This document shows, one piece after another, positions 1 to 64,000 of a stretch of 64,000 nucleotides of DNA. Position 1 is the stretch's first letter, and the number at the start of each line of letters is the position of its first letter. The position numbers were made by a program, and so were the translations under genes. Source of the DNA: Mariniflexile gromovii (GTDB taxonomy: Bacteria; Bacteroidota; Bacteroidia; Flavobacteriales; Flavobacteriaceae); assembly GCF_017814435.1 (NCBI RefSeq), contig NZ_JAGJCB010000004.1, positions 124,001 to 188,000 on the forward strand, written 5' to 3'. The notes beneath the pieces were generated by a model. It was not told the origin of the DNA. It saw nothing but the letters and a program-made list of their open reading frames with translations, and made no database searches.

Positions 1-380
1 ATAGAACTCGAAAACTTATTTTGTTTAAACACATTTTCAATTAAAATGCCACAGATTTTCTTGTTTTCTGACAAAATGTCGTTAGGCCATTTTACGCTCA
101 ATTTCGGGATAGAAAAAGATTTTAAAGTTTTTAATAATGCTAAAGAAATGACCATACTTATGTAAAAAGGGTCTTCTATATTATATTGAAAAATATCTTT
201 ATACACACTGAATGTAAGGTTTTTAGACGCTTCAGAGTCCCAAACCGTCCCCATTTGCCCTCTACCATTTGTTTGCAATTTGGTAACTACAGCCGTATAA
301 TCGGCAACCTGTTCATTTACAGAAAGTCTCTTTAAATAACTATTTGTAGAATCGGTGGCATCAAGTTTGATTATATGCAT
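1..380 (-). CDS. birA: Biotin--[acetyl-CoA-carboxylase] ligase BirA, 3' end outside window
   Basis: Transfers biotin through biotinyl-AMP to the carrier-protein lysine of biotin-dependent carboxylases in the cytoplasm. About 126 codons are visible, opening MHIIKLDATDSTNSYLKR and containing the biotin/ATP loop GRGQMG near residue 40 (the family form is GRGRxG) and the KWPND motif near residue 95, followed by GILIE. These are the diagnostic BirA/LplA-fold motifs. No N-terminal DNA-binding domain precedes them, so this is the short, non-repressor type. The ATG at 380-378 begins right at the conserved IIKLDATDSTN segment and no earlier in-frame ATG is present. It is divergent from rsfS, the usual flavobacterial arrangement. 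The frame stays open to position 1, so the C-terminus is missing. Confidence 0.9.
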   Translation of the reverse strand, partial: MHIIKLDATDSTNSYLKRLSVNEQVADYTAVVTKLQTNGRGQMGTVWDSEASKNLTFSVYKDIFQYNIEDPFYISMVISLALLKTLKSFSIPKLSVKWPNDILSENKKICGILIENVFKQNKFSSS

Positions 381-446
381 GGAATAGTTATTATTAGTAT
401 CTGAAATCTTATGATAATTTTAAACCATAAAGAACTAAAAAAATAA

Positions 447-454
447 TAACTTTG
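447..454 (+). promoter_or_regulatory. Candidate -7 promoter element for rsfS-ftsH
   Basis: TAACTTTG matches the Bacteroidota -7 consensus TAnnTTTG exactly, 20 bases before the rsfS start codon. No TTG is present at the expected -33 distance, so the call rests on the -7 element and its position. Confidence 0.4.
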
Positions 455-474
455 CAAAAATTTAAAAAATTTTA

Positions 475-846
475 ATGGCGAAAGAAAACATAAGTGCAGA
501 CCAATTAATATCAGTTATAATTAGTGGCATTGAAGACGTAAAAGGAAAAGAAATAAATATTCTTGATTTAAGAGAAATTGAAAATACTGTTTGCGATTAT
601 TTTATAATTTGCGAAGGAACTTCAAACACGCAAGTTAACGCTATTGTTAATTCTGTTCAGAAAAAAGTAAGCAAAGAACTTAAAGATCACCCTTGGCACG
701 TAGAAGGCATGGATAATGCCGAATGGGTGCTTATGGATTATGTGAACATCGTTGTACATGTATTCCAAAAACAGATAAGACAATATTACGATATTGAAAG
801 TCTTTGGGGCGATGCAAAAACAACAGTTATACAAACTAGTTACTAA
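475..846 (+). CDS. rsfS: Ribosomal silencing factor RsfS
   Basis: A 123-residue protein of the RsfS/Iojap family, which binds ribosomal protein L14 and blocks joining of 30S and 50S subunits under nutrient limitation. The family core is visible: VCDYFIICEGTS at about residues 39-50, HPWHVEG at about 72-78, and the WVLMDY...VVHVF stretch at about 84-97. The length is typical (105-135 residues). Its stop lies nine bases before ftsH, so the two are probably cotranscribed. The partner L14 (rplN) is encoded at 26562-26930 in this same window. Confidence 0.95.
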   Translation: MAKENISADQLISVIISGIEDVKGKEINILDLREIENTVCDYFIICEGTSNTQVNAIVNSVQKKVSKELKDHPWHVEGMDNAEWVLMDYVNIVVHVFQKQIRQYYDIESLWGDAKTTVIQTSY

Positions 847-855
847 AAATTTAGG

Positions 856-2790
856 ATGGCAAACGATAAAAAAAACATAAATGAAAACAAACCAAAATTC
901 AGTCCTTACTGGATTTACGGTATTTTAATAGCCCTATTTTTAGGGTTTCAATTGTTTAGCAGCAGTACATCTCAAGATGGAAGCGCTACAACCCCTTCGC
1001 AATTTTTTAAATATTTAGAAGATGGTGATGTAGCAAAGGTTGATATTATAAAAAACACACGTGTTGCTAAGGTTTATTTAACTTCTGAAGCTGAGGCCAA
1101 AGAAATTCATAAAAAATCAAAACCAACATCATTTCTTCCTTCGGCTACAGAGTTACCTAATTATAAATTTGAATTTGGCGATCTTCAAAATTTTGAAAAC
1201 CAATTAAATGAAGTTGCCAAAGATTTACCGAACAAACCTATTATAAAATTTGACACGGAAACCGATAATTGGGGCAACCTTTTAATGAGCATTCTGCCAT
1301 TTATTTTACTTATTGGTGTTTGGATTTTCATCATGAGACGTATGTCTGGTGGTGCTGGCGGTGGTGCCGGTGGTCAAATTTTCAACATAGGAAAATCGAA
1401 AGCAAAACTTTTTGATCAAAATACAGAAGTAAAAACAACGTTTAAAGATGTTGCTGGTTTAGAAGGTGCCAAAGAAGAAGTACAAGAAATTGTAGATTTC
1501 TTAAAATTCCCTGAAAAATACACGTCTTTAGGAGGAAAAATACCAAAAGGGGCCTTACTTGTAGGCCCTCCAGGAACAGGTAAAACCTTATTAGCAAGAG
1601 CCGTTGCTGGTGAAGCTAAAGTGCCTTTTTTCTCTTTGTCTGGTTCAGATTTCGTGGAGATGTTTGTAGGTGTAGGTGCATCTCGTGTTCGAGATTTGTT
1701 CAAACAAGCTAAAGAGAAATCACCTTCAATTATCTTTATTGATGAAATTGATGCGATTGGACGTGCTAGAGGAAAAAATGCTATGTCTGGAAGTAATGAC
1801 GAACGCGAAAACACATTAAATCAATTACTTACAGAAATGGATGGCTTCGGTACAAACACAAATGTTATTGTACTTGCTGCAACCAACAGAGCCGATATTT
1901 TAGATACCGCTTTAATGCGTGCTGGACGTTTTGACAGACAAATTTATGTTGATTTACCAGACGTTCGTGAACGTCAAGAAATTTTTGAAGTGCATTTAAG
2001 ACCACTAAAAAAAGATAAAGACTTAGACCTTGATTTCTTATCAAAACAAACACCAGGATTTTCTGGCGCCGATATAGCAAATGTTTGTAACGAAGCTGCT
2101 TTAATTGCTGCAAGAAATGGGAAAAAATCGGTTGACAAACAAGATTTCCTTGATGCCGTTGATAGAATTATTGGTGGATTGGAAAAGAAAAACAAAATCA
2201 TCACACCTAGTGAAAAACGCGCTGTTGCATTTCACGAAGCTGGTCATGCCGTTGTAAGTTGGATGTTAGAACATGCTGCGCCCTTGGTTAAGGTTACCAT
2301 CGTACCTCGTGGCCGTTCATTAGGTGCTGCATGGTATTTACCAGAAGAACGTTTAATTGTTCACCCAGAACAAATGCTTGATGAAATGTGTGCCGCTTTG
2401 GGTGGTCGTGCTGCCGAAAAAGTTATTTTCAACAAAATATCTACAGGAGCTTTAAGCGATTTGGAAAAAGTTACCAAACAAGCGAGAGCCATGGTTACCA
2501 TATATGGATTAAGTGATAAAATAGGCAACTTAACTTATTACGATTCTTCGGGGCAAAACGAATATGGATTTACAAAACCATACAGCGAGCAAACAGCCGA
2601 ATTAATTGACAAAGAAATTTCAGATATTATTGAAACACAATACAAACGTGCTATCAAATTATTAGAAGACAATAGAGATAAACTGACAGAACTAGCCGAA
2701 GTTCTTCTTGAAAAAGAGGTTATTTTCAAAGACAATCTAGAACTCATCTTTGGTAAACGCGCTTTTGAAAAAGAAGACATTGAAAATTAA
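856..2790 (+). CDS. ftsH: ATP-dependent zinc metalloprotease FtsH
   Basis: A membrane-anchored AAA+ protease that degrades misassembled membrane proteins and selected cytoplasmic regulators. The 644 residues show, in order: a transmembrane helix at about 18-34, a periplasmic domain, a second helix at about 141-160, a glycine-rich linker, Walker A GPPGTGKT at 237-244, Walker [10 protein letters not shown], the second region of homology ending RAGRFDR, and the zinc motif HEAGH at 460-464. Length and order match full FtsH. All catalytic residues are present. It follows rsfS at nine bases and is followed by a 40-bp perfect palindrome that probably ends the transcript. Confidence 0.98.
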
Positions 2791-2830
2791 CAACAAACAA
2801 TTCATCTACGATATTTTTTAGAGAAACATT

Positions 2831-2870
2831 AAAAATCTTAAATTAAACACGTGTTTAATTTAAGATTTTT
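2831..2870. terminator. 40-bp perfect palindrome, probable terminator after ftsH
   Basis: Two 20-base arms, each the exact reverse complement of the other, meet at CACGTG with no spacer in the sequence; the 3' arm ends in a T run. Its place between ftsH and the LUD-domain gene suits an intrinsic terminator, although the arms are AT-rich and much longer than needed. Confidence 0.7.
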
Positions 2871-2917
2871 TATATTTGATAACCTCAAAGGGAATCACAT
2901 TAATAGCAGCTTACTAA

Positions 2918-3526
2918 ATGAGCCTTTTTAGAAAAATTTTTGGACTAAAACCAGACACATCTGATGAACAAGTAAAGTCTACAGAAAGAGGCAGATACAT
3001 GCCTGAAATAAAACTGCCTATTGATGAAAAGTTCACTATAAATTTTAAAGGCAATGGCGGGAAATTTTTATACTGTGAAAACTTAAATGAAGTATTCCAG
3101 AACTTACAAAGTATTATTGAGGAAAATAATTGGGATGATAAAGAAACACTGATATTAGACCAAAACATTAAAGATAAATTTAAAAACTCCAATTTAAATC
3201 CCACAACCAAAATTAGCGACTCCACTATTTTTTTAACAACTTGCGAAAATTTAATAGCTAACGACGGTTCTTTACTCATTTCCTCAAAACAAATTTTTGA
3301 AAAAAAATTACCCGAATTACCTACAAACTTTATTGTTTTTGCCACTACAAGTCAAATTGTTGAAAATATTGGAGAAGGTTTAAGAGGTATCAAATCTAAA
3401 AACAGGCAAAAAATCCCAACAAACATTACCACCATAAAACATTTTAAATCTAGCGATGAGAAAGATTTTTTAAGCTATGGCAGTAGTGCTAAAAACTTAT
3501 ACCTACTTCTTTTAGAAGACTTATAA
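2918..3526 (+). CDS. LUD-domain protein (LutC/YkgG-like)
   Basis: A 202-residue protein resembling the LUD superfamily, whose best-known member LutC takes part in lactate oxidation. Supporting signs are the central ISDSTIFLTTCENLIANDGS region, which corresponds to the nucleotide-binding-like core with its 'A..GS' turn, and the following FIVFATTSQIVENI strand. No iron-sulfur cysteine motif is present and no LutA or LutB neighbour is seen, so a role in lactate use is not supported here. It sits between ftsH and cdsA, a placement I recall from other Flavobacteriaceae, and is one base from cdsA, so it probably shares that transcript. Confidence 0.75.
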   Translation: MSLFRKIFGLKPDTSDEQVKSTERGRYMPEIKLPIDEKFTINFKGNGGKFLYCENLNEVFQNLQSIIEENNWDDKETLILDQNIKDKFKNSNLNPTTKISDSTIFLTTCENLIANDGSLLISSKQIFEKKLPELPTNFIVFATTSQIVENIGEGLRGIKSKNRQKIPTNITTIKHFKSSDEKDFLSYGSSAKNLYLLLLEDL

Positions 3527-3527
3527 G

Positions 3528-4349
3528 ATGAAGGAAACTCTTATTCGATCATTTTCCGGGTTACTCTATGTCTTGCTATTAATTTTGTGCTTAAACCACC
3601 AACAAGCACTCATTGCATTGTTTTTTGTGTTTGGCATCATTTGTTTAGTAGAGTTTAAAAAACTCATACAACTTAAAAGCATCATCCCATATTTTATATT
3701 TATAATTCTGTATGCTTTTTTTGTGTATTGGCAACTCATTCTAAATACCAGAACAGATATTGATGAAGCCATTCAAATACTTATGGTACTTACTATTTTT
3801 GTTGAATTATTTTTAATAAAGGATTTGTTTTCAGAAAAAACCATCCCGCTATTTAGCTCAAAACGATTTATATTAACCACTTTTTACATATCCAGCGCCT
3901 TTATTTTTTTAATTTTAATAGCCGATTATCATGATGTTTACAACCCCAACATTCTTTTAGGAGCTTTTATTTTGGTTTGGGTTAACGATACATTTGCCTA
4001 TTTAGTTGGTAAAAATTTTGGCAAACAAAAACTTTTCGAAAAGATTTCACCTAAAAAAACAGTTGAAGGTTTTCTAGGTGGTTTGTTTTTTTCGTGCATA
4101 GCAAGCTATTTTATTGCTACCTTTACACAAACTTTAGAATTTACAAGTTGGCTTGTTTTAAGTATTGTAGTAACCGTATTTGGAACCTTGGGCGACCTTA
4201 TAGAATCTAAGTTTAAAAGACAAGCAAACGTAAAAGACAGTGGCGCTATCATGCCCGGGCATGGTGGTTTGTTAGACCGATTGGATAGTATTATTTTTGC
4301 AGCACCTTTTATTTATTTATTTTTAAGAATTTTACACTATGTTTCATAA
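3528..4349 (+). CDS. cdsA: Phosphatidate cytidylyltransferase
   Basis: Makes CDP-diacylglycerol from CTP and phosphatidic acid, the branch point of phospholipid synthesis, in the inner membrane. The 273 residues contain many hydrophobic helices and the CdsA signature near the C-terminus: SKFKR, then VKDSG, then PGHGGLLDRLD at about residues 244-254, with the metal-binding aspartates present. The ATG at 3528 follows the preceding stop by one base. The 3' end overlaps psd by 11 bases, pointing to translational coupling of two steps leading to phosphatidylethanolamine. Confidence 0.96.
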   Translation: MKETLIRSFSGLLYVLLLILCLNHQQALIALFFVFGIICLVEFKKLIQLKSIIPYFIFIILYAFFVYWQLILNTRTDIDEAIQILMVLTIFVELFLIKDLFSEKTIPLFSSKRFILTTFYISSAFIFLILIADYHDVYNPNILLGAFILVWVNDTFAYLVGKNFGKQKLFEKISPKKTVEGFLGGLFFSCIASYFIATFTQTLEFTSWLVLSIVVTVFGTLGDLIESKFKRQANVKDSGAIMPGHGGLLDRLDSIIFAAPFIYLFLRILHYVS

Positions 4350-4995
4350 AGAAGGACATAAAATTATATTTCTAACATTCGTTTTTGTTGTTGGATGTTC
4401 ATTATTAGTCGATAATTTTATACCAATAACGTGGCTAAGAACCATTGTTTTAATTGTATTACTAGCTTTTTTAATAATAATTCTTCAGTTTTTTAGAAAC
4501 CCAAAACGTCATACGGTTTTAAATAACAAACAAGTTGTATCACCCGTTGACGGCAAAGTAGTTGTTATTGAAGAAGTTTTTGAAAAAGAGTATTTTAATG
4601 ATAAACGTTTGCAGGTAAGTATCTTTATGTCTCCAATAAATGTTCATGTTACACGTTATCCTATTAGTGGCAATGTGATATTTAGCAAATACCACCCAGG
4701 TAAATTTTTAGTGGCATGGCATCCCAAAGCCAGTGAGGAAAACGAACGTACTACCGTAGTTGTCGAGAATGAAACTTATGGCAAAGTACTGCATAGACAA
4801 ATAGCTGGCGCTTTAGCTAAACGCATTGTAAATTATGCTAAAATAAATGACAAAGTCATTCAAGGTGGCGAGTCTGGTTTTATAAAATTTGGGTCTAGAG
4901 TTGATTTATTTTTACCATTAGATACAAAAATAAAAGTAAAACTTAACCAAAAAGTTCGAGGAGGTGAAAGTATTATTGCAGAAGCAAATGACTGA
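4339..4995 (+). CDS. psd: Phosphatidylserine decarboxylase, short type
   Basis: Converts phosphatidylserine to phosphatidylethanolamine and is self-cleaved to create a pyruvoyl cofactor. The 218 residues have two N-terminal hydrophobic helices (about 9-28 and 34-50), the conserved VSPVDGKV at 67-74 and NVHVTRYPISG at 101-111, and the cleavage site FGSRVDLFLP, where Gly185-Ser186 is the expected break. The GSR form is that of the short (about 215-residue) class, not the LGST of E. coli. It overlaps cdsA by 11 bases and the next gene by 8. The phosphatidylserine synthase gene is not in the window. Confidence 0.95.
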   Translation: MFHKEGHKIIFLTFVFVVGCSLLVDNFIPITWLRTIVLIVLLAFLIIILQFFRNPKRHTVLNNKQVVSPVDGKVVVIEEVFEKEYFNDKRLQVSIFMSPINVHVTRYPISGNVIFSKYHPGKFLVAWHPKASEENERTTVVVENETYGKVLHRQIAGALAKRIVNYAKINDKVIQGGESGFIKFGSRVDLFLPLDTKIKVKLNQKVRGGESIIAEAND

Positions 4996-5254
4996 TGAAG
5001 AGTTAGAAATAGAATTTCAAAATGCGGTGGAATGCGTGAATGCTTACACCCAACCTTTCCCTGCAGATGTGCTTTTAAACCTATATGCTTACTACAAGAA
5101 AGCAACCAATAATTACAGTCGGCCAAGTAGTAAAAAAGCCATAATAAATGCTTTTAAAACCAACGCATTGTTTCAAGTAAAAGACCTTACACAGAACGAA
5201 GCAAAACGTTTGTATATTGATTTGGTGAATAAATACTTTTTATACGGAAAGTAG
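4988..5254 (+). CDS. Acyl-CoA-binding protein
   Basis: A small cytoplasmic carrier that binds long-chain acyl-CoA esters. With the ATG at 4988 the product is 88 residues, beginning MTDEELEIEFQNAVE. The four-helix ACBP pattern is present: LLNLYAYYKKAT (the YxxYKQAT-like motif) and the later KAIINAF segment, although the usual KWDAW core is diverged. An upstream in-frame GTG at 4964 would add eight residues and a 32-base overlap with psd; the ATG, overlapping psd by 8 bases, is the more natural start. Clustering with cdsA and psd suits a lipid role. Confidence 0.85.
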   Translation: MTDEELEIEFQNAVECVNAYTQPFPADVLLNLYAYYKKATNNYSRPSSKKAIINAFKTNALFQVKDLTQNEAKRLYIDLVNKYFLYGK

Positions 5255-5352
5255 CATCAAAGAATTTCCAAAAAGAGGAAATTTCAAATTCCAAAAAATC
5301 TTCTGCGAATTTATTTCTGAAAATATATCATAATACCTTTTCCAAGGTTTAA

Positions 5353-7137
5353 TTACATCCTCTCAGGCACTTGAATTCCTAAAACATGAAATGCATTCTT
5401 AATGGTCTGCGCTACTTTTTTAGACAGTTGTACTCTAAATATTTTTTCATTTTCATTATCTGCACCTAAAATAGATACATTTTGGTAGAAAGAATTAAAT
5501 TCCTTTACCAAATCGTAAGTATAGTTAGCTACCAATGCTGGACTATGTTGCATAGCGGCATTTTGGATAACTTCCGGAAATAACTCTAGTTGTTTTAAAA
5601 GCTCTTTTTCTTTTTCATGTAATGATTTATCAACTGAGCTTAAATTGACGCTATAATCAAAATCTGCCTTTCTTAAAATAGCTTGAATTCTGGCATAAGT
5701 ATATTGAATAAATGGCCCTGTATTACCTTGAAAATCGATAGATTCTTTTGGGTCGAATAAAATACGTTTTTTTGGATCTACTTTTAATATATAATATTTT
5801 AAAGCTCCTAAACCAATGGTTTTATACAGCGCTTCTTTTTCTTCCTTGGTATAACCATCAAGCTTCCCGAGTTCTTCTGAAATTTCAGCAGCTGTTGAAG
5901 CCATTTCATCAATCAAATCATCGGCATCAACCACCGTTCCTTCTCTACTCTTCATTTTTCCGCTAGGTAAATCAACCATACCATAACTTAAATGGTATAA
6001 GTTTTTGGCCCATTCAAATCCTAACTTTTTCAAAATTAAAAACAATACTTGAAAATGATAATCTTGTTCGTTACCCACGGTGTAAACCATACCGCCAACA
6101 TCTGGAAAATCTTTGATACGCTGTATGGCGGTACCAATATCTTGTGTTATATAAACAGCTGTACCATCGGAACGCTGTACTATTTTCCTATCTAAACCAT
6201 CTTCAGTTAAATCGCACCAAACAGAGCCATCTGCCTCTTTTTCAAACACACCTGATTTTAATCCTTCTGCAACGAATTCTTTTCCTAATAAATAGGTATC
6301 ACTTTCATAATATAAAGTATCAAAATCAACACCTAAGTTTTTGTAGGTTTCATTAAACCCTTCATACACCCAACCATTCATCATTTTCCAAAGTGACACA
6401 ACGTCTTCATCACCTGATTCCCATTTTTGAAGCATGCTTTGAGCCTCCAATAAAAGTGGTGCGTTTTTTTTGGCTTCATCCTCAGTTTTACCTGAAGCTA
6501 TAAGCGCTTCAATCTCCTTTTTATATTCTTGATCAAACTTAACATAATAATTACCAACCAATTTATCACCTTTCAACCCTGTACTTTCGGGAGTTTCATT
6601 GTTCCCAAATCGTTTCCAGGCCAACATACTTTTGCAAATATGGATCCCCCTGTCGTTTATAATTTGGGTTTTGTAAACTTTCTTTCCGGATGCTTTTAAA
6701 ATTTCAGCAACACTATAACCCAAAAGGTTGTTTCTAACGTGCCCCAAATGCAATGGTTTGTTGGTGTTTGGTGATGAGTACTCAACCATAATAGCTTTTT
6801 CATCAGCCTTAGGCGATACAAACCCATAAGTTTCTTCATCTTTGATGCTATTGAAAAAATCAAAATAATAGGTATCCTTTATTTCAACATTTAAAAAACC
6901 TTTTACTACGTTATAAGCTTTAACTTCATCTACATTTTCAACCAAATAATTACCAATAGTTTCACCTATTTGAACAGGGTTACCTTTTACAAAGCGCAAC
7001 ATAGGGAATATCACCACGGTAATATCACCAGCAAATTCTTTTCTGGTGGCTTGAAATTCCACCGATTCCAATTGAATATTAAAAGTTGATAAAACGGCTT
7101 GTTTTACTTGGTTTGATAAAGTCTCTTGAAGATTCAT
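5353..7137 (-). CDS. argS: Arginyl-tRNA synthetase
   Basis: Charges tRNA-Arg with arginine; class I synthetase. The 594 residues contain an N-terminal ArgRS additional domain (about 1-90), the HIGH-type motif HLGH at 130-133 within SSPNTNKPLHLGHVRNN, a KMSKS-equivalent GKMKSREG at about 393-400, and a helical anticodon-binding DALR domain ending ...VPERM. Length is normal. It stands alone on the minus strand, convergent with the acyl-CoA-binding gene, with a -7 promoter motif 25 bases upstream of its ATG. Confidence 0.98.
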   Translation of the reverse strand: MNLQETLSNQVKQAVLSTFNIQLESVEFQATRKEFAGDITVVIFPMLRFVKGNPVQIGETIGNYLVENVDEVKAYNVVKGFLNVEIKDTYYFDFFNSIKDEETYGFVSPKADEKAIMVEYSSPNTNKPLHLGHVRNNLLGYSVAEILKASGKKVYKTQIINDRGIHICKSMLAWKRFGNNETPESTGLKGDKLVGNYYVKFDQEYKKEIEALIASGKTEDEAKKNAPLLLEAQSMLQKWESGDEDVVSLWKMMNGWVYEGFNETYKNLGVDFDTLYYESDTYLLGKEFVAEGLKSGVFEKEADGSVWCDLTEDGLDRKIVQRSDGTAVYITQDIGTAIQRIKDFPDVGGMVYTVGNEQDYHFQVLFLILKKLGFEWAKNLYHLSYGMVDLPSGKMKSREGTVVDADDLIDEMASTAAEISEELGKLDGYTKEEKEALYKTIGLGALKYYILKVDPKKRILFDPKESIDFQGNTGPFIQYTYARIQAILRKADFDYSVNLSSVDKSLHEKEKELLKQLELFPEVIQNAAMQHSPALVANYTYDLVKEFNSFYQNVSILGADNENEKIFRVQLSKKVAQTIKNAFHVLGIQVPERM

Positions 7138-7161
7138 TAATCGTATTATTTTTTAAGTGAA

Positions 7162-7169
7162 CAAAGATA
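7162..7169 (-). promoter_or_regulatory. Candidate -7 element for argS
   Basis: Read on the minus strand this is TATCTTTG, an exact TAnnTTTG match, implying a leader of only about 15-20 nucleotides. The nearest upstream TTG is about 23 bases away instead of 19-20, so the -33 element is weak. Confidence 0.4.
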
Positions 7170-7247
7170 AAACTTTTATTAAAGGATTATTGCAAAACTT
7201 ATTCTAATAAAAACAGTAAATAAAGGTCAGACTTTTTTACTACCTTA

Positions 7248-7277
7248 TTGAATGAAACAGTTAATATTTTATATTTT
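7248..7277 (+). promoter_or_regulatory. Orphan promoter with correct -33/-7 spacing
   Basis: TTG at 7248-7250, then exactly 19 bases, then TATATTTT at 7270-7277 (seven of eight matches to TAnnTTTG). It faces plus, but no plausible reading frame starts downstream for 300 bases, so it may drive a non-coding transcript. Confidence 0.4.
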
Positions 7278-7282
7278 CAAAG

Positions 7283-7488
7283 CACTACAAAAATTCGTAA
7301 GTTTTACCTTCAAAAGTGCTGTTTTTCTATGATTTTCACCGTTAATCTATTCGTCGGATTTTTGATGTTTTTAGCTTGTTCCTTTTGTCTAATTTATTGG
7401 TAGAAAAACGCAGAAATTAGATTTTAATGATGCTTTTTATAACTTTTGCTTTGTAAAGCTATTGTCATCCATTGGGATGGATTTTTTT
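7283..7488 (+). ncRNA. Candidate ~200-nt structured small RNA
   Basis: This is a stretch within the 449-base gene-free gap between argS and the TPR kinase. It is bounded by an orphan promoter and an intrinsic terminator in the same direction. Internal pairing potential includes AGCACT 7281-7286 with AGTGCT 7315-7320, GTTTTTCTA 7321-7329 with TAGAAAAAC 7401-7409, and CAAAGC 7278-7283 with GCTTTG 7448-7453. Size and architecture would suit 6S RNA, but I cannot identify the family. In AT-rich DNA short pairings arise by chance, so this remains a hypothesis. I see no coding potential in the rest of the gap. Confidence 0.35.
7467..7488 (+). terminator. Intrinsic terminator with no upstream gene
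   Basis: Stem ATCCAT/ATGGAT with loop TGGG, followed by seven T residues on plus. The nearest plus-strand gene upstream ends at 5254, so it probably serves an unannotated transcript. Confidence 0.55.
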
Positions 7489-7586
7489 AACCAACAAAAA
7501 TATTACAACTTAAAAAGTAATGCTTATTTCCCTCAATTAAGACATACTTCTTATAGTTTTATTACTTGTTGTGATATTATAACAGT

Positions 7587-9641
7587 ATGAGGAAAGTAAT
7601 TACTTTAATTATTCTTTTGTCTGCATTCTTAGGTTTTTCTCAAACTAAGGAAATGGACAGTCTTTCCATACAACTTGCTTTCGAAACTCAAGATTCTTTA
7701 AAAATAAAGACCTCTTTAAAACTTATCAAATTGTTTTATGAAAACAATTATTATGATAAAGCTTCAAAATATATTGTTGAAAGCGAAAAACTTTCGAACA
7801 ACTTAAACTACACAAAAGGGATAGCAGAAACAACTTACTACAAATCTTTAATTTATGCTCAAAAAAACGACTATATAAATGCCGTAAGTGGGTATGAAAA
7901 ATCTAAAGCACTTTATAAACTTTTAAAAGACACACTTGGAATTGCAAAAGTTAATAACAGTATTGGTTTTATTGAAATTAAACGTGGCAATTACTCAAAA
8001 GGTATACAATACGCGTTAGCCGCCATTAAAGTATTAGAAAAACAAAACCTTAAAAAAGACCTTTGTTTAGCTTATAGTAATTTAGCCAAAGCGTACCAAA
8101 GCATTAACGCTATTGACAAGGCAATTGAATTCAATTTAAAAGCTGTAGATATTCAAAAACAGTTAAAGGATGATGTTACGTTAATACAATCCTACAACCA
8201 ATTAGCTGGACTCTATTCGGCTATAAATGAAAACAGAAAAGCTATTGAATATTACGAGAAAGTTTTAAATGGAAAAAATTCTAGTTTAGACTCTCTAAAA
8301 GGTCTGATTTATCCAAAACTAGGTGCTGAATATTTAAAGTTCAACGATTACGACAAAGCTACTCACTATTTAAATGAAGGTTTAAGCATCAATAGAAAGG
8401 CTAATAACCAAGACGGTATTTTATTGACTTTAAATAGTTTAGGTGAATTAAATTTACAAAAAAAACAATTAGTTTTAGCAGAACAACAACTTTACGAAGC
8501 GGGAACTATTGCAAAAAACATTAATAACAAACCAGAATTGCTTAAATATTATAAGTTGATGATGGTTTTAGACTCTACAAAAAATAAATTTGATAAAGCA
8601 TTTATATGGCAACGCCAGTATTACGATTTAAAAAGAAGTCTTAACAAGAGTAATTTAAAGAATTCCGATTCTGTTGAATTGGATTTCAATCCAAATTTCG
8701 AAAAAGATTTATTGGCAAACAACGCTGCTCTTGCTCCTACCCAAAACTCCGTAATTACATTAGATAACAATTTCGATAAATACCAACTCATTTTTTATGG
8801 TCTTTTAGCAGCACTTGTTATTGTTTCAACCTTCTTGATTTTAATTTACTTAAAACGAAATAATAATATAAAATACACTCAAGAATTAGAAGAAAAAAAT
8901 CTAAAAATTGAATTACAAAACAAAGAATTCCAAGAGCAAACCAAACATCTTGAAAATGTCAACAATGTAAAAGACAAACTATTTTCAATTGTTTCACACG
9001 ATTTAAAAGATTCACTTTCTTCAATAAATGGTTTTATTGATTTATTAAGGGACGGTTCATTATCAAAAGAAGAATTCGATAATTTAATTCCAGAATTGAG
9101 TGAAAATGCCAATAATGCGTCGTTACTTTTATTCAACTTACTTAATTGGTCTAAATCGCAAATGCAATCTTTAGAGCCAAAACCAAGTTTATTTGATGTT
9201 CAAGAAGTTTTTGAAGAGAAAGTAAAACTTATTGAAAACCGAATGGCCAATAAAGGCATCGAATTGATTGACCATTCTTTACGGGATTTTGCGTATGCCG
9301 ACAAAAGCATGTTCGAAATTGTTATACAAAACCTACTTGCAAACGCCTTAAAATTCTGCAAAAAGGGCGATACCATTACCATTTCAAACCATATAAGCAA
9401 TGGCAGTTGCATTGTTAGTATTGCCGATACAGGTACTGGTATTTCAAAACAAAACCTTGAAAAACTTTTCAAAAACAGTTCCTTTACAACCGTAGGCACC
9501 AACAACGAAAAAGGCACAGGTTTAGGTTTATCAATCTGTAAAGAATTGGTAGAATTAAACAACGGTAAAATTTGGGTAGAAAGCACCTTAAACGTAGGTA
9601 GCACCTTCTATGTGCAGTTACCAAAATCCAGACCATCGTAG
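7587..9641 (+). CDS. TPR-repeat sensor histidine kinase
   Basis: A 684-residue kinase of the Bacteroidota type with a periplasmic tetratricopeptide sensor. Visible in order: signal peptide (residues 1-18, ending GFSQ), TPR-like helical repeats over about 25-350, one transmembrane helix near 405-424 (LIFYGLLAALVIVSTFLILI), a short coiled coil, the HisKA box SHDLKDSLSSI with His471, and a HATPase domain with N box NLLANALKF, G1 DTGTGIS and G2 GTGLGLS near the end. All catalytic motifs are intact. No response regulator or DNA-binding partner is adjacent, so the output and signal are unknown. It is convergent with ctlX across a REP-like element. Confidence 0.93.
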   Translation: MRKVITLIILLSAFLGFSQTKEMDSLSIQLAFETQDSLKIKTSLKLIKLFYENNYYDKASKYIVESEKLSNNLNYTKGIAETTYYKSLIYAQKNDYINAVSGYEKSKALYKLLKDTLGIAKVNNSIGFIEIKRGNYSKGIQYALAAIKVLEKQNLKKDLCLAYSNLAKAYQSINAIDKAIEFNLKAVDIQKQLKDDVTLIQSYNQLAGLYSAINENRKAIEYYEKVLNGKNSSLDSLKGLIYPKLGAEYLKFNDYDKATHYLNEGLSINRKANNQDGILLTLNSLGELNLQKKQLVLAEQQLYEAGTIAKNINNKPELLKYYKLMMVLDSTKNKFDKAFIWQRQYYDLKRSLNKSNLKNSDSVELDFNPNFEKDLLANNAALAPTQNSVITLDNNFDKYQLIFYGLLAALVIVSTFLILIYLKRNNNIKYTQELEEKNLKIELQNKEFQEQTKHLENVNNVKDKLFSIVSHDLKDSLSSINGFIDLLRDGSLSKEEFDNLIPELSENANNASLLLFNLLNWSKSQMQSLEPKPSLFDVQEVFEEKVKLIENRMANKGIELIDHSLRDFAYADKSMFEIVIQNLLANALKFCKKGDTITISNHISNGSCIVSIADTGTGISKQNLEKLFKNSSFTTVGTNNEKGTGLGLSICKELVELNNGKIWVESTLNVGSTFYVQLPKSRPS

Positions 9642-9651
9642 TATTCTATTT

Positions 9652-9737
9652 GGGCGTTACCCCTATGGGTCGGGCTATCCGTTGCAATCTTTTTGCTTGT
9701 GCCTCACAAAAAGGATTTCCACTCCTATCCCTAACGC
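9652..9737 (+). repeat. REP-like intergenic element, copy A
   Basis: Starts GGGCGTTA and ends TAACGC, giving a terminal inverted repeat, with an internal ACCC-ctat-GGGT hairpin followed by CGGGCTATCCGTT. It is GC-rich against its surroundings and lies between two converging genes. Related copies are at 15421-15503 and, inverted, at 44577-44647. Confidence 0.75.
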
Positions 9738-9753
9738 AACCCTATCAGCCAAC

Positions 9754-10689
9754 TTAGTTTTTAGGCAAAAACACCTCTGCCATCATACAACGGGCACTAC
9801 CACCACCACAAGCCTCAATAGTATCCAAAGAACTTGAAAGTATTTTAGTGTGCTTCTCAAGCCTTTTAACCTGATCTGTTGTTAACGAATTATAGGCTGC
9901 CGCACTCATTACCAAATAGCGTTCGTCATTGGCACCTCTAACCTGCAACATGTTGCCCGCAAAATTATTTACTTGTGCTTCGGTTATATCTATAATTTCC
10001 TTGCCATCTTGTTTTAAATGGTCCATTACATTTCTTCGTTCTTTTTTATCGTCTATACTGCTTAAGCAAATAACGGCAAAGGTTTCACCCAAACACATCA
10101 TCACATTGGTATGGTAAATGGCTTTTCGCTCACCATTCACGGTTTGGTTTGCTGTAAAAATAATGGGCAAGTATTCAAAATCTTCACAAAACTCAATAAA
10201 CAAATCCTCATCAGCTCTAGGCGATAAGGCACAATAAGCCTTTCTATTGGCACGATCCAACAAAATGCTTCCTGTGCCTTCAAGAAAAACATTTTCTTCC
10301 TCAGCATCTGTGTAATCAACTATATTGTTAATTACAAAACCATCTTCTTCCACCGCTTCCAGCACATCCTCACTACGCTCCAAACGTCTATTTTCCGCAA
10401 ACATGGGGTATAAACCCACATCACCATTTTCATGGAACGACACCCAGTTATTTGGGAAAACGGCATCTGGTGTATCAAACTCCTCTGTATCATTTACCAC
10501 AATTACATGAACCCCAACATTACGTAGCTTTTCAACATAAGCATCAAACTCTTGTTGCGCTTTGGCATTTACCGTTTGCGGCAATACATTATCCAGTATT
10601 TTTTGGTAGTAATTGTTTACAGCGGTTTGCTCGTTCATCCTAAAATTTATAGGACGAATCATTAAAATAGTATTTGTGGTTTGTTGCAT
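9754..10689 (-). CDS. ctlX: CtlX-like citrulline/arginine-modifying hydrolase
   Basis: A 311-residue member of the guanidine-modifying (amidinotransferase/deiminase) superfamily, closest by eye to CtlX, reported to act in citrulline utilisation. The catalytic set is visible: NNWVSFHENG at about 80-89, FLEGTGS with Glu137, HTNVMM with His193, and GGGSARCMMAE with the nucleophile Cys301 near the C-terminus. The ATG at 10689 follows a -7-like motif by about 20 bases. A second, DDAH-like member of the superfamily lies 860 bases away on the same strand. The real substrate cannot be read from sequence. Confidence 0.85.
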   Translation of the reverse strand: MQQTTNTILMIRPINFRMNEQTAVNNYYQKILDNVLPQTVNAKAQQEFDAYVEKLRNVGVHVIVVNDTEEFDTPDAVFPNNWVSFHENGDVGLYPMFAENRRLERSEDVLEAVEEDGFVINNIVDYTDAEEENVFLEGTGSILLDRANRKAYCALSPRADEDLFIEFCEDFEYLPIIFTANQTVNGERKAIYHTNVMMCLGETFAVICLSSIDDKKERRNVMDHLKQDGKEIIDITEAQVNNFAGNMLQVRGANDERYLVMSAAAYNSLTTDQVKRLEKHTKILSSSLDTIEACGGGSARCMMAEVFLPKN

Positions 10690-10708
10690 GGTGTATCACA
10701 TTATATTA

Positions 10709-10716
10709 CAAAAATA
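10709..10716 (-). promoter_or_regulatory. Candidate -7 element for ctlX
   Basis: On minus it reads TATTTTTG, matching TAnnTTTG, 20 bases before the ctlX ATG. No clear -33 TTG was found at the right spacing. Confidence 0.3.
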
Positions 10717-10855
10717 ATACTATTTAAGTTATTAAAATTGAAGTTTTGATTTTTGTATTTGTAGATAATTTCGACTAAATTCGTTTGTCGCCAAGTATAA
10801 AAACATTGAAATGGTTTATATCTTAATAGTTAACGGTCGGCTGAAAAAACGAACT

Positions 10856-11404
10856 ATGAAATTATTTTCTTATCTGAATAAAAAAAAGAAAACGTCTTAT
10901 AAATGTGACTGTTGCGGAATAGATTATGGAGAAATTCCTCTTTGTTATGGTGCTGATTATCCTGATTTTTATTTCTCAATTCCACCCGAAGAAAGAAATG
11001 AGCGAATTGAACTAAAAGAAAGTCTTTGCGTTGTAGATAAAAAACATTTTTATCATAGAGGAAAATTGATTATTCCTATTAAAAATTATTCAGAAGATTT
11101 AATCTTTAACATATGGACTTCCGTCAGCGAAGACAATTTTGGAAAAAGAATGGACCTGTGAGAAGAACCCAAAAGAATTGATGAAGATCCATATTTTGGC
11201 TGGATACAAACGAAAGTGCCTACTTATGGAGAAACGATTAACATTAAATCAATTGCTATTGAACAAAAAGTTGGATTGATACCGCTAATAAAATGTATAG
11301 AGGAAAATCACAATTTGACCAAAGACCAAGAAAATGGAATAAGTTATAAAAGAGCAAAAGAAATAGTTGCCGAAATTTTAAAAGAGCAACATCAACCGAA
11401 ATAA
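10856..11404 (+). pseudogene. DUF2199 protein interrupted by an in-frame TGA
   Basis: One frame of 182 codons encodes a DUF2199-type protein: the Cys pair CDCCG near residue 18, LCYGADYPDFYFSIPPEER, SLCVVDKKHF, and after the stop DEDPYFGWIQTKVPTYGET and LTKDQENGISYKRAKEIV. The reading frame is unchanged across the TGA at 11159-11161. In homologues as I remember them, this place, right after KRMDL, holds Trp (TGG), so a single G-to-A change explains the break. The translated upstream part would be about 101 residues. An earlier ATG at 10811 is in frame, but family members begin close to the Cys motif. Function of the family is unknown. The gene sits, on the opposite strand, between two guanidine-modifying enzymes. 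Confidence 0.8.
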
Positions 11405-11527
11405 AGAGAAATTTAAGTCATATATAAAAATTGCCATTTTTTTAGCAAAACTAAAGTTTGCTGCACTTTTATTATGTCTGATTATCCTTCGAAAAACCCT
11501 CGCAAACAAACCCATAATACCAAAGAG

Positions 11528-11547
11528 ATTCCTGCTTTCGCAGGAAT
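11528..11547 (-). repeat. Small hairpin repeat with GAAA tetraloop, copy 1
   Basis: Arms ATTCCTGC/GCAGGAAT around a four-base loop that reads GAAA on the minus strand. It abuts the stop of the DDAH-like gene. An identical 20-base copy is at 59563-59582, also just after a minus-strand stop. No T run follows, so it may protect 3' ends rather than terminate. Confidence 0.6.
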
Positions 11548-12462
11548 TTAATCCCTAACCAATGGCATCGTGCTACAACGCAACAAACCTTCTTGTTTAG
11601 AAATTTCGGCATAAGGCACTTCTTCAACCGTAAAACCTTGTTGGCGTAACCACGCATTTAAGCGCGTAAAGTTTTTTTCTGAAATAATAACATCTTCTGA
11701 GATAGAGAAAATATTGCTATTCATATCGTACATTTCATCTTTGGTAATCTCAAAAATATTGTCTTTTCCAAAGAAATTAACCAACCAATCATATTCACGT
11801 TCGATTAAAAAACCGTTTTTGTGTATAATGGCCTTCCCTTTCCCAATGGGTTGGAAACAGCAATCTAAATGCAGTGCGTTTTCTTTGGCGTTGGTGTTCG
11901 ATTTTCTAAGTTCGAACGACTTTACCGTTTTTTCAGGAAACAGTTCTTGAATGGCAATAACAGCATCCATATTGGTACGTGCGGTAATTAGCTCGGGGTA
12001 ATCTTCCCCGGAATACGTTCCTATAAAAATATAATCGCCCCGAGGCATAACATCGCCACCTTCCACATGGCATTCTGGAGGCAATACAATTCGGTTTTTT
12101 CTATCTACCTGATTCCAAACATACCGGATAGCTTCAATTTCGGCTTCTCTGTTTGGCAAAATATTGGCTCTAATTATTTTATCTTCTATAACAAAAGCAA
12201 TATCGCGCGAAAATATTTGGTTGCAATCTTTAATAACTTGAGGTCTAAATACCTGAACATCGTATTTCTTAAAAACAGCTTCCACAGCATCCATCTCCCT
12301 AACCATATCTTCTTCTTTTGGATAGGTGCCTGCAAGCACGTGCTCTACGCTTTTAGGGTCGTAACACGCTTCCACGGTAGGTGTAGGGCCATTGCTTTCA
12401 GCGGTGCCTAAAATAACAGCTCTTAACCTAGAGGTTTCGTTTTTTATATTCAGTTTTAGCAT
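11548..12462 (-). CDS. DDAH/arginine-deiminase-family hydrolase
   Basis: A 304-residue guanidine-modifying enzyme whose family includes dimethylarginine dimethylaminohydrolase and arginine deiminase. The catalytic pattern is complete: CHVEGGDV with Glu134 and the GGD substrate turn, HLDCCFQP with His198, and LLRCSTMPLVRD with the nucleophile Cys296. I chose the ATG at 12462, where homology to the family begins (MLKLNIKNETSRLRAVILG); an upstream ATG at 12486 would add eight residues overlapping the gltA terminator hairpin. It may work with CtlX in arginine or citrulline turnover, but which guanidine it uses is not determinable here. Confidence 0.85.
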   Translation of the reverse strand: MLKLNIKNETSRLRAVILGTAESNGPTPTVEACYDPKSVEHVLAGTYPKEEDMVREMDAVEAVFKKYDVQVFRPQVIKDCNQIFSRDIAFVIEDKIIRANILPNREAEIEAIRYVWNQVDRKNRIVLPPECHVEGGDVMPRGDYIFIGTYSGEDYPELITARTNMDAVIAIQELFPEKTVKSFELRKSNTNAKENALHLDCCFQPIGKGKAIIHKNGFLIEREYDWLVNFFGKDNIFEITKDEMYDMNSNIFSISEDVIISEKNFTRLNAWLRQQGFTVEEVPYAEISKQEGLLRCSTMPLVRD

Positions 12463-12477
12463 GGTGTAAATATAAAA

Positions 12478-12506
12478 AAGCTTCATAATGTTTAGTTATG
12501 AAGCTT
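12478..12506 (-). terminator. gltA terminator
   Basis: Arms AAGCTTCATAA/TTATGAAGCTT with a seven-base loop, followed on minus by a T run (AAAAAA on plus just before 12478). It lies 25 bases after the gltA stop and inside the leader of the DDAH-like gene. Confidence 0.8.
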
Positions 12507-12530
12507 CATTTATTTTACACTTAAAAAAAT

Positions 12531-13817
12531 TTATCTCTTTTCTATTGGCACAAAAGGTCTTACGGTTGCACCTGTATAAATTTGTCTTGGTCTTCCAATT
12601 GGTTCTTTTTTCAAACGCATTTCACGCCATTGTGCAATCCAACCTGGTAAACGCCCTAAAGCAAACATTACCGTAAACATTTCAGTTGGGATGCCCATAC
12701 CTCTGTAAATAATTCCTGAGTAGAAATCTACGTTAGGATATAATTTTCTATCTACAAAGTATTTATCTTCTAATGCTTCTTTTTCTAAGCCTTTTGCTAT
12801 GTCTAAAATAGGGTCTTCAATACCTAAGTTACCCAATACATCATCAGCTGCTTTTTTAATGATTTTAGCACGTGGATCGAAGTTTTTGTAAACACGGTGA
12901 CCAAAGCCCATTAAACGGAACGGATCTGCTTTATCTTTTGCTTTAGCCATGTACTTTTTAGTATCGCCACCATCTTGTTGAATTGCTTCCAACATTTCTA
13001 ACACTGCTTGGTTAGCACCACCATGAAGTGGCCCCCAAAGCGCTGAAATACCCGCAGAAATTGAAGCAAATAAACCTGCATGCGATGAACCTACAATTCT
13101 AACTGTAGATGTAGAACAGTTTTGCTCGTGGTCTGCATGTAAAATTAAAAGCTTATCTAAAGCATCAACTAAAATTTTGTTTTGAACGTAGCATGCATTA
13201 GGTTGTCTAAACATCATTTTCAGAATGTTTTCAACATAACCCAAAGAATCATCGCCATAATCAAGCGGTAAACCTATTTTTTTACGGTAGGTCCAAGCTA
13301 CCAATACTGGGAATTTACCTAATAAACGCACAACCGATTTGTACATATCAGCTTCAGAATCCACATTCACAGATGATGGATTAAAAGCAGTTAATGCACT
13401 TGTTAAAGATGATATAACACCCATAGGATGCGCCGATTTTGGGAATGCATCTAAAATCTTTTTAACATCTTCATCTACAACAGCTTGTGCTTTAATATCG
13501 TTATGAAACTTATCATTTTGTTCTTTGGTTGGAAGTTCTCCAAAAATCAACAAATAAGCAACTTCTAAAAAGTCTGCCTTTTCAGCCAATTCTTCTATAG
13601 AATAGCCTCTATATCTTAAAATACCTTTTTCACCATCTAAAAACGTAATAGCACTTTCACAAGACCCCGTATTTTTATATCCTGGATCGATAGTAATAAC
13701 ACCATCTGATGCACTTCTAAAATTTGATATATCAATAGCTAATTCTTTTTCTGATCCTTCTATTACGGGAAGTTCTATTTTTTTTCCGTTTACTTCAATG
13801 GTAGCAGTATTCGCCAT
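12531..13817 (-). CDS. gltA: Citrate synthase
   Basis: Condenses acetyl-CoA and oxaloacetate at the entry of the TCA cycle. The 428 residues match the type II hexameric form: GILRYRGYSIEELA near 64-77, LILHADHEQN with the first catalytic His, GPLHGGANQAVLEML with the second, and GFGHRVYKNFDPRA with the Arg/His substrate-binding residues. Length is typical (425-435). It is a single-gene transcript with its own terminator and is followed upstream by eno, which also has a terminator. Confidence 0.98.
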   Translation of the reverse strand: MANTATIEVNGKKIELPVIEGSEKELAIDISNFRSASDGVITIDPGYKNTGSCESAITFLDGEKGILRYRGYSIEELAEKADFLEVAYLLIFGELPTKEQNDKFHNDIKAQAVVDEDVKKILDAFPKSAHPMGVISSLTSALTAFNPSSVNVDSEADMYKSVVRLLGKFPVLVAWTYRKKIGLPLDYGDDSLGYVENILKMMFRQPNACYVQNKILVDALDKLLILHADHEQNCSTSTVRIVGSSHAGLFASISAGISALWGPLHGGANQAVLEMLEAIQQDGGDTKKYMAKAKDKADPFRLMGFGHRVYKNFDPRAKIIKKAADDVLGNLGIEDPILDIAKGLEKEALEDKYFVDRKLYPNVDFYSGIIYRGMGIPTEMFTVMFALGRLPGWIAQWREMRLKKEPIGRPRQIYTGATVRPFVPIEKR

Positions 13818-13942
13818 AAGTTTGAATAGTTTATTTAATTCTTAAATTGGATTGCTAATTTACAAAATATCTCCTTACTAATATAAGGGATGAAAACAAA
13901 GATTTAATCAATTAACAAATTATTTGAAATTAATGCAAAAAA

Positions 13943-13973
13943 AAAAGCGATTATTAAAATAATAACCGCTTTT
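13943..13973 (-). terminator. eno terminator
   Basis: Thirteen-base arms AAAAGCGATTATT/AATAACCGCTTTT around AAAAT; the only non-Watson-Crick pair becomes a G-U wobble in minus-strand RNA. A long T run follows on minus (A run on plus at 13936-13946). It lies just after the eno stop codon at 13993. Confidence 0.8.
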
Positions 13974-13992
13974 TAAAAAAAATTAATTTTTC

Positions 13993-15291
<1,299 letters not shown>

Positions 15292-15314
15292 TTATTTTAA
15301 ACTTTTTAATAATT

Positions 15315-15322
15315 CAAATTTA
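15315..15322 (-). promoter_or_regulatory. Candidate -7 element for eno
   Basis: Reads TAAATTTG on minus, an exact TAnnTTTG match, about 30 bases before the ATG. A -33 TTG was not found. Confidence 0.3.
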
Positions 15323-15420
15323 CGTTTAAATCTTGTTTATTTTAAGATGTTCTTTGATAAATATCCAAAAAAGCACCTATAACGTTTTAGTAATATTACT
15401 TCTAAAACAAAACAGCTTTT

Positions 15421-15503
15421 GGGCGTTACCACAAGGGTCGGGCTTTTCGTTACAAGTCCTCGCTCCTGCGTCGCTGCGGGCTTTTCACTGCAATCCCTAA
15501 CGC
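15421..15503 (+). repeat. REP-like intergenic element, copy B
   Basis: Starts GGGCGTTACC, contains GGGTCGGGCTTTTCGTTACA and ends AATCCCTAACGC, closely matching copy A at both ends. It lies in the 325-base gap between eno and carA, which otherwise holds the eno promoter region and the palindrome at 15565-15600. Confidence 0.8.
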
Positions 15504-15564
15504 AAGCACCAGCCACCTTTTGGCTAAACCGTTCATTTTAGTATTCCAAATTGCCAGTTCAATT

Positions 15565-15600
15565 AAAGACCTCACAGGTTTTAAAACCTGTGAGGTCTTT
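15565..15600. terminator. 36-bp perfect palindrome after carA
   Basis: Two exact 18-base arms centred on TTTTAAAA, with outer sequence AAAGACCTCACAGG and its complement. It begins ten bases after the carA stop and probably terminates carA; the flanking T/A runs work in either direction. I recall similar CCTCACAGG palindromes as dispersed repeats in flavobacterial genomes. Confidence 0.7.
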
Positions 15601-15610
15601 ACCAAACTCA

Positions 15611-16717
15611 CTAATTTTTCTTTATGTTTTCAATAAATTGATCAAACAAATACGACGAATCGTGTGGACCAGGGCTAGCTTCCGGATGGTATTGTACCGA
15701 AAAACAATTCTTGCTTTTCATTGCCAATCCTGCAACCGTATGGTCATTTAAATGCACATGGGTTACTTGCAAGTCTGGATGCGCTTCCGCTTCTTCCCTA
15801 TTTACAGCAAAGCCATGATTTTGCGAAGTGATTTCACCTTTACCAGTAACTAAATTTTTTATTGGATGGTTAATCCCTCTATGTCCATGATGCATTTTAT
15901 AAGTCGACACTCCGTTTGCTAATGCAATCACTTGATGTCCCAAACAAATACCGAACAACGGTAAATCTCTTTTTATAATTTCTTTTGCCAAAGCTTGTGC
16001 TTCTACCAAAGGTTCTGGATCTCCAGGACCGTTTGATAAGAAATAGCCATCTGGTTTAAAAGCTTCCAACTCTTCAAACTTAGCATTATATGGGAATACT
16101 TTTATGTAAGCATCTCTTTTTGCTATGTTGCGAAGGATATTCTTTTTGATACCTATATCCAAGGCTGCTACTTTGTAAGTGGCATTTTCATCACCAAAAT
16201 AATAAGGCTCTTTGGTTGATACTTTTGATGCCAACTCTAAACCATTCATATCTGGCACTTCAGCCAATTGCTTTTTTAATCCTTCTACATTATCTACATC
16301 GGTAGATATAACAGCATTCATAGCACCGTTATCTCTTATGTAGCTTACCAATGCTCTTGTATCCACATCAGATATTGCTAAAAGATTGTTCTTGTCTAAA
16401 AAATCTTCCAACGAACCATTAGCTGCATCACGTGAATAATCGTAACTAAAATTTTTACAAATTAGTCCTGCAATTTTAATGGAATCCGATTCAATTTCTT
16501 CGTCATTCACACCGTAATTACCAATGTGTGCATTGGTTGTTACCATCAACTGACCAAAATAAGAAGGGTCAGTAAAAATTTCTTGGTACCCAGTCATTCC
16601 GGTATTGAAACATACCTCACCAAATGCTGTTCCTTGTTTATTCCCTACTGCTTTTCCGTAAAAAATGGTGCCATCTGCTAAAAGAATAATGGCTTTCTGT
16701 CTTTTTTGATATTTCAT
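15611..16717 (-). CDS. carA: Carbamoyl-phosphate synthase, small (glutaminase) subunit
   Basis: Supplies ammonia from glutamine to the CarB subunit for carbamoyl phosphate, a precursor of pyrimidines and arginine. The 368 residues have the CarA N-terminal domain (FGEVCFNTGMTGYQEI near 32-47) and a class I amidotransferase domain with nucleophile Cys258 in FGICLGHQ and the His/Glu pair in QYHPEA near the end. carB is not adjacent. It follows the terminator of the unknown gene at 16787, so it needs its own promoter in the roughly 40 bases before its ATG. Confidence 0.98.
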   Translation of the reverse strand: MKYQKRQKAIILLADGTIFYGKAVGNKQGTAFGEVCFNTGMTGYQEIFTDPSYFGQLMVTTNAHIGNYGVNDEEIESDSIKIAGLICKNFSYDYSRDAANGSLEDFLDKNNLLAISDVDTRALVSYIRDNGAMNAVISTDVDNVEGLKKQLAEVPDMNGLELASKVSTKEPYYFGDENATYKVAALDIGIKKNILRNIAKRDAYIKVFPYNAKFEELEAFKPDGYFLSNGPGDPEPLVEAQALAKEIIKRDLPLFGICLGHQVIALANGVSTYKMHHGHRGINHPIKNLVTGKGEITSQNHGFAVNREEAEAHPDLQVTHVHLNDHTVAGLAMKSKNCFSVQYHPEASPGPHDSSYLFDQFIENIKKN

Positions 16718-16757
16718 GTACTAATTAAAAAAGTTTTGCAAAAATGCTAAAAAAAAA

Positions 16758-16780
16758 GGATAAACTAAAATAGTTTATCC
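16758..16780 (-). terminator. Terminator of the 16787-17539 gene (twin copy 1)
   Basis: Arms GGATAAACTA/TAGTTTATCC around AAA, followed on minus by a nine-base T run. The inner 21 bases are identical to the hairpin at 17570-17590 downstream of rplQ. Confidence 0.85.
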
Positions 16781-16786
16781 TTTCTT

Positions 16787-17539
16787 TTAAGTTTTAATTG
16801 AATTATAGAAGATTAAGATGTCTTTAACATCAGACAAGTTGTTATACTTTAGTCTGCTTTTTTTAACAAATTTTTTCACTTGATCAACATATGTAACGTC
16901 TATTAATTTCAATATCTCAGACTTCCTTAATTTTATAGAAGTCATATCTTCTTCATTATTCTTTTTCACATAATAACACCTATTGTGTATATATTTTTTC
17001 CCAATAGTATAGGTCTTTGTTAATGGGTCTATTGCTCCTGGTGATATTTTTATTTTATAGTTTGACAAAAGTGAATACTCATCAGAATGCCATAATATTT
17101 CAAAATAGGAATCTCTAAACAGCTCTTTATTATAGTAAGGCTTTAGCACTCTATTGTTAATTGAAACTTTTTCAAGCTTGGTTTTTGCAGGATCAATAGT
17201 TATAATTGAATCATTATTCAGCTTAAACTCAAACCTTTCATGAAGCAAATTATAATTTACTAAATCAACATTCATTATTTTATCGTCAAACCATATTACA
17301 GTCAAATTATTCCAGCCTTTAAAAAGGTATACACTTCCTTCTATATTATTGTTTTGAGAATCAGGTACTCCCCGACCATATTCAATAATATTCAACCCCA
17401 AAAGACTTTGTGAATCTTTAGAACCCGCTCCAATAAAAGAATTCCCAGGAATAATACGGGTAGACAACCCCTCTTGTGCAAAACAGCCTAAAGTAAGTGT
17501 TAACGACAAAAACAAAACATATAATTTATACATATTCAA
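16787..17539 (-). CDS. Secreted protein of unknown function
   Basis: I do not recognise this 250-residue protein. It has an N-terminal hydrophobic segment (about residues 5-20) ending GCFAQEG; this could be a signal peptide cleaved after FAQ, or a lipobox-like LTLGC with Cys19. The rest is a polar, beta-rich, Lys/Asn/Tyr-rich sequence with no recognised motif. It splits the rplQ-carA neighbourhood, and nearly identical terminators flank it, as if gene and terminator had been inserted together. Its leader is about 30 bases. Reading frame quality and a signal sequence make it a credible gene. Confidence 0.75.
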   Translation of the reverse strand: MNMYKLYVLFLSLTLTLGCFAQEGLSTRIIPGNSFIGAGSKDSQSLLGLNIIEYGRGVPDSQNNNIEGSVYLFKGWNNLTVIWFDDKIMNVDLVNYNLLHERFEFKLNNDSIITIDPAKTKLEKVSINNRVLKPYYNKELFRDSYFEILWHSDEYSLLSNYKIKISPGAIDPLTKTYTIGKKYIHNRCYYVKKNNEEDMTSIKLRKSEILKLIDVTYVDQVKKFVKKSRLKYNNLSDVKDILIFYNSIKT

Positions 17540-17569
17540 TTCAATAATTTTAATTTTAAAAAAAAAAAA

Positions 17570-17590
17570 GATAAACTAAAATAGTTTATC
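17570..17590 (-). terminator. Terminator of the ribosomal cluster after rplQ (twin copy 2)
   Basis: Arms GATAAACTA/TAGTTTATC around AAA, followed on minus by a thirteen-base T run (A run on plus from about 17557). It begins 28 bases after the rplQ stop. The core is identical to the terminator at 16758-16780. Confidence 0.85.
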
Positions 17591-17617
17591 TTTTGTATAT
17601 TAAATGCTTATTAACAT

Positions 17618-18094
17618 TTATTCTTCCTCTTCTTTTGTTGCCTTAGGCTCAACCGCTGGAGCAGCTGCTGGTTTTGCACCGCCTCTTCTACTTCTACGTG
17701 TTGTTTTCTTCTCTGGTTTACCTGCATTGTAAAGCTCGTTGTAATCTACAAGCTCTATCATTGCCATATCAGCGTTATCACCTAAACGATTACCAAGTTT
17801 AATGATTCTTGTGTAACCTCCTGGACGATTCGCCACTTTAGCAGCAACATCTCTAAACAATTCTGCAACAGCATCTTTTTGTCTTAAGTTAGCCATAACA
17901 ATACGTCTGTTATGGGTTGTATCTTCTTTAGACTTAGTAATCATTGGCTCTACAAATTGTTTTAAAGCTTTTGCTTTTGCAACTGTAGTGTTAATACGTT
18001 TGTGCTCTATTAAAGAACAAGCCATATTAGCCAACATAGACTTTCTATGTGCAGTTTGTCTACTTAAATGATTGATTTTTTTTCCGTGTCTCAT
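17618..18094 (-). CDS. rplQ: 50S ribosomal protein L17
   Basis: A 158-residue L17, last gene of the ribosomal cluster. The conserved start [20 protein letters not shown] and the core [22 protein letters not shown] are present. Beyond about residue 120 there is a low-complexity tail rich in Lys, Arg, Ala and finally Glu, an extension common in Bacteroidota L17 and absent in E. coli. A 138-base spacer with a long inverted repeat separates it from rpoA. Confidence 0.98.
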
Positions 18095-18158
18095 GACATT
18101 TTTGTTATCATCATCTTGCTTCTATACCTTTTTAGGGAGCAAACTATGATGGGTTAAT

Positions 18159-18214
18159 GAATTACGATTTTTGATTTTTTGAATTACGACTTCTTTAATC
18201 AAAAATCGTAATTC
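18159..18214. repeat. 18-bp inverted repeat between rpoA and rplQ
   Basis: GAATTACGATTTTTGATT at 18159-18176 and its exact reverse complement at 18197-18214, with a 20-base loop that itself holds GAATTACGA. Similar TTACGATTT strings occur at about 20105-20125 and 43755-43775, so this looks like a dispersed AT-rich spacer. No T run supports a terminator. Confidence 0.65.
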
Positions 18215-18232
18215 GTAAATCAAAAAATCGTT

Positions 18233-19225
18233 CTAATCTTTATCTAATTTATATTTGCTTAAATCCATTCCGAAGTTTAAACCTTTAACGTTTACTAGTT
18301 CTTCTAGCTCGGTTAACGACTTTTTACCAAAGTTTCTGAATTTCATTAAATCGTTTTTATTGAAAGATACTAAGTCTCCTAAAGTATCTACTTCTGCAGC
18401 TTTTAAACAGTTAAGTGCACGTACAGATAAATCCATATCGATTAACTTAGTTTTAAGCAACTGACGCATGTGAAGTGATTCTTCATCATAAGTCTCAGTT
18501 TGTGCAATTTCATCAGCTTCTAACGTGATACGCTCATCAGAGAATAACATGAAGTGGTGAATTAACGTTTTTGCTGCTTCGGTTAAAGCGTCTTGTGGGG
18601 TAATAGAACCATCTGTAATGATTTCAAAAACCAGTTTTTCGTAATCTGTTTTTTGCTCAACACGATAGTTTTCAATACTATACTTAACGTTTTTTATTGG
18701 CGTATAAATAGAATCGGTAAAAATAGTTCCAACTGGTGCAGCAGCTTTTTTGTTTTCTTCTGCAGGAACGTATCCTCTACCTTTTTCAATAGTGATTTCC
18801 ATATTGAAATTCACTTTAGGATCTAAGTTACAGATAACTAATTCTGTATTTAACACTTGGAAACCAGAAATGAATTTTTGGAAATCTCCAGCTGTAATTT
18901 GCTCTTGACCAGAAATTGAAATAGAGATAGATTCGTTATCAATATCCTCAATTTGTCTTTTAAAACGAGCTTGTTTTAAATTTAAAATGATTTCAGTAAC
19001 ATCTTCTACCACTCCAGCGATTGCTGAAAACTCATGATCTACACCTTCTATTCTAACTGATGTGATGGCGAATCCTTCTAAAGAAGATAGTAATACCCTT
19101 CTTAATGCGTTACCTACTGTTAAACCATAACCAGGCTCTAAAGGTCTGAATTCGAATTTACCTTCGAAATCAGTTGAATCAATCATGATTACTTTATCTG
19201 GTTTTTGGAAATTAAATACTGCCAT
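18233..19225 (-). CDS. rpoA: RNA polymerase alpha subunit
   Basis: Scaffold subunit for assembly of RNA polymerase. The 330 residues show the N-terminal dimerisation domain ([25 protein letters not shown] at about 25-49, with the family's GxTLGNALRR motif) and a C-terminal helix-hairpin-helix domain ([14 protein letters not shown] then [16 protein letters not shown] at about 267-307). Length is as expected. Located between rpsD and rplQ as in the alpha operon of most bacteria. Confidence 0.99.
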
Positions 19226-19322
19226 GTTTTTTCTTCGTTTTAATTGTTATTTGGTTGCGCGGTTTAAAAGTTTGAAGAAGTACCCATAAACCCTTTGGCC
19301 AAATACCAATATGATTAATTTA

Positions 19323-19928
19323 TTATTTAGAATATAACTCGACGATGAATTGTTCGTTTATATTTTCTGGAATTTGGATTCTTGCAGGAACAGAAACATA
19401 AGTTCCTTGTTTTGTATCGTCATTCCAAGTAATCCATTCGTATACTTGACTTGAGTTAGCTAAAGATCTTGTAATAGCATCAAGAGATTTAGATTTCTCT
19501 CTTACAGCAACCACATCGCCTGCTTTTAATTGGTATGAAGGAATGTTTACCAACTCACCATTTACAGTAATATGTCTGTGAGATACTAATTGTCTAGCGG
19601 CACTTCTAGAAGGAGCAATACCCATTCTATATACTACGTTATCTAATCTAGATTCGCAAAGTTGTAATAAAACTTCACCTGTAATACCTTGAGCTGCTCT
19701 AGCGCTTTTAAATATGTTTCTGAATTGACGCTCTAAAATACCATAAGTGTATTTCGCTTTTTGCTTTTCCATTAATTGGATTGCGTATTCAGATCTTTTT
19801 CCACGTTTTCTTGCGTTTCCGTGTTGACCTGGAGGATAATTTCTTTTCTCGAAAGATTTATCTTCTCCAAATATAGCCTCGCCAAATTTACGAGCTACTT
19901 TAGTTTTAGGACCAGTATATCTTGCCAT
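19323..19928 (-). CDS. rpsD: 30S ribosomal protein S4
   Basis: A 201-residue primary 16S-binding protein that also represses its own operon in many bacteria. It shows the start [20 protein letters not shown], the YPPGQHG loop near 30, and the S4 RNA-binding domain ([19 protein letters not shown], then [12 protein letters not shown]). The Cys zinc-binding N-terminus of some S4 proteins is absent. A 229-base gap with a terminator and a promoter-like element separates it from rpsK, so it may head its own rpsD-rpoA-rplQ transcript. Confidence 0.99.
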
Positions 19929-20035
19929 TTTAAATTGTTTTTTTAAGAGTGATTATGAATTAAGGTCTTAATCTTATCCTTCGATAATCGTTGATCTCTT
20001 TTTGATACTTGTTAATAATTATTTTTTTCGGTTTG

Positions 20036-20070
20036 CAAATGTATGCAAAAAATTAATATCATCTGCAAAA
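20036..20070 (-). promoter_or_regulatory. Candidate promoter for rpsD-rpoA-rplQ
   Basis: On minus, TTTTG (20070-20066, the loop of the terminator hairpin) is followed after 22 bases by TACATTTG (20043-20036), an exact TAnnTTTG match. The spacing is slightly longer than the usual 19-20. The implied leader of about 100 nucleotides could hold an S4-binding site. Confidence 0.4.
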
Positions 20071-20087
20071 CAGATGATATTAATTTT
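20049..20087 (-). terminator. Terminator between rpsK and rpsD
   Basis: A 17-base perfect stem, AAAATTAATATCATCTG with its complement, around CAAAA. On minus, the 3' arm runs into TTTTTT. It would end or attenuate transcription of the spc section. Confidence 0.7.
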
Positions 20088-20157
20088 AGTAATGATTTTT
20101 TGATTTACGATGTACGATTTTACAAATCTACAATCACAAATCTTTAATCGCATTTTA

Positions 20158-20550
20158 TTATACTCTTCTACGCTTTGGAGGACGACATCCGTTATGTGGA
20201 AGTGGCGTAACATCGATGATTTCTGTTACTTCAATACCTGCATTGTGGATAGAACGGATAGCAGATTCTCTACCATTTCCTGGACCTTTAACGTATACTT
20301 TTACTTTCTTTAAACCAGCCTCTAAAGCTACAGCAGCTGCATCTTCAGCAGCTAATTGAGCAGCGTAAGGGGTGTTCTTTTTAGAACCTCTAAATCCCAT
20401 TTTACCAGCAGAAGACCAAGAAATTACGTCTCCTTTTTTGTTGGTAAGTGCAATTATGATGTTGTTGAAAGAAGCATTAACATGAGCTTCTCCTACAGAG
20501 TCTACAATAACTTTACGTTTTTTTGTAGTTTTTGTGTTTGATTTTGCCAT
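20158..20550 (-). CDS. rpsK: 30S ribosomal protein S11
   Basis: A 130-residue platform protein of the small subunit, near the Shine-Dalgarno/anti-Shine-Dalgarno helix. Core [31 protein letters not shown] (read in parts: [19 protein letters not shown]) and the C-terminal [13 protein letters not shown] are standard. A 100-base spacer with nothing notable separates it from rpsM. Confidence 0.99.
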
Positions 20551-20650
20551 TTTCTATAGTTTTCAGTTTTAGTTGATAGTCGCTAGAATCCTAAACCTTT
20601 TATAATTTCAAACAGATTCCTTCCAACGTCTAAATACTAAAGACTAATTG

Positions 20651-21025
20651 TTATTTAGTTGCTTTTTTCTTGTTAGCAACAGTTTTTCTTCTACCTTTTC
20701 TAGTTCTAGAGTTGTTTTTTGTACGTTGACCTCTTAATGGAAGCCCCGATCTGTGACGAATTCCTCTATAACATCCAATATCCATTAAACGTTTAATGTT
20801 CAATTGAATTTCAGAACGTAATTCACCTTCGATAGTAAAAGTACCAACAGCTTCACGAATACCAGCTATTTGGTCGTCGTTCCAATCTTGAACTTTAATA
20901 CTTTCATCAACATTAGCTGCTGCTAATATTTCTTTAGCTCTACTTCTACCTACCCCGTAGATATAAGTTAAAGCGATAACTCCTCTTTTGTTTTTTGGTA
21001 TGTCTACACCTGCAATTCTTGCCAT
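20651..21025 (-). CDS. rpsM: 30S ribosomal protein S13
   Basis: A 124-residue small-subunit head protein contacting tRNA and the L5 bridge. [30 protein letters not shown] and the C-terminal [19 protein letters not shown] are diagnostic. Starts two bases after the rpmJ stop. Confidence 0.99.
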
Positions 21026-21027
21026 AA

Positions 21028-21144
21028 TTACCCTTGTCTTTGTTTAAATCTAGGATTCTTTTTGTTTATCACGTAAAGTCTACCTTTTCTACGTACGATT
21101 ATACAATCTGCACTTCTTTTTTTTACTGATGCTCTTACTTTCAT
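21028..21144 (-). CDS. rpmJ: 50S ribosomal protein L36, zinc-free type
   Basis: Only 38 residues, so easily missed: [14 protein letters not shown], then [21 protein letters not shown]. The start and the KQRQG end are classic L36. Of the four metal ligands of the zinc-ribbon form (three Cys and one His), only the second Cys remains, so this is the C-minus form. ATG at 21144-21142 and TAA at 21030-21028; two bases before rpsM. Upstream is a 95-base spacer containing tandem AAAGTTTA-type repeats. Confidence 0.95.
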
Positions 21145-21150
21145 CTTTTT

Positions 21151-21186
21151 GTAGTTTAAAAGTTTAAAGTTTAAAAGTTTAAAGTT
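21151..21186. repeat. Low-complexity AAAGTTTA tandem repeat
   Basis: Alternating AAAAGTTT and AAAGTTT units run through the infA-rpmJ spacer, giving four copies. Such spacers are frequent in flavobacterial genomes. No regulatory reading is apparent. Confidence 0.6.
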
Positions 21187-21239
21187 GTTTTAAGTATTAA
21201 CTTTTCAACTCTTTACTTTATAACCTTATAACTTAATCT

Positions 21240-21455
21240 TTAGTATCTATAAGTTATTCTCGCCTTAGATAAATCATAAGGACTCATTTCTAATTTCACC
21301 TTATCGCCTGGTAATAGTTTTATGTAATGCATACGCATTTTACCAGAGATATGTGCCGTCACAATGTGACCGTTCTCTAATTCAACACGGAACATGGCAT
21401 TTGACAATGCTTCTATAATGGTTCCGTCTTGTTCTATTGCTGCTTGTTTTGCCAT
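21240..21455 (-). CDS. infA: Translation initiation factor IF-1
   Basis: A 71-residue OB-fold factor occupying the A site during initiation. [40 protein letters not shown] and the end ISYRY-like KARITYRY are diagnostic. It lies nine bases after secY, without the adk and map genes found here in many other bacteria. Confidence 0.98.
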
Positions 21456-21464
21456 AGTATAATA

Positions 21465-22814
21465 TTAAGCTACTGCTGCCTTTCTATTTTTACCTGTTTT
21501 CATCAAGCCATCATAGTGTCTATTTAACAAATAAGAGTTTACTTGTTGCATAGTATCTATAGCTACACCCACTAAAATGATTAATGAAGTACCTCCAAAA
21601 AACAATGCCCATCCTTGTTGAACACCCATAATTTTAACTATTAACGCTGGGAACACAGCAATGAACGCTAAAAATATAGAACCTGGTAAGGTTATTTGAG
21701 ACATTATCTTATCTAAATATTCAGATGTTTCGGTTCCTGGACGAATACCAGGTATAAAACCACCACTACGTTTTAAATCATCAGCCATTTTATTCGTTGG
21801 AACAGTAATAGCTGTATAGAAATATGTAAATATGATAATCAATATAGCAAATGTGATATTATAGGCCAATCCAAATATATCTGCATAATTAGTCTGCATC
21901 CATGCGCCAAAAGCTGTTTCTTTTAAAAGTGAAGACCCTCCAATTAAACTAGGAACAAACATGATAGCCTGTGCAAAGATAATTGGCATAACTCCAGAAG
22001 CATTCAGCTTTAATGGAATATACTGTCTAGAACCTGCCATCGCACTTTTTTCGTAATCGCCAGTTGCTGTTCTTCTTGCATACTGTACTGCAATTTTTCT
22101 AACAGCCATAACCAACATGATACAACCTAATATGATAGCAAACCACAATACCAATTCGAAAAGAATTAACATCACATTGTTTCCTTCTAATCTGGTTGCA
22201 GCATTCTGTATAAACGATGCCGGCATTCTAGCTATAATACCTACCATGATCAATAAAGAGATACCATTACCAATACCCTTATCGGTAATTTTTTCTCCTA
22301 ACCACATCGCGAAGATACAGCCTGTTACTAAAATAGTAACTGAAGAGAAATAAAACAATGGTCCTGTACCTAATAAAAAGGCACTTGTTGGAATTCCTAA
22401 TGCAGGTAAACTCGCTAAATAACCTGGTGCCTGTAGCAAACAGATTGCAATAGTTAACCAACGTGTAATTTGGTTGATTTTCTTTTGACCACTAGCGCCT
22501 TCTTTTTGTAGTTTTTGTAAATATGGAATTGCTATTCCCATTAACTGAACCACAATAGAAGCAGAAATGTAAGGCATAATACCCAATGCAAAAACCGAAG
22601 CATTTGCAAAAGCTCCACCTGTAAAAGCATTTAGCAACCCTAATAAACCACCATCAGTACTATCAGCTAACCCTTCTAATTGAGCTGCATCAATACCGGG
22701 TAATACTACTTGAGCACCAAAACGGTAAACTAATAACAGACCAAGTGTAACTATGATTCTGTTTCTTAGTTCTTCTATTTTCCAAACATTCTTTAACGAT
22801 TCTATAAATTTCAT
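21465..22814 (-). CDS. secY: Preprotein translocase subunit SecY
   Basis: Channel subunit of the Sec translocon in the inner membrane. The 449 residues contain about ten hydrophobic helices, the SecY signature regions GIMPYISASIVVQLM (about 79-93) and SLLIMVGIIARMP (about 186-198), and the cytoplasmic loop GFIPGIRPGTETSEYL that contacts SecA and the ribosome. Placed between rplO and infA as in spc operons. Confidence 0.98.
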   Translation of the reverse strand: MKFIESLKNVWKIEELRNRIIVTLGLLLVYRFGAQVVLPGIDAAQLEGLADSTDGGLLGLLNAFTGGAFANASVFALGIMPYISASIVVQLMGIAIPYLQKLQKEGASGQKKINQITRWLTIAICLLQAPGYLASLPALGIPTSAFLLGTGPLFYFSSVTILVTGCIFAMWLGEKITDKGIGNGISLLIMVGIIARMPASFIQNAATRLEGNNVMLILFELVLWFAIILGCIMLVMAVRKIAVQYARRTATGDYEKSAMAGSRQYIPLKLNASGVMPIIFAQAIMFVPSLIGGSSLLKETAFGAWMQTNYADIFGLAYNITFAILIIIFTYFYTAITVPTNKMADDLKRSGGFIPGIRPGTETSEYLDKIMSQITLPGSIFLAFIAVFPALIVKIMGVQQGWALFFGGTSLIILVGVAIDTMQQVNSYLLNRHYDGLMKTGKNRKAAVA

Positions 22815-22829
22815 ACTTATAATAAGGTC

Positions 22830-23282
22830 TTATAACGTTACAACTTCTCCGCCAGCAGCTTCAATAGCAGCTTTTGCTGAAGCAGTAAATTTATGTGCAG
22901 ATACTTTTAATTTTGCTTTTAATTCACCTCTACCTAATATTTTAACTAGATCGTTCTTACCGATTAAACGGTTGGCGAATAAAGTTTCAAAATCAACAGT
23001 ATCACCAACTTTTTTATCGTCAGCTAATTGTTGCAAAGTATCTAAATTGATACCTTGATACTCTACACGGTTAATGTTAGTAAAACCAAATTTAGGAACA
23101 CGTCTTTGAAGTGGCATTTGACCTCCTTCAAATCCTACTTTCTTAGAATAACCAGAACGCGATTTAGCTCCTTTGTGACCACGAGTAGCAGTACCACCTT
23201 TACCAGAACCTTGCCCTCTACCTATTCTTTTTCCTTGATTTTTAACTGAACCTTCTGCAGGTTTTAAATTACTTAAATCCAT
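22830..23282 (-). CDS. rplO: 50S ribosomal protein L15
   Basis: 150 residues with the Gly-rich KRIGRGQGSGKGGTATRGHKG segment read in parts (RIGRGQGSGKGGT, RGHKGAKSRSG) and GFEGGQMPLQRRVPKFGF, both diagnostic for L15. Fifteen bases upstream of secY. Shape and length are normal. Confidence 0.99.
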   Translation of the reverse strand: MDLSNLKPAEGSVKNQGKRIGRGQGSGKGGTATRGHKGAKSRSGYSKKVGFEGGQMPLQRRVPKFGFTNINRVEYQGINLDTLQQLADDKKVGDTVDFETLFANRLIGKNDLVKILGRGELKAKLKVSAHKFTASAKAAIEAAGGEVVTL

Positions 23283-23296
23283 TTTTCAGTATATTA

Positions 23297-23479
23297 TTAT
23301 TTAATTTCTTCAACAGAAACTAAGTGATTTACTTTACTTACCATACCAAGAATACTTGATGTAGCTTCGTGCTCTTTTACTTGACCAATCTTTTTAAGAC
23401 CTAAAGATTCTAAAACTCTTTTTTGTCTTTGTGGACAATTGATTGCGCTTTTAACTTTTGTTACTTTTATTTTTGCCAT
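23297..23479 (-). CDS. rpmD: 50S ribosomal protein L30
   Basis: A 60-residue L30: MAKIKVTKVKSAINCPQRQK and SLGLKKIGQVKEHEAT match the conserved core of this small, sometimes missing protein. It sits between rpsE and rplO as expected. Confidence 0.98.
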   Translation of the reverse strand: MAKIKVTKVKSAINCPQRQKRVLESLGLKKIGQVKEHEATSSILGMVSKVNHLVSVEEIK

Positions 23480-23490
23480 CTCTGTCTGTA

Positions 23491-24015
23491 TTAAGCTTTA
23501 AAAACTTGTTCAAGTGAAATACCTCTATCTCTAGCAATGGTGTTGGCATCTCTTAATTGTAATAAAGCATCAAAAGTTGCTTTTACAACGTTGTGAGGAT
23601 TTGAAGATCCTTGAGATTTTGATAATACATCGTGTACACCAACGGCCTCAAGCACTGTTCTTACAGCACCACCGGCAATTACACCTGTACCTTGAGCTGC
23701 AGGAATAATATTTACTCTTGCGCCACCAAATTTACCTTTTTGCTCATGTGGTAATGTTTTTCCTTTTAAAGGAATACGTACTAGGTTTTTCTTAGCATCT
23801 TCTACAGCTTTTGCAATTGCACTAGCAACGTCTTTAGATTTTCCTAAACCTTGTCCTACAACACCAGCTTCATCACCAACTACAACAATTGCTGAAAAAC
23901 CAAATGCTCTACCACCTTTAGTTACTTTTGTAACTCTTTGTACACCAACTAAACGATCTTTAAGATCTAATCCACCTGGTTTTACTAATTCTGCACTTTT
24001 ATATTTTTTAAACAT
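23491..24015 (-). CDS. rpsE: 30S ribosomal protein S5
   Basis: 174 residues; contributes to decoding fidelity and mRNA unwinding. [37 protein letters not shown] and [18 protein letters not shown] are the S5 double-stranded-RNA-binding and C-terminal motifs. No truncation. Confidence 0.99.
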
Positions 24016-24021
24016 AATTTC

Positions 24022-24378
24022 TTAGAATTTAAGTCCTGCTTCTCTAGCTCCTTCAGCTAATGATTTTACTCTACCATGATATAAATAACCACCTCTATCA
24101 AAAGCGATCGTTTCTACACCTGCTTTTAAAGCTTTTTCAGCAAGCGACTTACCTACTAACTTAGCTACTTCAATTTTAGTTGCTTTTGCAGAACTAATAT
24201 CTTTATCTCTTGAAGATGCTGCACTGATAGTTACACCAGTTACGTCATCTACAACTTGAGCATAAATTTCTTTATTACTTCTAAAAACAGTTAACCTAGG
24301 TCTAGCCTCTGTACCAGAAACTATCTTACGTATTCTGCTTTTAATTCTTATTCTTCTTTCGTATTTTGTCAATGCCAT
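24022..24378 (-). CDS. rplR: 50S ribosomal protein L18
   Basis: 118 residues; binds 5S rRNA with L5 and L25. [17 protein letters not shown] and the C-terminal [20 protein letters not shown] are diagnostic. Six bases upstream of rpsE. Confidence 0.99.
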
Positions 24379-24388
24379 AACTTACTTA

Positions 24389-24931
24389 TTAAGCTGATTT
24401 ACCTGCTTTTCTTCTTAATACCTCACCAACAAACTTAATTCCTTTTCCTTTGTAAGGTTCTGGTCTTCTAAATCCACGGATTTTTGCAGCAACTTGTCCA
24501 ACAAGTTGTTTATCGTGAGAAGTAAGTTTAATGATTGGGTTTTTTCCTTTCTCTGAAACTGTTTCAACTTTAACTTCAGGAGCTAAGTTCATAACAATAG
24601 CGTGTGAAAAACCTAATGCTAATTCCAATTTTTGACCTTGGTTACTAGCTCTATATCCTACACCAACTAATTCTAATTCTTTAGTCCACCCTTTAGATAC
24701 ACCTTCAATCATGTTACGCATCAATGATCTATATAAACCATGTTTTGCTTTTTGATCTTTAGTATCTGAAGAACGTGTAACTAATACATTTCCATCTTCA
24801 ACTTTAATATCTACAGAATCGAAATTTTGAGTTAATTCTCCTAATTTTCCTTTTACTGTAACTACTGAGTCTTTTATATCAACTGTAACGCCTTGCGGAA
24901 TTACTACTGGGTTATTACCTATTCTAGACAT
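24389..24931 (-). CDS. rplF: 50S ribosomal protein L6
   Basis: 180 residues with the duplicated L6 fold. MSRIGNNPVVIPQGVTV at the start and RRPEPYKGKGIKFVGEVLRR at the end match the L6 signature (PEPYKGKGI). Ten bases upstream of rplR. Confidence 0.99.
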   Translation of the reverse strand: MSRIGNNPVVIPQGVTVDIKDSVVTVKGKLGELTQNFDSVDIKVEDGNVLVTRSSDTKDQKAKHGLYRSLMRNMIEGVSKGWTKELELVGVGYRASNQGQKLELALGFSHAIVMNLAPEVKVETVSEKGKNPIIKLTSHDKQLVGQVAAKIRGFRRPEPYKGKGIKFVGEVLRRKAGKSA

Positions 24932-24942
24932 ATCTTATCTTT

Positions 24943-25341
24943 TTAGTAAACGTAACACAATACTTCACCACCAACATTATCTCTTTTGGCTTGTTTACCT
25001 GTCATTACACCGTGAGATGTTGAAACAATGGCAATACCAAGACCGTTAAGGATTCTAGGTAATTCTTTTGAACTTGCGTATTTACGTAAACCTGGTTTAC
25101 TTATTCTTTGAATCTTTTTGATTACAGGCTCTTTAGTTTCTTTGTTGTACTTAAGTGCAATTTTGATTGTACCTTGTACTGTAGAATCATCAAACTTGTA
25201 ACTTAAAATATATCCTTGCTCGAATAATATTTTAGTGATGTCTTTTTTAAGATTAGAAGCAGGTATCTCAACCACTCTGTGGTTCGCACGCACTGCGTTT
25301 CTAATTCTTGTCAAATAATCCGCTATTGGATCTGTGTACAT
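24943..25341 (-). CDS. rpsH: 30S ribosomal protein S8
   Basis: 132 residues; a primary 16S-binding protein and, in E. coli, the repressor of the spc operon. DPIADYLTRIRNA at the start and the signature GLGIAIVSTSHGVMTGKQA near the end are present. A 67-base spacer before it contains a hairpin (25363-25384). Confidence 0.99.
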   Translation of the reverse strand: MYTDPIADYLTRIRNAVRANHRVVEIPASNLKKDITKILFEQGYILSYKFDDSTVQGTIKIALKYNKETKEPVIKKIQRISKPGLRKYASSKELPRILNGLGIAIVSTSHGVMTGKQAKRDNVGGEVLCYVY

Positions 25342-25362
25342 AATGAATTGATTTGTGATTTT

Positions 25363-25384
25363 GGTTTTCGGACTATTCCGAACC
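25363..25384 (-). promoter_or_regulatory. Hairpin in the rpsN-rpsH spacer
   Basis: GGTT-TTCGGA / TCCGAACC around CTAT with one bulged base, in an otherwise AT-rich spacer inside a tightly packed operon. No T run follows. It could be an S8 target or a processing site; function unknown. Confidence 0.3.
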
Positions 25385-25408
25385 TTAAATCTGATTATTT
25401 AAATAATA

Positions 25409-25678
25409 TTACCAACTTGCTTTTCTAACTCCAGGAATAAGACCATTGTTGGCCATTTCTCTAAAAGTTACACGAGAAATTCCAAATGTTCTCATATACC
25501 CTCTAGGTCTTCCTGTTAATTTACATCTATTATGCATACGAATAGGAGAAGCATTTTTTGGTAACTTTTGTAATGCTTCATAATCGCCAGCTTCTTTTAA
25601 AGCTTTACGTTTTTCAGCATATTTAGCTACTGTTTTAGCTCTTTTTACCTCGCGGGCTTTCATTGATTCTTTAGCCAT
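25409..25678 (-). CDS. rpsN: 30S ribosomal protein S14, zinc-free type
   Basis: 89 residues with [20 protein letters not shown] and [18 protein letters not shown], as in the C-minus, long S14 form; the CxxC pairs of the short zinc form are absent. Three bases after rplE. Confidence 0.99.
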
Positions 25679-25681
25679 AAC

Positions 25682-26233
25682 TTAGTTCTTTTGAAAAGGT
25701 AATCCTAATTCGGTTAATAATGATTTTGCTTCTTTGTCAGTTTCTGCAGACGTTACAAATGTAATATCCATACCTGAGATTTTATTAACTTTATCAATAT
25801 TAATCTCTGGGAAGATGATTTGCTCGGTAATTCCTAAATTGTAGTTACCACGTCCGTCAAATCCTGTAGCTTTAATTCCGTTAAAATCTCTTACACGTGG
25901 AAGTGCAGAAGTAACTAAACGGTCTAAAAACTCGTACATTTTTTCGCCACGTAAAGTTACTTTTGCCCCAATTGGCATACCTTTACGTAATTTAAAAGAT
26001 GCAACGTCCTTTTTAGAAATTGTTGCTATAGCTTTTTGTCCAGATATTGTAGTTAACTCTTCTACTGCGTAGTCAATTAACTTTTTGTCTGCAACTGCAG
26101 CTCCAACACCTTTAGATATTACTATCTTTTGTAGTTTAGGAACTTGCATTACATTTTTATATCCAAATTCGTCTGTAAGAGCTGCAATTACTCTGCTTTT
26201 ATACTCTTCTTTAAGTCTCGGTGAATATGCCAT
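25682..26233 (-). CDS. rplE: 50S ribosomal protein L5
   Basis: 183 residues; binds 5S rRNA and forms bridge B1b with S13. [17 protein letters not shown] and the [19 protein letters not shown] loop are diagnostic. Two bases after rplX. Confidence 0.99.
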
Positions 26234-26235
26234 AA

Positions 26236-26547
26236 CTATATTACTTCATTAGATTTTGTTGAAAATCTTACTTTTTTATCACCTTCAATTTTATAACCAA
26301 TTCTTGTAGTTTCTCCTTTCGAAGTTAACAATGATAGGTTAGAAATATGAATAGGCGCTTCTTTTTCTACGATTCCACCTTGAGGGTTTTTAGCACTTGG
26401 TTTAGTATGTTTCTTAACCATGTTTATACCCTCAACAATCGCTTTGTTCTTATCTATTAATACTTTTTGTACTTTACCTTCAGCACCTTTGTGGTCTCCA
26501 GCAATTACTTTTACAGTATCTCCAGTTTTTATTTTAAGCTTTGTCAT
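26236..26547 (-). CDS. rplX: 50S ribosomal protein L24
   Basis: 103 residues; an assembly-initiator protein with a KOW motif at about residues 6-30 ([21 protein letters not shown]). [12 protein letters not shown] follows, as in the family. Fourteen bases after rplN. Confidence 0.99.
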
Positions 26548-26561
26548 CTTAAATTAATGTA

Positions 26562-26930
26562 TTAAAGCACTTCAGGTGCTAATGATACAATTTTCATGAA
26601 TTGTTTATCACGAAGTTCTCTAGCAACAGGACCAAATACGCGTGTTCCTCTCATCTCTCCTTGAGCGTTTAAAAGCACACATGCATTATCGTCAAATCTT
26701 ATATAAGATCCGTCTGGTCTTCTTACTTCTTTTACAGTACGTACAACAACTGCCGTTGAAACAGCACCTTTTTTAATGTTTCCATTAGGTGTTGCGTCTT
26801 TTATGGAAACAACAATTTTGTCTCCTACAGATGCGTATCTTCTTTTAGTACCACCTAAAACGCGGATAGTTAAAACTTCCTTTGCTCCAGTATTGTCTGC
26901 TACCTTTAATCTTGATTCTTGCTGTACCAT
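26562..26930 (-). CDS. rplN: 50S ribosomal protein L14
   Basis: 122 residues, starting [18 protein letters not shown] and carrying [19 protein letters not shown] and [13 protein letters not shown], the L14 signature. L14 is the binding partner of RsfS, encoded at 475-846. Confidence 0.99.
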
Positions 26931-26932
26931 AA

Positions 26933-27190
26933 TTATTTAGCTCTTTCTATGATTTCAACTAATCTCCAACATTTAGATTTACTTAAAGGTCTTGTTTCCA
27001 TGATTCTTACAGTATCTCCAATATTACAATCGTTTGTTTCGTCGTGTGCAACATATTTTTTTGTTTTCAACACGAACTTACCATACATAGGGTGTTTTAC
27101 TTTTTTCACCTCAGAAACCACAATAGATTTCTGCATCTTGTTACTTGTAACAACTCCTATACGTTCTTTTCTTAAATTTCTTGTTTCCAT
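26933..27190 (-). CDS. rpsQ: 30S ribosomal protein S17
   Basis: 85 residues; OB-fold primary 16S-binding protein. [16 protein letters not shown] and the signature [20 protein letters not shown] are present. Two bases before rplN. Confidence 0.99.
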
Positions 27191-27202
27191 CTTTTAGCAG
27201 AA

Positions 27203-27394
27203 TTATTGTAATTCTCTTTTAGTTAATTCTGTCGCAATTCTTGCTACGCTTCTTCTTATAGAACGTAATTGAATTGGATTTTCTAAAGGAGATATTGCAT
27301 GAGCTAATTTTAGGTCTGAATAACTCTTTTTTGTTTCACCAAGTTTCTCTTGTAACTCGGCTACTGATAATTCTTTAATTTCTGATTGTTTCAT
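27203..27394 (-). CDS. rpmC: 50S ribosomal protein L29
   Basis: 63 residues, two helices, at the tunnel exit beside L23. KELSVAELQEKLGETKKSY and the C-terminal RSIRRSVARIATELTKRE match L29. Between rplP and rpsQ. Confidence 0.98.
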   Translation of the reverse strand: MKQSEIKELSVAELQEKLGETKKSYSDLKLAHAISPLENPIQLRSIRRSVARIATELTKRELQ

Positions 27395-27407
27395 GATATC
27401 AAATAAA

Positions 27408-27827
27408 TTATGCTTCGTAATCGCGAGCGATTATAAACTTAGTTTTAACTGGTAGTTTTTGAGCCGCTAAACGTAACGCTTCTTTAGCGATCTCTAGTGA
27501 TACTCCTCCTATCTCAAAAAGCATTCTTCCTGGTTTAACAACAGCTACCCAATATTCAACGGCACCTTTACCTTTACCCATACGTACTTCAAGAGGTTTC
27601 TTTGTAATTGGCTTATCTGGAAATATTTTAATCCATAATGAACCTTCTCTTTTCATGTAACGTGTAGCAGCAATACGTGCAGCTTCTATTTGACGTGACG
27701 TTAAAAACTCAGACTCGAGTGATTTTATACCAAAAGTACCATATGAAAGTTGGTGTCCTCTTTGAGAAAGACCTTTCATGCGTCCTTTTTGTTGTTTACG
27801 AAATTTTGTTCTTTTAGGCTGTAACAT
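27408..27827 (-). CDS. rplP: 50S ribosomal protein L16
   Basis: 139 residues; helps position A-site t[43 protein letters not shown]-like segment and [18 protein letters not shown] are the L16 signatures. Complete. Confidence 0.99.
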
Positions 27828-27848
27828 TTTTCTTTACTTTATAAAAAA

Positions 27849-28577
27849 TTACTTTCTACGACGTGGCTTAGAATTATTTCCTCCACGAGGTGCTCCTGCA
27901 CCTGCCTTCCCTTGCTTTTTGGATAAACCAACTAGCGGAGAAAGTTCTCTTTTACCATATACTTCACCTTTCATAATCCATACTTTAACACCCAATCTAC
28001 CATAAGTAGTGTGTGCCTCAACTAAAGCATAGTCAATATCGGCTCTAAAGGTTGATAAAGGAATACGTCCTTCTTTGTAGTGTTCAGCACGTGCCATTTC
28101 AGCACCATTTAAACGACCACTAATTTGAACTTTAATTCCTTCAGCGTTCATACGCATCGTAGCAGCAATAGCCATTTTTATAGCACGACGGTATGAAATT
28201 CTATTTTCAATTTGACGTGCAATGCTAGTTCCTACTAAAAATGCATCAAGTTCAGGTCTTTTGATTTCAAAAATATTAATCTGAACTTCTTTTCCAGTAA
28301 TCTTTTTAAGTTCTTCTTTTAACTTGTCTACCTCTTGACCGCCTTTACCAATGATGATACCTGGACGCGCCGTAGTGATAGTAACGGTTACAAGCTTTAG
28401 AGTTCTTTCAATAATTACTCTACTTACACTAGCTTTAGATAAACGTACATGTACGTATTTTCTAATCTTATCGTCTTCGGCAAGCTTATCTCCATAATCA
28501 TTACCTCCGTACCAGTTAGATTCCCATCCTCTGATAATACCTAAGCGATTTCCGATTGGATTTGTTTTTTGTCCCAT
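27849..28577 (-). CDS. rpsC: 30S ribosomal protein S3
   Basis: 242 residues; mRNA-entry protein with a type II KH domain ([16 protein letters not shown], GxxG loop at 77-80) and C-terminal domain signature [20 protein letters not shown]. The tail after about 215 is Gly/Lys/Arg-rich. Twenty-one bases upstream of rplP. Confidence 0.99.
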
Positions 28578-28585
28578 TGTCTATC

Positions 28586-28993
28586 TTAGCTTTGTGTGTT
28601 ATTATTAGCTCCAACTACGATTGTTACGTGGTTTGAGCGTTTTCTAATTCTGTGTGCACGACCTTGTGGTGCTGGACGCAATCTTTTTAACATTGCTCCT
28701 CCATCTACTCTAATTTCTTTTACAATCAACTCAGCATCTTCAATGCTAGCTTCTTCGTTTTTAGATTGCCAGTTAGCAATTGCAGATAAAAGCAATTTTT
28801 CTAATTTAGCTGAAGCTTCTTTTTGGTTGAATTTTAAAATATTAAGAGCTTTCTCTACTTTTTCGCCTCTTACTAAATCGGCTACTAAACGCATTTTTCT
28901 CGGTGACGTAGGACAATTGTTAAGTTTTGCAAAAGCAACAAGCTTATTACCTTCCTTAATAGCGTCTGCCATTTGTTTTTTACGACTTCCCAT
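28586..28993 (-). CDS. rplV: 50S ribosomal protein L22
   Basis: 135 residues; its loop lines the exit tunnel. [18 protein letters not shown] and the hairpin [19 protein letters not shown] are diagnostic. Compared with typical L22 (about 110 residues) it has a short N-terminal extension [16 protein letters not shown], usual in this group. Confidence 0.98.
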
Positions 28994-28999
28994 AGCTTA

Positions 29000-29278
29000 C
29001 TACTTTTTACCTTTATTTTTAGCACCTGCATGTCCACGGAATGAACGTGTTGGTGAAAATTCTCCTAATTTATGACCTACCATGTTTTCAGTAACATATA
29101 CTGGTACAAATTGGCGGCCATTGTGAACTGCGATAGTTTGTCCAACAAAATCTGGAGTAATCATAGAGGCTCTAGACCATGTTTTGATTACGGTTTTTTT
29201 GTTAGCCTCCACATTGTCAGCCACTTTTTTCTCTAATTTATAATGAACGAACGGTCCTTTTTTTAATGATCTTGCCAT
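29000..29278 (-). CDS. rpsS: 30S ribosomal protein S19
   Basis: 92 residues; head protein near the A-site t[22 protein letters not shown] and the signature [23 protein letters not shown], read in parts, are standard. Three bases after rplB. Confidence 0.99.
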
Positions 29279-29281
29279 GTC

Positions 29282-30109
29282 TTATTTCTTTCTACGTTCT
29301 ACAATATATTTATTACTTGCATTCTTTTTAGAACGTGTTCTATAACCTTTAGCTGGAATACCGTTTCTAGAACGTGGGTGTCCTCCAGAAGATTTTCCTT
29401 CACCACCTCCCATAGGGTGATCAACAGGATTCATTACTACTGGTCTAGTACGTGGACGTCTTCCTAACCATCTTGTTCTACCTGCTTTACCAGATACTAA
29501 CAATTGATGATCTGAATTAGACACAACACCAATGGTTGCTAAACAGTTAACAAGAATCAATCTTGTTTCACCAGAAGGCAATTTAATTGTTGCAAATTTA
29601 CCATCTCTTGCCATTAATTGAGCAAAAGCACCAGCACTACGAGCCATAATAGCTCCTTGACCTGGACGTAACTCTACACAAGAAATAATGGTTCCTAATG
29701 GAATTTGACTAAGAGGCATAGCATTTCCAATTTCTGGAGCTATACCTTCTTGACCAGACACTACAGTTTGACCTACTTGTAAGCCGTTTTGTGCAATGAT
29801 ATATCTTTTTTCGCCATCTTGATAGTTCAATAGCGCGATAAAAGCGGTTCTGTTTGGATCGTATTCGATAGACTTAACTTCAGCAGGAATTCCTTCTTTG
29901 TTACGTTTGAAATCGATAATACGATACTTTCTTTTATGACCACCACCTATGTAGCGCATGGTCATTTTTCCTTGACTGTTTCTACCACCAGACCTTTTGT
30001 TCGGAACGAGTAAACTCTTTTCCGGCTTATCAGTAGTAATGGCGTCAAATCCATTTACTACTCTAAATCGCTGTCCTGGTGTGATTGGTTTTAATTTTCT
30101 TACTGACAT
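29282..30109 (-). CDS. rplB: 50S ribosomal protein L2
   Basis: 275 residues; near the peptidyl-transferase centre and needed for its activity. [32 protein letters not shown] and the C-terminal [17 protein letters not shown] with its conserved His are present. Complete. Confidence 0.99.
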
Positions 30110-30122
30110 TTTTTGTCTTTAA

Positions 30123-30413
30123 TTACATGTTACTGTATAAATCAATCATTTCACCTTCCGCCAGTTGTACAATTGCTTTTTTAACAGCATTTGTTTTACC
30201 ATGTTGAATACCAGTTTTTGTGTATTTGGTACTCCTATCTGGACGGACATTTATAGTACGAACTTTTTCAACAGAAACGCCATAGGTTGCTTCCACAGCC
30301 TTTTTAATTTCTACCTTGTTCGCCTTAGTTTTCACTGCGAAAGTATAGCAGTTATTTAACTCGCTATTAGCTGTCGCTTTTTCTGTGATTATAGGTTTAA
30401 TTAAGATACTCAT
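30123..30413 (-). CDS. rplW: 50S ribosomal protein L23
   Basis: 96 residues; tunnel-exit protein and docking site for trigger factor and SRP. IIKPIITEKATANSE, YTFAVKTKANKVEIKKAVE and GVSVEKVRTIN are the core motifs. Five bases after rplD. Confidence 0.98.
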   Translation of the reverse strand: MSILIKPIITEKATANSELNNCYTFAVKTKANKVEIKKAVEATYGVSVEKVRTINVRPDRSTKYTKTGIQHGKTNAVKKAIVQLAEGEMIDLYSNM

Positions 30414-30418
30414 GGTTT

Positions 30419-31048
30419 CTATTTACTTAAATTTGTTTCAATTCCTTCTAAAGCTCCCTCTAAAAGCACAACTTGGTTTGCATTTAGAATTTTATAAGTG
30501 CTTAATTCTGAACTAGTTATAACTTCAGAGCCTTGTAAATTGCGTGACGACAAATATACATTATTATTCGACGCACCCAACACAAACAAAGATTTTTTGT
30601 TTTCTAAGTTTAATGCTTTTAAAACAGCTGTGAAATTTTTAGTTTTTGGAGTGTCAAAATTAAAATCTTCCAACACAACAATTGACTGCTCACCTGCTTT
30701 AATACTTAAGGCTGATTTACGAGCTAAACGCTTTACGTTTTTGTTAAGCTTGAAGCTATAATTTCTTGGTCTTGGACCGAACATACGACCACCACCTTTA
30801 AAAACTCCAGATTTAATAGAACCTGCTCTTGCTGTACCAGTTCCTTTTTGCTTTTTAATCTTACGAGTACTTCCAGAGATCTCAGCACGTTCTTTCGATT
30901 TGTGAGTTCCTTGTCTTTGGTTTGCTAAATATTGTTTAACATCCAAATATACTGCGTGATTATTAGGCTCAATAGCAAATACATCTTTAGAAAGGTCTGC
31001 CTTTCTTCCTGTATCTTTTCCGTTTATATCTAAAACTGCTACTTTCAT
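30419..31048 (-). CDS. rplD: 50S ribosomal protein L4
   Basis: 209 residues; binds 23S rRNA and, in E. coli, attenuates its own S10 operon. Tunnel loop [22 protein letters not shown], read in parts ([18 protein letters not shown]), and the later [14 protein letters not shown] match L4. Its ATG shares one base with the rplC stop (TAATG), so translation is coupled. The hairpins before rplC (31704-31770) are a plausible place for L4 control. Confidence 0.98.
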
Positions 31049-31665
31049 TATTTCTGAATAATTACATAAGAGTTTTTATGTCCAGGCACACAACCTTTAA
31101 CAACAAGTAGATTTTTATCTGCTACTATTTTTAAAACTCTTAAATTTTCAACATTCACTCTATCACCACCAGTTCTTCCGGCCATCTTCATTCCTTTAAA
31201 TACTCTTGCAGGATATGAAGCCGCTCCAATAGAACCTGGCGCTCTTAAACGGTTGTGTTGACCGTGTGTTGCTTGACCTACACCACCAAAACCGTGACGT
31301 TTTACAACACCTTGGAAACCTTTTCCTTTTGATATTCCAGCAATATCAACGAATTCACCTTCAATAAAGTGCTCTACTGTGATTGCATCACCTAATTTGT
31401 ACTCCTCATCAAAACCTTTGAATTCAACGATTTTGCGTTTTACAGAAGTCCCTGCTTTTTTAGCGTGACCAAGGTCAGCTTTTGTAGCACTTTTTTCTGT
31501 CGCGTCATCGAAACCAAGTTGAATAGCTTTGTAGCCGTCAACCTCTTCAGTTCTGACTTGGGTAACGATACATGGTCCAGCTTCGATTACTGTACATGGA
31601 ATGTTTTTTCCATTTTCATCGAAAATGCTGGTCATACCGATTTTTTTTCCAATTAACCCAGACAT
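31048..31665 (-). CDS. rplC: 50S ribosomal protein L3
   Basis: 205 residues; an assembly-initiator protein reaching the peptidyl-transferase centre. [20 protein letters not shown], the methylation-loop region [22 protein letters not shown] (read in parts) and [18 protein letters not shown] are present. It is preceded by a 123-base spacer with two hairpins. Confidence 0.99.
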
Positions 31666-31703
31666 ATTTATTATTTATTAATGATTACTATTTGTTTTTA
31701 AAA

Positions 31704-31735
31704 ATTCAAGGCTGAAAATACATTCAGCCTTGAAT
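31704..31735 (-). terminator. Attenuator-like hairpin between rpsJ and rplC
   Basis: Thirteen-base perfect arms ATTCAAGGCTGAA/TTCAGCCTTGAAT around six bases. On minus the 3' arm is followed by TTTT, an intrinsic-terminator shape. It lies inside a gene cluster where readthrough is needed, and no promoter motif follows it before rplC, so it probably attenuates. Confidence 0.65.
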
Positions 31736-31752
31736 TGTATTTTACCGTTTTT

Positions 31753-31770
31753 CCTTAACCATCGTTAAGG
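31753..31770 (-). promoter_or_regulatory. Second leader hairpin between rpsJ and rplC
   Basis: CCTTAAC/GTTAAGG around four bases (GATG on minus), about 20 bases after the rpsJ stop and upstream of the attenuator-like hairpin. No T run follows. Together the two hairpins look like a regulatory leader for rplC and the genes after it. Confidence 0.45.
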
Positions 31771-31788
31771 ACATGTTTCTGTTCTTAC

Positions 31789-32094
31789 TTACACTTTAAT
31801 TTCTACTTCAACACCACTTGGCAATTCAAGTTTCATTAAAGCATCAATTGTTTTTGAAGACGAAGAATAAATATCCAATAAACGCTTGTAAGAGCTTAAT
31901 TGGAATTGTTCTCTTGCCTTTTTATTTACGTGTGGAGAACGTAATACAGTGAAAATTTTCTTGTTTGTTGGTAATGGAATTGGACCTGTTACCACCGCAC
32001 CTGTACTTTTTACAGTTTTTACAATCTTATCAGCAGACTTATCTACTAAGTTATGATCGTAAGATTTTAATTTAATTCTAATTTTTTGACTCAT
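31789..32094 (-). CDS. rpsJ: 30S ribosomal protein S10 (NusE)
   Basis: 101 residues; head protein and also NusE in transcription antitermination. [21 protein letters not shown] and the signature [25 protein letters not shown], read in parts, are diagnostic. It lies ten bases after fusA, in the place of tufA, joining the str and S10 operons. Confidence 0.99.
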
Positions 32095-32104
32095 ATTCTT
32101 AGTT

Positions 32105-34231
32105 TTAAGCTTCTGTTCCTTTAGCCGCTTTAATCACTTCTTCAGATATATTTGAAGGTGTTTCAGCATAATGTGAAAATTCCATAGTTGATGTTGCACG
32201 ACCTGATGATAATGTTCTTAATGTAGTTACATAACCGAACATTTCTGATAATGGCACATGTGCTTTTACAGTTTTTGCTCCTGCTCTATCACCCATATCA
32301 TTAACTTGTCCACGACGTCTATTCAAATCACCAACAATATCACCCATATTTTCTTCTGGAGTAATAACTTCCAGTTTCATAATAGGCTCCATAATTACAG
32401 CTTTTGCAGCTTTTGCAGATGCTTTAAAACCTAATTTAGCAGCTAATTCGAACGATAATTGATCAGAATCCACATCATGGTAAGAACCATCTGTTAATGT
32501 TACTTTCATAGCATCAACTTCGTATCCTGCTAATGGACCATTTTGCATTGCTTGTTTAAATCCTTTTTCAATAGAAGGGATAAATTCTTTAGGAACGTTA
32601 CCACCTTTAATTGCAGATATAAACTCTAAACCTGTTTTTCCTTCTTCTGCTGGCTCCAAAGTAAATACGATATCAGCAAATTTACCACGACCACCAGATT
32701 GTTTTTTGTAAACTTCTCTATGTTCAGCTTTACGAGTAATAGCCTCTTTGTACTCAACTTGAGGAGCACCTTGATTAACTTCTACTTTAAACTCACGACG
32801 TAAACGGTCTACAATAATATCTAAGTGAAGCTCACCCATTCCAGAAATAATAGTCTGTCCTGAAGCTTCATCAGTTCTCACTGTAAATGTTGGATCTTCT
32901 TCAGCCAATTTAGCTAAAGACATACCTAATTTATCAACATCAGCTTTCGTTTTAGGCTCAACCGCGATACCAATAACGGGATCAGGGAAGTTCATACTTT
33001 CTAAAACAATTGGGTGTTTTTCAGCTGAAAGAGTATCTCCTGTTTTGATATCTTTAAATCCTACTGCTGCTCCAATATCTCCTGCTTCAATAAAATCGAT
33101 AGCATTTTGTTTGTTTGCATGCATTTGGTAGATACGAGAGATACGCTCTTTATTGCCTGAACGGTTGTTCAACACATAAGAACCAGCATCTAAACGACCT
33201 GAATAAGCACGGAAGAATGCCAAACGACCAACATAAGGATCGGTAGCAATTTTAAATGCTAATGCAGAGAACGGCTCTTTTACATCTGGCTTACGTCTTT
33301 CTTCTTTTTCTGTATCTGGATTAACTCCAATTACACTTTCTCTATCCATTGGAGAAGGCAAATAACGACATACAGCATCCAACAAGAATTGTACACCTTT
33401 ATTTTTAAATGAAGAACCACAAATCATAGGAATGATAGCCATATCCATTACAGCAGCTCTAAGTGCAGCGTGCACTTCTTCTTCTGTAATAGAATCTTCA
33501 TCTTCCATGAATTTTTCTAATAAGTTCTCATCATAAGTAGCTACTTCTTCAATAAGTAAAGCTCTATATTTTTTAGCTTCAGCTTTTAATTCATCTGGAA
33601 TTTCAATAACATCAAAAGTTGCCCCTTGAGTTTCATCATGCCATACGATAGCTCTGTTTTTTACTAAATCTACGATACCTTTAAAATCAATCTCGTCACC
33701 AATATTTAAAACGATTGGCACCGCGTTAGATCTTAACATATCTTTTACTTGTTGACAAACTGCTAAAAAGTTAGCACCTTGACGGTCCATTTTGTTAACG
33801 AAACCAATACGAGGCACTTTGTAGTTATCAGCTAGTCTCCAGTTAGTTTCAGATTGAGGCTCAACACCATCAACCGCACTAAATAAGAACACTAAACCAT
33901 CTAATACACGTAATGAACGGTTTACTTCAACCGTAAAATCAACGTGACCAGGAGTATCAATGATGTTAAAATGATAACTCATTGAATTATCAGTAGGCTC
34001 ACCATTTTCTCTTGGAAATACCCATTCGCAAGTTGTAGCCGCAGATGTGATAGTAATACCACGCTCTTGCTCTTGCTCCATCCAGTCCATGGTTGCAGCA
34101 CCATCATGTACTTCCCCAATTTTATGGGAAACTCCTGTATAATAAAGTATACGCTCTGTTGTTGTTGTTTTACCAGCATCAATGTGAGCAGCGATACCTA
34201 TGTTTCTTGTATATTTTAAATCTCTTGCCAT
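32105..34231 (-). CDS. fusA: Elongation factor G
   Basis: Translocase GTPase that moves tRNA and mRNA after peptide transfer. The 708 residues contain the P-loop AHIDAGKT at 15-22, switch [29 protein letters not shown], and domain IV with the [16 protein letters not shown] segment. Length suits EF-G of this group. Six bases after rpsG. No tuf gene is in the window. Confidence 0.99.
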
Positions 34232-34237
34232 GTTGTA

Positions 34238-34714
34238 TTAAAATCTAAAGTGAGAGAATGCTTTATTAGCCTCTGCCATTTTGTGAGTATCTACTCTTTT
34301 CTTAACCGCTGCTCCTTCTTCTTTAGCTGCTGCTAAAATTTCTGAAGCTAAACGTTGTGCCATAGATTTTTCGTTTCTTTTGCGAGAATAGCTAATTAGC
34401 CATTTCATTGCTGTAGAAACTTTACGGTCTGGACGAATTTGCATTGGAATTTGGAATGTTGCACCACCAACACGACGACTACGTACTTCTACGTGAGGCA
34501 TAACGTTTGATAAAGCATCTTTCCAAGTTTCTAAAGCTGTTTTTTCTTCGTTTGTTTTTTTCGACTCTACAATGTCAATCGCATCATAAAATACTTTAAA
34601 AGCCACAGACTTCTTTCCATCCCACATCATCATGTTAACGAAACGAGTTACTAACTGGTCGTTAAAACGTGGATCTGGTAAAAGCGGTCTCTTTTTTGCT
34701 GCTCTTTTTCTCAT
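34238..34714 (-). CDS. rpsG: 30S ribosomal protein S7
   Basis: 158 residues; initiates head assembly and contacts E-site t[21 protein letters not shown] near the start and [15 protein letters not shown] are diagnostic. Twenty-two bases after rpsL. Confidence 0.99.
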
Positions 34715-34736
34715 GTCTTCTTCTTAAAAGTTTTAA

Positions 34737-35150
34737 TTACTTTTTCTTACCTTTTGCTGGAGCTGCTGCTACTTGCCCTGGTTTTGGACGTTTCGCACCA
34801 TACTTAGACCTACGTTGTGTTCTACCTGCAACACCTGCTGTGTCTAAGGCACCACGAACGATGTGATATCTAACTCCTGGTAAATCTTTTACTCTTCCGC
34901 CTCTAACCAATACTATCGAGTGCTCTTGTAGATTGTGACCTTCACCTGGGATGTATGCATTCACCTCATTACCATTTGTTAATCTAACACGAGCAACTTT
35001 ACGCATTGCTGAGTTAGGTTTTTTAGGTGTAGTGGTGTAAACACGCGTACAAACCCCACGTCTTTGTGGACACGAATCTAAAGCAGCCGATTTACTCTTC
35101 TTGGTTATTTTGGCTCTTCCTATTCGTACTAATTGTGAAATTGTTGGCAT
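34737..35150 (-). CDS. rpsL: 30S ribosomal protein S12
   Basis: 137 residues; decoding-centre protein and first gene of the cluster. [20 protein letters not shown] holds Lys43 and [13 protein letters not shown] the Lys near 88, the two usual streptomycin-resistance sites, both in the sensitive state. The tail after about 120 is Lys/Ala/Pro-rich. A strong promoter lies 44-74 bases upstream. Confidence 0.99.
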
Positions 35151-35193
35151 ATATATTATATATAAATTTTAAAATCCTCTTTTAAGAGGGCTG

Positions 35194-35224
35194 CAAAGGT
35201 AGAAATTAAAATGAATAATTCAAA
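35194..35224 (-). promoter_or_regulatory. Main promoter of the ribosomal cluster
   Basis: On minus, TTTG (35224-35221), exactly 19 bases, then TACCTTTG (35201-35194): a complete match to the Bacteroidota primary sigma consensus TTTG-N19-TAnnTTTG. A CCTCTTTTAAGAGG palindrome (35176-35189) falls around the expected start of the transcript. Confidence 0.8.
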
Positions 35225-35328
35225 TCCTAATTCATTAATTTTCACAACATTTATAATATTTTTTTATTAGTTATATTATTAGTGTTAGTTTTCCGTTAGA
35301 TTTACATATTAAAACAGCTATTCATCCC

Positions 35329-37017
35329 GTGCAGAAAACACTCTTTTTATACCTTATTATATATATAGTATTTTCTTCGGAAATTTTTTGCCAAACCTTA
35401 TACCTAAAAATTGATGGTGAAAACACCATGGAAACCACTACCATCGATTCGTTAAACTATTTTAAAAAACATGAAAATTATACATCTATTAAAAATGAAG
35501 TAGATTCGCTTCAAAAAAGCTTATACAGAATTGGTTATATTGAAAATGAACTAAAATTTATTGACAGAATTAATGACTCATCCTTCGCTGCAAAAATTCA
35601 TCTTAAAAGAAAATATAATGTTATACATATATATTATGACAAATCCATTATCAACCCGAAACTAATAAATGCCATATCAAACAAGGTGTTTGACAACTAT
35701 TTTTCGGTTCCTTTCAGTGAACTTGAAAATACTTTAAGCTATATTAATTCTAAAATTTCAGAAGAAGGATACCCTTTTTCTAAATTATATCTATCTGATA
35801 TTGAAATAGAAAAATCAAACTTAAAAGGAAACTTAATTGTAGCATCTAAAAACCAGAAGCGCGTAATAAGTGACATTATCATTAAAGGATACGAAAAGTT
35901 TCCTCGTTCATATTTAAAACATTATTTAAAAATTAAGCCCAATCAAACTTTTAATTTAAGCGTTATAAAAAACAAAACGCAGCAATTGAACAATTTAAGG
36001 TTTGCCAGTGAAATAAAACCACCTGAAGTTTTGTTTTCAAAAGATTCTACAACCTTATATTTATACCTTCAAAAAACAAAAAGCAATGCGTTTGATGGCT
36101 TTTTAGGATTTGGCACCAATGAAGACACAAACCAACTACAATTTGATGGTTATTTGAATTTAAACCTTACTAACAATTTAAACTACGGTGAATCGTTTAA
36201 GTTGCTTTACAAAAGTGATGAAAACGACCAAAAAACTTTTGAAACCAACCTTTCCCTACCCTATTTTTTTAAGTCGCCCGTTGGGTTAGACCTAGCTTTG
36301 CGTATATTCAAAAAAGATTCATCTTTTACCACGGTAAACCAAACTGCAAAAATTCACTACCAAATAAATGCGAAGCACAAGGTTTATACGGGAATTTTAT
36401 CCACCCAGTCCAACAATTTATTGAGCCAAACCACAACCTCCATATTAGATTACAAAACAACTTACTATACATTTGCCTATCAGTTTCTAAAAAACCAAAA
36501 CTATAATTTGCTTTTCCCCGTAAATTCGCAACTATATGTTGAGAGCAATTTTGGAAAAAGAAAACAATCAAACCAACAAGAAAAACAAACATTGTTGAGT
36601 TTGGATGCTTTTAAAATTTTTAATTTGAATTACAAAAATAGCATCTATTTAAGAATAAACGGTTCTACACTTAATTCCAATACTTATTTTGAAAACGAAC
36701 TTTTGCGCTTTGGCGGCATAAATTCCATAAGGGGTTTTGAGGAAAACAGTATATACGCGTCCCTAATGAGCTTATTAAATGCCGAATACCGATATCAACT
36801 TAACAATTCTATCTACATACATACCATTACCGATTTGGCGTATTTTGAAAACAAAATTTCCAACACAAAAGAAAAACTGTTTGGTTTTGGCTTTGGTTTT
36901 GGAATTTTAACTAAAACAGGCTTGCTTAGGTTTAACTACGCAAATGGCAAAACTGAGAATAATCAATTTAAACTTTCTAATTCTAAGATACACCTTAGTT
37001 TCACAGCAAATTTCTAA
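35329..37017 (+). CDS. Small Omp85-family outer-membrane protein
   Basis: A 562-residue protein beginning at GTG with a signal peptide (about 1-22, ending FCQ). Residues about 25-230 look like POTRA-type repeats (for instance VISDIIIKGYEKFPRSYLKHYL, read in parts, then QTFNLSVIKNKTQQLNNLRFA). From about 235 to the end is a beta-rich barrel, with RFGGINSIRGFEENS near 465, matching the conserved RGF/Y motif of the Omp85 L6 loop. It ends in Phe, as outer-membrane barrels do. It is too short for BamA and could be a TamA-, ShlB- or patatin-less-type assembly or export pore. It is divergent from rpsL. Confidence 0.75.
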   Translation: MQKTLFLYLIIYIVFSSEIFCQTLYLKIDGENTMETTTIDSLNYFKKHENYTSIKNEVDSLQKSLYRIGYIENELKFIDRINDSSFAAKIHLKRKYNVIHIYYDKSIINPKLINAISNKVFDNYFSVPFSELENTLSYINSKISEEGYPFSKLYLSDIEIEKSNLKGNLIVASKNQKRVISDIIIKGYEKFPRSYLKHYLKIKPNQTFNLSVIKNKTQQLNNLRFASEIKPPEVLFSKDSTTLYLYLQKTKSNAFDGFLGFGTNEDTNQLQFDGYLNLNLTNNLNYGESFKLLYKSDENDQKTFETNLSLPYFFKSPVGLDLALRIFKKDSSFTTVNQTAKIHYQINAKHKVYTGILSTQSNNLLSQTTTSILDYKTTYYTFAYQFLKNQNYNLLFPVNSQLYVESNFGKRKQSNQQEKQTLLSLDAFKIFNLNYKNSIYLRINGSTLNSNTYFENELLRFGGINSIRGFEENSIYASLMSLLNAEYRYQLNNSIYIHTITDLAYFENKISNTKEKLFGFGFGFGILTKTGLLRFNYANGKTENNQFKLSNSKIHLSFTANF

Positions 37018-37134
37018 CCCTAAATTGTCATTTTCTTAATTTTTTGCCCTAATTCGTAAATTTTAACCATTATTTATTGTTTTATTAACTTTTTATTATG
37101 ATTTTTGGCATTGACTAATTCAAATAATTATAAA

Positions 37135-40100
37135 ATGAAAACAAAGTTTAGTGGAATTCTAACGCTATTACTAGCGTTTGTCGTGCAGCTAACGTTCGCA
37201 CAAGAAAAGACTATTTCAGGTACAGTATCAGATGCGTCTGGTTTGCCCTTACCTGGAGCTACTGTCTTAGTAAAAGGTACTACTACAGGTACTTCAACAG
37301 ATTTCGATGGAAGATATTCAATTAAAGCTAATACAGGTGCTACACTTGTGTTTAGTTTTGTGGGATATACAACCCAAGAAAGAAAAGTAGCAGCCTCAAA
37401 TTCAATTAATGTGCAATTAACTGAAGACACAGCTGTTTTAGAAGAGGTTGTGGTAACTGCATTAGGTATTAAAAGGGAAAAAGCTTCAATTGGTTCTGCT
37501 GTTACAACTGTAAACACTGAAGAACTAAATGAGGGCTCTCAAACAAACTTAGCTGATGCAATAAAAGGTAAAGTAGCAGGTGTTGTAATTTCAAATTCTT
37601 CTACGGATCCTGGTGCTTCTTCTGGTGTTATCATTAGAGGATTTAGTTCATTAGGTGGTAGCAACCAGCCTCTTTACATTGTTGATGGTGTTCCTATCAG
37701 TGACGGATCAAGATTTTCATCTAGTTTGAATGGCGGTTATGACTTTGGGCGTGGATCAGGAGATATTAACCCTGAAAACATTGAATCTATCTCTGTTTTG
37801 AAAGGAGCTTCAAGTACTGCTCTTTATGGATCAAGAGCTGCGAATGGTGTTATTATAATTACTACAAAAAAAGGAAAATCATCTAAATTAGATATAGATT
37901 TTTCAACTTCTATGATTTTTTCTGATTTGTTAAGAGCTCCTAAATACCAAGATCAGTTTGGCCAAGGTTGGGATGGTCAACATTACTTAGGAGAAAATGG
38001 CTCATGGGGTCCACGCTTTGACAATAGTGTAATAGTTTGGGGAAATGTGGTAAATAACTCTCAAAAATTAAAGCCTTATGCGTTCCAAAAAGATCAATTA
38101 AGAAACTTTTTTGATATTGGTGAATCTTATATTACTAATGTTTCTGTTGCAGGAGGTTCGGATACTACTACAGGTAGAATCTCTGTAAACAACGCCACAT
38201 CAGACGGTATTTATCCTACAAGTGCGGATAGTTATGAAAGAAACACATTAACACTTTCTTTTAGTTCCAAATTAGATTTCTTAACTTTTGGTGGTAGTTT
38301 AAATTACGTAAACACCTCTGGTAGCGCTGTTGCTACTGGTCAAGGTTTATCTGTTATAAATAACTTAATGCAGATTCCAACGGATATAGACATTACTGAA
38401 TTTAAGGATTATAAAGATCCGTTTAATAACGTTTCTAACTATTACACTCCTTATGGTGTTACTAACCCTTACTTCACATTAAATGAAAATGGAAGTGGCT
38501 ATAAAAAAGAGCGTGTTTATGGCGCATTTGATGTAAGCGCAGAAATAAACTCTTGGTCTAGTATTGGATATAGATTTGGTATAGATGCATATGCAGATAA
38601 CACTATAATATGGAGAGCCATAGTAGACGCTGACCCAGGTAGTCCAAATGATGGGACCAGCACCGAAGAATCTGGAGCTTATTCTGAAGCAAATAACATT
38701 GTTAAGCAATTCAACCATGACTTTTTCTATAACCTCAACTTAGAGGCTAGTGATAAGTTTAATATTGAATCAACATTTGGTTTTAACTATAATGATAGAT
38801 TTACTACAGGTTTAGCTGCTTCTGTAAGTTCTCAAGACATACCAGGATATTATTCATTAGCAAATTCAGCTAGTACTCCAATAACTTCTTCAACTATAAG
38901 CAAAAGAAGATTATATGGAGTATTCAATTCTAGTACTTTTTCATATAACGACATGTTATATCTTACAACTAACATTAGAAATGACTGGTATTCAACTCTT
39001 CCAGAAGAAAATAGATCTGTTCTTTACGGTGGTGTAAATGCTTCTTGGATTGCAACAAATACATTTCCTGAAATAAAAAATGTTTTAAGCTATGGTAAAT
39101 TAAGACTGGGTTATGGAGAAACAGGTGTAGATACCGATCCTTATCAAATTGACCCTGTAATTGTATCTGGCGAAATTGACAATCAAGGATTCAGAACTTT
39201 AGCATTTCCAGCAGGAGGCTTTAACGCTTTCGAAATTGGTAATAGAGCTGGAAATCCAAATTTAAAACCGGAAAGAAGAAAAGAGTTTGAAATTGGTGCC
39301 GAATTATCATTTATAAAAAACCGTATCTCTGTAGATTTTACTTATTACGATGCTAAAGTGGAAAACCAAATATTAAACTTACCATTAGCAGCTTCTTCTG
39401 GTTATACAAATCAAACAGCAAATGTTGGTGTAATATCTAATAAAGGTTATGAAGCTTTACTTAAACTAAGTATTTTTAGAAATTCAGACGGTTTCAATTG
39501 GGATACTTCTTTTAACTTTTCTACTAATGATGCTATCTTAGAAGAATTAGATGATCGATTAGAACAAGTTGATTTAGGAGGATTGAGTACAGTAGCTTTA
39601 GTTGCAAGAAAGGGACAACCGTTATCATTATTAGAAGGTAGTGTAGCAAAAAGAGATCCTAATGGCAATATAGTTGTAGACGCAAACGGTGTTCCAGTTG
39701 CTTCACCTATCAAAGAGATTTATGGTGATACCCAATATGACTATACTCTAGGTATATCAAATGATTTTTCATACAAAGGATTTTCATTAGGTTTTACGCT
39801 TGACGTTAGAGAAGGTGGCTTAATGTTTTCAAGAACTGCAGATATTACTAGATTCACAGGTAACTCTATAACGACTACTATTAATGATAGAAATCCATAC
39901 ATAATACCAAATTCGGTACAGGAAGTAAGTACTGGTGTATTTGAAACCAATACTACCGCAATTGATTCGGAGCATTGGGATGATTATTATAGAGCAGAAG
40001 CTAATGACAGAGAAAATGTTATTGATAAATCGTTTATAAAATTAAGAGAGGTTATATTCTCATATAGATTCTCAAAAAATATAATCAAGAAAACTCCTTT

Positions 40101-40278
40101 TGAAGATTTATCAATAAGTGTAATAGGAAGAAACCTTTTACTATTCACACCTGAGTCTAATCAATTTATTGATCCTGAGGTTTCTACTTTTGGTACCGAT
40201 TTAAATAGCCAATTTGGAGAGTTTAGCGCAAATCCTAGTACTAAGAGTCTAGGTGTTACATTAAAGGCTAGATTTTAA
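37135..40278 (+). CDS. SusC/RagA-family TonB-linked outer-membrane transporter
   Basis: Imports oligomers across the outer membrane with a SusD lid, driven by TonB. With ATG at 37135 it has 1047 residues: signal peptide (1-22, ending TFAQ), a carboxypeptidase-regulatory-like beta domain (about 24-100, ISGTVSDASGLPLPGATV and FDGRYSI), a TonB-box-like LEEVVVTALGI near 103-113, a plug domain (VAGVVISN, IRGFSSLGG, PLYIVDGVPI, ANGVIIITTKKG) and a large barrel ending KARF. A TTG at 37105 is in frame but precedes a clear signal sequence. It heads an operon with SusD and two lipoproteins. The substrate is unknown. Confidence 0.95.
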   Translation: MKTKFSGILTLLLAFVVQLTFAQEKTISGTVSDASGLPLPGATVLVKGTTTGTSTDFDGRYSIKANTGATLVFSFVGYTTQERKVAASNSINVQLTEDTAVLEEVVVTALGIKREKASIGSAVTTVNTEELNEGSQTNLADAIKGKVAGVVISNSSTDPGASSGVIIRGFSSLGGSNQPLYIVDGVPISDGSRFSSSLNGGYDFGRGSGDINPENIESISVLKGASSTALYGSRAANGVIIITTKKGKSSKLDIDFSTSMIFSDLLRAPKYQDQFGQGWDGQHYLGENGSWGPRFDNSVIVWGNVVNNSQKLKPYAFQKDQLRNFFDIGESYITNVSVAGGSDTTTGRISVNNATSDGIYPTSADSYERNTLTLSFSSKLDFLTFGGSLNYVNTSGSAVATGQGLSVINNLMQIPTDIDITEFKDYKDPFNNVSNYYTPYGVTNPYFTLNENGSGYKKERVYGAFDVSAEINSWSSIGYRFGIDAYADNTIIWRAIVDADPGSPNDGTSTEESGAYSEANNIVKQFNHDFFYNLNLEASDKFNIESTFGFNYNDRFTTGLAASVSSQDIPGYYSLANSASTPITSSTISKRRLYGVFNSSTFSYNDMLYLTTNIRNDWYSTLPEENRSVLYGGVNASWIATNTFPEIKNVLSYGKLRLGYGETGVDTDPYQIDPVIVSGEIDNQGFRTLAFPAGGFNAFEIGNRAGNPNLKPERRKEFEIGAELSFIKNRISVDFTYYDAKVENQILNLPLAASSGYTNQTANVGVISNKGYEALLKLSIFRNSDGFNWDTSFNFSTNDAILEELDDRLEQVDLGGLSTVALVARKGQPLSLLEGSVAKRDPNGNIVVDANGVPVASPIKEIYGDTQYDYTLGISNDFSYKGFSLGFTLDVREGGLMFSRTADITRFTGNSITTTINDRNPYIIPNSVQEVSTGVFETNTTAIDSEHWDDYYRAEANDRENVIDKSFIKLREVIFSYRFSKNIIKKTPFEDLSISVIGRNLLLFTPESNQFIDPEVSTFGTDLNSQFGEFSANPSTKSLGVTLKARF

Positions 40279-40298
40279 TTAATTTTAAAAATAAAAAG

Positions 40299-41762
40299 AT
40301 GAAAAATATAATTAGATTTCTTTTTCTCGCAATCTTGATAACCTCATGCGAAGAAGATTTAAACATAAATACAAATCCAAATACTCCTGTAGGTGCAGAT
40401 AAAAGTTTTATCTTAACAGCTGCTCAAGGATCTATTGCTAGGGTGTTAGGTGGAGATTTAACGAACTTAGGCGGTTTTTTAGCACAATACCATACACAAC
40501 CAGGTACAGCTTCTCAATATTTAGAAATTGATACATATAACATGAATACAGACTATGCAAATAGGCTATGGAATGAGCTATATGCTGGTGCTTTGAATGA
40601 TTTAGAACATGTTAAAAAAGTTTCTGATGAAGAGAACGATACAGGTTCTTATTTAATTGCTACACTTTTACAAACATATACTTATCAGGTTTTAACAGAT
40701 CTTTTTGGAAGTATTCCTTATTCTGAAGCCTTATTAGGAGCTGGCAACATTAATCCTAAACCCGATGCAGGAGAAACTATTTATCCTGCATTAATAGAAA
40801 GTATAGATACAGCTTTAGCAAAATATAATAGTGATTCTGTAGCTTCTACTGTTGGCACCCAGGACATAATTTATAGTGCCAACATGAGTGATTGGGTAAA
40901 ATTTGCAAATACTTTAAAACTTAAAATGTATTTAAGAATGGCCTATACAAGTCAAGCAAATCCTACTGCTGTAAATGCACTTTTAGCTGCTAATAACTTT
41001 ATATCATCTGATGCTAAGTTTTCCGTTTACTCTGCAATTAAAGAAGAAAACAAAAACAATCCTTTTTATGATGTTCAGATTGATAGGTTAGGCGATGTTA
41101 ATAACATAGCAAGTTTATCACTTTTAAATTTCTATACTGATAATTCAGACCCTAGAATTGATGCCGTATATCGTAAAAATACTGCGGGGCTTCATAGAGG
41201 TATAGATTCAGGTGATAGAGCTAGTGTTGCTTCAGTTCTAGCAACTGCTTTTTCTAGACCAAACATTAAACCTAATACACCTGTTTATCTTTTGACTGTT
41301 AGCGAAAGTAACTTTCTTCAAGCTGAAGCTTTGATTAGATATGCTGGTGGTACTGGTGCAGATGCCAAATACAATGCAGGTGTATTGAATTCATTTTTAA
41401 CGTATGGATTAACAGCCGCTCAAGCAAATGCACTTACTGGAAGTGGTGGTGCTTACGAATATGTTCCTTCTGCTACTGTAGAAACAGCAGTAAGACAAGT
41501 AATGGTTCAAAAATGGGCTTCACTAGCTTATGTAAATAATATTGAAGCATTTTTTGAATTAACTAGAACCAAATATCCAGAAATTAAAACTTTTGGCACT
41601 CAAAACTATACTATTGGAAATTTGATTGTTTCTAGGAACTCTGTATTACCTGCTGGTCAAACTCCAAAAACACTTTTTTATCCAGGAGATGAAGTGAAAA
41701 GAAACTCTAATTTGGATCAAAAAGCTTCTCTTACAGAGAAAATTTGGTGGGATCAAAAATAA
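40299..41762 (+). CDS. SusD/RagB-family nutrient-binding lipoprotein
   Basis: A 487-residue surface lipoprotein that caps the SusC barrel. The N-terminus MKNIIRFLFLAILITSCEED carries a lipobox with Cys17. GGFLAQYHTQ, YQVLTDLFGSIPYSEAL and FLQAEALIRYAGG are typical of the SusD-like fold with its TPR helices; the sequence resembles the SusD_2 subgroup. Twenty bases after susC and 22 before the next gene, so cotranscribed. Confidence 0.93.
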   Translation: MKNIIRFLFLAILITSCEEDLNINTNPNTPVGADKSFILTAAQGSIARVLGGDLTNLGGFLAQYHTQPGTASQYLEIDTYNMNTDYANRLWNELYAGALNDLEHVKKVSDEENDTGSYLIATLLQTYTYQVLTDLFGSIPYSEALLGAGNINPKPDAGETIYPALIESIDTALAKYNSDSVASTVGTQDIIYSANMSDWVKFANTLKLKMYLRMAYTSQANPTAVNALLAANNFISSDAKFSVYSAIKEENKNNPFYDVQIDRLGDVNNIASLSLLNFYTDNSDPRIDAVYRKNTAGLHRGIDSGDRASVASVLATAFSRPNIKPNTPVYLLTVSESNFLQAEALIRYAGGTGADAKYNAGVLNSFLTYGLTAAQANALTGSGGAYEYVPSATVETAVRQVMVQKWASLAYVNNIEAFFELTRTKYPEIKTFGTQNYTIGNLIVSRNSVLPAGQTPKTLFYPGDEVKRNSNLDQKASLTEKIWWDQK

Positions 41763-41784
41763 ATTAAAATAAAAAAATATAAAG

Positions 41785-42432
41785 ATGAAAATAACATATA
41801 AATATATAAGCCGTCTATCTTTAGTGCTGATAGCATTATTGATGACATCTTGTACCGAAGAAAATCCTATTAAATCTGACATTACCTATTATGCAGATGT
41901 TCAGTTAGTTGGAGATAGCACTATGGCTATAATACAAGGAGAAACATTCTCCGATCCAGGAGCTATTTCTTTAATTGATGGTGAATCGGTACCTTATACG
42001 ACTACAGGATCTGTCAATACCTCTACTCCAGGAGTGTATTTCCTTACATACGAAACTATAAATGATGATGGTTTTCCTGCCTCAGCTAAAAGAACCGTAG
42101 TTGTATTATCTAATACTCCAAGTATTTATAATTTTGAAGGAAATTGGAGAAGAAGCGCAACAGGCAATGCAACTATTGTTCGTATTTCTGATAGAGAATA
42201 CACCCATAGCAATGCTGGCGGCGTGGATGGAGACAATGCACTTTTTGTTACTTTTTATAATATAGATGATGTTAATTTATATATACCAAGACAAGAAAAT
42301 GCGTCTGTTACTGGAATTACTGTAGAGAGTGTTCTTGGTTCTGGAAAAATAATTAATGCTAATGAAATTAACTGGGTTTTAAACGCTAGTGGTTTCTATG
42401 GTAGTTTACTTAGAATATTTAAAAGAGTTTAA
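41785..42432 (+). CDS. Ig-like (DUF5011-type) lipoprotein of the SusCD operon
   Basis: 215 residues with a lipobox LMTSC (Cys24). After it, residues about 40-110 resemble a DUF5011-like immunoglobulin repeat: VQLVGDSTMAIIQGETFSDPG and TPGVYFLTYETINDDG, read in parts, with the usual 'G..Y.V.Y...D..GN' pattern somewhat altered. The second half is a beta-rich domain of unknown type. Such proteins usually sit on the cell surface beside SusD and may bind the substrate. Sixteen bases before the next gene. Confidence 0.75.
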   Translation: MKITYKYISRLSLVLIALLMTSCTEENPIKSDITYYADVQLVGDSTMAIIQGETFSDPGAISLIDGESVPYTTTGSVNTSTPGVYFLTYETINDDGFPASAKRTVVVLSNTPSIYNFEGNWRRSATGNATIVRISDREYTHSNAGGVDGDNALFVTFYNIDDVNLYIPRQENASVTGITVESVLGSGKIINANEINWVLNASGFYGSLLRIFKRV

Positions 42433-42448
42433 AAAAATAAAAAATATT

Positions 42449-42943
42449 ATGAAAAACATATATAAATGTAGTTTAATTCTTCTTTTTGCATTGGTAGCAT
42501 CATGTACCAGTGAAGAAGGCTATGCAGATTTGACACTAGATAAATCTGCAGTTTCAGAAATGTCTGGAGATTGGTATGTAGAAACATTTGTCAATGGCAA
42601 CTTAGCTCTAGGGTATGAAGTTATAACAGTTTCAAACACTCCTGAAGATGACGGTACTGCTATCCAAATTTTTGATCATAGTCACATTTGGGAATTCAAT
42701 ACAGCTGTTCCTGTTAATATTTCATCATTAACTTTTGAAGGTTCTAATTTAGCAAGTAAAGTTGATGATTATGAGATAACTGTTAATATAACGAATGGAG
42801 CTATTGTAAAAAATGGCACTACAAGTACATCTGGTAGAACAGCAGATAAGATATCATTTGATATTGAATTTTCTGATGACCCAGGTACTATATATCATAT
42901 TGAAGGCTACAAAAGAACTGGTTTCTTAGAAGACGAACATTAA
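42449..42943 (+). CDS. Putative lipid-binding-type lipoprotein of the SusCD operon
   Basis: With the ATG at 42449 the product has 164 residues and a lipobox LVASC (Cys19); an earlier in-frame start at 42389 would lie inside the preceding gene and bury the signal. EMSGDWYVETFVNG resembles the calycin-like start of lipid-binding putative hydrolase domains (PF12888 type), and the C-terminus is beta-rich. Last gene of the operon; a strong terminator follows. Function is unproven. Confidence 0.7.
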   Translation: MKNIYKCSLILLFALVASCTSEEGYADLTLDKSAVSEMSGDWYVETFVNGNLALGYEVITVSNTPEDDGTAIQIFDHSHIWEFNTAVPVNISSLTFEGSNLASKVDDYEITVNITNGAIVKNGTTSTSGRTADKISFDIEFSDDPGTIYHIEGYKRTGFLEDEH

Positions 42944-42967
42944 CAATAAATGTAATTCAATAAATTA

Positions 42968-42998
42968 AACCGAAGAAAATTAATTCTTCGGTTTTTTT
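42968..42998 (+). terminator. Terminator of the SusCD operon
   Basis: Ten-base arms AACCGAAGAA/TTCTTCGGTT with loop AATTAA, followed by seven T. It ends 14 bases before rlmB, whose own -7-like TACCTTTA overlaps its tail at 43000-43007. Confidence 0.9.
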
Positions 42999-43011
42999 AT
43001 ACCTTTACGCC

Positions 43012-43752
43012 ATGGAAAAGCAAACACAAATATTTGGGATAAGAGCTATCATAGAAGCCATAAATTCTGAAGAAACTTTAGATAAAGTATTTCTTCAAAA
43101 AGGATTACATGGTGAATTATACAGCGAATTAGAAACACTTATACGTACTAACTCAATAAACTTATCTTACGTCCCTGTTGAAAAACTAAATCGATTAACA
43201 AAAGGTAATCATCAAGGTGCTGTTGCACAAATATCTCCCATAGCGTTTCATGATCTAGAAACACTTGTTTTGAATGTTATGGAATCGGGTAAAACACCGT
43301 TGTTTTTGCTTTTGGACCAATTGAGTGATGTGCGTAATTTTGGTGCCATTATCCGTACTGCTGAATGTACTGGTGTTAACGGTATTATTATACAAAAAAA
43401 AGGTGGTGCTCCCGTAAATGGCGATACTATTAAAACAAGCGCTGGAGCAGTTTTTAAAATTCCTATTTGTAAAGTTGACCATATTAAAGATGCTGTTTTC
43501 CATATGCAAGCCTCTGGAATAAAAGTTATTGCTGCAACAGAAAAAACGGATGACACCTTATATGATGTATCGTTTACCGAACCTTGCGCTATCATCATGG
43601 GATCGGAAGACAGAGGTATTAATCCTTCTATTTTAAAAGTGGTAGATGCCAAGGCTAAATTACCTTTACTTGGCGAGATTGAATCTTTAAATGTTTCGGT
43701 GGCCTGTGGTGCTTTTTTGTATGAAGCGGTGAGACAAAGACTTTTGAAATAA
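43012..43752 (+). CDS. rlmB: 23S rRNA 2'-O-ribose methyltransferase RlmB
   Basis: Methylates G2251 (E. coli numbering) in the 23S P loop. The 246 residues show a small RNA-binding N-terminal domain (IFGIRAIIEAINSEE at 8-22) and the SpoU/TrmH knot: LLDQLSDVRNFGAIIRTAEC near 103-122, IIMGSEDRGINPSIL, and IESLNVSVACGAFLYEAVRQ near the end. Length fits RlmB rather than the shorter TrmL. Confidence 0.95.
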   Translation: MEKQTQIFGIRAIIEAINSEETLDKVFLQKGLHGELYSELETLIRTNSINLSYVPVEKLNRLTKGNHQGAVAQISPIAFHDLETLVLNVMESGKTPLFLLLDQLSDVRNFGAIIRTAECTGVNGIIIQKKGGAPVNGDTIKTSAGAVFKIPICKVDHIKDAVFHMQASGIKVIAATEKTDDTLYDVSFTEPCAIIMGSEDRGINPSILKVVDAKAKLPLLGEIESLNVSVACGAFLYEAVRQRLLK

Positions 43753-43783
43753 GATTTTCGATTGACGAATTACGATTTAAGAA

Positions 43784-44512
43784 CTATTCTTTATTTTTTT
43801 TGAAGGTATAATTAACTTTAGGTTGCTCCTGTTCTGGTTCTGGTTCTATTGTTTCTATAAAATTTCCGTTTTCATCGAAGTGTTTTAAAAAAGGGTCGTC
43901 GTCTTCATTATAATGGGGTTCTTCCCAAACGTATTTTTTGGGTTTCGCGATGGCTTTTCTAAAAATGAACGCAAATAGAAGCCCTGTTATCAATCCTGAT
44001 AAGTGACCTTCCCAAGAAACGCCTTCTTCTAAAGGCAAAGCGTACCAAATCATGCTTCCGTAAAGAAAAATGACCAATAATGACAAAGCTACCAATCGGT
44101 AATGCTTTGCAAAAACACCTTTAAAAAAAATAAAACTTACCAATACATAAATGAGTCCGCTAGCGCCAATATGGTATGAGGGTCTGCCAATGCACCATGT
44201 TAAAAAGCCTGAAACTATTATACCATAAAATATGACTTTCCAAGCGATAGGTCTATAGAAATAGAATAACGCCATAGACAACACAAACAATGGAATGCTA
44301 TTGTGATATAAATGTTGAATACTGCCATGTAAAAATGGGCTTAAAAACAAACCTCGCAAGCCTTTAAAGGTTTGTGGATAGATGCCGTATTTACTAAAGT
44401 TGAAACCAAAACGCACTTCGAACCAAAATACCAACCAAATAGTCAGCACAAAAAAAACGGGGTATGCAATGACACCTGTTGAAAATTTAAAATGGTCTTG
44501 GTTATTGTTCAT
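43784..44512 (-). CDS. Rhomboid-family intramembrane serine protease
   Basis: 242 residues with six or so hydrophobic helices. The active site is visible: HLYHNSIPL (HxxxN, His67 and Asn71), GASGLIY with Ser118, and EGHLSGLITGLL with catalytic His170. A hydrophilic Glu/Pro-rich tail follows from about 190. Substrates of bacterial rhomboids are rarely known. It is divergent from rarA across a REP-like element. Confidence 0.95.
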   Translation of the reverse strand: MNNNQDHFKFSTGVIAYPVFFVLTIWLVFWFEVRFGFNFSKYGIYPQTFKGLRGLFLSPFLHGSIQHLYHNSIPLFVLSMALFYFYRPIAWKVIFYGIIVSGFLTWCIGRPSYHIGASGLIYVLVSFIFFKGVFAKHYRLVALSLLVIFLYGSMIWYALPLEEGVSWEGHLSGLITGLLFAFIFRKAIAKPKKYVWEEPHYNEDDDPFLKHFDENGNFIETIEPEPEQEQPKVNYTFKKNKE

Positions 44513-44576
44513 AGAATTAAAGATAGCAAATTGTTAACCAAGTTTTGTGTTTGTGCTAAAATGGCAGAAGTGCACC

Positions 44577-44647
44577 GCGTGAGGGATTGAAGCAAGCTAC
44601 CGTGTAGCGCGTAAAGCCCGACCCCGACTTTTTTCGGGGGCACGCCC
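44577..44647 (-). repeat. REP-like intergenic element, copy C (inverted)
   Basis: On minus it begins GGGCGTG and ends CCCTCACGC, so the terminal arms still pair although both differ from copies A and B (GCGTTA/TAACGC). It also contains CCCCGA/TCGGGG and GGGTCGGGCTTT. It lies between the divergent rhomboid and rarA genes. Confidence 0.7.
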
Positions 44648-44711
44648 TAAAAAACAAAACTTAATAGCCATGAGATTCCTTTTTGAAAGGGAATTGTTTT
44701 AATTTTACAGT

Positions 44712-45989
44712 ATGAACGAACCTTTAGCAGAACGATTACGCCCAAAAACCTTGGAGGACTATGTAAGCCAAAAGCATTTGGTGGGGAAGGATGGTGCTTT
44801 ATCGCAACACATCAAGCAGGGTTTGATTCCATCGATGGTGTTTTGGGGGCCTCCGGGAACGGGAAAAACAACTTTGGCCAATATTATTGCTACTGAGTCT
44901 GGCAGACCTTTTTACACCTTGAGTGCCATAAATTCTGGTGTTAAGGATATTAGGGACGTTATTGACAAGGCGAAACAAAGTGGCGGTTTGTTTACTACCA
45001 AAAACCCGATTTTGTTTATTGATGAAATACATAGGTTTAGTAAATCGCAACAGGATTCGTTATTACAAGCGGTTGAAAAAGGTTGGGTAACTTTAATTGG
45101 TGCCACGACCGAAAACCCAAGTTTTGAGGTGATTCCTGCCCTTTTATCGCGCTGCCAAGTTTATACTTTAAATGCTTTTGATAAGAGCGATTTAGAGACG
45201 CTTTTAACGCGCGCTATTGAAAATGACACGCAATTATCTAAAAAGAAGATAAAGCTGAAGGAAACCAATGCGCTGATACGCCTTTCGGGTGGTGATGCTA
45301 GAAAACTGCTGAATATTTTTGAATTGATTGTAAATTCGGAAAACAGCGATGCCATTGAAATTACGGACGATGGCGTTTTGAAAAAAATACAGAGCAATAC
45401 GGTGCGCTACGATAAAACGGGCGAACAGCATTATGATATTATTTCGGCGTTTATAAAATCAATTCGTGGTAGCGACCCCAACGGGGCGGTTTATTGGTTA
45501 GCCCGTATGCTTGAAGGTGGCGAAGATGTAAAGTTTATTGCCAGAAGATTGCTTATATCAGCAAGTGAAGATATTGGGAATGCCAACCCAACGGCGTTGG
45601 TAATTGCCAACAATACATTTCAAGCGGTTTCGGTTATTGGACATCCGGAATCTAGAATTTTATTGAGCCAATGTGCTACATACTTAGCGTGTTCGCCAAA
45701 AAGTAACGCCGCTTATATGGCTATTGGCAAAGCGCAACAATTGGTAAGGGAAACGGGCGATTTATCGGTGCCCTTGGATATTAGAAATGCACCTACAAAA
45801 CTGATGAAAGAATTGGGTTATGGTGAAAACTACCAATATGCCCACAACTACGAAAATAATTTTGCCAACCAAGAATTTTTACCTGAAGAAGTAAAAAACA
45901 CCAAACTTTACGACCCTGGCAATAATGCCCGCGAAAATGCCCACCGCGAATTTTTAAAACAACGTTGGAAGGATAAGTATGGGTATTAA
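44712..45989 (+). CDS. rarA: Replication-associated recombination protein RarA (MgsA)
   Basis: An AAA+ ATPase of the clamp-loader type acting at stalled replication forks. The 425 residues contain Walker A GPPGTGKT at 46-53, Walker B FIDEIHR at 103-109, sensor 1 GATTENPSFEV, the arginine finger region LLSRCQVY, and the C-terminal tetramerisation part (GSDPNGAVYWLARML, then DIRNAPTKLMKELGYG). Complete. Confidence 0.97.
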   Translation: MNEPLAERLRPKTLEDYVSQKHLVGKDGALSQHIKQGLIPSMVFWGPPGTGKTTLANIIATESGRPFYTLSAINSGVKDIRDVIDKAKQSGGLFTTKNPILFIDEIHRFSKSQQDSLLQAVEKGWVTLIGATTENPSFEVIPALLSRCQVYTLNAFDKSDLETLLTRAIENDTQLSKKKIKLKETNALIRLSGGDARKLLNIFELIVNSENSDAIEITDDGVLKKIQSNTVRYDKTGEQHYDIISAFIKSIRGSDPNGAVYWLARMLEGGEDVKFIARRLLISASEDIGNANPTALVIANNTFQAVSVIGHPESRILLSQCATYLACSPKSNAAYMAIGKAQQLVRETGDLSVPLDIRNAPTKLMKELGYGENYQYAHNYENNFANQEFLPEEVKNTKLYDPGNNARENAHREFLKQRWKDKYGY

Positions 45990-46021
45990 GGTTTTGGGTA
46001 TTAGGGTTTGGGTGTTAGTTT

Positions 46022-46080
46022 GTTGCTAAGTTGATTAACTATCACAACTTAACGACTCAACGACTAAACAACTTAACATC
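46022..46080. repeat. Low-complexity ACTTAACGACT-type spacer
   Basis: GTTGCTAAGTT at 46022-46032, then ACAACTTAACGACTCAACGA-type repetition. The same 11 bases GTTGCTAAGTT start a similar spacer at 60957. G-rich GGGT repeats precede it. No gene signal. Confidence 0.5.
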
Positions 46081-46082
46081 TA

Positions 46083-46955
46083 TTAAAATTTAATATTAAG
46101 CACTTCTTGCTTTAAAACATCATTATCATAGTATTCTAAAACCCAATTATTATCCTTTTTATATATAGTAGCATTTCTACCATCTACCAAATACATATCT
46201 GGAATGCTTGTTTTTTTAATTTTATAAACCACTTTGGGAGTGCTGTCTACCAACTGAAATCCGTTTTCAATGACCTGTGCATATAAAATACCTGATGGGG
46301 ATGCTTTTACGGTTACTGTTGTTGTACTTGTTACATCTTTAGCAACCACTTTTGGAGTAGGCGTTTGAGCAACCGCTTCAACCTTTGGTTCTGCTCTTTC
46401 TACAACGGCTTCTTTTTCTTTTTTAAGGTTTTCAATTTCCTGTCTTAACGTTTCTATTTCTTTTGAAACCTCACTTTTGGTTTCTACCTCTTGTGATACC
46501 GCAACGCTTGCATTGGCAATTGGTACATATTTATATTTAAGTGCCTCAATGGATTTAAAAGCATCCCTCAAAGCTTCAGTATAGGCACGTTGATATTCTT
46601 TTTCCCTACTTTCTCCTATTTCAGAGGTATAAACCACTTGGTCATTACAATTTTTAAGTTCTACAGCTAACTTGGTCTTAAACATGCTATTATCTTTTAT
46701 CAAATTCGATTTTAATGCCAAACATCTGTTTTTCATAACGTCTGCTGGATAATCTGATCCTTCCATTAAAGCTATAAAACCATATTTGTTAAATAAAAAT
46801 TCGGTTAATGAGTTTAATTGGTATTGGTCTGTTTCCTTTAAAAAATCGTATTTTTTTGGAACAATAACATACTTATAGTTATTTAAATTACTTTGAGAAA
46901 ACATACTAGCTGAAAACAAGCACGTAATAAGAATGGCGATATATTTAAGTTTCAT
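46083..46955 (-). CDS. Secreted coiled-coil protein, conserved hypothetical
   Basis: 290 residues with a signal peptide (about 1-20, ending SMFSQ), an N-terminal domain of about 140 residues (YKYVIVPKKYDFLKETDQY; LNSLTEFLFNKYGF), a charged coiled coil at about 158-190 (EVSKEIETLRQEIENLKKEK), a Pro/Val/Thr-rich linker, and a short C-terminal beta domain with GILYAQVIENGFQLVD. I recall similar proteins in Flavobacteriaceae but no function. It lies upstream of nothing obviously related. Confidence 0.8.
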   Translation of the reverse strand: MKLKYIAILITCLFSASMFSQSNLNNYKYVIVPKKYDFLKETDQYQLNSLTEFLFNKYGFIALMEGSDYPADVMKNRCLALKSNLIKDNSMFKTKLAVELKNCNDQVVYTSEIGESREKEYQRAYTEALRDAFKSIEALKYKYVPIANASVAVSQEVETKSEVSKEIETLRQEIENLKKEKEAVVERAEPKVEAVAQTPTPKVVAKDVTSTTTVTVKASPSGILYAQVIENGFQLVDSTPKVVYKIKKTSIPDMYLVDGRNATIYKKDNNWVLEYYDNDVLKQEVLNIKF

Positions 46956-46999
46956 TTTTATTTAATTTTATAATTAAGCTATGTTTGTAAAGATACGTT

Positions 47000-47689
47000 T
47001 TATAAGTATTTTTTTATTTCAATTAAACCACTTATTTGTTTAACGTTGGTTTTAATATTCATGTTATTGGTATCAAAATAAATAACATCCATACCAACAT
47101 TTATAGCACCTTCAATATCAGCTTCATAGCCATCACCTATCATAATACTTCTACTCATTTCTGTTTTAGCTTTTTTAACGGCATGATGAAAAATTTCCGG
47201 ATGTGGTTTTTTAATACCAATATCTTCACCATTGGTAATGGTTTTAAAATAATGGTAAATATTTGATTTCATTAGCTTTTTAGATTGCACTTCTTCAAAT
47301 CCGTTTGAGAGGATATGCAAATTATAATTTAAACTTAGATAGTCTAAAATTTCAATGGTGTTTTCAAACAAATAATTAGTATCGGTAAGGTATGTAATAT
47401 AATCGGTTGATAATTTCCGAATCATATCATCTTCTACATGAAAATTAGAAGCCACAAAGGTGTCTCTCAATCGGCCGAAACGCAACACCTCTTTATCAAT
47501 TTTCGCATCTCTATAAAGTTTCCAATATTGAAAATTGATATCGCGATAATGCAATAAAAACTCGTGCAATTCAATTTGTATTGCATTCATTTTAAAAATT
47601 TTATCGAATGTTAGTTCTGAATTTTTATCAAAATCCCAAAGTGTATGATCTAAGTCGAAAAACACATCAGTAATACCTTCAATTTTCAT
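47000..47689 (-). CDS. YjjG-type HAD phosphatase (5'-nucleotidase)
   Basis: 229 residues of the haloacid dehalogenase superfamily. Motif I VFFDLDHTLWDF gives Asp12 and Asp14, motif II is LSNGF, motif III the Lys in IGIKKPHPEIF, and motif IV IMIGDGYEADIEGA. The insert and the DHTLWDF start match YjjG, a nucleotidase that cleans up non-canonical pyrimidine nucleotides. Specific substrate not proven. Confidence 0.88.
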   Translation of the reverse strand: MKIEGITDVFFDLDHTLWDFDKNSELTFDKIFKMNAIQIELHEFLLHYRDINFQYWKLYRDAKIDKEVLRFGRLRDTFVASNFHVEDDMIRKLSTDYITYLTDTNYLFENTIEILDYLSLNYNLHILSNGFEEVQSKKLMKSNIYHYFKTITNGEDIGIKKPHPEIFHHAVKKAKTEMSRSIMIGDGYEADIEGAINVGMDVIYFDTNNMNIKTNVKQISGLIEIKKYL

Positions 47690-47774
47690 ATGTGCATTTT
47701 AATTGTTTTTTAAAGGCCGTATGCCGTTAGCTATTAACAACTTCATTAAATAATCAGCTTTTTCACATGCTCGT

Positions 47775-49070
47775 TTAATTCCCTGACTCTAAAATAATAT
47801 TAAACAATTCTTTAAATCCTTTCCAGCGTTCTATATCGCTAAACGTATAATTATGAAACACAGGGACAAACTCACCGTTTACACGCCTTACTTCACTTAT
47901 AATTTCGTTCAAAGCTTTCGTTTTATCTAGCAACGACTGGTGTTTTAACAACACATAATCCATCACATGATAAGAATGAATTTTTAGGGGTGTTTGAATT
48001 TCATAATCCAAATCATAAAAGAAAAAAGGGGTGCATGTGCCAGCCCTAAAACCAATTTGATTTACATAGCCCATGGTATAGTCAGATAAAATCTCCAATT
48101 CTATTAGGTTTCTATACGATTCTGGCAGATTTAACTTTGAAAACGATTGTCTTGATGCTTTTAGTGTGGTATTTATAATATCCTCCATTTTAAGCTTTTC
48201 TTTTTTCAAAATTGAAAAATCATCAAGCGCAAAAAACGATGTTTTTAATCCTACTTCACAATAATCGGCCACATGCTTTATAAGCGATATAAATTTTCGT
48301 TTGTTAGGATTGATACTTTTATCGTAGGTTGAAAAATCGCCTATCAAAAAGAAAAACAAAAACTTAAATTTACTTTGCTTTTGCTTATTAATTATATACT
48401 TAAAAGTGTCATACGGGTCATGTTTTAACCCAAAAACCACCATAATTCTATTATAAAAGCTTTTAAATTCAAATTTAAACAAATCTTTTAAGCTGCCACC
48501 AACACTTCGCATAATCCCTTTCAGTTTAAAATGATAAGGGGTTGGCACATCAATTATAGGTTTAACACTATAACTTCTTTCGGGGAACTTAAATTCTGGA
48601 AATTGTATTTGTAAAGCATCCCTAAATTTATAAGCCCAAATATCTACAACGGGTTGATGCAAAAAACTATGTTTATATGCAATGCTTTCGGTGGCCAGAA
48701 AGCGTCCAAAATTGTCTTTTACATGGGGCAAATATTCTTCATATCTTGATAGTAAATAAAAAGATGCCGCAAAAACATCAAAAGGAATGGCACTTTTTTC
48801 ACCGGTAAAAAAGAAACATTTGGTGTGCCACCACGGTTGTACATGAATTTCAACATCGTTCAACCCTTGTTCAAACAGAAGGTCGTGACTTTTAATAAAA
48901 AACTCGTTACTAAGTTGTTGTTTTGTATAGGATATTTTTAAACTATCGTGGGCAATAAACTCTTCCACCTTTGTGGTAAAGGAAACCTCAATACCTAAAA
49001 TACGTGTGCAAATATGTTTAAAGACATACTTTAAACGTGGCGTAATATTATGAGTATAAACTAAAAGCAT
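47775..49070 (-). CDS. Polysaccharide-deacetylase-like protein with degenerate active site
   Basis: 431 residues with the architecture of a flavobacterial deacetylase-like family: an N-terminal DUF7033-like domain (about 1-165) and a NodB-like half. In family members as I remember them, the first motif is TIDIDVAYAY, the second VGLHPSYFA, and a third RQHFLKL. Here they are PIIDVPTPYH (Asp174 kept, the second Asp is Pro176), VGLKTSFFA (His replaced by Lys276) and RQSFSKL (His replaced by Ser309). The last His (His406, VFHNYT) remains. The fold is well kept, so it may be a binding protein rather than an enzyme. It is next to a nucleotidase and radC, with no polysaccharide genes around. Confidence 0.8.
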   Translation of the reverse strand: MLLVYTHNITPRLKYVFKHICTRILGIEVSFTTKVEEFIAHDSLKISYTKQQLSNEFFIKSHDLLFEQGLNDVEIHVQPWWHTKCFFFTGEKSAIPFDVFAASFYLLSRYEEYLPHVKDNFGRFLATESIAYKHSFLHQPVVDIWAYKFRDALQIQFPEFKFPERSYSVKPIIDVPTPYHFKLKGIMRSVGGSLKDLFKFEFKSFYNRIMVVFGLKHDPYDTFKYIINKQKQSKFKFLFFFLIGDFSTYDKSINPNKRKFISLIKHVADYCEVGLKTSFFALDDFSILKKEKLKMEDIINTTLKASRQSFSKLNLPESYRNLIELEILSDYTMGYVNQIGFRAGTCTPFFFYDLDYEIQTPLKIHSYHVMDYVLLKHQSLLDKTKALNEIISEVRRVNGEFVPVFHNYTFSDIERWKGFKELFNIILESGN

Positions 49071-49174
49071 CTAAAATATAAGTTCCAATATTAAAATTCC
49101 AAAATCCAAAAAACCTATTCGTTAAAATCTATACCTATTGGAATTTTGTTTTATTGCCTTTTTTGTTATTTACT

Positions 49175-49873
49175 TTACAAAAGGTTTTCATCGGCAAAAC
49201 TAAAGTATGCATTTTCGGTAATAATTAAGTGGTCTAGCACTTTTATATCTAAACTTTCTGCAGCCACTTTTAATTTATTGGTAATTTGCTTGTCGGCTTC
49301 ACTAGGTTTCAGTGTTCCTGATGGGTGGTTATGCGCCAAGATAAGTCCGGTTGCTCCCACTTCCAACGCATTTTTTAGTACCAGTCGCACATCTACCAAT
49401 GTACCCGTGATACCACCTTTGCTTAATTGATTTTTTTGAATAACCTTATTGGAATTATTCAAGTAAACAATCCAGAATTCTTCATGTTGAAGCTCGCCAA
49501 TGATGGGTTGCATCAACTCGAAAACCGAAGTGCTTGACGTTATCTTTTTCTTTTCCAACGCCTCCTCGCCTCTTCGTCGTCTTCCCAATTCCAAAGCAGC
49601 CGCAATGGTAATGGCTTTAGCTTCACCAATACCCTTAAATTCCATAAGTTGCTTGATGGAAAGCTTCCCCAATTCGCTTAAATTATTATCTACACTTGCT
49701 AAAATGCGCTTGCATAACTCAACGGCACTCTCATTTCGGCTACCCGAACCTATTAAAATGGCCACCAACTCTGCATCGCTTAATGCCGCCTTCCCTTTGT
49801 AGAGTAATTTCTCGCGTGGTTGATCGTCTTGACTCCAATTTTTTATTGAAAATGAGGGTTGTTTTTCTTGCAT
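49175..49873 (-). CDS. radC: RadC-family JAB-domain protein
   Basis: 232 residues: an N-terminal helix-hairpin-helix region (KLSIKQLMEFKGIGEAKAI at about 70-88) and an MPN/JAB metalloprotease-like domain with HNHPSG at 181-186 and a distal Asp (SEAD) about ten residues on, the JAMM motif. The name refers to DNA repair, but the real activity of RadC proteins is uncertain. It is a chromosomal full-length form. Confidence 0.93.
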   Translation of the reverse strand: MQEKQPSFSIKNWSQDDQPREKLLYKGKAALSDAELVAILIGSGSRNESAVELCKRILASVDNNLSELGKLSIKQLMEFKGIGEAKAITIAAALELGRRRRGEEALEKKKITSSTSVFELMQPIIGELQHEEFWIVYLNNSNKVIQKNQLSKGGITGTLVDVRLVLKNALEVGATGLILAHNHPSGTLKPSEADKQITNKLKVAAESLDIKVLDHLIITENAYFSFADENLL

Positions 49874-49944
49874 TGCATAAACCTACTAAAAATATTTATT
49901 TTTTTGAACAATTTAAATTGAAGAAAATGTGGGCGTTTTAAAAA

Positions 49945-51687
49945 TTAAACCGCTTGGTTATTAAGAGTATCTATACTATATGATTTTAACAAATTATATA
50001 GCTTAATAGGATTAAATGGTTTCCCCATAAACCCATTCATTTTATATTGTTGGGTTTTCTTTTTAATATCTGTTTGTGCAAAAGCAGTTAAAGCAATAAT
50101 TGGAACATTACATTTGGTTGGATTTGGCAATTTTCTAATAATGGATGTTGTTTGATAACCATCTAACAGGGGCATTTGTAAATCCATTAAAATTAAATTG
50201 AAATCTCTTTTTTCAAAAATATCAAGTAATTCTTTACCGTTTTCGGCAATTTCATAATTAACTTTCCAATTTGCGAAAAACTTCTTTATTATTAAAATAT
50301 TCATTTTATTATCTTCGGCTACCAATACATTAATATTTAATGGCTCGTAGTTGGGTTGCATTTTAATCATATCGGGTTCAAACCCATTTAACCTATTACT
50401 TACTTTATAGGTAATTATAAAGGAAAAAGTTGCACCACTACCTAATTCGCTTTCAACAATTAAATTACTGCCCTGAATTTCCAATAACTTTTTACTAATG
50501 GATAATCCTAAACCTGTACCGCCATATTTAATTGATGTTTCCGATTCTGCTTGCATAAAGCTTTCGAAAATCAATTGCTGCCTGTCTTTTGAAATACCTA
50601 TGCCTGTGTCTATTACCTTGAATTCAAATTGTATTTTATTCTTATCTACCCCTAAATTCTTAACACTTAAGGTAATACTTCCGGTATCGGTGAATTTTAA
50701 AGAATTACTCAATAAGTTTTTAACTATTTGAGCTAATTTTAAATCATCGCCAATTATAGTTTTGGGTAGTTCATTTTCAATTTTTAAAATAAAATCTACG
50801 CCTTTTTTACCTGCTCTTAAGCTAAAATGAGAATTAATATTTTCTAAAAAATGAATGATACTAAAATCCTTTTCAACCAATTTTATTTTACCCGATTTTA
50901 TTTTATCAAAATCCAATAAATCGTTAATTAAACCTAATAAATGTTCTCCTGAATATTTTAAAGCTTTTAGATTTTCTACTTGATCGGGCAAATAGTCTTC
51001 CATTAATAGAATGTTTGCTAACCCTGTTACAGCATTTAAAGGCGTTCTAATTTCATGAGACATGGTAGATAAAAAATTATCCTTTGCTTCACTGGCTCTT
51101 TTTAATTCTATCTCAATATTTTTTAAATTGGTAACATCTACAATTGTTCCAATATAACCTATTGGGAATCCGTTGGAATTTAATATAAGCTTGCTTTTTA
51201 GCTCAAACCACATAACTTTTTCGTTACGCTTATGCTTAAAAATAAATTTAGTCTCTGATTTTGTGTTTGAGAACAATTCGCTAAATTTAATATTACCATC
51301 TATATTTTCTCCATAAAGAAAACTTCTGAAATTTTTACCCAGGGTATCGGCGAGCTTGTATCCTGAAAGGATTTCCCAGGCATTATTTAAATATGTGAAA
51401 TTTCCATCTAAGTCGGTCTCAAAAATAACCCCTCCCACATTATCCACTATATTTTCTAGCTTATTTTTGGTGCTATCTCGTTCTGCTATTAATTTTTGAT
51501 TAGAAATAAACAACTCTTTTGAACTCTCTTCAAGAATATTTTCAATGTGTAAAATATCTTTATCGAAACTTCTATATGCTTCGTTAACCATATGCAGGAA
51601 TTCTTCCAACTGTGGGTTGTTTGAAACATCTAATTCGGATTTTTTAAGCTGACGTTGTAAAAGTCTATGTAATTCGGCACTTAACAT
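49945..51687 (-). CDS. Hybrid sensor histidine kinase with PAS and receiver domains
   Basis: 580 residues without a membrane segment. Order: helical N-terminus, PAS domain (about 78-190, GGVIFETDLDGNFTYLNNAW), HisKA with SHEIRTPLNAV and His211, HATPase (NLLSNSLKF, DTGIGIS, GGTGLGLSIS near 390-400) and a C-terminal receiver (NVLVAEDNKMN, LILMDLQMP with phosphoacceptor Asp502, ALTAFA, GKPFN). All phosphotransfer residues are present. It overlaps the upstream FIST gene by seven bases, so FIST very likely supplies its signal. No Hpt or DNA-binding output is encoded nearby. Confidence 0.95.
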   Translation of the reverse strand: MLSAELHRLLQRQLKKSELDVSNNPQLEEFLHMVNEAYRSFDKDILHIENILEESSKELFISNQKLIAERDSTKNKLENIVDNVGGVIFETDLDGNFTYLNNAWEILSGYKLADTLGKNFRSFLYGENIDGNIKFSELFSNTKSETKFIFKHKRNEKVMWFELKSKLILNSNGFPIGYIGTIVDVTNLKNIEIELKRASEAKDNFLSTMSHEIRTPLNAVTGLANILLMEDYLPDQVENLKALKYSGEHLLGLINDLLDFDKIKSGKIKLVEKDFSIIHFLENINSHFSLRAGKKGVDFILKIENELPKTIIGDDLKLAQIVKNLLSNSLKFTDTGSITLSVKNLGVDKNKIQFEFKVIDTGIGISKDRQQLIFESFMQAESETSIKYGGTGLGLSISKKLLEIQGSNLIVESELGSGATFSFIITYKVSNRLNGFEPDMIKMQPNYEPLNINVLVAEDNKMNILIIKKFFANWKVNYEIAENGKELLDIFEKRDFNLILMDLQMPLLDGYQTTSIIRKLPNPTKCNVPIIALTAFAQTDIKKKTQQYKMNGFMGKPFNPIKLYNLLKSYSIDTLNNQAV

Positions 51688-52808
51688 TCTGATAGGGTTG
51701 TAATAGTCATGGTTTGATTATGTAACTCGCAAGGTGAAAACTCCCCAAATGGCGCTATTTCTCCATAAGAGTAAAAACCAGTGATGCAAGGTTTATCGCC
51801 TAATACATCGCGAACTACTTCAATTTCTTCTTCAATAAGTTGTTTTAATACCAAGCGCCTTCCTACGCAACTTATAAGTATAGCTAATTCAGATGCGTCT
51901 TTAAAATTGTTATCAGCACTAATAGCCGAATCTTCTGCACCTTTTATCAATCTATCTATATTGGCTTTCATTAAGCGAACATAAGCACCTTCAGGTATGT
52001 TTCCTGCAAAAGTTAAACTTTGGTCTTCCTCATTCACTGCTAAAATGGTTCTAACTACTGGTGTCGAATTTTCGTGTACACGCAAACTCAATGGGAACAG
52101 CAATCCTGAACCTGGTAAATTATTGGCTTCTTCACCTAAAAACGATTTATAAATTTTTAAAGCAGGTAATCCGTCTAATTCATACAAAACATTTTTGTCT
52201 GATTTGGTTACTAATCTTTCAATACCAAAACTGTCCCAACCGCCTTTAGAGCTATATCCTACTTTTAACCCTTCGCCATAAAAACCTAAGCCAATTATTG
52301 TTTTATCAACAACCTTATCATCGTTAATTATAAATGTGCTTTTAAAATTAGCACCATCTCCAGCCAAACCTCCCGTAATACTAACTTTGGGCAGTCCAGA
52401 TTTTAAACCTGTAACTAAATCGGCACCATTAACATGAAGTCCATCGCTTAAAACCAGTACATGTTTTAAATCGTTACTATTAAGTTGTAGTGCAATTTGC
52501 TCGCCTGCTTTAACACTGCAATTCATATCCTTAACAGTCACTGCCACTTTTTTTAATGTAACCTTATGCAATTGTATGGCAGTAAGCGAAATGGTAGCAT
52601 CCTTAACGGTAACACCCGAAATTTCGCCAGCTGTAGAACAGCCCATTATTATAGCCTTTGGATGTTTTAATTTAATTTGGTTTATAACCTCTTGTTTTGA
52701 TTCAAAAAGTGGAGAAACAAAAAGCAAGAATAAATCAGTATCATTATTGATAGAATTTAATTTATTTCTCCAATCAATTTCGCATAGCGAAACCTGTTGC
52801 ACTTTCAT
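51681..52808 (-). CDS. FIST-domain signal-sensing protein
   Basis: 375 residues of the FIST family: N-terminal domain with AIIMGCSTAGEISG near 53-66 and LSDGLHVNGADLVTGL, and C-terminal FIST_C domain with CVGRRLVLKQ and GFYSYGEIAPFG near the end. FIST proteins are thought to sense small molecules, possibly amino acids, for partnered kinases or cyclases. The 3' end overlaps the hybrid kinase by seven bases. Its upstream region carries a TTTTCGTCGA motif shared with another gene. Confidence 0.92.
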   Translation of the reverse strand: MKVQQVSLCEIDWRNKLNSINNDTDLFLLFVSPLFESKQEVINQIKLKHPKAIIMGCSTAGEISGVTVKDATISLTAIQLHKVTLKKVAVTVKDMNCSVKAGEQIALQLNSNDLKHVLVLSDGLHVNGADLVTGLKSGLPKVSITGGLAGDGANFKSTFIINDDKVVDKTIIGLGFYGEGLKVGYSSKGGWDSFGIERLVTKSDKNVLYELDGLPALKIYKSFLGEEANNLPGSGLLFPLSLRVHENSTPVVRTILAVNEEDQSLTFAGNIPEGAYVRLMKANIDRLIKGAEDSAISADNNFKDASELAILISCVGRRLVLKQLIEEEIEVVRDVLGDKPCITGFYSYGEIAPFGEFSPCELHNQTMTITTLSEC

Positions 52809-52838
52809 AAAATAACTATTTAAGTAGTCTGGGGAGAG

Positions 52839-52865
52839 TTTTCGTCGACTTTATTAACCGTTCGT
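52839..52865 (-). promoter_or_regulatory. TTTTCGTCGA motif upstream of the FIST gene
   Basis: TTTTCGTCGACTTTATTAA, then ACCGTTCGTCGA, giving two CGTCGA boxes 20 bases apart, 31-60 bases before the FIST start. A 19-base segment is matched at 17 positions by 59309-59327, upstream of another gene. Possibly an operator; direction of action is a guess. Confidence 0.3.
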
Positions 52866-53002
52866 CGAAGATATGTCAATTTTTTTAATCAGAGAAATTT
52901 TATTTTCATTTTTTTTAATTCAATAACCGTTTATCAGTAAACTTATTATTTTACTCACAAATAATTGTTGTAATTTTAAAAACCCTTATTCGTAAATCTA
53001 AA

Positions 53003-53608
53003 TTGCACATCCCATTGAATTATCCTCCAAAAATACATCAAGACAACAACATAAACCACATGGTTGATGTGATAAAAACATACCCATTGGCTACCGTAAT
53101 TTCAGTAAAAGACAACATGCCTTTTATTACCCATTTACCTTTAATTTATAATGAAGCTGGAAAATTAATTGGGCATATCGATAAGCAAAATCCGCATGCA
53201 GCCTTATTAAGAAACAGCCTTCCTGTTACCATTATATTTTCGGGTCCGCAATGCTATATTTCGCCAAGTATTTATACCACAACGCAATTACCTACTTGGA
53301 ATTACATCAAAGTACACCTAAAAGGCACGGTTCATGCTATAGAAAGTAAAGAAGCTTTAAAGGAATCGATTATTACCATGACCGCGTTTTTAGAAGCTCC
53401 AGAGCATAAATATGTTTTAGAACCCGATAACCAGCGTATGTTAGGTGCTTTAGATTATATTGAAATGTTTGAAATAACCATTGATGCTTGGGAAGGAAAA
53501 TTTAAACTTTCGCAAGACAAAAAACCACAAGACATTGAAAATGCCCGTGCCGAATTAATACGTGCCAACCAAGAATCCATTGAAAAATTTTTAAACAAAG
53601 TATTTTAA
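53003..53608 (+). CDS. PaiB-like FMN-binding protein
   Basis: 201 residues of the PaiB/FMN-binding split-barrel type, sometimes called a negative transcriptional regulator. YPLATVISVKDNMPFITHLPL, IGHIDKQNPHAA and YISPSIYTTTQLPTWNYIKVHLKG, read in parts, are characteristic. It starts at TTG (53003): no ATG lies near, and the family's MYIPxxY start aligns here. A regulatory role is not shown by any DNA-binding motif. Eighteen bases before the first of two esterase genes. Confidence 0.85.
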   Translation: MHIPLNYPPKIHQDNNINHMVDVIKTYPLATVISVKDNMPFITHLPLIYNEAGKLIGHIDKQNPHAALLRNSLPVTIIFSGPQCYISPSIYTTTQLPTWNYIKVHLKGTVHAIESKEALKESIITMTAFLEAPEHKYVLEPDNQRMLGALDYIEMFEITIDAWEGKFKLSQDKKPQDIENARAELIRANQESIEKFLNKVF

Positions 53609-53625
53609 TCTATAGCTACAGAATT

Positions 53626-54489
53626 ATGAAGTATTGCATGTTTATCATGGCTTTTTTTTGCTATACACAGCTTTTGTTTCCTCAAGAAAAGGAATACACC
53701 TCGGTTGATTATCCTGAAGATTACACCGCAAACATAGATGTGCTTTACACCCAAGAAGGCAACTGGAAAGGCTACATGGACATATTTACAAATCCCAACG
53801 CCACCAACCCCACCCCGGTAGTGATTAACATTCATGGTGGTGGTTGGAAAAGCGGACAAAAAGAATCGCAAACAGGGCTAGACACCTTTTTTAGTCGTGG
53901 GTATGCGGTTGCCAATGTAGCGTACCGCTTAATAGATGTAGCGCCTGCCCCTGCTGCTATTGAAGATGTACGTTGTGCCTTGTTATATATTTATAGAAAT
54001 GCTAAAACCTTAAATATAGATACCAACAAAATTGTTATTATGGGTGGTTCTGCGGGTGGCCATTTGGCACTTATGGCAGGTTTACTGGCAGGCAATAACA
54101 GTTTTGATAGTAACTGCCCAAATTCCGAAAACATAAAAGTAGCCGCTATTATTGATAAATACGGAGTAACCGATTTAACACCCCTTGCCTACCGAAACTC
54201 GCCAAGAGATTGGTTAGGGCTCAATAATACAGATGCGGAATTTGTAAAAAAAGTATCGCCCATAAACTACGTGTCGCAAAACAGTCCGCCTATTTTTATA
54301 GCGCATGGCGATGCAGACCCCATTGTGCCTTACCAACAATCCATCATACTCTACAAAAGACTGAAAGCTTTCAAGGTTAAAACCCGACTTTTAACCATTA
54401 AAAAAGGCAAACATGGAAACTTTAACAAAAAGCAGAACATTCTTTTAAGTAAAAGTATTTGGAAATTTTTAAATAACTTAGGACTGTAA
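53626..54489 (+). CDS. Secreted alpha/beta hydrolase (BD-FAE/esterase-like), paralogue 1
   Basis: 287 residues with a signal peptide (about 1-19). The HGGGW oxyanion motif is at 70-74, the nucleophile Ser142 in GGSAGGHLALM, and the acid/base pair in HGDADPIVPY and GKHGNF. This matches the esterase/lipase family of bifunctional feruloyl/acetyl-xylan esterases and kynurenine formamidase-like enzymes; substrate unknown. About 60 percent identical by eye to the next gene, both ending FLNNLGL, so a tandem duplication. Confidence 0.88.
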   Translation: MKYCMFIMAFFCYTQLLFPQEKEYTSVDYPEDYTANIDVLYTQEGNWKGYMDIFTNPNATNPTPVVINIHGGGWKSGQKESQTGLDTFFSRGYAVANVAYRLIDVAPAPAAIEDVRCALLYIYRNAKTLNIDTNKIVIMGGSAGGHLALMAGLLAGNNSFDSNCPNSENIKVAAIIDKYGVTDLTPLAYRNSPRDWLGLNNTDAEFVKKVSPINYVSQNSPPIFIAHGDADPIVPYQQSIILYKRLKAFKVKTRLLTIKKGKHGNFNKKQNILLSKSIWKFLNNLGL

Positions 54490-54517
54490 TATTCATAATT
54501 AATACACTTATTAAAAA

Positions 54518-55384
54518 ATGAAACAACGGTTTCTTTTTAGCATTTTCAGCCTTGTATGTGCAAGCTATTTGTTTTCACAAGAAAAAACCTTTAAACCTGT
54601 AAGTTTCCCAAAGGACTACCAAAGTCAAATAGATGTTATTTACACCCAGGTAAATGGTTGGGATGGCCGTATGGACCTTTACACAAACCCAACAGCAAAA
54701 ACACCCACACCCGTTGTGATCAATATTCATGGTGGTGGTTGGAACCATGGTGAAAAAGAATCGCAAACCGGTTTTGGCTCTTGGTTTAAAAATGGTTATG
54801 CCGTAGCCAATGTGGAATACCGTTTGGTAGATGTAGCCCCTGCTCCTGCGGCTATTGAAGATGTGCGATGCGCCTTAATATACCTCCTTAAAAATGCCAA
54901 ATCCTTAAACATAGATCCCGACAACATTGTGATTATGGGTGGCTCTTCTGGCGGACACTTAGCACTTATGGCTGGTTTATTAGGAAACGATAAACGCTTT
55001 GATACCAATTGCCATTATGATGGTACTATAAAAGCAGCTGCTATTATTGATAAATACGGCGTTACAGATTTACTTCCTTTGGCAAAATGGAAATCGGCAA
55101 AAAATTGGTTGGGTACTCATTACAACAACCAAAAGTTTGTAGAATCGGTATCACCACTTTATCACATCAATAAACAGAGTCCGCCCACTTTCATTGTACA
55201 TGGCGATGCAGACCCAATTGTACCCTATCTTCAATCGGTAGTACTTCATGAAAAACTAAAAACCCACGGTGTTAAAACCGAATTTCTAACCATTCCTGGA
55301 GGTGTGCACGGTAAGTTTAGCGAAGAACAAAATGCGCTTCTTAGTAAACGTATGTGGGATTTTTTAAATAACTTAGGGCTATAA
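54518..55384 (+). CDS. Secreted alpha/beta hydrolase, paralogue 2
   Basis: 288 residues, signal peptide to about residue 20 (ending LFSQ). HGGGW at 71-75, Ser143 in GGSSGGHLALM, Asp in HGDADPIVPY and His in GVHGKF complete the triad. It follows paralogue 1 by 28 bases on the same strand, and the two differ mainly at the N-terminus and the loop after the nucleophile. A further alpha/beta hydrolase follows, so three hydrolases form one run. Confidence 0.88.
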   Translation: MKQRFLFSIFSLVCASYLFSQEKTFKPVSFPKDYQSQIDVIYTQVNGWDGRMDLYTNPTAKTPTPVVINIHGGGWNHGEKESQTGFGSWFKNGYAVANVEYRLVDVAPAPAAIEDVRCALIYLLKNAKSLNIDPDNIVIMGGSSGGHLALMAGLLGNDKRFDTNCHYDGTIKAAAIIDKYGVTDLLPLAKWKSAKNWLGTHYNNQKFVESVSPLYHINKQSPPTFIVHGDADPIVPYLQSVVLHEKLKTHGVKTEFLTIPGGVHGKFSEEQNALLSKRMWDFLNNLGL

Positions 55385-55408
55385 TACTGAAATTTAAAAA
55401 CATAGGTC

Positions 55409-56296
55409 ATGAAAAAACTCACCAAAGAAGATATCAGTCAAGAAGTATTTGATTTGTACGACTATTATGCCCATAATAAAATTGACAGACGCCAATTTGT
55501 TGAAAAACTATCCATATATGCCGTTGGTGGCATTACCGTGTCGTCTTTATTAAGCTTTATTACACCCGATTATATAAATACACTTCTAGTAAAACCGGAT
55601 GATGAACGTTTAGATTCCAAATACATCAGCTACCAATCGCCCAAAGGTGGTGGCACCATAAAAGGTTTATTGTCTATGCCCGATAACACTACGGGGAAAT
55701 TACCCGGCGTTATTGTAGTGCACGAAAACAGAGGTTTAAATCCTTATATTGAAGATGTGGGCCGACGCACTGCTCTTGAAAATTTTATTTCCTTAGCGCC
55801 CGATGCTTTATCACCTTTAGGTGGCTACCCAGGTAATGATGATGACGGACGCGAACTTCAAAAAAAACGCAATAAAAACGAGATGCTTGAAGATTTTATT
55901 GCCGCTTTCCAATACTTAAGTTCGCACCCTAATTGCGATGGAAATATAGGAGTAGTTGGTTTTTGCTTTGGCGGTTGGATATCCAATATGATGGCTGTAA
56001 AAGTGCCTGCACTAAAAGCGGCTGTTCCTTTTTATGGCGGGCAACCCTCTTCCGAAGAAGCTGCGCAAATAAAAACACCTTTACAGTTACACTATGCAGG
56101 ATTAGATACCCGTGTAAACGAAGGCTGGAGCGACTACCAAGAGGTTTTAAAACAAAACAATGTGGAATACACCGCCCATTTTTACCCCGATGTAAACCAT
56201 GGCTTTCACAACAATACCACACCGCGTTACGATGAAAAAGCAGCAAATTTGGCTTGGGAAAGAACCATTGCTTTTTTTAAGGAGAAATTGAAGTAA
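55409..56296 (+). CDS. Dienelactone-hydrolase-family protein with Tat-like N-terminus
   Basis: 295 residues. A Tat-like segment DRRQFVEKL at about 26-34 and a hydrophobic stretch at about 35-50 suggest export of a folded protein. The dienelactone-hydrolase triad is visible: Cys186 in GFCFGGW, Asp233 in AGLDTRV and His264 in NHGFHN, with Glu106 in VVHENRG that holds the Cys thiolate. Twenty-four bases after the esterase pair, so likely cotranscribed. Natural substrate unknown. Confidence 0.9.
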   Translation: MKKLTKEDISQEVFDLYDYYAHNKIDRRQFVEKLSIYAVGGITVSSLLSFITPDYINTLLVKPDDERLDSKYISYQSPKGGGTIKGLLSMPDNTTGKLPGVIVVHENRGLNPYIEDVGRRTALENFISLAPDALSPLGGYPGNDDDGRELQKKRNKNEMLEDFIAAFQYLSSHPNCDGNIGVVGFCFGGWISNMMAVKVPALKAAVPFYGGQPSSEEAAQIKTPLQLHYAGLDTRVNEGWSDYQEVLKQNNVEYTAHFYPDVNHGFHNNTTPRYDEKAANLAWERTIAFFKEKLK

Positions 56297-56382
56297 CCCG
56301 AAAAAAATATTGGCTTAATACAGCCCACTTCACGACACTTTTAAAGTTGTTACAACAGGCAACTTATCATTCCCAATAATCG

Positions 56383-56396
56383 ATAAACGGCATCAT
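56383..56396 (+). repeat. 14-bp direct repeat, copy 1
   Basis: ATAAACGGCATCAT, repeated in the same direction at 59437-59450. Together they bracket a 3-kb section with three lipoprotein/thioredoxin genes. In a 64-kb AT-rich window such repeats may arise by chance. Confidence 0.3.
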
Positions 56397-56440
56397 AAAA
56401 AGTTCGTTTTATCGAAACGCATACCTATTTTAACAAAAAT

Positions 56441-56477
56441 ACCGACGAAATGCATACCAATCATGCATTTCGTCGGT
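56441..56477. terminator. 15-bp perfect hairpin after the dienelactone hydrolase gene
   Basis: ACCGACGAAATGCAT at 56441-56455 with its exact reverse complement at 56463-56477 and a seven-base loop. No T run follows, so it may be an end-protecting hairpin or a protein site instead of a terminator. It is one of several elements in the 462-base gene-free stretch 56297-56758. Confidence 0.45.
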
Positions 56478-56536
56478 GACTTTCATATATTTTATAAGGC
56501 TTTCTCCCACACTTGTTCGAGGATTCTTCGGGAATC

Positions 56537-56602
56537 CTTCGTAAAATAAGGGGTTTTACGAAGAAACCTCGAAGGAATGTCGAAGGAGACTCGAAGGAAA
56601 CC
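56537..56602. repeat. Inverted repeat plus three tandem 11-bp CGAAGGA units
   Basis: CTTCGTAAAA (56537-56546) pairs with TTTTACGAAG (56554-56563). Then CGAAGGA is repeated at exact 11-base spacing at 56570, 56581 and 56592, and complementary CCTTCG-type strings precede it. No gene is visible; the next one starts at 56759. Confidence 0.6.
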
Positions 56603-56758
56603 CTTAGAAAACTATTTTAATTTGTCGATGAATGGTAAATGGGGGTTTAAAAAAATTGATTTTTGTAAGAGGTTTTTTATTATATTCGTGGGATATAGAG
56701 TGGGTATGGACAATTGATTATATCCTGTTGTTAACCACAATTCAAAAAATAAACTCTA

Positions 56759-57520
56759 GTGAACATTACAAACTTAATATTGATATTATTGGTATTTACA
56801 TTTTTTAATTGTAAGCCAAAAGACAAGTTAACCCCTGAGAATTATATTGATTTAATCTACCATAAAAATGATAATAAGACTTTGAGTCATATATCTACTA
56901 ATATAATTGATAAACAAGATGATGACATTGGAGTATTTATTAAAAACCACAAACCAAGATTTGATTATTTTTTTGGTAATAAATTAGACGTTGAAACTTT
57001 AGAAATGCTATATCCTGATACCTTAAAAATAAAAAAAGAATTCATAAAACAGATTAACGAAAAACATTTCGTTTCTAATTTCTCAAAATTAGCTAACATC
57101 AAAAAACAAACTAAAGAACACTATACCATAGATGAAATTATGCAAGTAGCTTCTAGGTTTTTCGTGGTTGTAAACTCTGGGAAAACTTTTAGAATAAAAA
57201 TTTGTGCTGGTGGAAATTACTTTCAAGACTTGAATGCCATCAAAGATGTGTCTTTGATAGAAGCAATGACTTACGAAGCGATAATTAGTGCCTTTGATAA
57301 GAAAAAAAGTGAACGTCCAAAATTTATTTCTAATACTAGGACATATTTTTCAGAAGCAATAAAAAACCCAAAGAGTTTAGATAATAATGAGCTTTTAAAA
57401 TTAGCAGAAAACAGATTATATGAAATGATGGAAAAAGATGAAAGTCTAAAGTTATTCATCGATGAGTACCTTATAATAAACTCGAATAATTTGCCCTTTG
57501 AGATTAAAAAAGACAATTAG
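56759..57520 (+). CDS. Lipoprotein of unknown function paired with a thioredoxin
   Basis: 253 residues starting at GTG, with a lipobox-like FFNC (Cys18) after a hydrophobic stretch. The body is Lys/Asn/Glu-rich and mostly helical, with no motif I recognise. Its TAG stop is directly followed by the ATG of the thioredoxin gene, so the two are certainly cotranscribed and probably functionally linked. Codon use is very AT-rich. The GTG start is chosen because it precedes the signal; no ATG is close. Confidence 0.7.
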   Translation: MNITNLILILLVFTFFNCKPKDKLTPENYIDLIYHKNDNKTLSHISTNIIDKQDDDIGVFIKNHKPRFDYFFGNKLDVETLEMLYPDTLKIKKEFIKQINEKHFVSNFSKLANIKKQTKEHYTIDEIMQVASRFFVVVNSGKTFRIKICAGGNYFQDLNAIKDVSLIEAMTYEAIISAFDKKKSERPKFISNTRTYFSEAIKNPKSLDNNELLKLAENRLYEMMEKDESLKLFIDEYLIINSNNLPFEIKKDN

Positions 57521-58366
57521 ATGAAATATTTTAACTTATTGTTTTCGTGTTTTATATTTTTTGTATCATTCAAAGGGAATTCTCAAAATAAAAACACTCT
57601 AGATTCTAATAAAGTTAGTTCTTACGAAAATGATAAAAAATTATTAAATGAAAAGTTAGCATACACAAATAAAATTTGGGATAGTTTAAGCTATATTCTT
57701 AGACAAAGACCTAAAGACACGATTTATAGAAATTCCGTCAGAATACAATTCAAAGAAAACAAAGACAAACAACTTTTTGTATATCAAAATTTTATATCTG
57801 AAAACCCAAACTCTCTATTATCAGCAGAGACTTTAACTAATTTAAAATTTCTTTACGGAAAGCGGTTGACACAAAAATTATTTGAACCAATGCCTGAAAA
57901 AATCAAGAATTCGCAAGTCGGAATAGACATATCAAACTTCATTCAATTATATCAAAATCCAAAAATTAACGAAAAGTACATTGATTTTGAATTAGTAAAT
58001 CAAAATGGAGAAAAAATTAAATTGTCTGAACATCTTGGAAAATATATTTTAATAGACTTTTGGGCTTCTTGGTGTGCCCCTTGTAGAAAATCAAATATTG
58101 AATTGGTTAAAATTTATGAAACTAATAAAAATAAAGGATTAATTATAATTGGAGTTTCAATAGACGACGAAAAAAAATCTTGGACACAGGCAATTGAAAA
58201 AGATGGTTTAACTTGGATTAATGTCAGCGATTTAAAAGGAAAAGAAAATACTGCTGCAATAAAATATGGAGTGACTGGAGTTCCAACCAATTTCTTAATT
58301 AACGCAAAAGGAATTATTATAGCTAAAGACATTGATTTAGAAACTCTGAAAGAAATAATAAAATAA
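57521..58366 (+). CDS. TlpA/ResA-like thioredoxin
   Basis: 281 residues with a signal peptide (about 1-21), an unrecognised helical region of about 120 residues, then a thioredoxin fold from about 150: FELVNQNGEKIKLSEHLGKY, FWASWCAPCRKS with the redox pair Cys185 and Cys188, and cis-proline GVPTNFL. It acts in the periplasm, likely reducing disulphides or assisting cytochrome maturation. Directly joined to the lipoprotein at 56759. A hairpin terminator lies at 58499-58529. Confidence 0.9.
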   Translation: MKYFNLLFSCFIFFVSFKGNSQNKNTLDSNKVSSYENDKKLLNEKLAYTNKIWDSLSYILRQRPKDTIYRNSVRIQFKENKDKQLFVYQNFISENPNSLLSAETLTNLKFLYGKRLTQKLFEPMPEKIKNSQVGIDISNFIQLYQNPKINEKYIDFELVNQNGEKIKLSEHLGKYILIDFWASWCAPCRKSNIELVKIYETNKNKGLIIIGVSIDDEKKSWTQAIEKDGLTWINVSDLKGKENTAAIKYGVTGVPTNFLINAKGIIIAKDIDLETLKEIIK

Positions 58367-58433
58367 ATAAAAAATGTGGGTAACAATGAACTGAGCTAAA
58401 AAACTAATCTTTTTAGGACTAGACAATTCTTAT

Positions 58434-58468
58434 CCCCCCCCTGCAAGCGCAAGCATCCCGCTCGTGCC
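58434..58468. repeat. GC-rich island in an AT-rich gap
   Basis: A C run followed by CTGCAAGCGCAAGCATCCCG and CTCGTGCC. It differs sharply from its surroundings. I recall similar strings as remnants of dispersed repeats in flavobacteria, but cannot assign a family. Confidence 0.35.
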
Positions 58469-58498
58469 AACAATCTCTAAGTAAACTTATATAAATAA

Positions 58499-58529
58499 AA
58501 AACCATCAAAAGTAAATTTTGATGGTTTT
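58499..58529. terminator. Bidirectional terminator
   Basis: Thirteen-base arms AAAACCATCAAAA/TTTTGATGGTTTT around GTAAA, with A and T tracts on both sides. It can end the thioredoxin transcript (plus) and the lipoprotein transcript (minus). Confidence 0.8.
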
Positions 58530-58606
58530 GTTATTAGTTAAATTATCTTTTAATTAATCAATCTTTTTTTAAGACAACTACTAAATTTTAATTCCTTAAT
58601 AATTAA

Positions 58607-59209
58607 TTAATTTGTAGGATAAGCTGAACGCATAGGTAAAGTACCATCATATTCAATTTTTAATGTTCCTGCAGTACCATAAATAGCCACATTACTATTG
58701 CTAGTAGCTGAATATGTAAGAGTAAATACCAAAGAGATTTTTCCTGTTTCTAAATTAATTGAATTAATTACCAACTCTTGAGTATCAGTGACAGCATTGT
58801 AATAAGAATCATTAAATCTAACTCTATCTCCATAATCATTTATGTAATCTCCATAATAATTGTTCAGTGTTGCTTCACCTGTATTTGAATTATAAGTAAA
58901 TTCTAATTCTGCTTCGTCATACCAAGCCGGATTATCGAAGTTATAGATGTATATTTCGTAGGTGCCATCCTCATTATCTTCAATATATTGATAATGTTTG
59001 CTAGAATAATATAAAGTAACTACATCTTTAATTGGGGTATTTGCATCATACGAATATTCATTCGTAACTTTAATAGCAGGAAATAATGTTAATGATTTAA
59101 ATTCGTCTAATTGAGACTGTAAATCAGAAATATCATCTTTCAAATTTGAAGTACAACTTGTTAAAACAAGTAAAAGGGTAAATGCGAAAAGTGGTAAAAA
59201 TTTTTTCAT
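58607..59209 (-). CDS. Lipoprotein of unknown function
   Basis: 200 residues with a good lipobox VLTSC (Cys19), a short coiled-coil-like segment (LKDDISDLQSQLDEF at about 23-37), and a long beta-rich region dominated by Tyr, Asp and Asn. No family recognised. It has an ideal promoter 30-60 bases upstream and a shared TTTTCGTCGA box further up, so expression may be regulated. Confidence 0.75.
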   Translation of the reverse strand: MKKFLPLFAFTLLLVLTSCTSNLKDDISDLQSQLDEFKSLTLFPAIKVTNEYSYDANTPIKDVVTLYYSSKHYQYIEDNEDGTYEIYIYNFDNPAWYDEAELEFTYNSNTGEATLNNYYGDYINDYGDRVRFNDSYYNAVTDTQELVINSINLETGKISLVFTLTYSATSNSNVAIYGTAGTLKIEYDGTLPMRSAYPTN

Positions 59210-59237
59210 AAGTTAAGTATTATTTTAAAGTTAGCGG

Positions 59238-59268
59238 CAAACATAAAATTTTTCACACAACCACCAAA
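59238..59268 (-). promoter_or_regulatory. Promoter of the 58607-59209 lipoprotein
   Basis: On minus: TTTG (59268-59265), exactly 19 bases, TATGTTTG (59245-59238). This is a full consensus match, with the expected transcript start about 20 bases before the ATG. Confidence 0.7.
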
Positions 59269-59308
59269 GGAAAAAACAATATTTATGCTTTTTGACTTGT
59301 TTTAATGC

Positions 59309-59327
59309 TTTTCGTCGATATTATTAA
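59309..59327 (-). promoter_or_regulatory. TTTTCGTCGA motif upstream of the lipoprotein promoter
   Basis: TTTTCGTCGATATTATTAA, 17 of 19 bases shared with 52839-52857 upstream of the FIST gene. It lies about 40 bases before the -33 element, an activator-like position. The remainder of the 376-base gap 59210-59585 shows only the repeat at 59437 and the hairpin at 59563. Confidence 0.3.
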
Positions 59328-59436
59328 GCTCATATTACCAACCTAATTTACCGCTAATTCTACAATTAGGGCAACACCAAATTATATTCACATTCATGAA
59401 ATAAAATGAAAAACAAACAATAAACTATTGATATTA

Positions 59437-59450
59437 ATAAACGGCATCAT
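59437..59450 (+). repeat. 14-bp direct repeat, copy 2
   Basis: ATAAACGGCATCAT, identical to 56383-56396 and in the same orientation. Confidence 0.3.
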
Positions 59451-59562
59451 CGAAGAAAATTCACGCTAACATTTAAATCATAATATAATATGATTGAAAC
59501 CTTAGCTACAGCTTAACCCCACTTAACACAACCAAATTATCATTGATAATTACGACATATAG

Positions 59563-59582
59563 ATTCCTGCTTTCGCAGGAAT
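59563..59582 (-). repeat. Small hairpin repeat with GAAA tetraloop, copy 2
   Basis: Arms ATTCCTGC/GCAGGAAT around a loop reading GAAA on minus, four bases after the mpl stop. Identical to 11528-11547 including the AG on its plus-strand left side. Confidence 0.6.
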
Positions 59583-59585
59583 GAA

Positions 59586-60941
59586 CTACCCAATCAAGCC
59601 TTTAACTTCGTTAAAATCCAACCCACCATAATTACCCGAACTCATTAAAAGCAACGCTTTGTTATCAAAATTTTGCGAGAACAGGAAGTTTTTAAAATCA
59701 TCTGGATTGGTGTAAATAATAAGGTCTTCACGTTCAAAAGCGGTGGCTATTTGCTCGTGGGTTACTTCTTTAAGTTTTTTAATTTCTACGGCGTGTGGCG
59801 AGTAAAACACAACGGCTACATCGGCAGCATCCAACGCGCCTTTGTATTCTTTTAAAAATTCAGCATTTAAACTGCTATACGTATGCAGTTCTAAGCAAGC
59901 TACAACCGTTCTATTAGGGTACTGTTCTTTTACAGCTTTGGTCGTGGCTTCTACTTTACTTGGCGAATGTGCAAAATCTTTATAAGCAACACTGGTTTTG
60001 CTTTCGGCTATTTTTTCTAGGCGTTTGCTGGCGCCTTTAAAAGTGGCAATAGCTTCGTAAAAGTCGTCTTCATCAACGCCCATGTGTTGGCAAATCCATT
60101 TAGCACCTGCTAAGTTGTTTAGGTTGTGTTTACCAAATACTTCTATGGGTAATGGGCCTTCGGGGGTTTCCAATAGGGTTTCGCCATCTTCAACAATATA
60201 TTCAGGCGTGTGGTATGGCAACTTACGGATGGTATTTGCTGAAGCTTCTACAACACGTTTTACCTCGGGGTCTTCTTCGTTATAGGTTATGCTTCCACCA
60301 CTAACAATGGAGTCTACAAAAATGCGGAACTGCTCTACGTAATTATCATAAGTTGGGAATACATTGATATGGTCCCAAGCAATACCGCTTAACAGGGCAA
60401 TATTGGGTTTGTATAAATGGAATTTTGGACGTCTATCAATAGGGGAACTTAAATACTCATCGCCTTCTAACACCATGAAATCGTTGGTTTCGGTGAGTTT
60501 TACCATCACATCGAACCCTTCCAATTGGGCACCAACCATATAATCAACATCCCTATTGTGGTAATGCATCACGTGTAAAATCATGGACGTAATGGTGGTT
60601 TTACCATGGCTTCCGCCAATAACCACACGGGTTTTATTTTTAGATTGTTCGTACAAAAACTCGGGATAGCTATAAATTTTGAGGCCTAATTCTTGAGCCT
60701 TTAACAACTCGGGGTTGTCTGCTTTTGCGTGCATCCCCAATACAACGGCATCGATATTTGCATTTATTTTTTCGGGAAACCAACCGTAGGTTTCGGGCAG
60801 TAGGCCTTTTGCTTGTAAACGGGATTTTGAGGGTTCGAAAATCTCATCATCACTTCCTGTTACTTGGTATCCTTTGTTGTGTAATGCCAAAGCTAAATTA
60901 TGCATGGCAGAGCCACCTATAGCTATAAAATGTACGTTCAT
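59586..60941 (-). CDS. mpl: UDP-MurNAc:tripeptide ligase Mpl (peptidoglycan recycling)
   Basis: Reattaches recycled L-Ala-D-Glu-meso-DAP peptide to UDP-MurNAc in the cytoplasm. The 451 residues follow the Mur ligase plan: Rossmann start HFIAIGGSAMHNLALAL, ATP loop GGSHGKTT at 109-116, central domain with DEYLSSPIDRRPKFHLYKPNIA (read in parts), and C-terminal FAHSPSKVEATTKAV. IAIGGSAMHNLA is the Mpl form, not MurC's IGIGGIGMSG. ATG at 60941. Confidence 0.93.
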   Translation of the reverse strand: MNVHFIAIGGSAMHNLALALHNKGYQVTGSDDEIFEPSKSRLQAKGLLPETYGWFPEKINANIDAVVLGMHAKADNPELLKAQELGLKIYSYPEFLYEQSKNKTRVVIGGSHGKTTITSMILHVMHYHNRDVDYMVGAQLEGFDVMVKLTETNDFMVLEGDEYLSSPIDRRPKFHLYKPNIALLSGIAWDHINVFPTYDNYVEQFRIFVDSIVSGGSITYNEEDPEVKRVVEASANTIRKLPYHTPEYIVEDGETLLETPEGPLPIEVFGKHNLNNLAGAKWICQHMGVDEDDFYEAIATFKGASKRLEKIAESKTSVAYKDFAHSPSKVEATTKAVKEQYPNRTVVACLELHTYSSLNAEFLKEYKGALDAADVAVVFYSPHAVEIKKLKEVTHEQIATAFEREDLIIYTNPDDFKNFLFSQNFDNKALLLMSSGNYGGLDFNEVKGLIG

Positions 60942-61055
60942 TAATTAAGTATTAAAGTTGCTAAGTTACAAAGTTTCAAAGTTAAAAAGACTCTAATTTG
61001 TAAAGTAGTTGCTGTTAAGCGTAAACTGGGACTGGGACTGAAAACTCTAACTATT

Positions 61056-62009
61056 TTAAAGTTTCATAATCCGTTGCTTTTCGTCTTTAAAATGCTTTGT
61101 TTTTGGCGATTCGGCAAGTGCTAAATCGATGTACTTTAAAGCGGCTTGTTTGTTCTTTTTGTGGGCATAGATTTGCGACAAGCGGTAGTGTGCCCAGGCT
61201 TTGGGAACGCCGTCTTCTGGCGAATAGTTTTTTAAGTAGGTTTGCAAACATTGTACGCCTTTTTGCAACTCGATGTTATACTCGGCCGCTATTTTGCCCA
61301 TTTCATAATCGAGTGTATTACGCTTATGCTTTTCTTTGGCTACTTCTAAATTGGCCAAGGCTTTTTCGGGTTGCTTTTGCTTTTCATAAAACGTGGTTAA
61401 CTTGTTGTAACACCACAGTGAGCCCCCTACGTTAATGGCCAACTTATAATATTTTTCGGCAAGTTCGGGCTCGTCATCGCTTTCAAAAATATAGCCTTTT
61501 GCCAGATAGCCATCTACTTTTGAGAGTTGCTCCAATTGATAGGCATATTTTAATGCCTTGTTTTTACTGCCGCCTAAAACACCAGGTAATTTCATATAAT
61601 ATTCTACCAAGGCCCAACGCACATTTACATGTTTGGGGTCTAATTTGGCTGCTGTAAGAAATGAATCTTCAATATCCCCAATCATCCCTAAAGCGGTTAG
61701 CTTGCTTACAGACAAGGCTTTCATGCCCATAGCACCACCGTATTTATAATGGTATTCGGCACTATTGGGGTTATGGCTTACTAACTTTTTGTAATTTTCA
61801 ATGGCTTCGTCCCATTTTTCTTGATGTCCATAAGTATCGCCCAAAAGTTCGATGGCTTTTAAATTGTCGGGGTGTTTTTCTAAGTAAACGGTAAGTTGAA
61901 GCTCTGCCTTATCAAACTGTTTGCGTTTAATTAAATCTTCAAAATTATTTAATTGAGTTTGACCAAACGCTACTAACGGGAAAAGCAATAAATAAATAAT
62001 TCTTCTCAT
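61056..62009 (-). CDS. Exported TPR-repeat protein
   Basis: 317 residues from the ATG at 62009, which starts a proper signal peptide MRRIIYLLLFPLVAFGQ; a longer frame from 62069 would bury it. TPR units include LEKHPDNLKAIELLGDTYGHQEKWDEAIENY, read in parts, NPNSAEYHYKYGGAMG, and three further helix pairs up to the C-terminus (YRLSQIYAHKKNKQAALKYIDLAL in parts). Proteins like this are common in Flavobacteriaceae; the binding partner is unknown. It is divergent from the alpha-2-macroglobulin gene. Confidence 0.88.
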   Translation of the reverse strand: MRRIIYLLLFPLVAFGQTQLNNFEDLIKRKQFDKAELQLTVYLEKHPDNLKAIELLGDTYGHQEKWDEAIENYKKLVSHNPNSAEYHYKYGGAMGMKALSVSKLTALGMIGDIEDSFLTAAKLDPKHVNVRWALVEYYMKLPGVLGGSKNKALKYAYQLEQLSKVDGYLAKGYIFESDDEPELAEKYYKLAINVGGSLWCYNKLTTFYEKQKQPEKALANLEVAKEKHKRNTLDYEMGKIAAEYNIELQKGVQCLQTYLKNYSPEDGVPKAWAHYRLSQIYAHKKNKQAALKYIDLALAESPKTKHFKDEKQRIMKL

Positions 62010-62237
62010 AACATGTAATTTGTTAACAAATATCAATACGCCTGTTTGACTAAAAATAACTAATTTCACTCAATCAAAACCACTATTCGCTCATTTATTG
62101 TTTTTTGGAATAGCTTTTGAATGTAATTTGGTTGAAAAATAAAACAAATGAAACGAGCCTGTTCAAAATTTCATCTTTTTCAAGGATTATTAATAGCGAA
62201 CAGCATTTGACCTTTAAAAAACAATAAATATAAGCAA

Positions 62238-64000
62238 ATGAAACAATCGGTAATTTTTTTAACAATTATTTTGCTTTCAAGCCTTGTTAATAGCCAGAAC
62301 AGCAACTATGACGCCCTTTGGAAACAAGTTGAAAAACATGAACATGAAGGTTTGCATAAGTCGGCTTTAAAAGTTGTAGAACAAATTTCTTTGCTTGCAG
62401 TTAAAGATAAAAACGAACCTCAGCTTATAAAAACCATGTTCTTTAAAAGCAAGTTTGCTTTGGTATTGGAAGAAGATGCGCAATTAAAAATTATAAACGA
62501 TTTTAATAAACAGATTGAACTTAGCAACTTCCCAACAAAGAACATTCTGGAAAGCATTTTGGCTAATTTGTATTGGCAATATTTTAGCCAAAACAGATGG
62601 CAATTTTATAACCGCACGAAAACCTCTGAGAAAGTAGATACCAAAGATTTTAGAACTTGGGATTTACAAACCTTGTTTGATGAAATCCATTTGCATTACC
62701 AACATTCGTTACAGAATGGCGCTAAACTTCAATTAGAACCTTTAAGCAAGTATGATGCTATTTTAAACCTTCAAAAAGATTCGAAAATTTATAGACCTAC
62801 CCTATTCGACTTTTTAAGCCATGAAGCACTAGATTTTTACAAAACCAACGAAACCCATATTACCAAACCTGCTTATAAATTTGAAATTGATAATGTTGAT
62901 TATTTAAAGGATGCATCAACGTTTTCTAAGTTGAACATCACCTCCAAAGATTCCACATCTTTACAACTAAATGCTTTAAAAATATATCAAGATTTAATTA
63001 AGTTTCATATACCAGATAAGGAACCTTTTGCTTTAGCCGATGTTAATATTGAACGCTTAAAATTTGTAAACCAACATGGAACCTTTAGCGACAAAGAAAC
63101 CTTGCTTTTAAATGCTTTAAAAACGGAAAGCGGCAAACTAAAAGCGCATGAAGTTTCTGGTTTATATGATTTTGAAATAGCTTCCATTTACTACCAACAA
63201 AGCAACCAATACACTCCAAAAAATAACGAAGAATACCGTTGGAAAGCAAAAGATGCGATGGGTATTTGTAATTCTGTTATTAAACAATTTCCAAAAAGTA
63301 AAGCTGCTGAAAAATGTGAAGATTTAAAAGCCGAAATTCTAAAGCAAACCCTTCAAATTACTACCGAAAACATATTGCCAATTCAGCAAAACGCACGCCT
63401 TTTGGTTAGATACAAAAACTTGGATGCACTTCAGTTTAAAATCTATCCTATTTCTCAAAATCAGTTAAAAAAACTAAAGGAAACTTATAGAAAAGAAGAG
63501 CAATTGGCATTTATAAAAAAACTAAATGCGAGCGAGCAATGGGATAGTAATTTGCGTAATGAAAACGACTACCAAACCCATAGCACCGAAGTTTTAATAC
63601 CAAAATTAAACAACGGAACTTATGTGGTTTTTGCTTCGATTAAAGATGACGATGACACTTTTGCGTTTAGCACCATACAAGTTACTGATTTAACTTTGGT
63701 GGAGAGTGAAAGCGAAACCCACAAAACCTTTCAAGTTATTGACAGGAATAATGGAAAACCTATTGAAAACGCCAAGGTAGAATTAACCTATTATGAAAAC
63801 AACGACAGAAAACCAACCATTGAAAACTTTATTACAAATAATTTAGGTGAAGTAAAAATTGAAAAAGAGAGCAACCGTTACAGAAATATAGCAGCAAAAA
63901 TTAGTCATACAAACGATACTGCTTATTTTGGCGATTACTATATAAGCCAATATTACAACCAAACAAAAGAAGATACCGAATATAAAGGATTTATATTCAC
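62238..64000 (+). CDS. Alpha-2-macroglobulin-family protein, 3' end outside window
   Basis: An open frame of 587 codons running off the window. Signal peptide MKQSVIFLTIILLSSLVNSQ, then YDALWKQVEKHE, a helical N-terminal part, and from about residue 370 beta-rich MG-type domains (NARLLVRYKNLDALQFKIY, in parts; NGTYVVFASIKDDD; TFQVIDRNNGKPIENAKVEL, in parts). This is the layout of very long (about 2000-residue) Bacteroidota macroglobulin-like proteins, thought to trap proteases in the cell envelope. The thioester or catalytic region cannot be seen. Confidence 0.88.
   Translation, partial: MKQSVIFLTIILLSSLVNSQNSNYDALWKQVEKHEHEGLHKSALKVVEQISLLAVKDKNEPQLIKTMFFKSKFALVLEEDAQLKIINDFNKQIELSNFPTKNILESILANLYWQYFSQNRWQFYNRTKTSEKVDTKDFRTWDLQTLFDEIHLHYQHSLQNGAKLQLEPLSKYDAILNLQKDSKIYRPTLFDFLSHEALDFYKTNETHITKPAYKFEIDNVDYLKDASTFSKLNITSKDSTSLQLNALKIYQDLIKFHIPDKEPFALADVNIERLKFVNQHGTFSDKETLLLNALKTESGKLKAHEVSGLYDFEIASIYYQQSNQYTPKNNEEYRWKAKDAMGICNSVIKQFPKSKAAEKCEDLKAEILKQTLQITTENILPIQQNARLLVRYKNLDALQFKIYPISQNQLKKLKETYRKEEQLAFIKKLNASEQWDSNLRNENDYQTHSTEVLIPKLNNGTYVVFASIKDDDDTFAFSTIQVTDLTLVESESETHKTFQVIDRNNGKPIENAKVELTYYENNDRKPTIENFITNNLGEVKIEKESNRYRNIAAKISHTNDTAYFGDYYISQYYNQTKEDTEYKGFIF

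Follow-up and report, generated by a model that had tools for sequence, protein, structure and literature searches.

The window (the whole 64,000-nt stretch of Mariniflexile gromovii DNA analysed here) contains no annotated gene between positions 7138 and 7586, which bears out the gap that an earlier sequence-only reading had placed between argS (5353-7137, minus strand) and the open reading frame of a TPR kinase (7587-9641, plus strand). Immediately past the 3' end of the kinase gene, on the opposite strand, is a Flavo-1 RNA (RF01705, 55.6 bits; 9664-9740, minus strand), and an S4-Flavobacteria ribosomal protein leader (RF03141, 51.5 bits) is found at 19951-19989 (minus strand). By sequence comparison, the gap appears to hold an unannotated control region common to dozens of Flavobacteriaceae genera, and its conserved part (7298-7448) comprises four modules, M1 to M4. 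The features of the locus are as follows.

7162-7169, minus strand: argS -7 box TATCTTTG, a canonical TAHHTTTG that served as positive control.
7248-7277, plus strand: promoter TTG-N19-TATATTTT of the sequence-only reading, without conservation and judged incidental.
7298-7319, plus strand: M1, consensus TGCATTTCATCGA.AAAAGTG; may contain a repeat in both orientations, of which the window has a degenerate form.
7321-7365, plus strand: M2, a conserved block with consensus TTTTTCTATGATTTTTRCCGTTNATCTATTCGTCGA; 11-mer copy CCGTTAATCTA at 7339-7349.
7381-7420, plus strand: M3, 11-mer copy CCTTTTGTCTA (7381-7391) fused to CTAATTTATTGGTAGAAAAACGCAGAAATTAG (7389-7420).
7433-7448, plus strand: M4, a T-tract and the -7-like box AACTTTTG (7441-7448); putative core promoter.
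7453 (+/-2), plus strand: predicted start of the kinase mRNA, placed 4-5 nt past the -7 box as in the F. johnsoniae promoters described in PMC6847099.
7458-7463, plus strand: GCTATT, start of the conserved GCTATTAA, near the predicted 5' end of the leader and at a variable distance from M4.
7465-7488, plus strand: hairpin and T7 previously read as a terminator; mainly in this genus, possible early attenuator.
7500-7577, plus strand: leader helix 7500-7509 / 7568-7577, enclosing 7523-7541.
7587-9641, plus strand: TPR sensor histidine kinase (TPR_12, HisKA, HATPase_c), the gene predicted to be under control.

The sequence-only reading had proposed a free RNA of about 200 nt (7283-7488), possibly 6S RNA in view of its size, with its own promoter and terminator. 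Both signals are present, but at the frequency found in shuffled sequences: a sigma-70-type scan (not of the Bacteroidetes type) finds 23 promoter-like sites in 5000-10000 versus 20.1 (sd 4.1) in shuffles, and a consensus scan finds 2 terminator-like sites in the same region versus 2.5 (sd 1.7). The promoter consists of TTG (7248-7250), a 19-nt spacer and TATATTTT (7270-7277), a '-7' element without the G of the Bacteroidetes TAnnTTTG box. The window is alone among 57 loci in having TTG-N17-23-TAnnTTT at this position, and no conservation of the promoter is seen even among five aligned congeners; in the nearest of these (G004), an alignment of the gap shows the TTG kept and the box replaced by TTTATTTT. 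The terminator consists of a 6-bp hairpin (7465-7480) and T7 at 7482-7488. Of 103 sequences, 6 show, near GCTATTAA, a hairpin and a T run after it (mononucleotide shuffles would give 1.45), and four of these 6 are congeners of the window; the window itself is absent from this count because its version of GCTATTAA, GCTATTGT, scored below the anchor cut-off. Congeners keep the hairpin pairing (ATCC/GGAT or TTCC/GGAA), mostly with T runs, and the hairpin and T7, which would fall in the first ~36 nt of the predicted mRNA, may serve this genus as an attenuator.

The proposed RNA, 7283-7488, does not fold better than shuffled sequence (z -0.26; 75 of 200 shuffles equally good). A covariance search against Rfam at its thresholds gives no match inside the gap, and the four weak matches there are eukaryotic or viral (E 0.8-9). 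RF01685 (6S-Flavo) has no match in 7130-7600 up to E 10, and the genome's 6S-Flavo match lies on another contig (G000:C18:23795-23901, 113.4 bits). Identity with 6S RNA or a known Rfam family is rejected on these results. A free small RNA would account for the two signals and for the hairpin pairing retained among congeners, but its promoter and terminator are confined to the window and to a few sequences, respectively, its fold is ordinary and plus-strand canonical -7 boxes are rarer than in shuffles. In addition, the conserved element accompanies the start of the kinase gene, and M1 to M4 keep a near-fixed spacing over a weakly conserved linker (both described below). This reading is very improbable. 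What survives of it is the underlying proposal of an unannotated functional plus-strand non-coding element: relatives conserve 7298-7448, but not the promoter and terminator ends.

Conservation was followed at several depths. A DNA search with the gap matched 12 of 40 genomes (the window's own included, and at least two probably by chance), and the conserved part is internal to the gap. With a model built from sequence only (R1), matches at E <=0.01 were obtained in 64 of the 149 family genomes sampled, the weakest probably by chance; other R1 matches at E 0.001-0.01 lie elsewhere in the sampled genomes. The end of the element is 84-133 nt upstream of the TPR kinase in 56 of 57 fetched loci, and the upstream neighbour is usually argS, although others occur. 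Kinase orthologues (46-100% identity, E 5e-143 or better) are present in 55 of the 149 genomes. A second model (R2, built from 48 sequences) detects the element upstream of 54 of them, at a distance of 98-224 nt, and direct inspection of the 55th (G157) reveals a diverged copy (20.5 bits, E 1.9e-5), giving 55 of 55. The 94 genomes without an orthologue have weak R2 matches in two cases, one inside an open reading frame. R2 matches occur in 6 of 119 genomes of an order-wide sample, three of them weak and outside the family, and no element match is found in four regions upstream of kinase paralogues (30-37% identity; L226, L228, L229 and L230).

The exact M3 pattern was also searched for in a named collection of 84,980 species, the genomes of which are partly the same as those of the family sample; this search probes specificity and not conservation. 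It returned 104 stretches, of which 80 were examined. The kinase is located 167-215 nt downstream of the pattern in 77, and the remaining three end within about 320 nt of the motif, such that all 77 testable loci have the kinase.

The search for a wider regulon yielded one convincing second copy of M1-M4, in G013 (L092 3001-3161, minus strand; R2 61 bits, with L092 outside the R2 training set). It lies 121 nt before a gene for a 220-aa protein with a signal peptide (by eye), with no CCCTC in between, and so M1-M4 appears to be separable from the kinase leader. Eight further places were checked. L237 is the same element, before an open reading frame recognised by eye as the G243 kinase; the matches in L231, L233, L235 and L095 are inside open reading frames; and those in L232 and L234 are in no open reading frame over 120 aa. 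The last, L236 1001-1111, resembles M1/M2 and lies 26 nt upstream of an open reading frame of 658 aa in another family of the order; this weak match (E 9.4e-4) may be due to chance. In the window's own genome, the next best match (19.6 bits) falls within an open frame of 721 codons on the opposite strand.

Distances between the modules were measured in 109 sequences (132 before dereplication), using for each distance the sequences that passed the anchor cut-offs. The M1-M2 distance is 35 nt in 56 of 59 sequences, the M2-M3 distance is 55 nt in 40 and 56 nt in 48 (together 88 of 88) and the M3-M4 distance is 44 nt in 89 of 89. The distance from M4 to GCTATTAA ranges from 20 to 34 (83 sequences) and that from M4 to the ATG from 128 to 180 (89 sequences). 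Spacing is near-fixed from M1 to M4 and looser just downstream of M4. The linker between M2 and M3 is 20 or 21 nt long and, in the 48 sequences with 21 nt, has a mean identity of 0.46 versus 0.34 expected by composition, part of which is a shared T run. That the spacing stays near-fixed although the linker is weakly conserved, and loosens just past M4, suggests a DNA-protein complex.

The modules also resemble one another. Profiles were compared using 45 sequences picked for good M1, M2 and M4, with 30 permutations. The top match overall is an inverted one within M3 (9.79), in which CTAATTTATTGGTAGAAAAACGCAGAAATTAG is a CTAATTT/AAATTAG dyad (M3 consensus CCTTTCATCTAATTTWTTGGYATTAAAAC....AAATTAG). 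The best direct match is between CCGTTCATCTA of M2 and CCTTTCATCTA of M3 (9.42; permutation maximum 7.87 of 30). M1/M2 (7.69, and 6.54 two bases further) and M1/M3 (6.68) match directly in the same register, none above the permutation maximum, and M1 has an inverted match with M2 of 9.10. M2 and M3 appear to carry copies of the same 11-mer, and M1 may do so with less certainty. The repeats start at intervals of 39 and 41/42 bp, and the M1 copy is degenerate in the window; a weaker copy, CTATTCGTCGG, was read by eye in M2 (7347-7357). A repeated motif at fixed spacing, as sought for an operator, is present, and among module pairs only M2/M3 beats all 30 permutations. The repeats are putative operator sites, an assignment that is supported but not proven. 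Counting against it, the exact M3 pattern is found only ahead of the kinase in the 77 testable loci, and a DNA site with a single target is unusual for a regulator.

Two other readings of these modules were rejected. M3 as a promoter (TTG-N18-TAGATTTT) was set aside because many loci appear to lack the TTTT. A short hydrophobic plus-strand open reading frame in M2 (24 aa in the window) was rejected by eye on alignments because relatives show early stops and first- and second-position changes.

Flavobacterial promoters have a -7 box, TAHHTTTG, located 4-5 nt from the start, and AT-rich motifs near -18 and -28, as described for F. johnsoniae in PMC6847099. All 52 loci in which the argS start is intact have a TAHHTTTG within 120 nt of it. 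On the kinase side it is found in 2 of 56 loci in the 120 nt upstream of M1 (mononucleotide shuffles 3.6), in 4 of 56 inside M1-M4 (7.4) and in 2 of 56 from M4 to the ATG (4.6). M4 (consensus CTTTTT..AAYTTTTG) has a -7-like box, AAYTTTTG, with A at -11 in 98 of 98 sequences, G at -5 in 94 of 98 and never G at -10 or -9; T is present in 93-98 of the 98 at -19 to -16. T at -12 occurs in 0 of 98, a count made on the 98 of 109 sequences above a cut for which the M4 anchor itself had A at -12 (one of 16 letters). The box fits five of the six key positions of the sigma-A box and so falls short of TAHHTTTG; for a sigma-A promoter, a -7 box with no T at this position is unusual.

Because canonical boxes are rare here and the M4 box lacks T at -12, the promoter of the kinase gene, at M4, seems to be non-canonical, with a predicted start near 7453. 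As the box deviates in the same way in all counted sequences, we infer that RNA polymerase requires a bound regulator or another sigma factor. At ~134 nt, the resulting kinase leader would exceed what is usual in the family, judging by F. psychrophilum, for which PMC9723704 gives a median leader of 24 nt.

The region after M4 carries signs of RNA structure. The leader helix was counted in 56 of the 109 sequences, namely those in which the start reads ATGAGG and CCCTC matches well. Paired cells number 513 of 611 (mean 484.6 and maximum 498 in 200 shuffles), for a helix derived from the same sequences as were counted and with a weak consensus energy (-0.5 kcal/mol). The changes include 31 compensatory cells, and G-U cells exceed A-C cells (60 vs 13). 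Column-shuffle z is -3.42 for the ATGAGG sample, 0.23 for all genera and -0.96 for the other large group. Within the helix, 7523-7541 forms a hairpin by eye (one mismatch in the window), the loop of which holds CCCTC (7530-7534); of 47 single-sequence folds, 28 leave the middle of CCCTC unpaired. Other genera have a different leader around the same CCCTC. The pairing, the compensation and the excess of G-U over A-C point to a plus-strand RNA after M4, and we read the helix as a covarying plus-strand helix belonging to a structured kinase leader in the window's clade. In this clade, the leader sequence TTTCCCTCA (7530-7534) and the greater part of the start region ATGAGGAAA (7587-7595) are complementary; other genera retain CCCTC although their gene begins ATGAAACAG.

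If transcription instead began upstream of M1, the whole ~290 nt from M1 to the start codon would be one mRNA leader, riboswitch-like or protein-sensing, in which M3 would form a hairpin and the helix further downstream would act as the expression platform. This is the main rival explanation; the attachment of the element to one gene in 55 of 55 orthologues and the covarying downstream helix speak for it. Evidence from M3 is divided. In consensus folding tests (30 or 22 sequences, 50 column shuffles), M3 has z -3.95 to -4.33, its dyad being very well conserved, and its stem has 6 G-U and 0 A-C cells, which leans to a plus-strand RNA helix; however, the 33 one-sided changes and 27 broken cells (many near the loop), set against 1 compensatory cell, argue against a helix. 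M1, M2 and M4 have no clear consensus structure in these tests (best z -1.79 for M2 and -1.07 for M4, both in subgroups). A column-pair covariation scan of the whole alignment reveals no clear core helix, and its top scores resemble clade structure. Since the long leader is also at odds with the repetition of one motif, with the near-fixed M2-M3 spacing across a weak linker and with the scarcity of canonical -7 boxes upstream of M1, we consider it unlikely.

A minus-strand RNA leading away from the kinase and terminated by M1 would fit the short palindrome of M1, upstream of which the plus strand is often A-rich. Single-sequence folds of the core and leader (60 sequences) have z of about -1 on both strands and do not discriminate, the core folding at least equally well on the minus strand (mean z -1.39 vs -1.03). 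The A run is missing in several loci, however, a minus-strand TTG-N17-23-TAnnTTTG is present in 3 of 57 loci in the interval from M1 to the start codon, and the M3 and leader helices retain G-U, not A-C, on the plus strand. A transcript of this kind is most improbable.

The explanation that we favour, and regard as probable, is that the gap contains a multi-site operator and a non-canonical promoter of the TPR kinase, followed by a structured leader of ~134 nt. The proposed mechanism, which builds on the observed conservation, linkage to the kinase, module spacing, lack of a canonical promoter and leader covariation, is as follows. A predicted DNA-binding regulator would recognise CNKTTNRTCKA at sites in M1-M3, of which M3 would additionally bear the dyad at about -64 to -33. 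These sites would be held at near-fixed distances upstream of M4, which would provide the -7 box AAYTTTTG and T-tracts near -18 and -28. RNA polymerase would start at about 7453 only with the bound regulator or another sigma factor. The kinase mRNA would open with the ~134-nt leader, in which a long helix encloses CCCTC and closes immediately upstream of the start codon. This leader may tune translation and, in this genus, perhaps early termination too.

To our knowledge, little is known of Bacteroidetes promoter logic beyond the TAnnTTTG box. A control region this long and with near-fixed spacing, before every detected kinase orthologue and mostly without a canonical -7 box, would be a defined case of non-canonical transcription and a handle on the regulator or sigma factor and on the signal sensed by the kinase. 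With the literature searched, we tentatively suggest, as a real possibility, an undescribed flavobacterial promoter class: fixed non-T at -12, regulator dependence via several CNKTTNRTCKA sites, a CCCTC leader and a single kinase, across dozens of genera. Should the start lie upstream of M1, the same region would define a new ~290-nt leader RNA family.

The region shares features with several known systems. M2 (ACCGTTNAT) agrees, we presume, with the LytTR 9-mer. LytTR repeats are 9-bp pairs with 10-13 bp spacing, as given in PMC11347149, whereas the repeat starts here are 39 and 41/42 bp apart; a LytTR-type regulator of the kinase control region is a lead only. Like structured leaders such as the S4-Flavobacteria leader and riboswitches, the region has a conserved leader before one gene and a covarying helix, but it has no Rfam match at threshold and the M1-M4 spacing is DNA-like. 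M4 differs from flavobacterial sigma-A promoters in the absence of T at -12 and of a clear -33 TTG, but is like them in the A at -11, the TTTG at -8 to -5 and the T-tract near -18. As in activator-dependent promoters with repeated sites, direct repeats lie at fixed distances before a sub-optimal core promoter.
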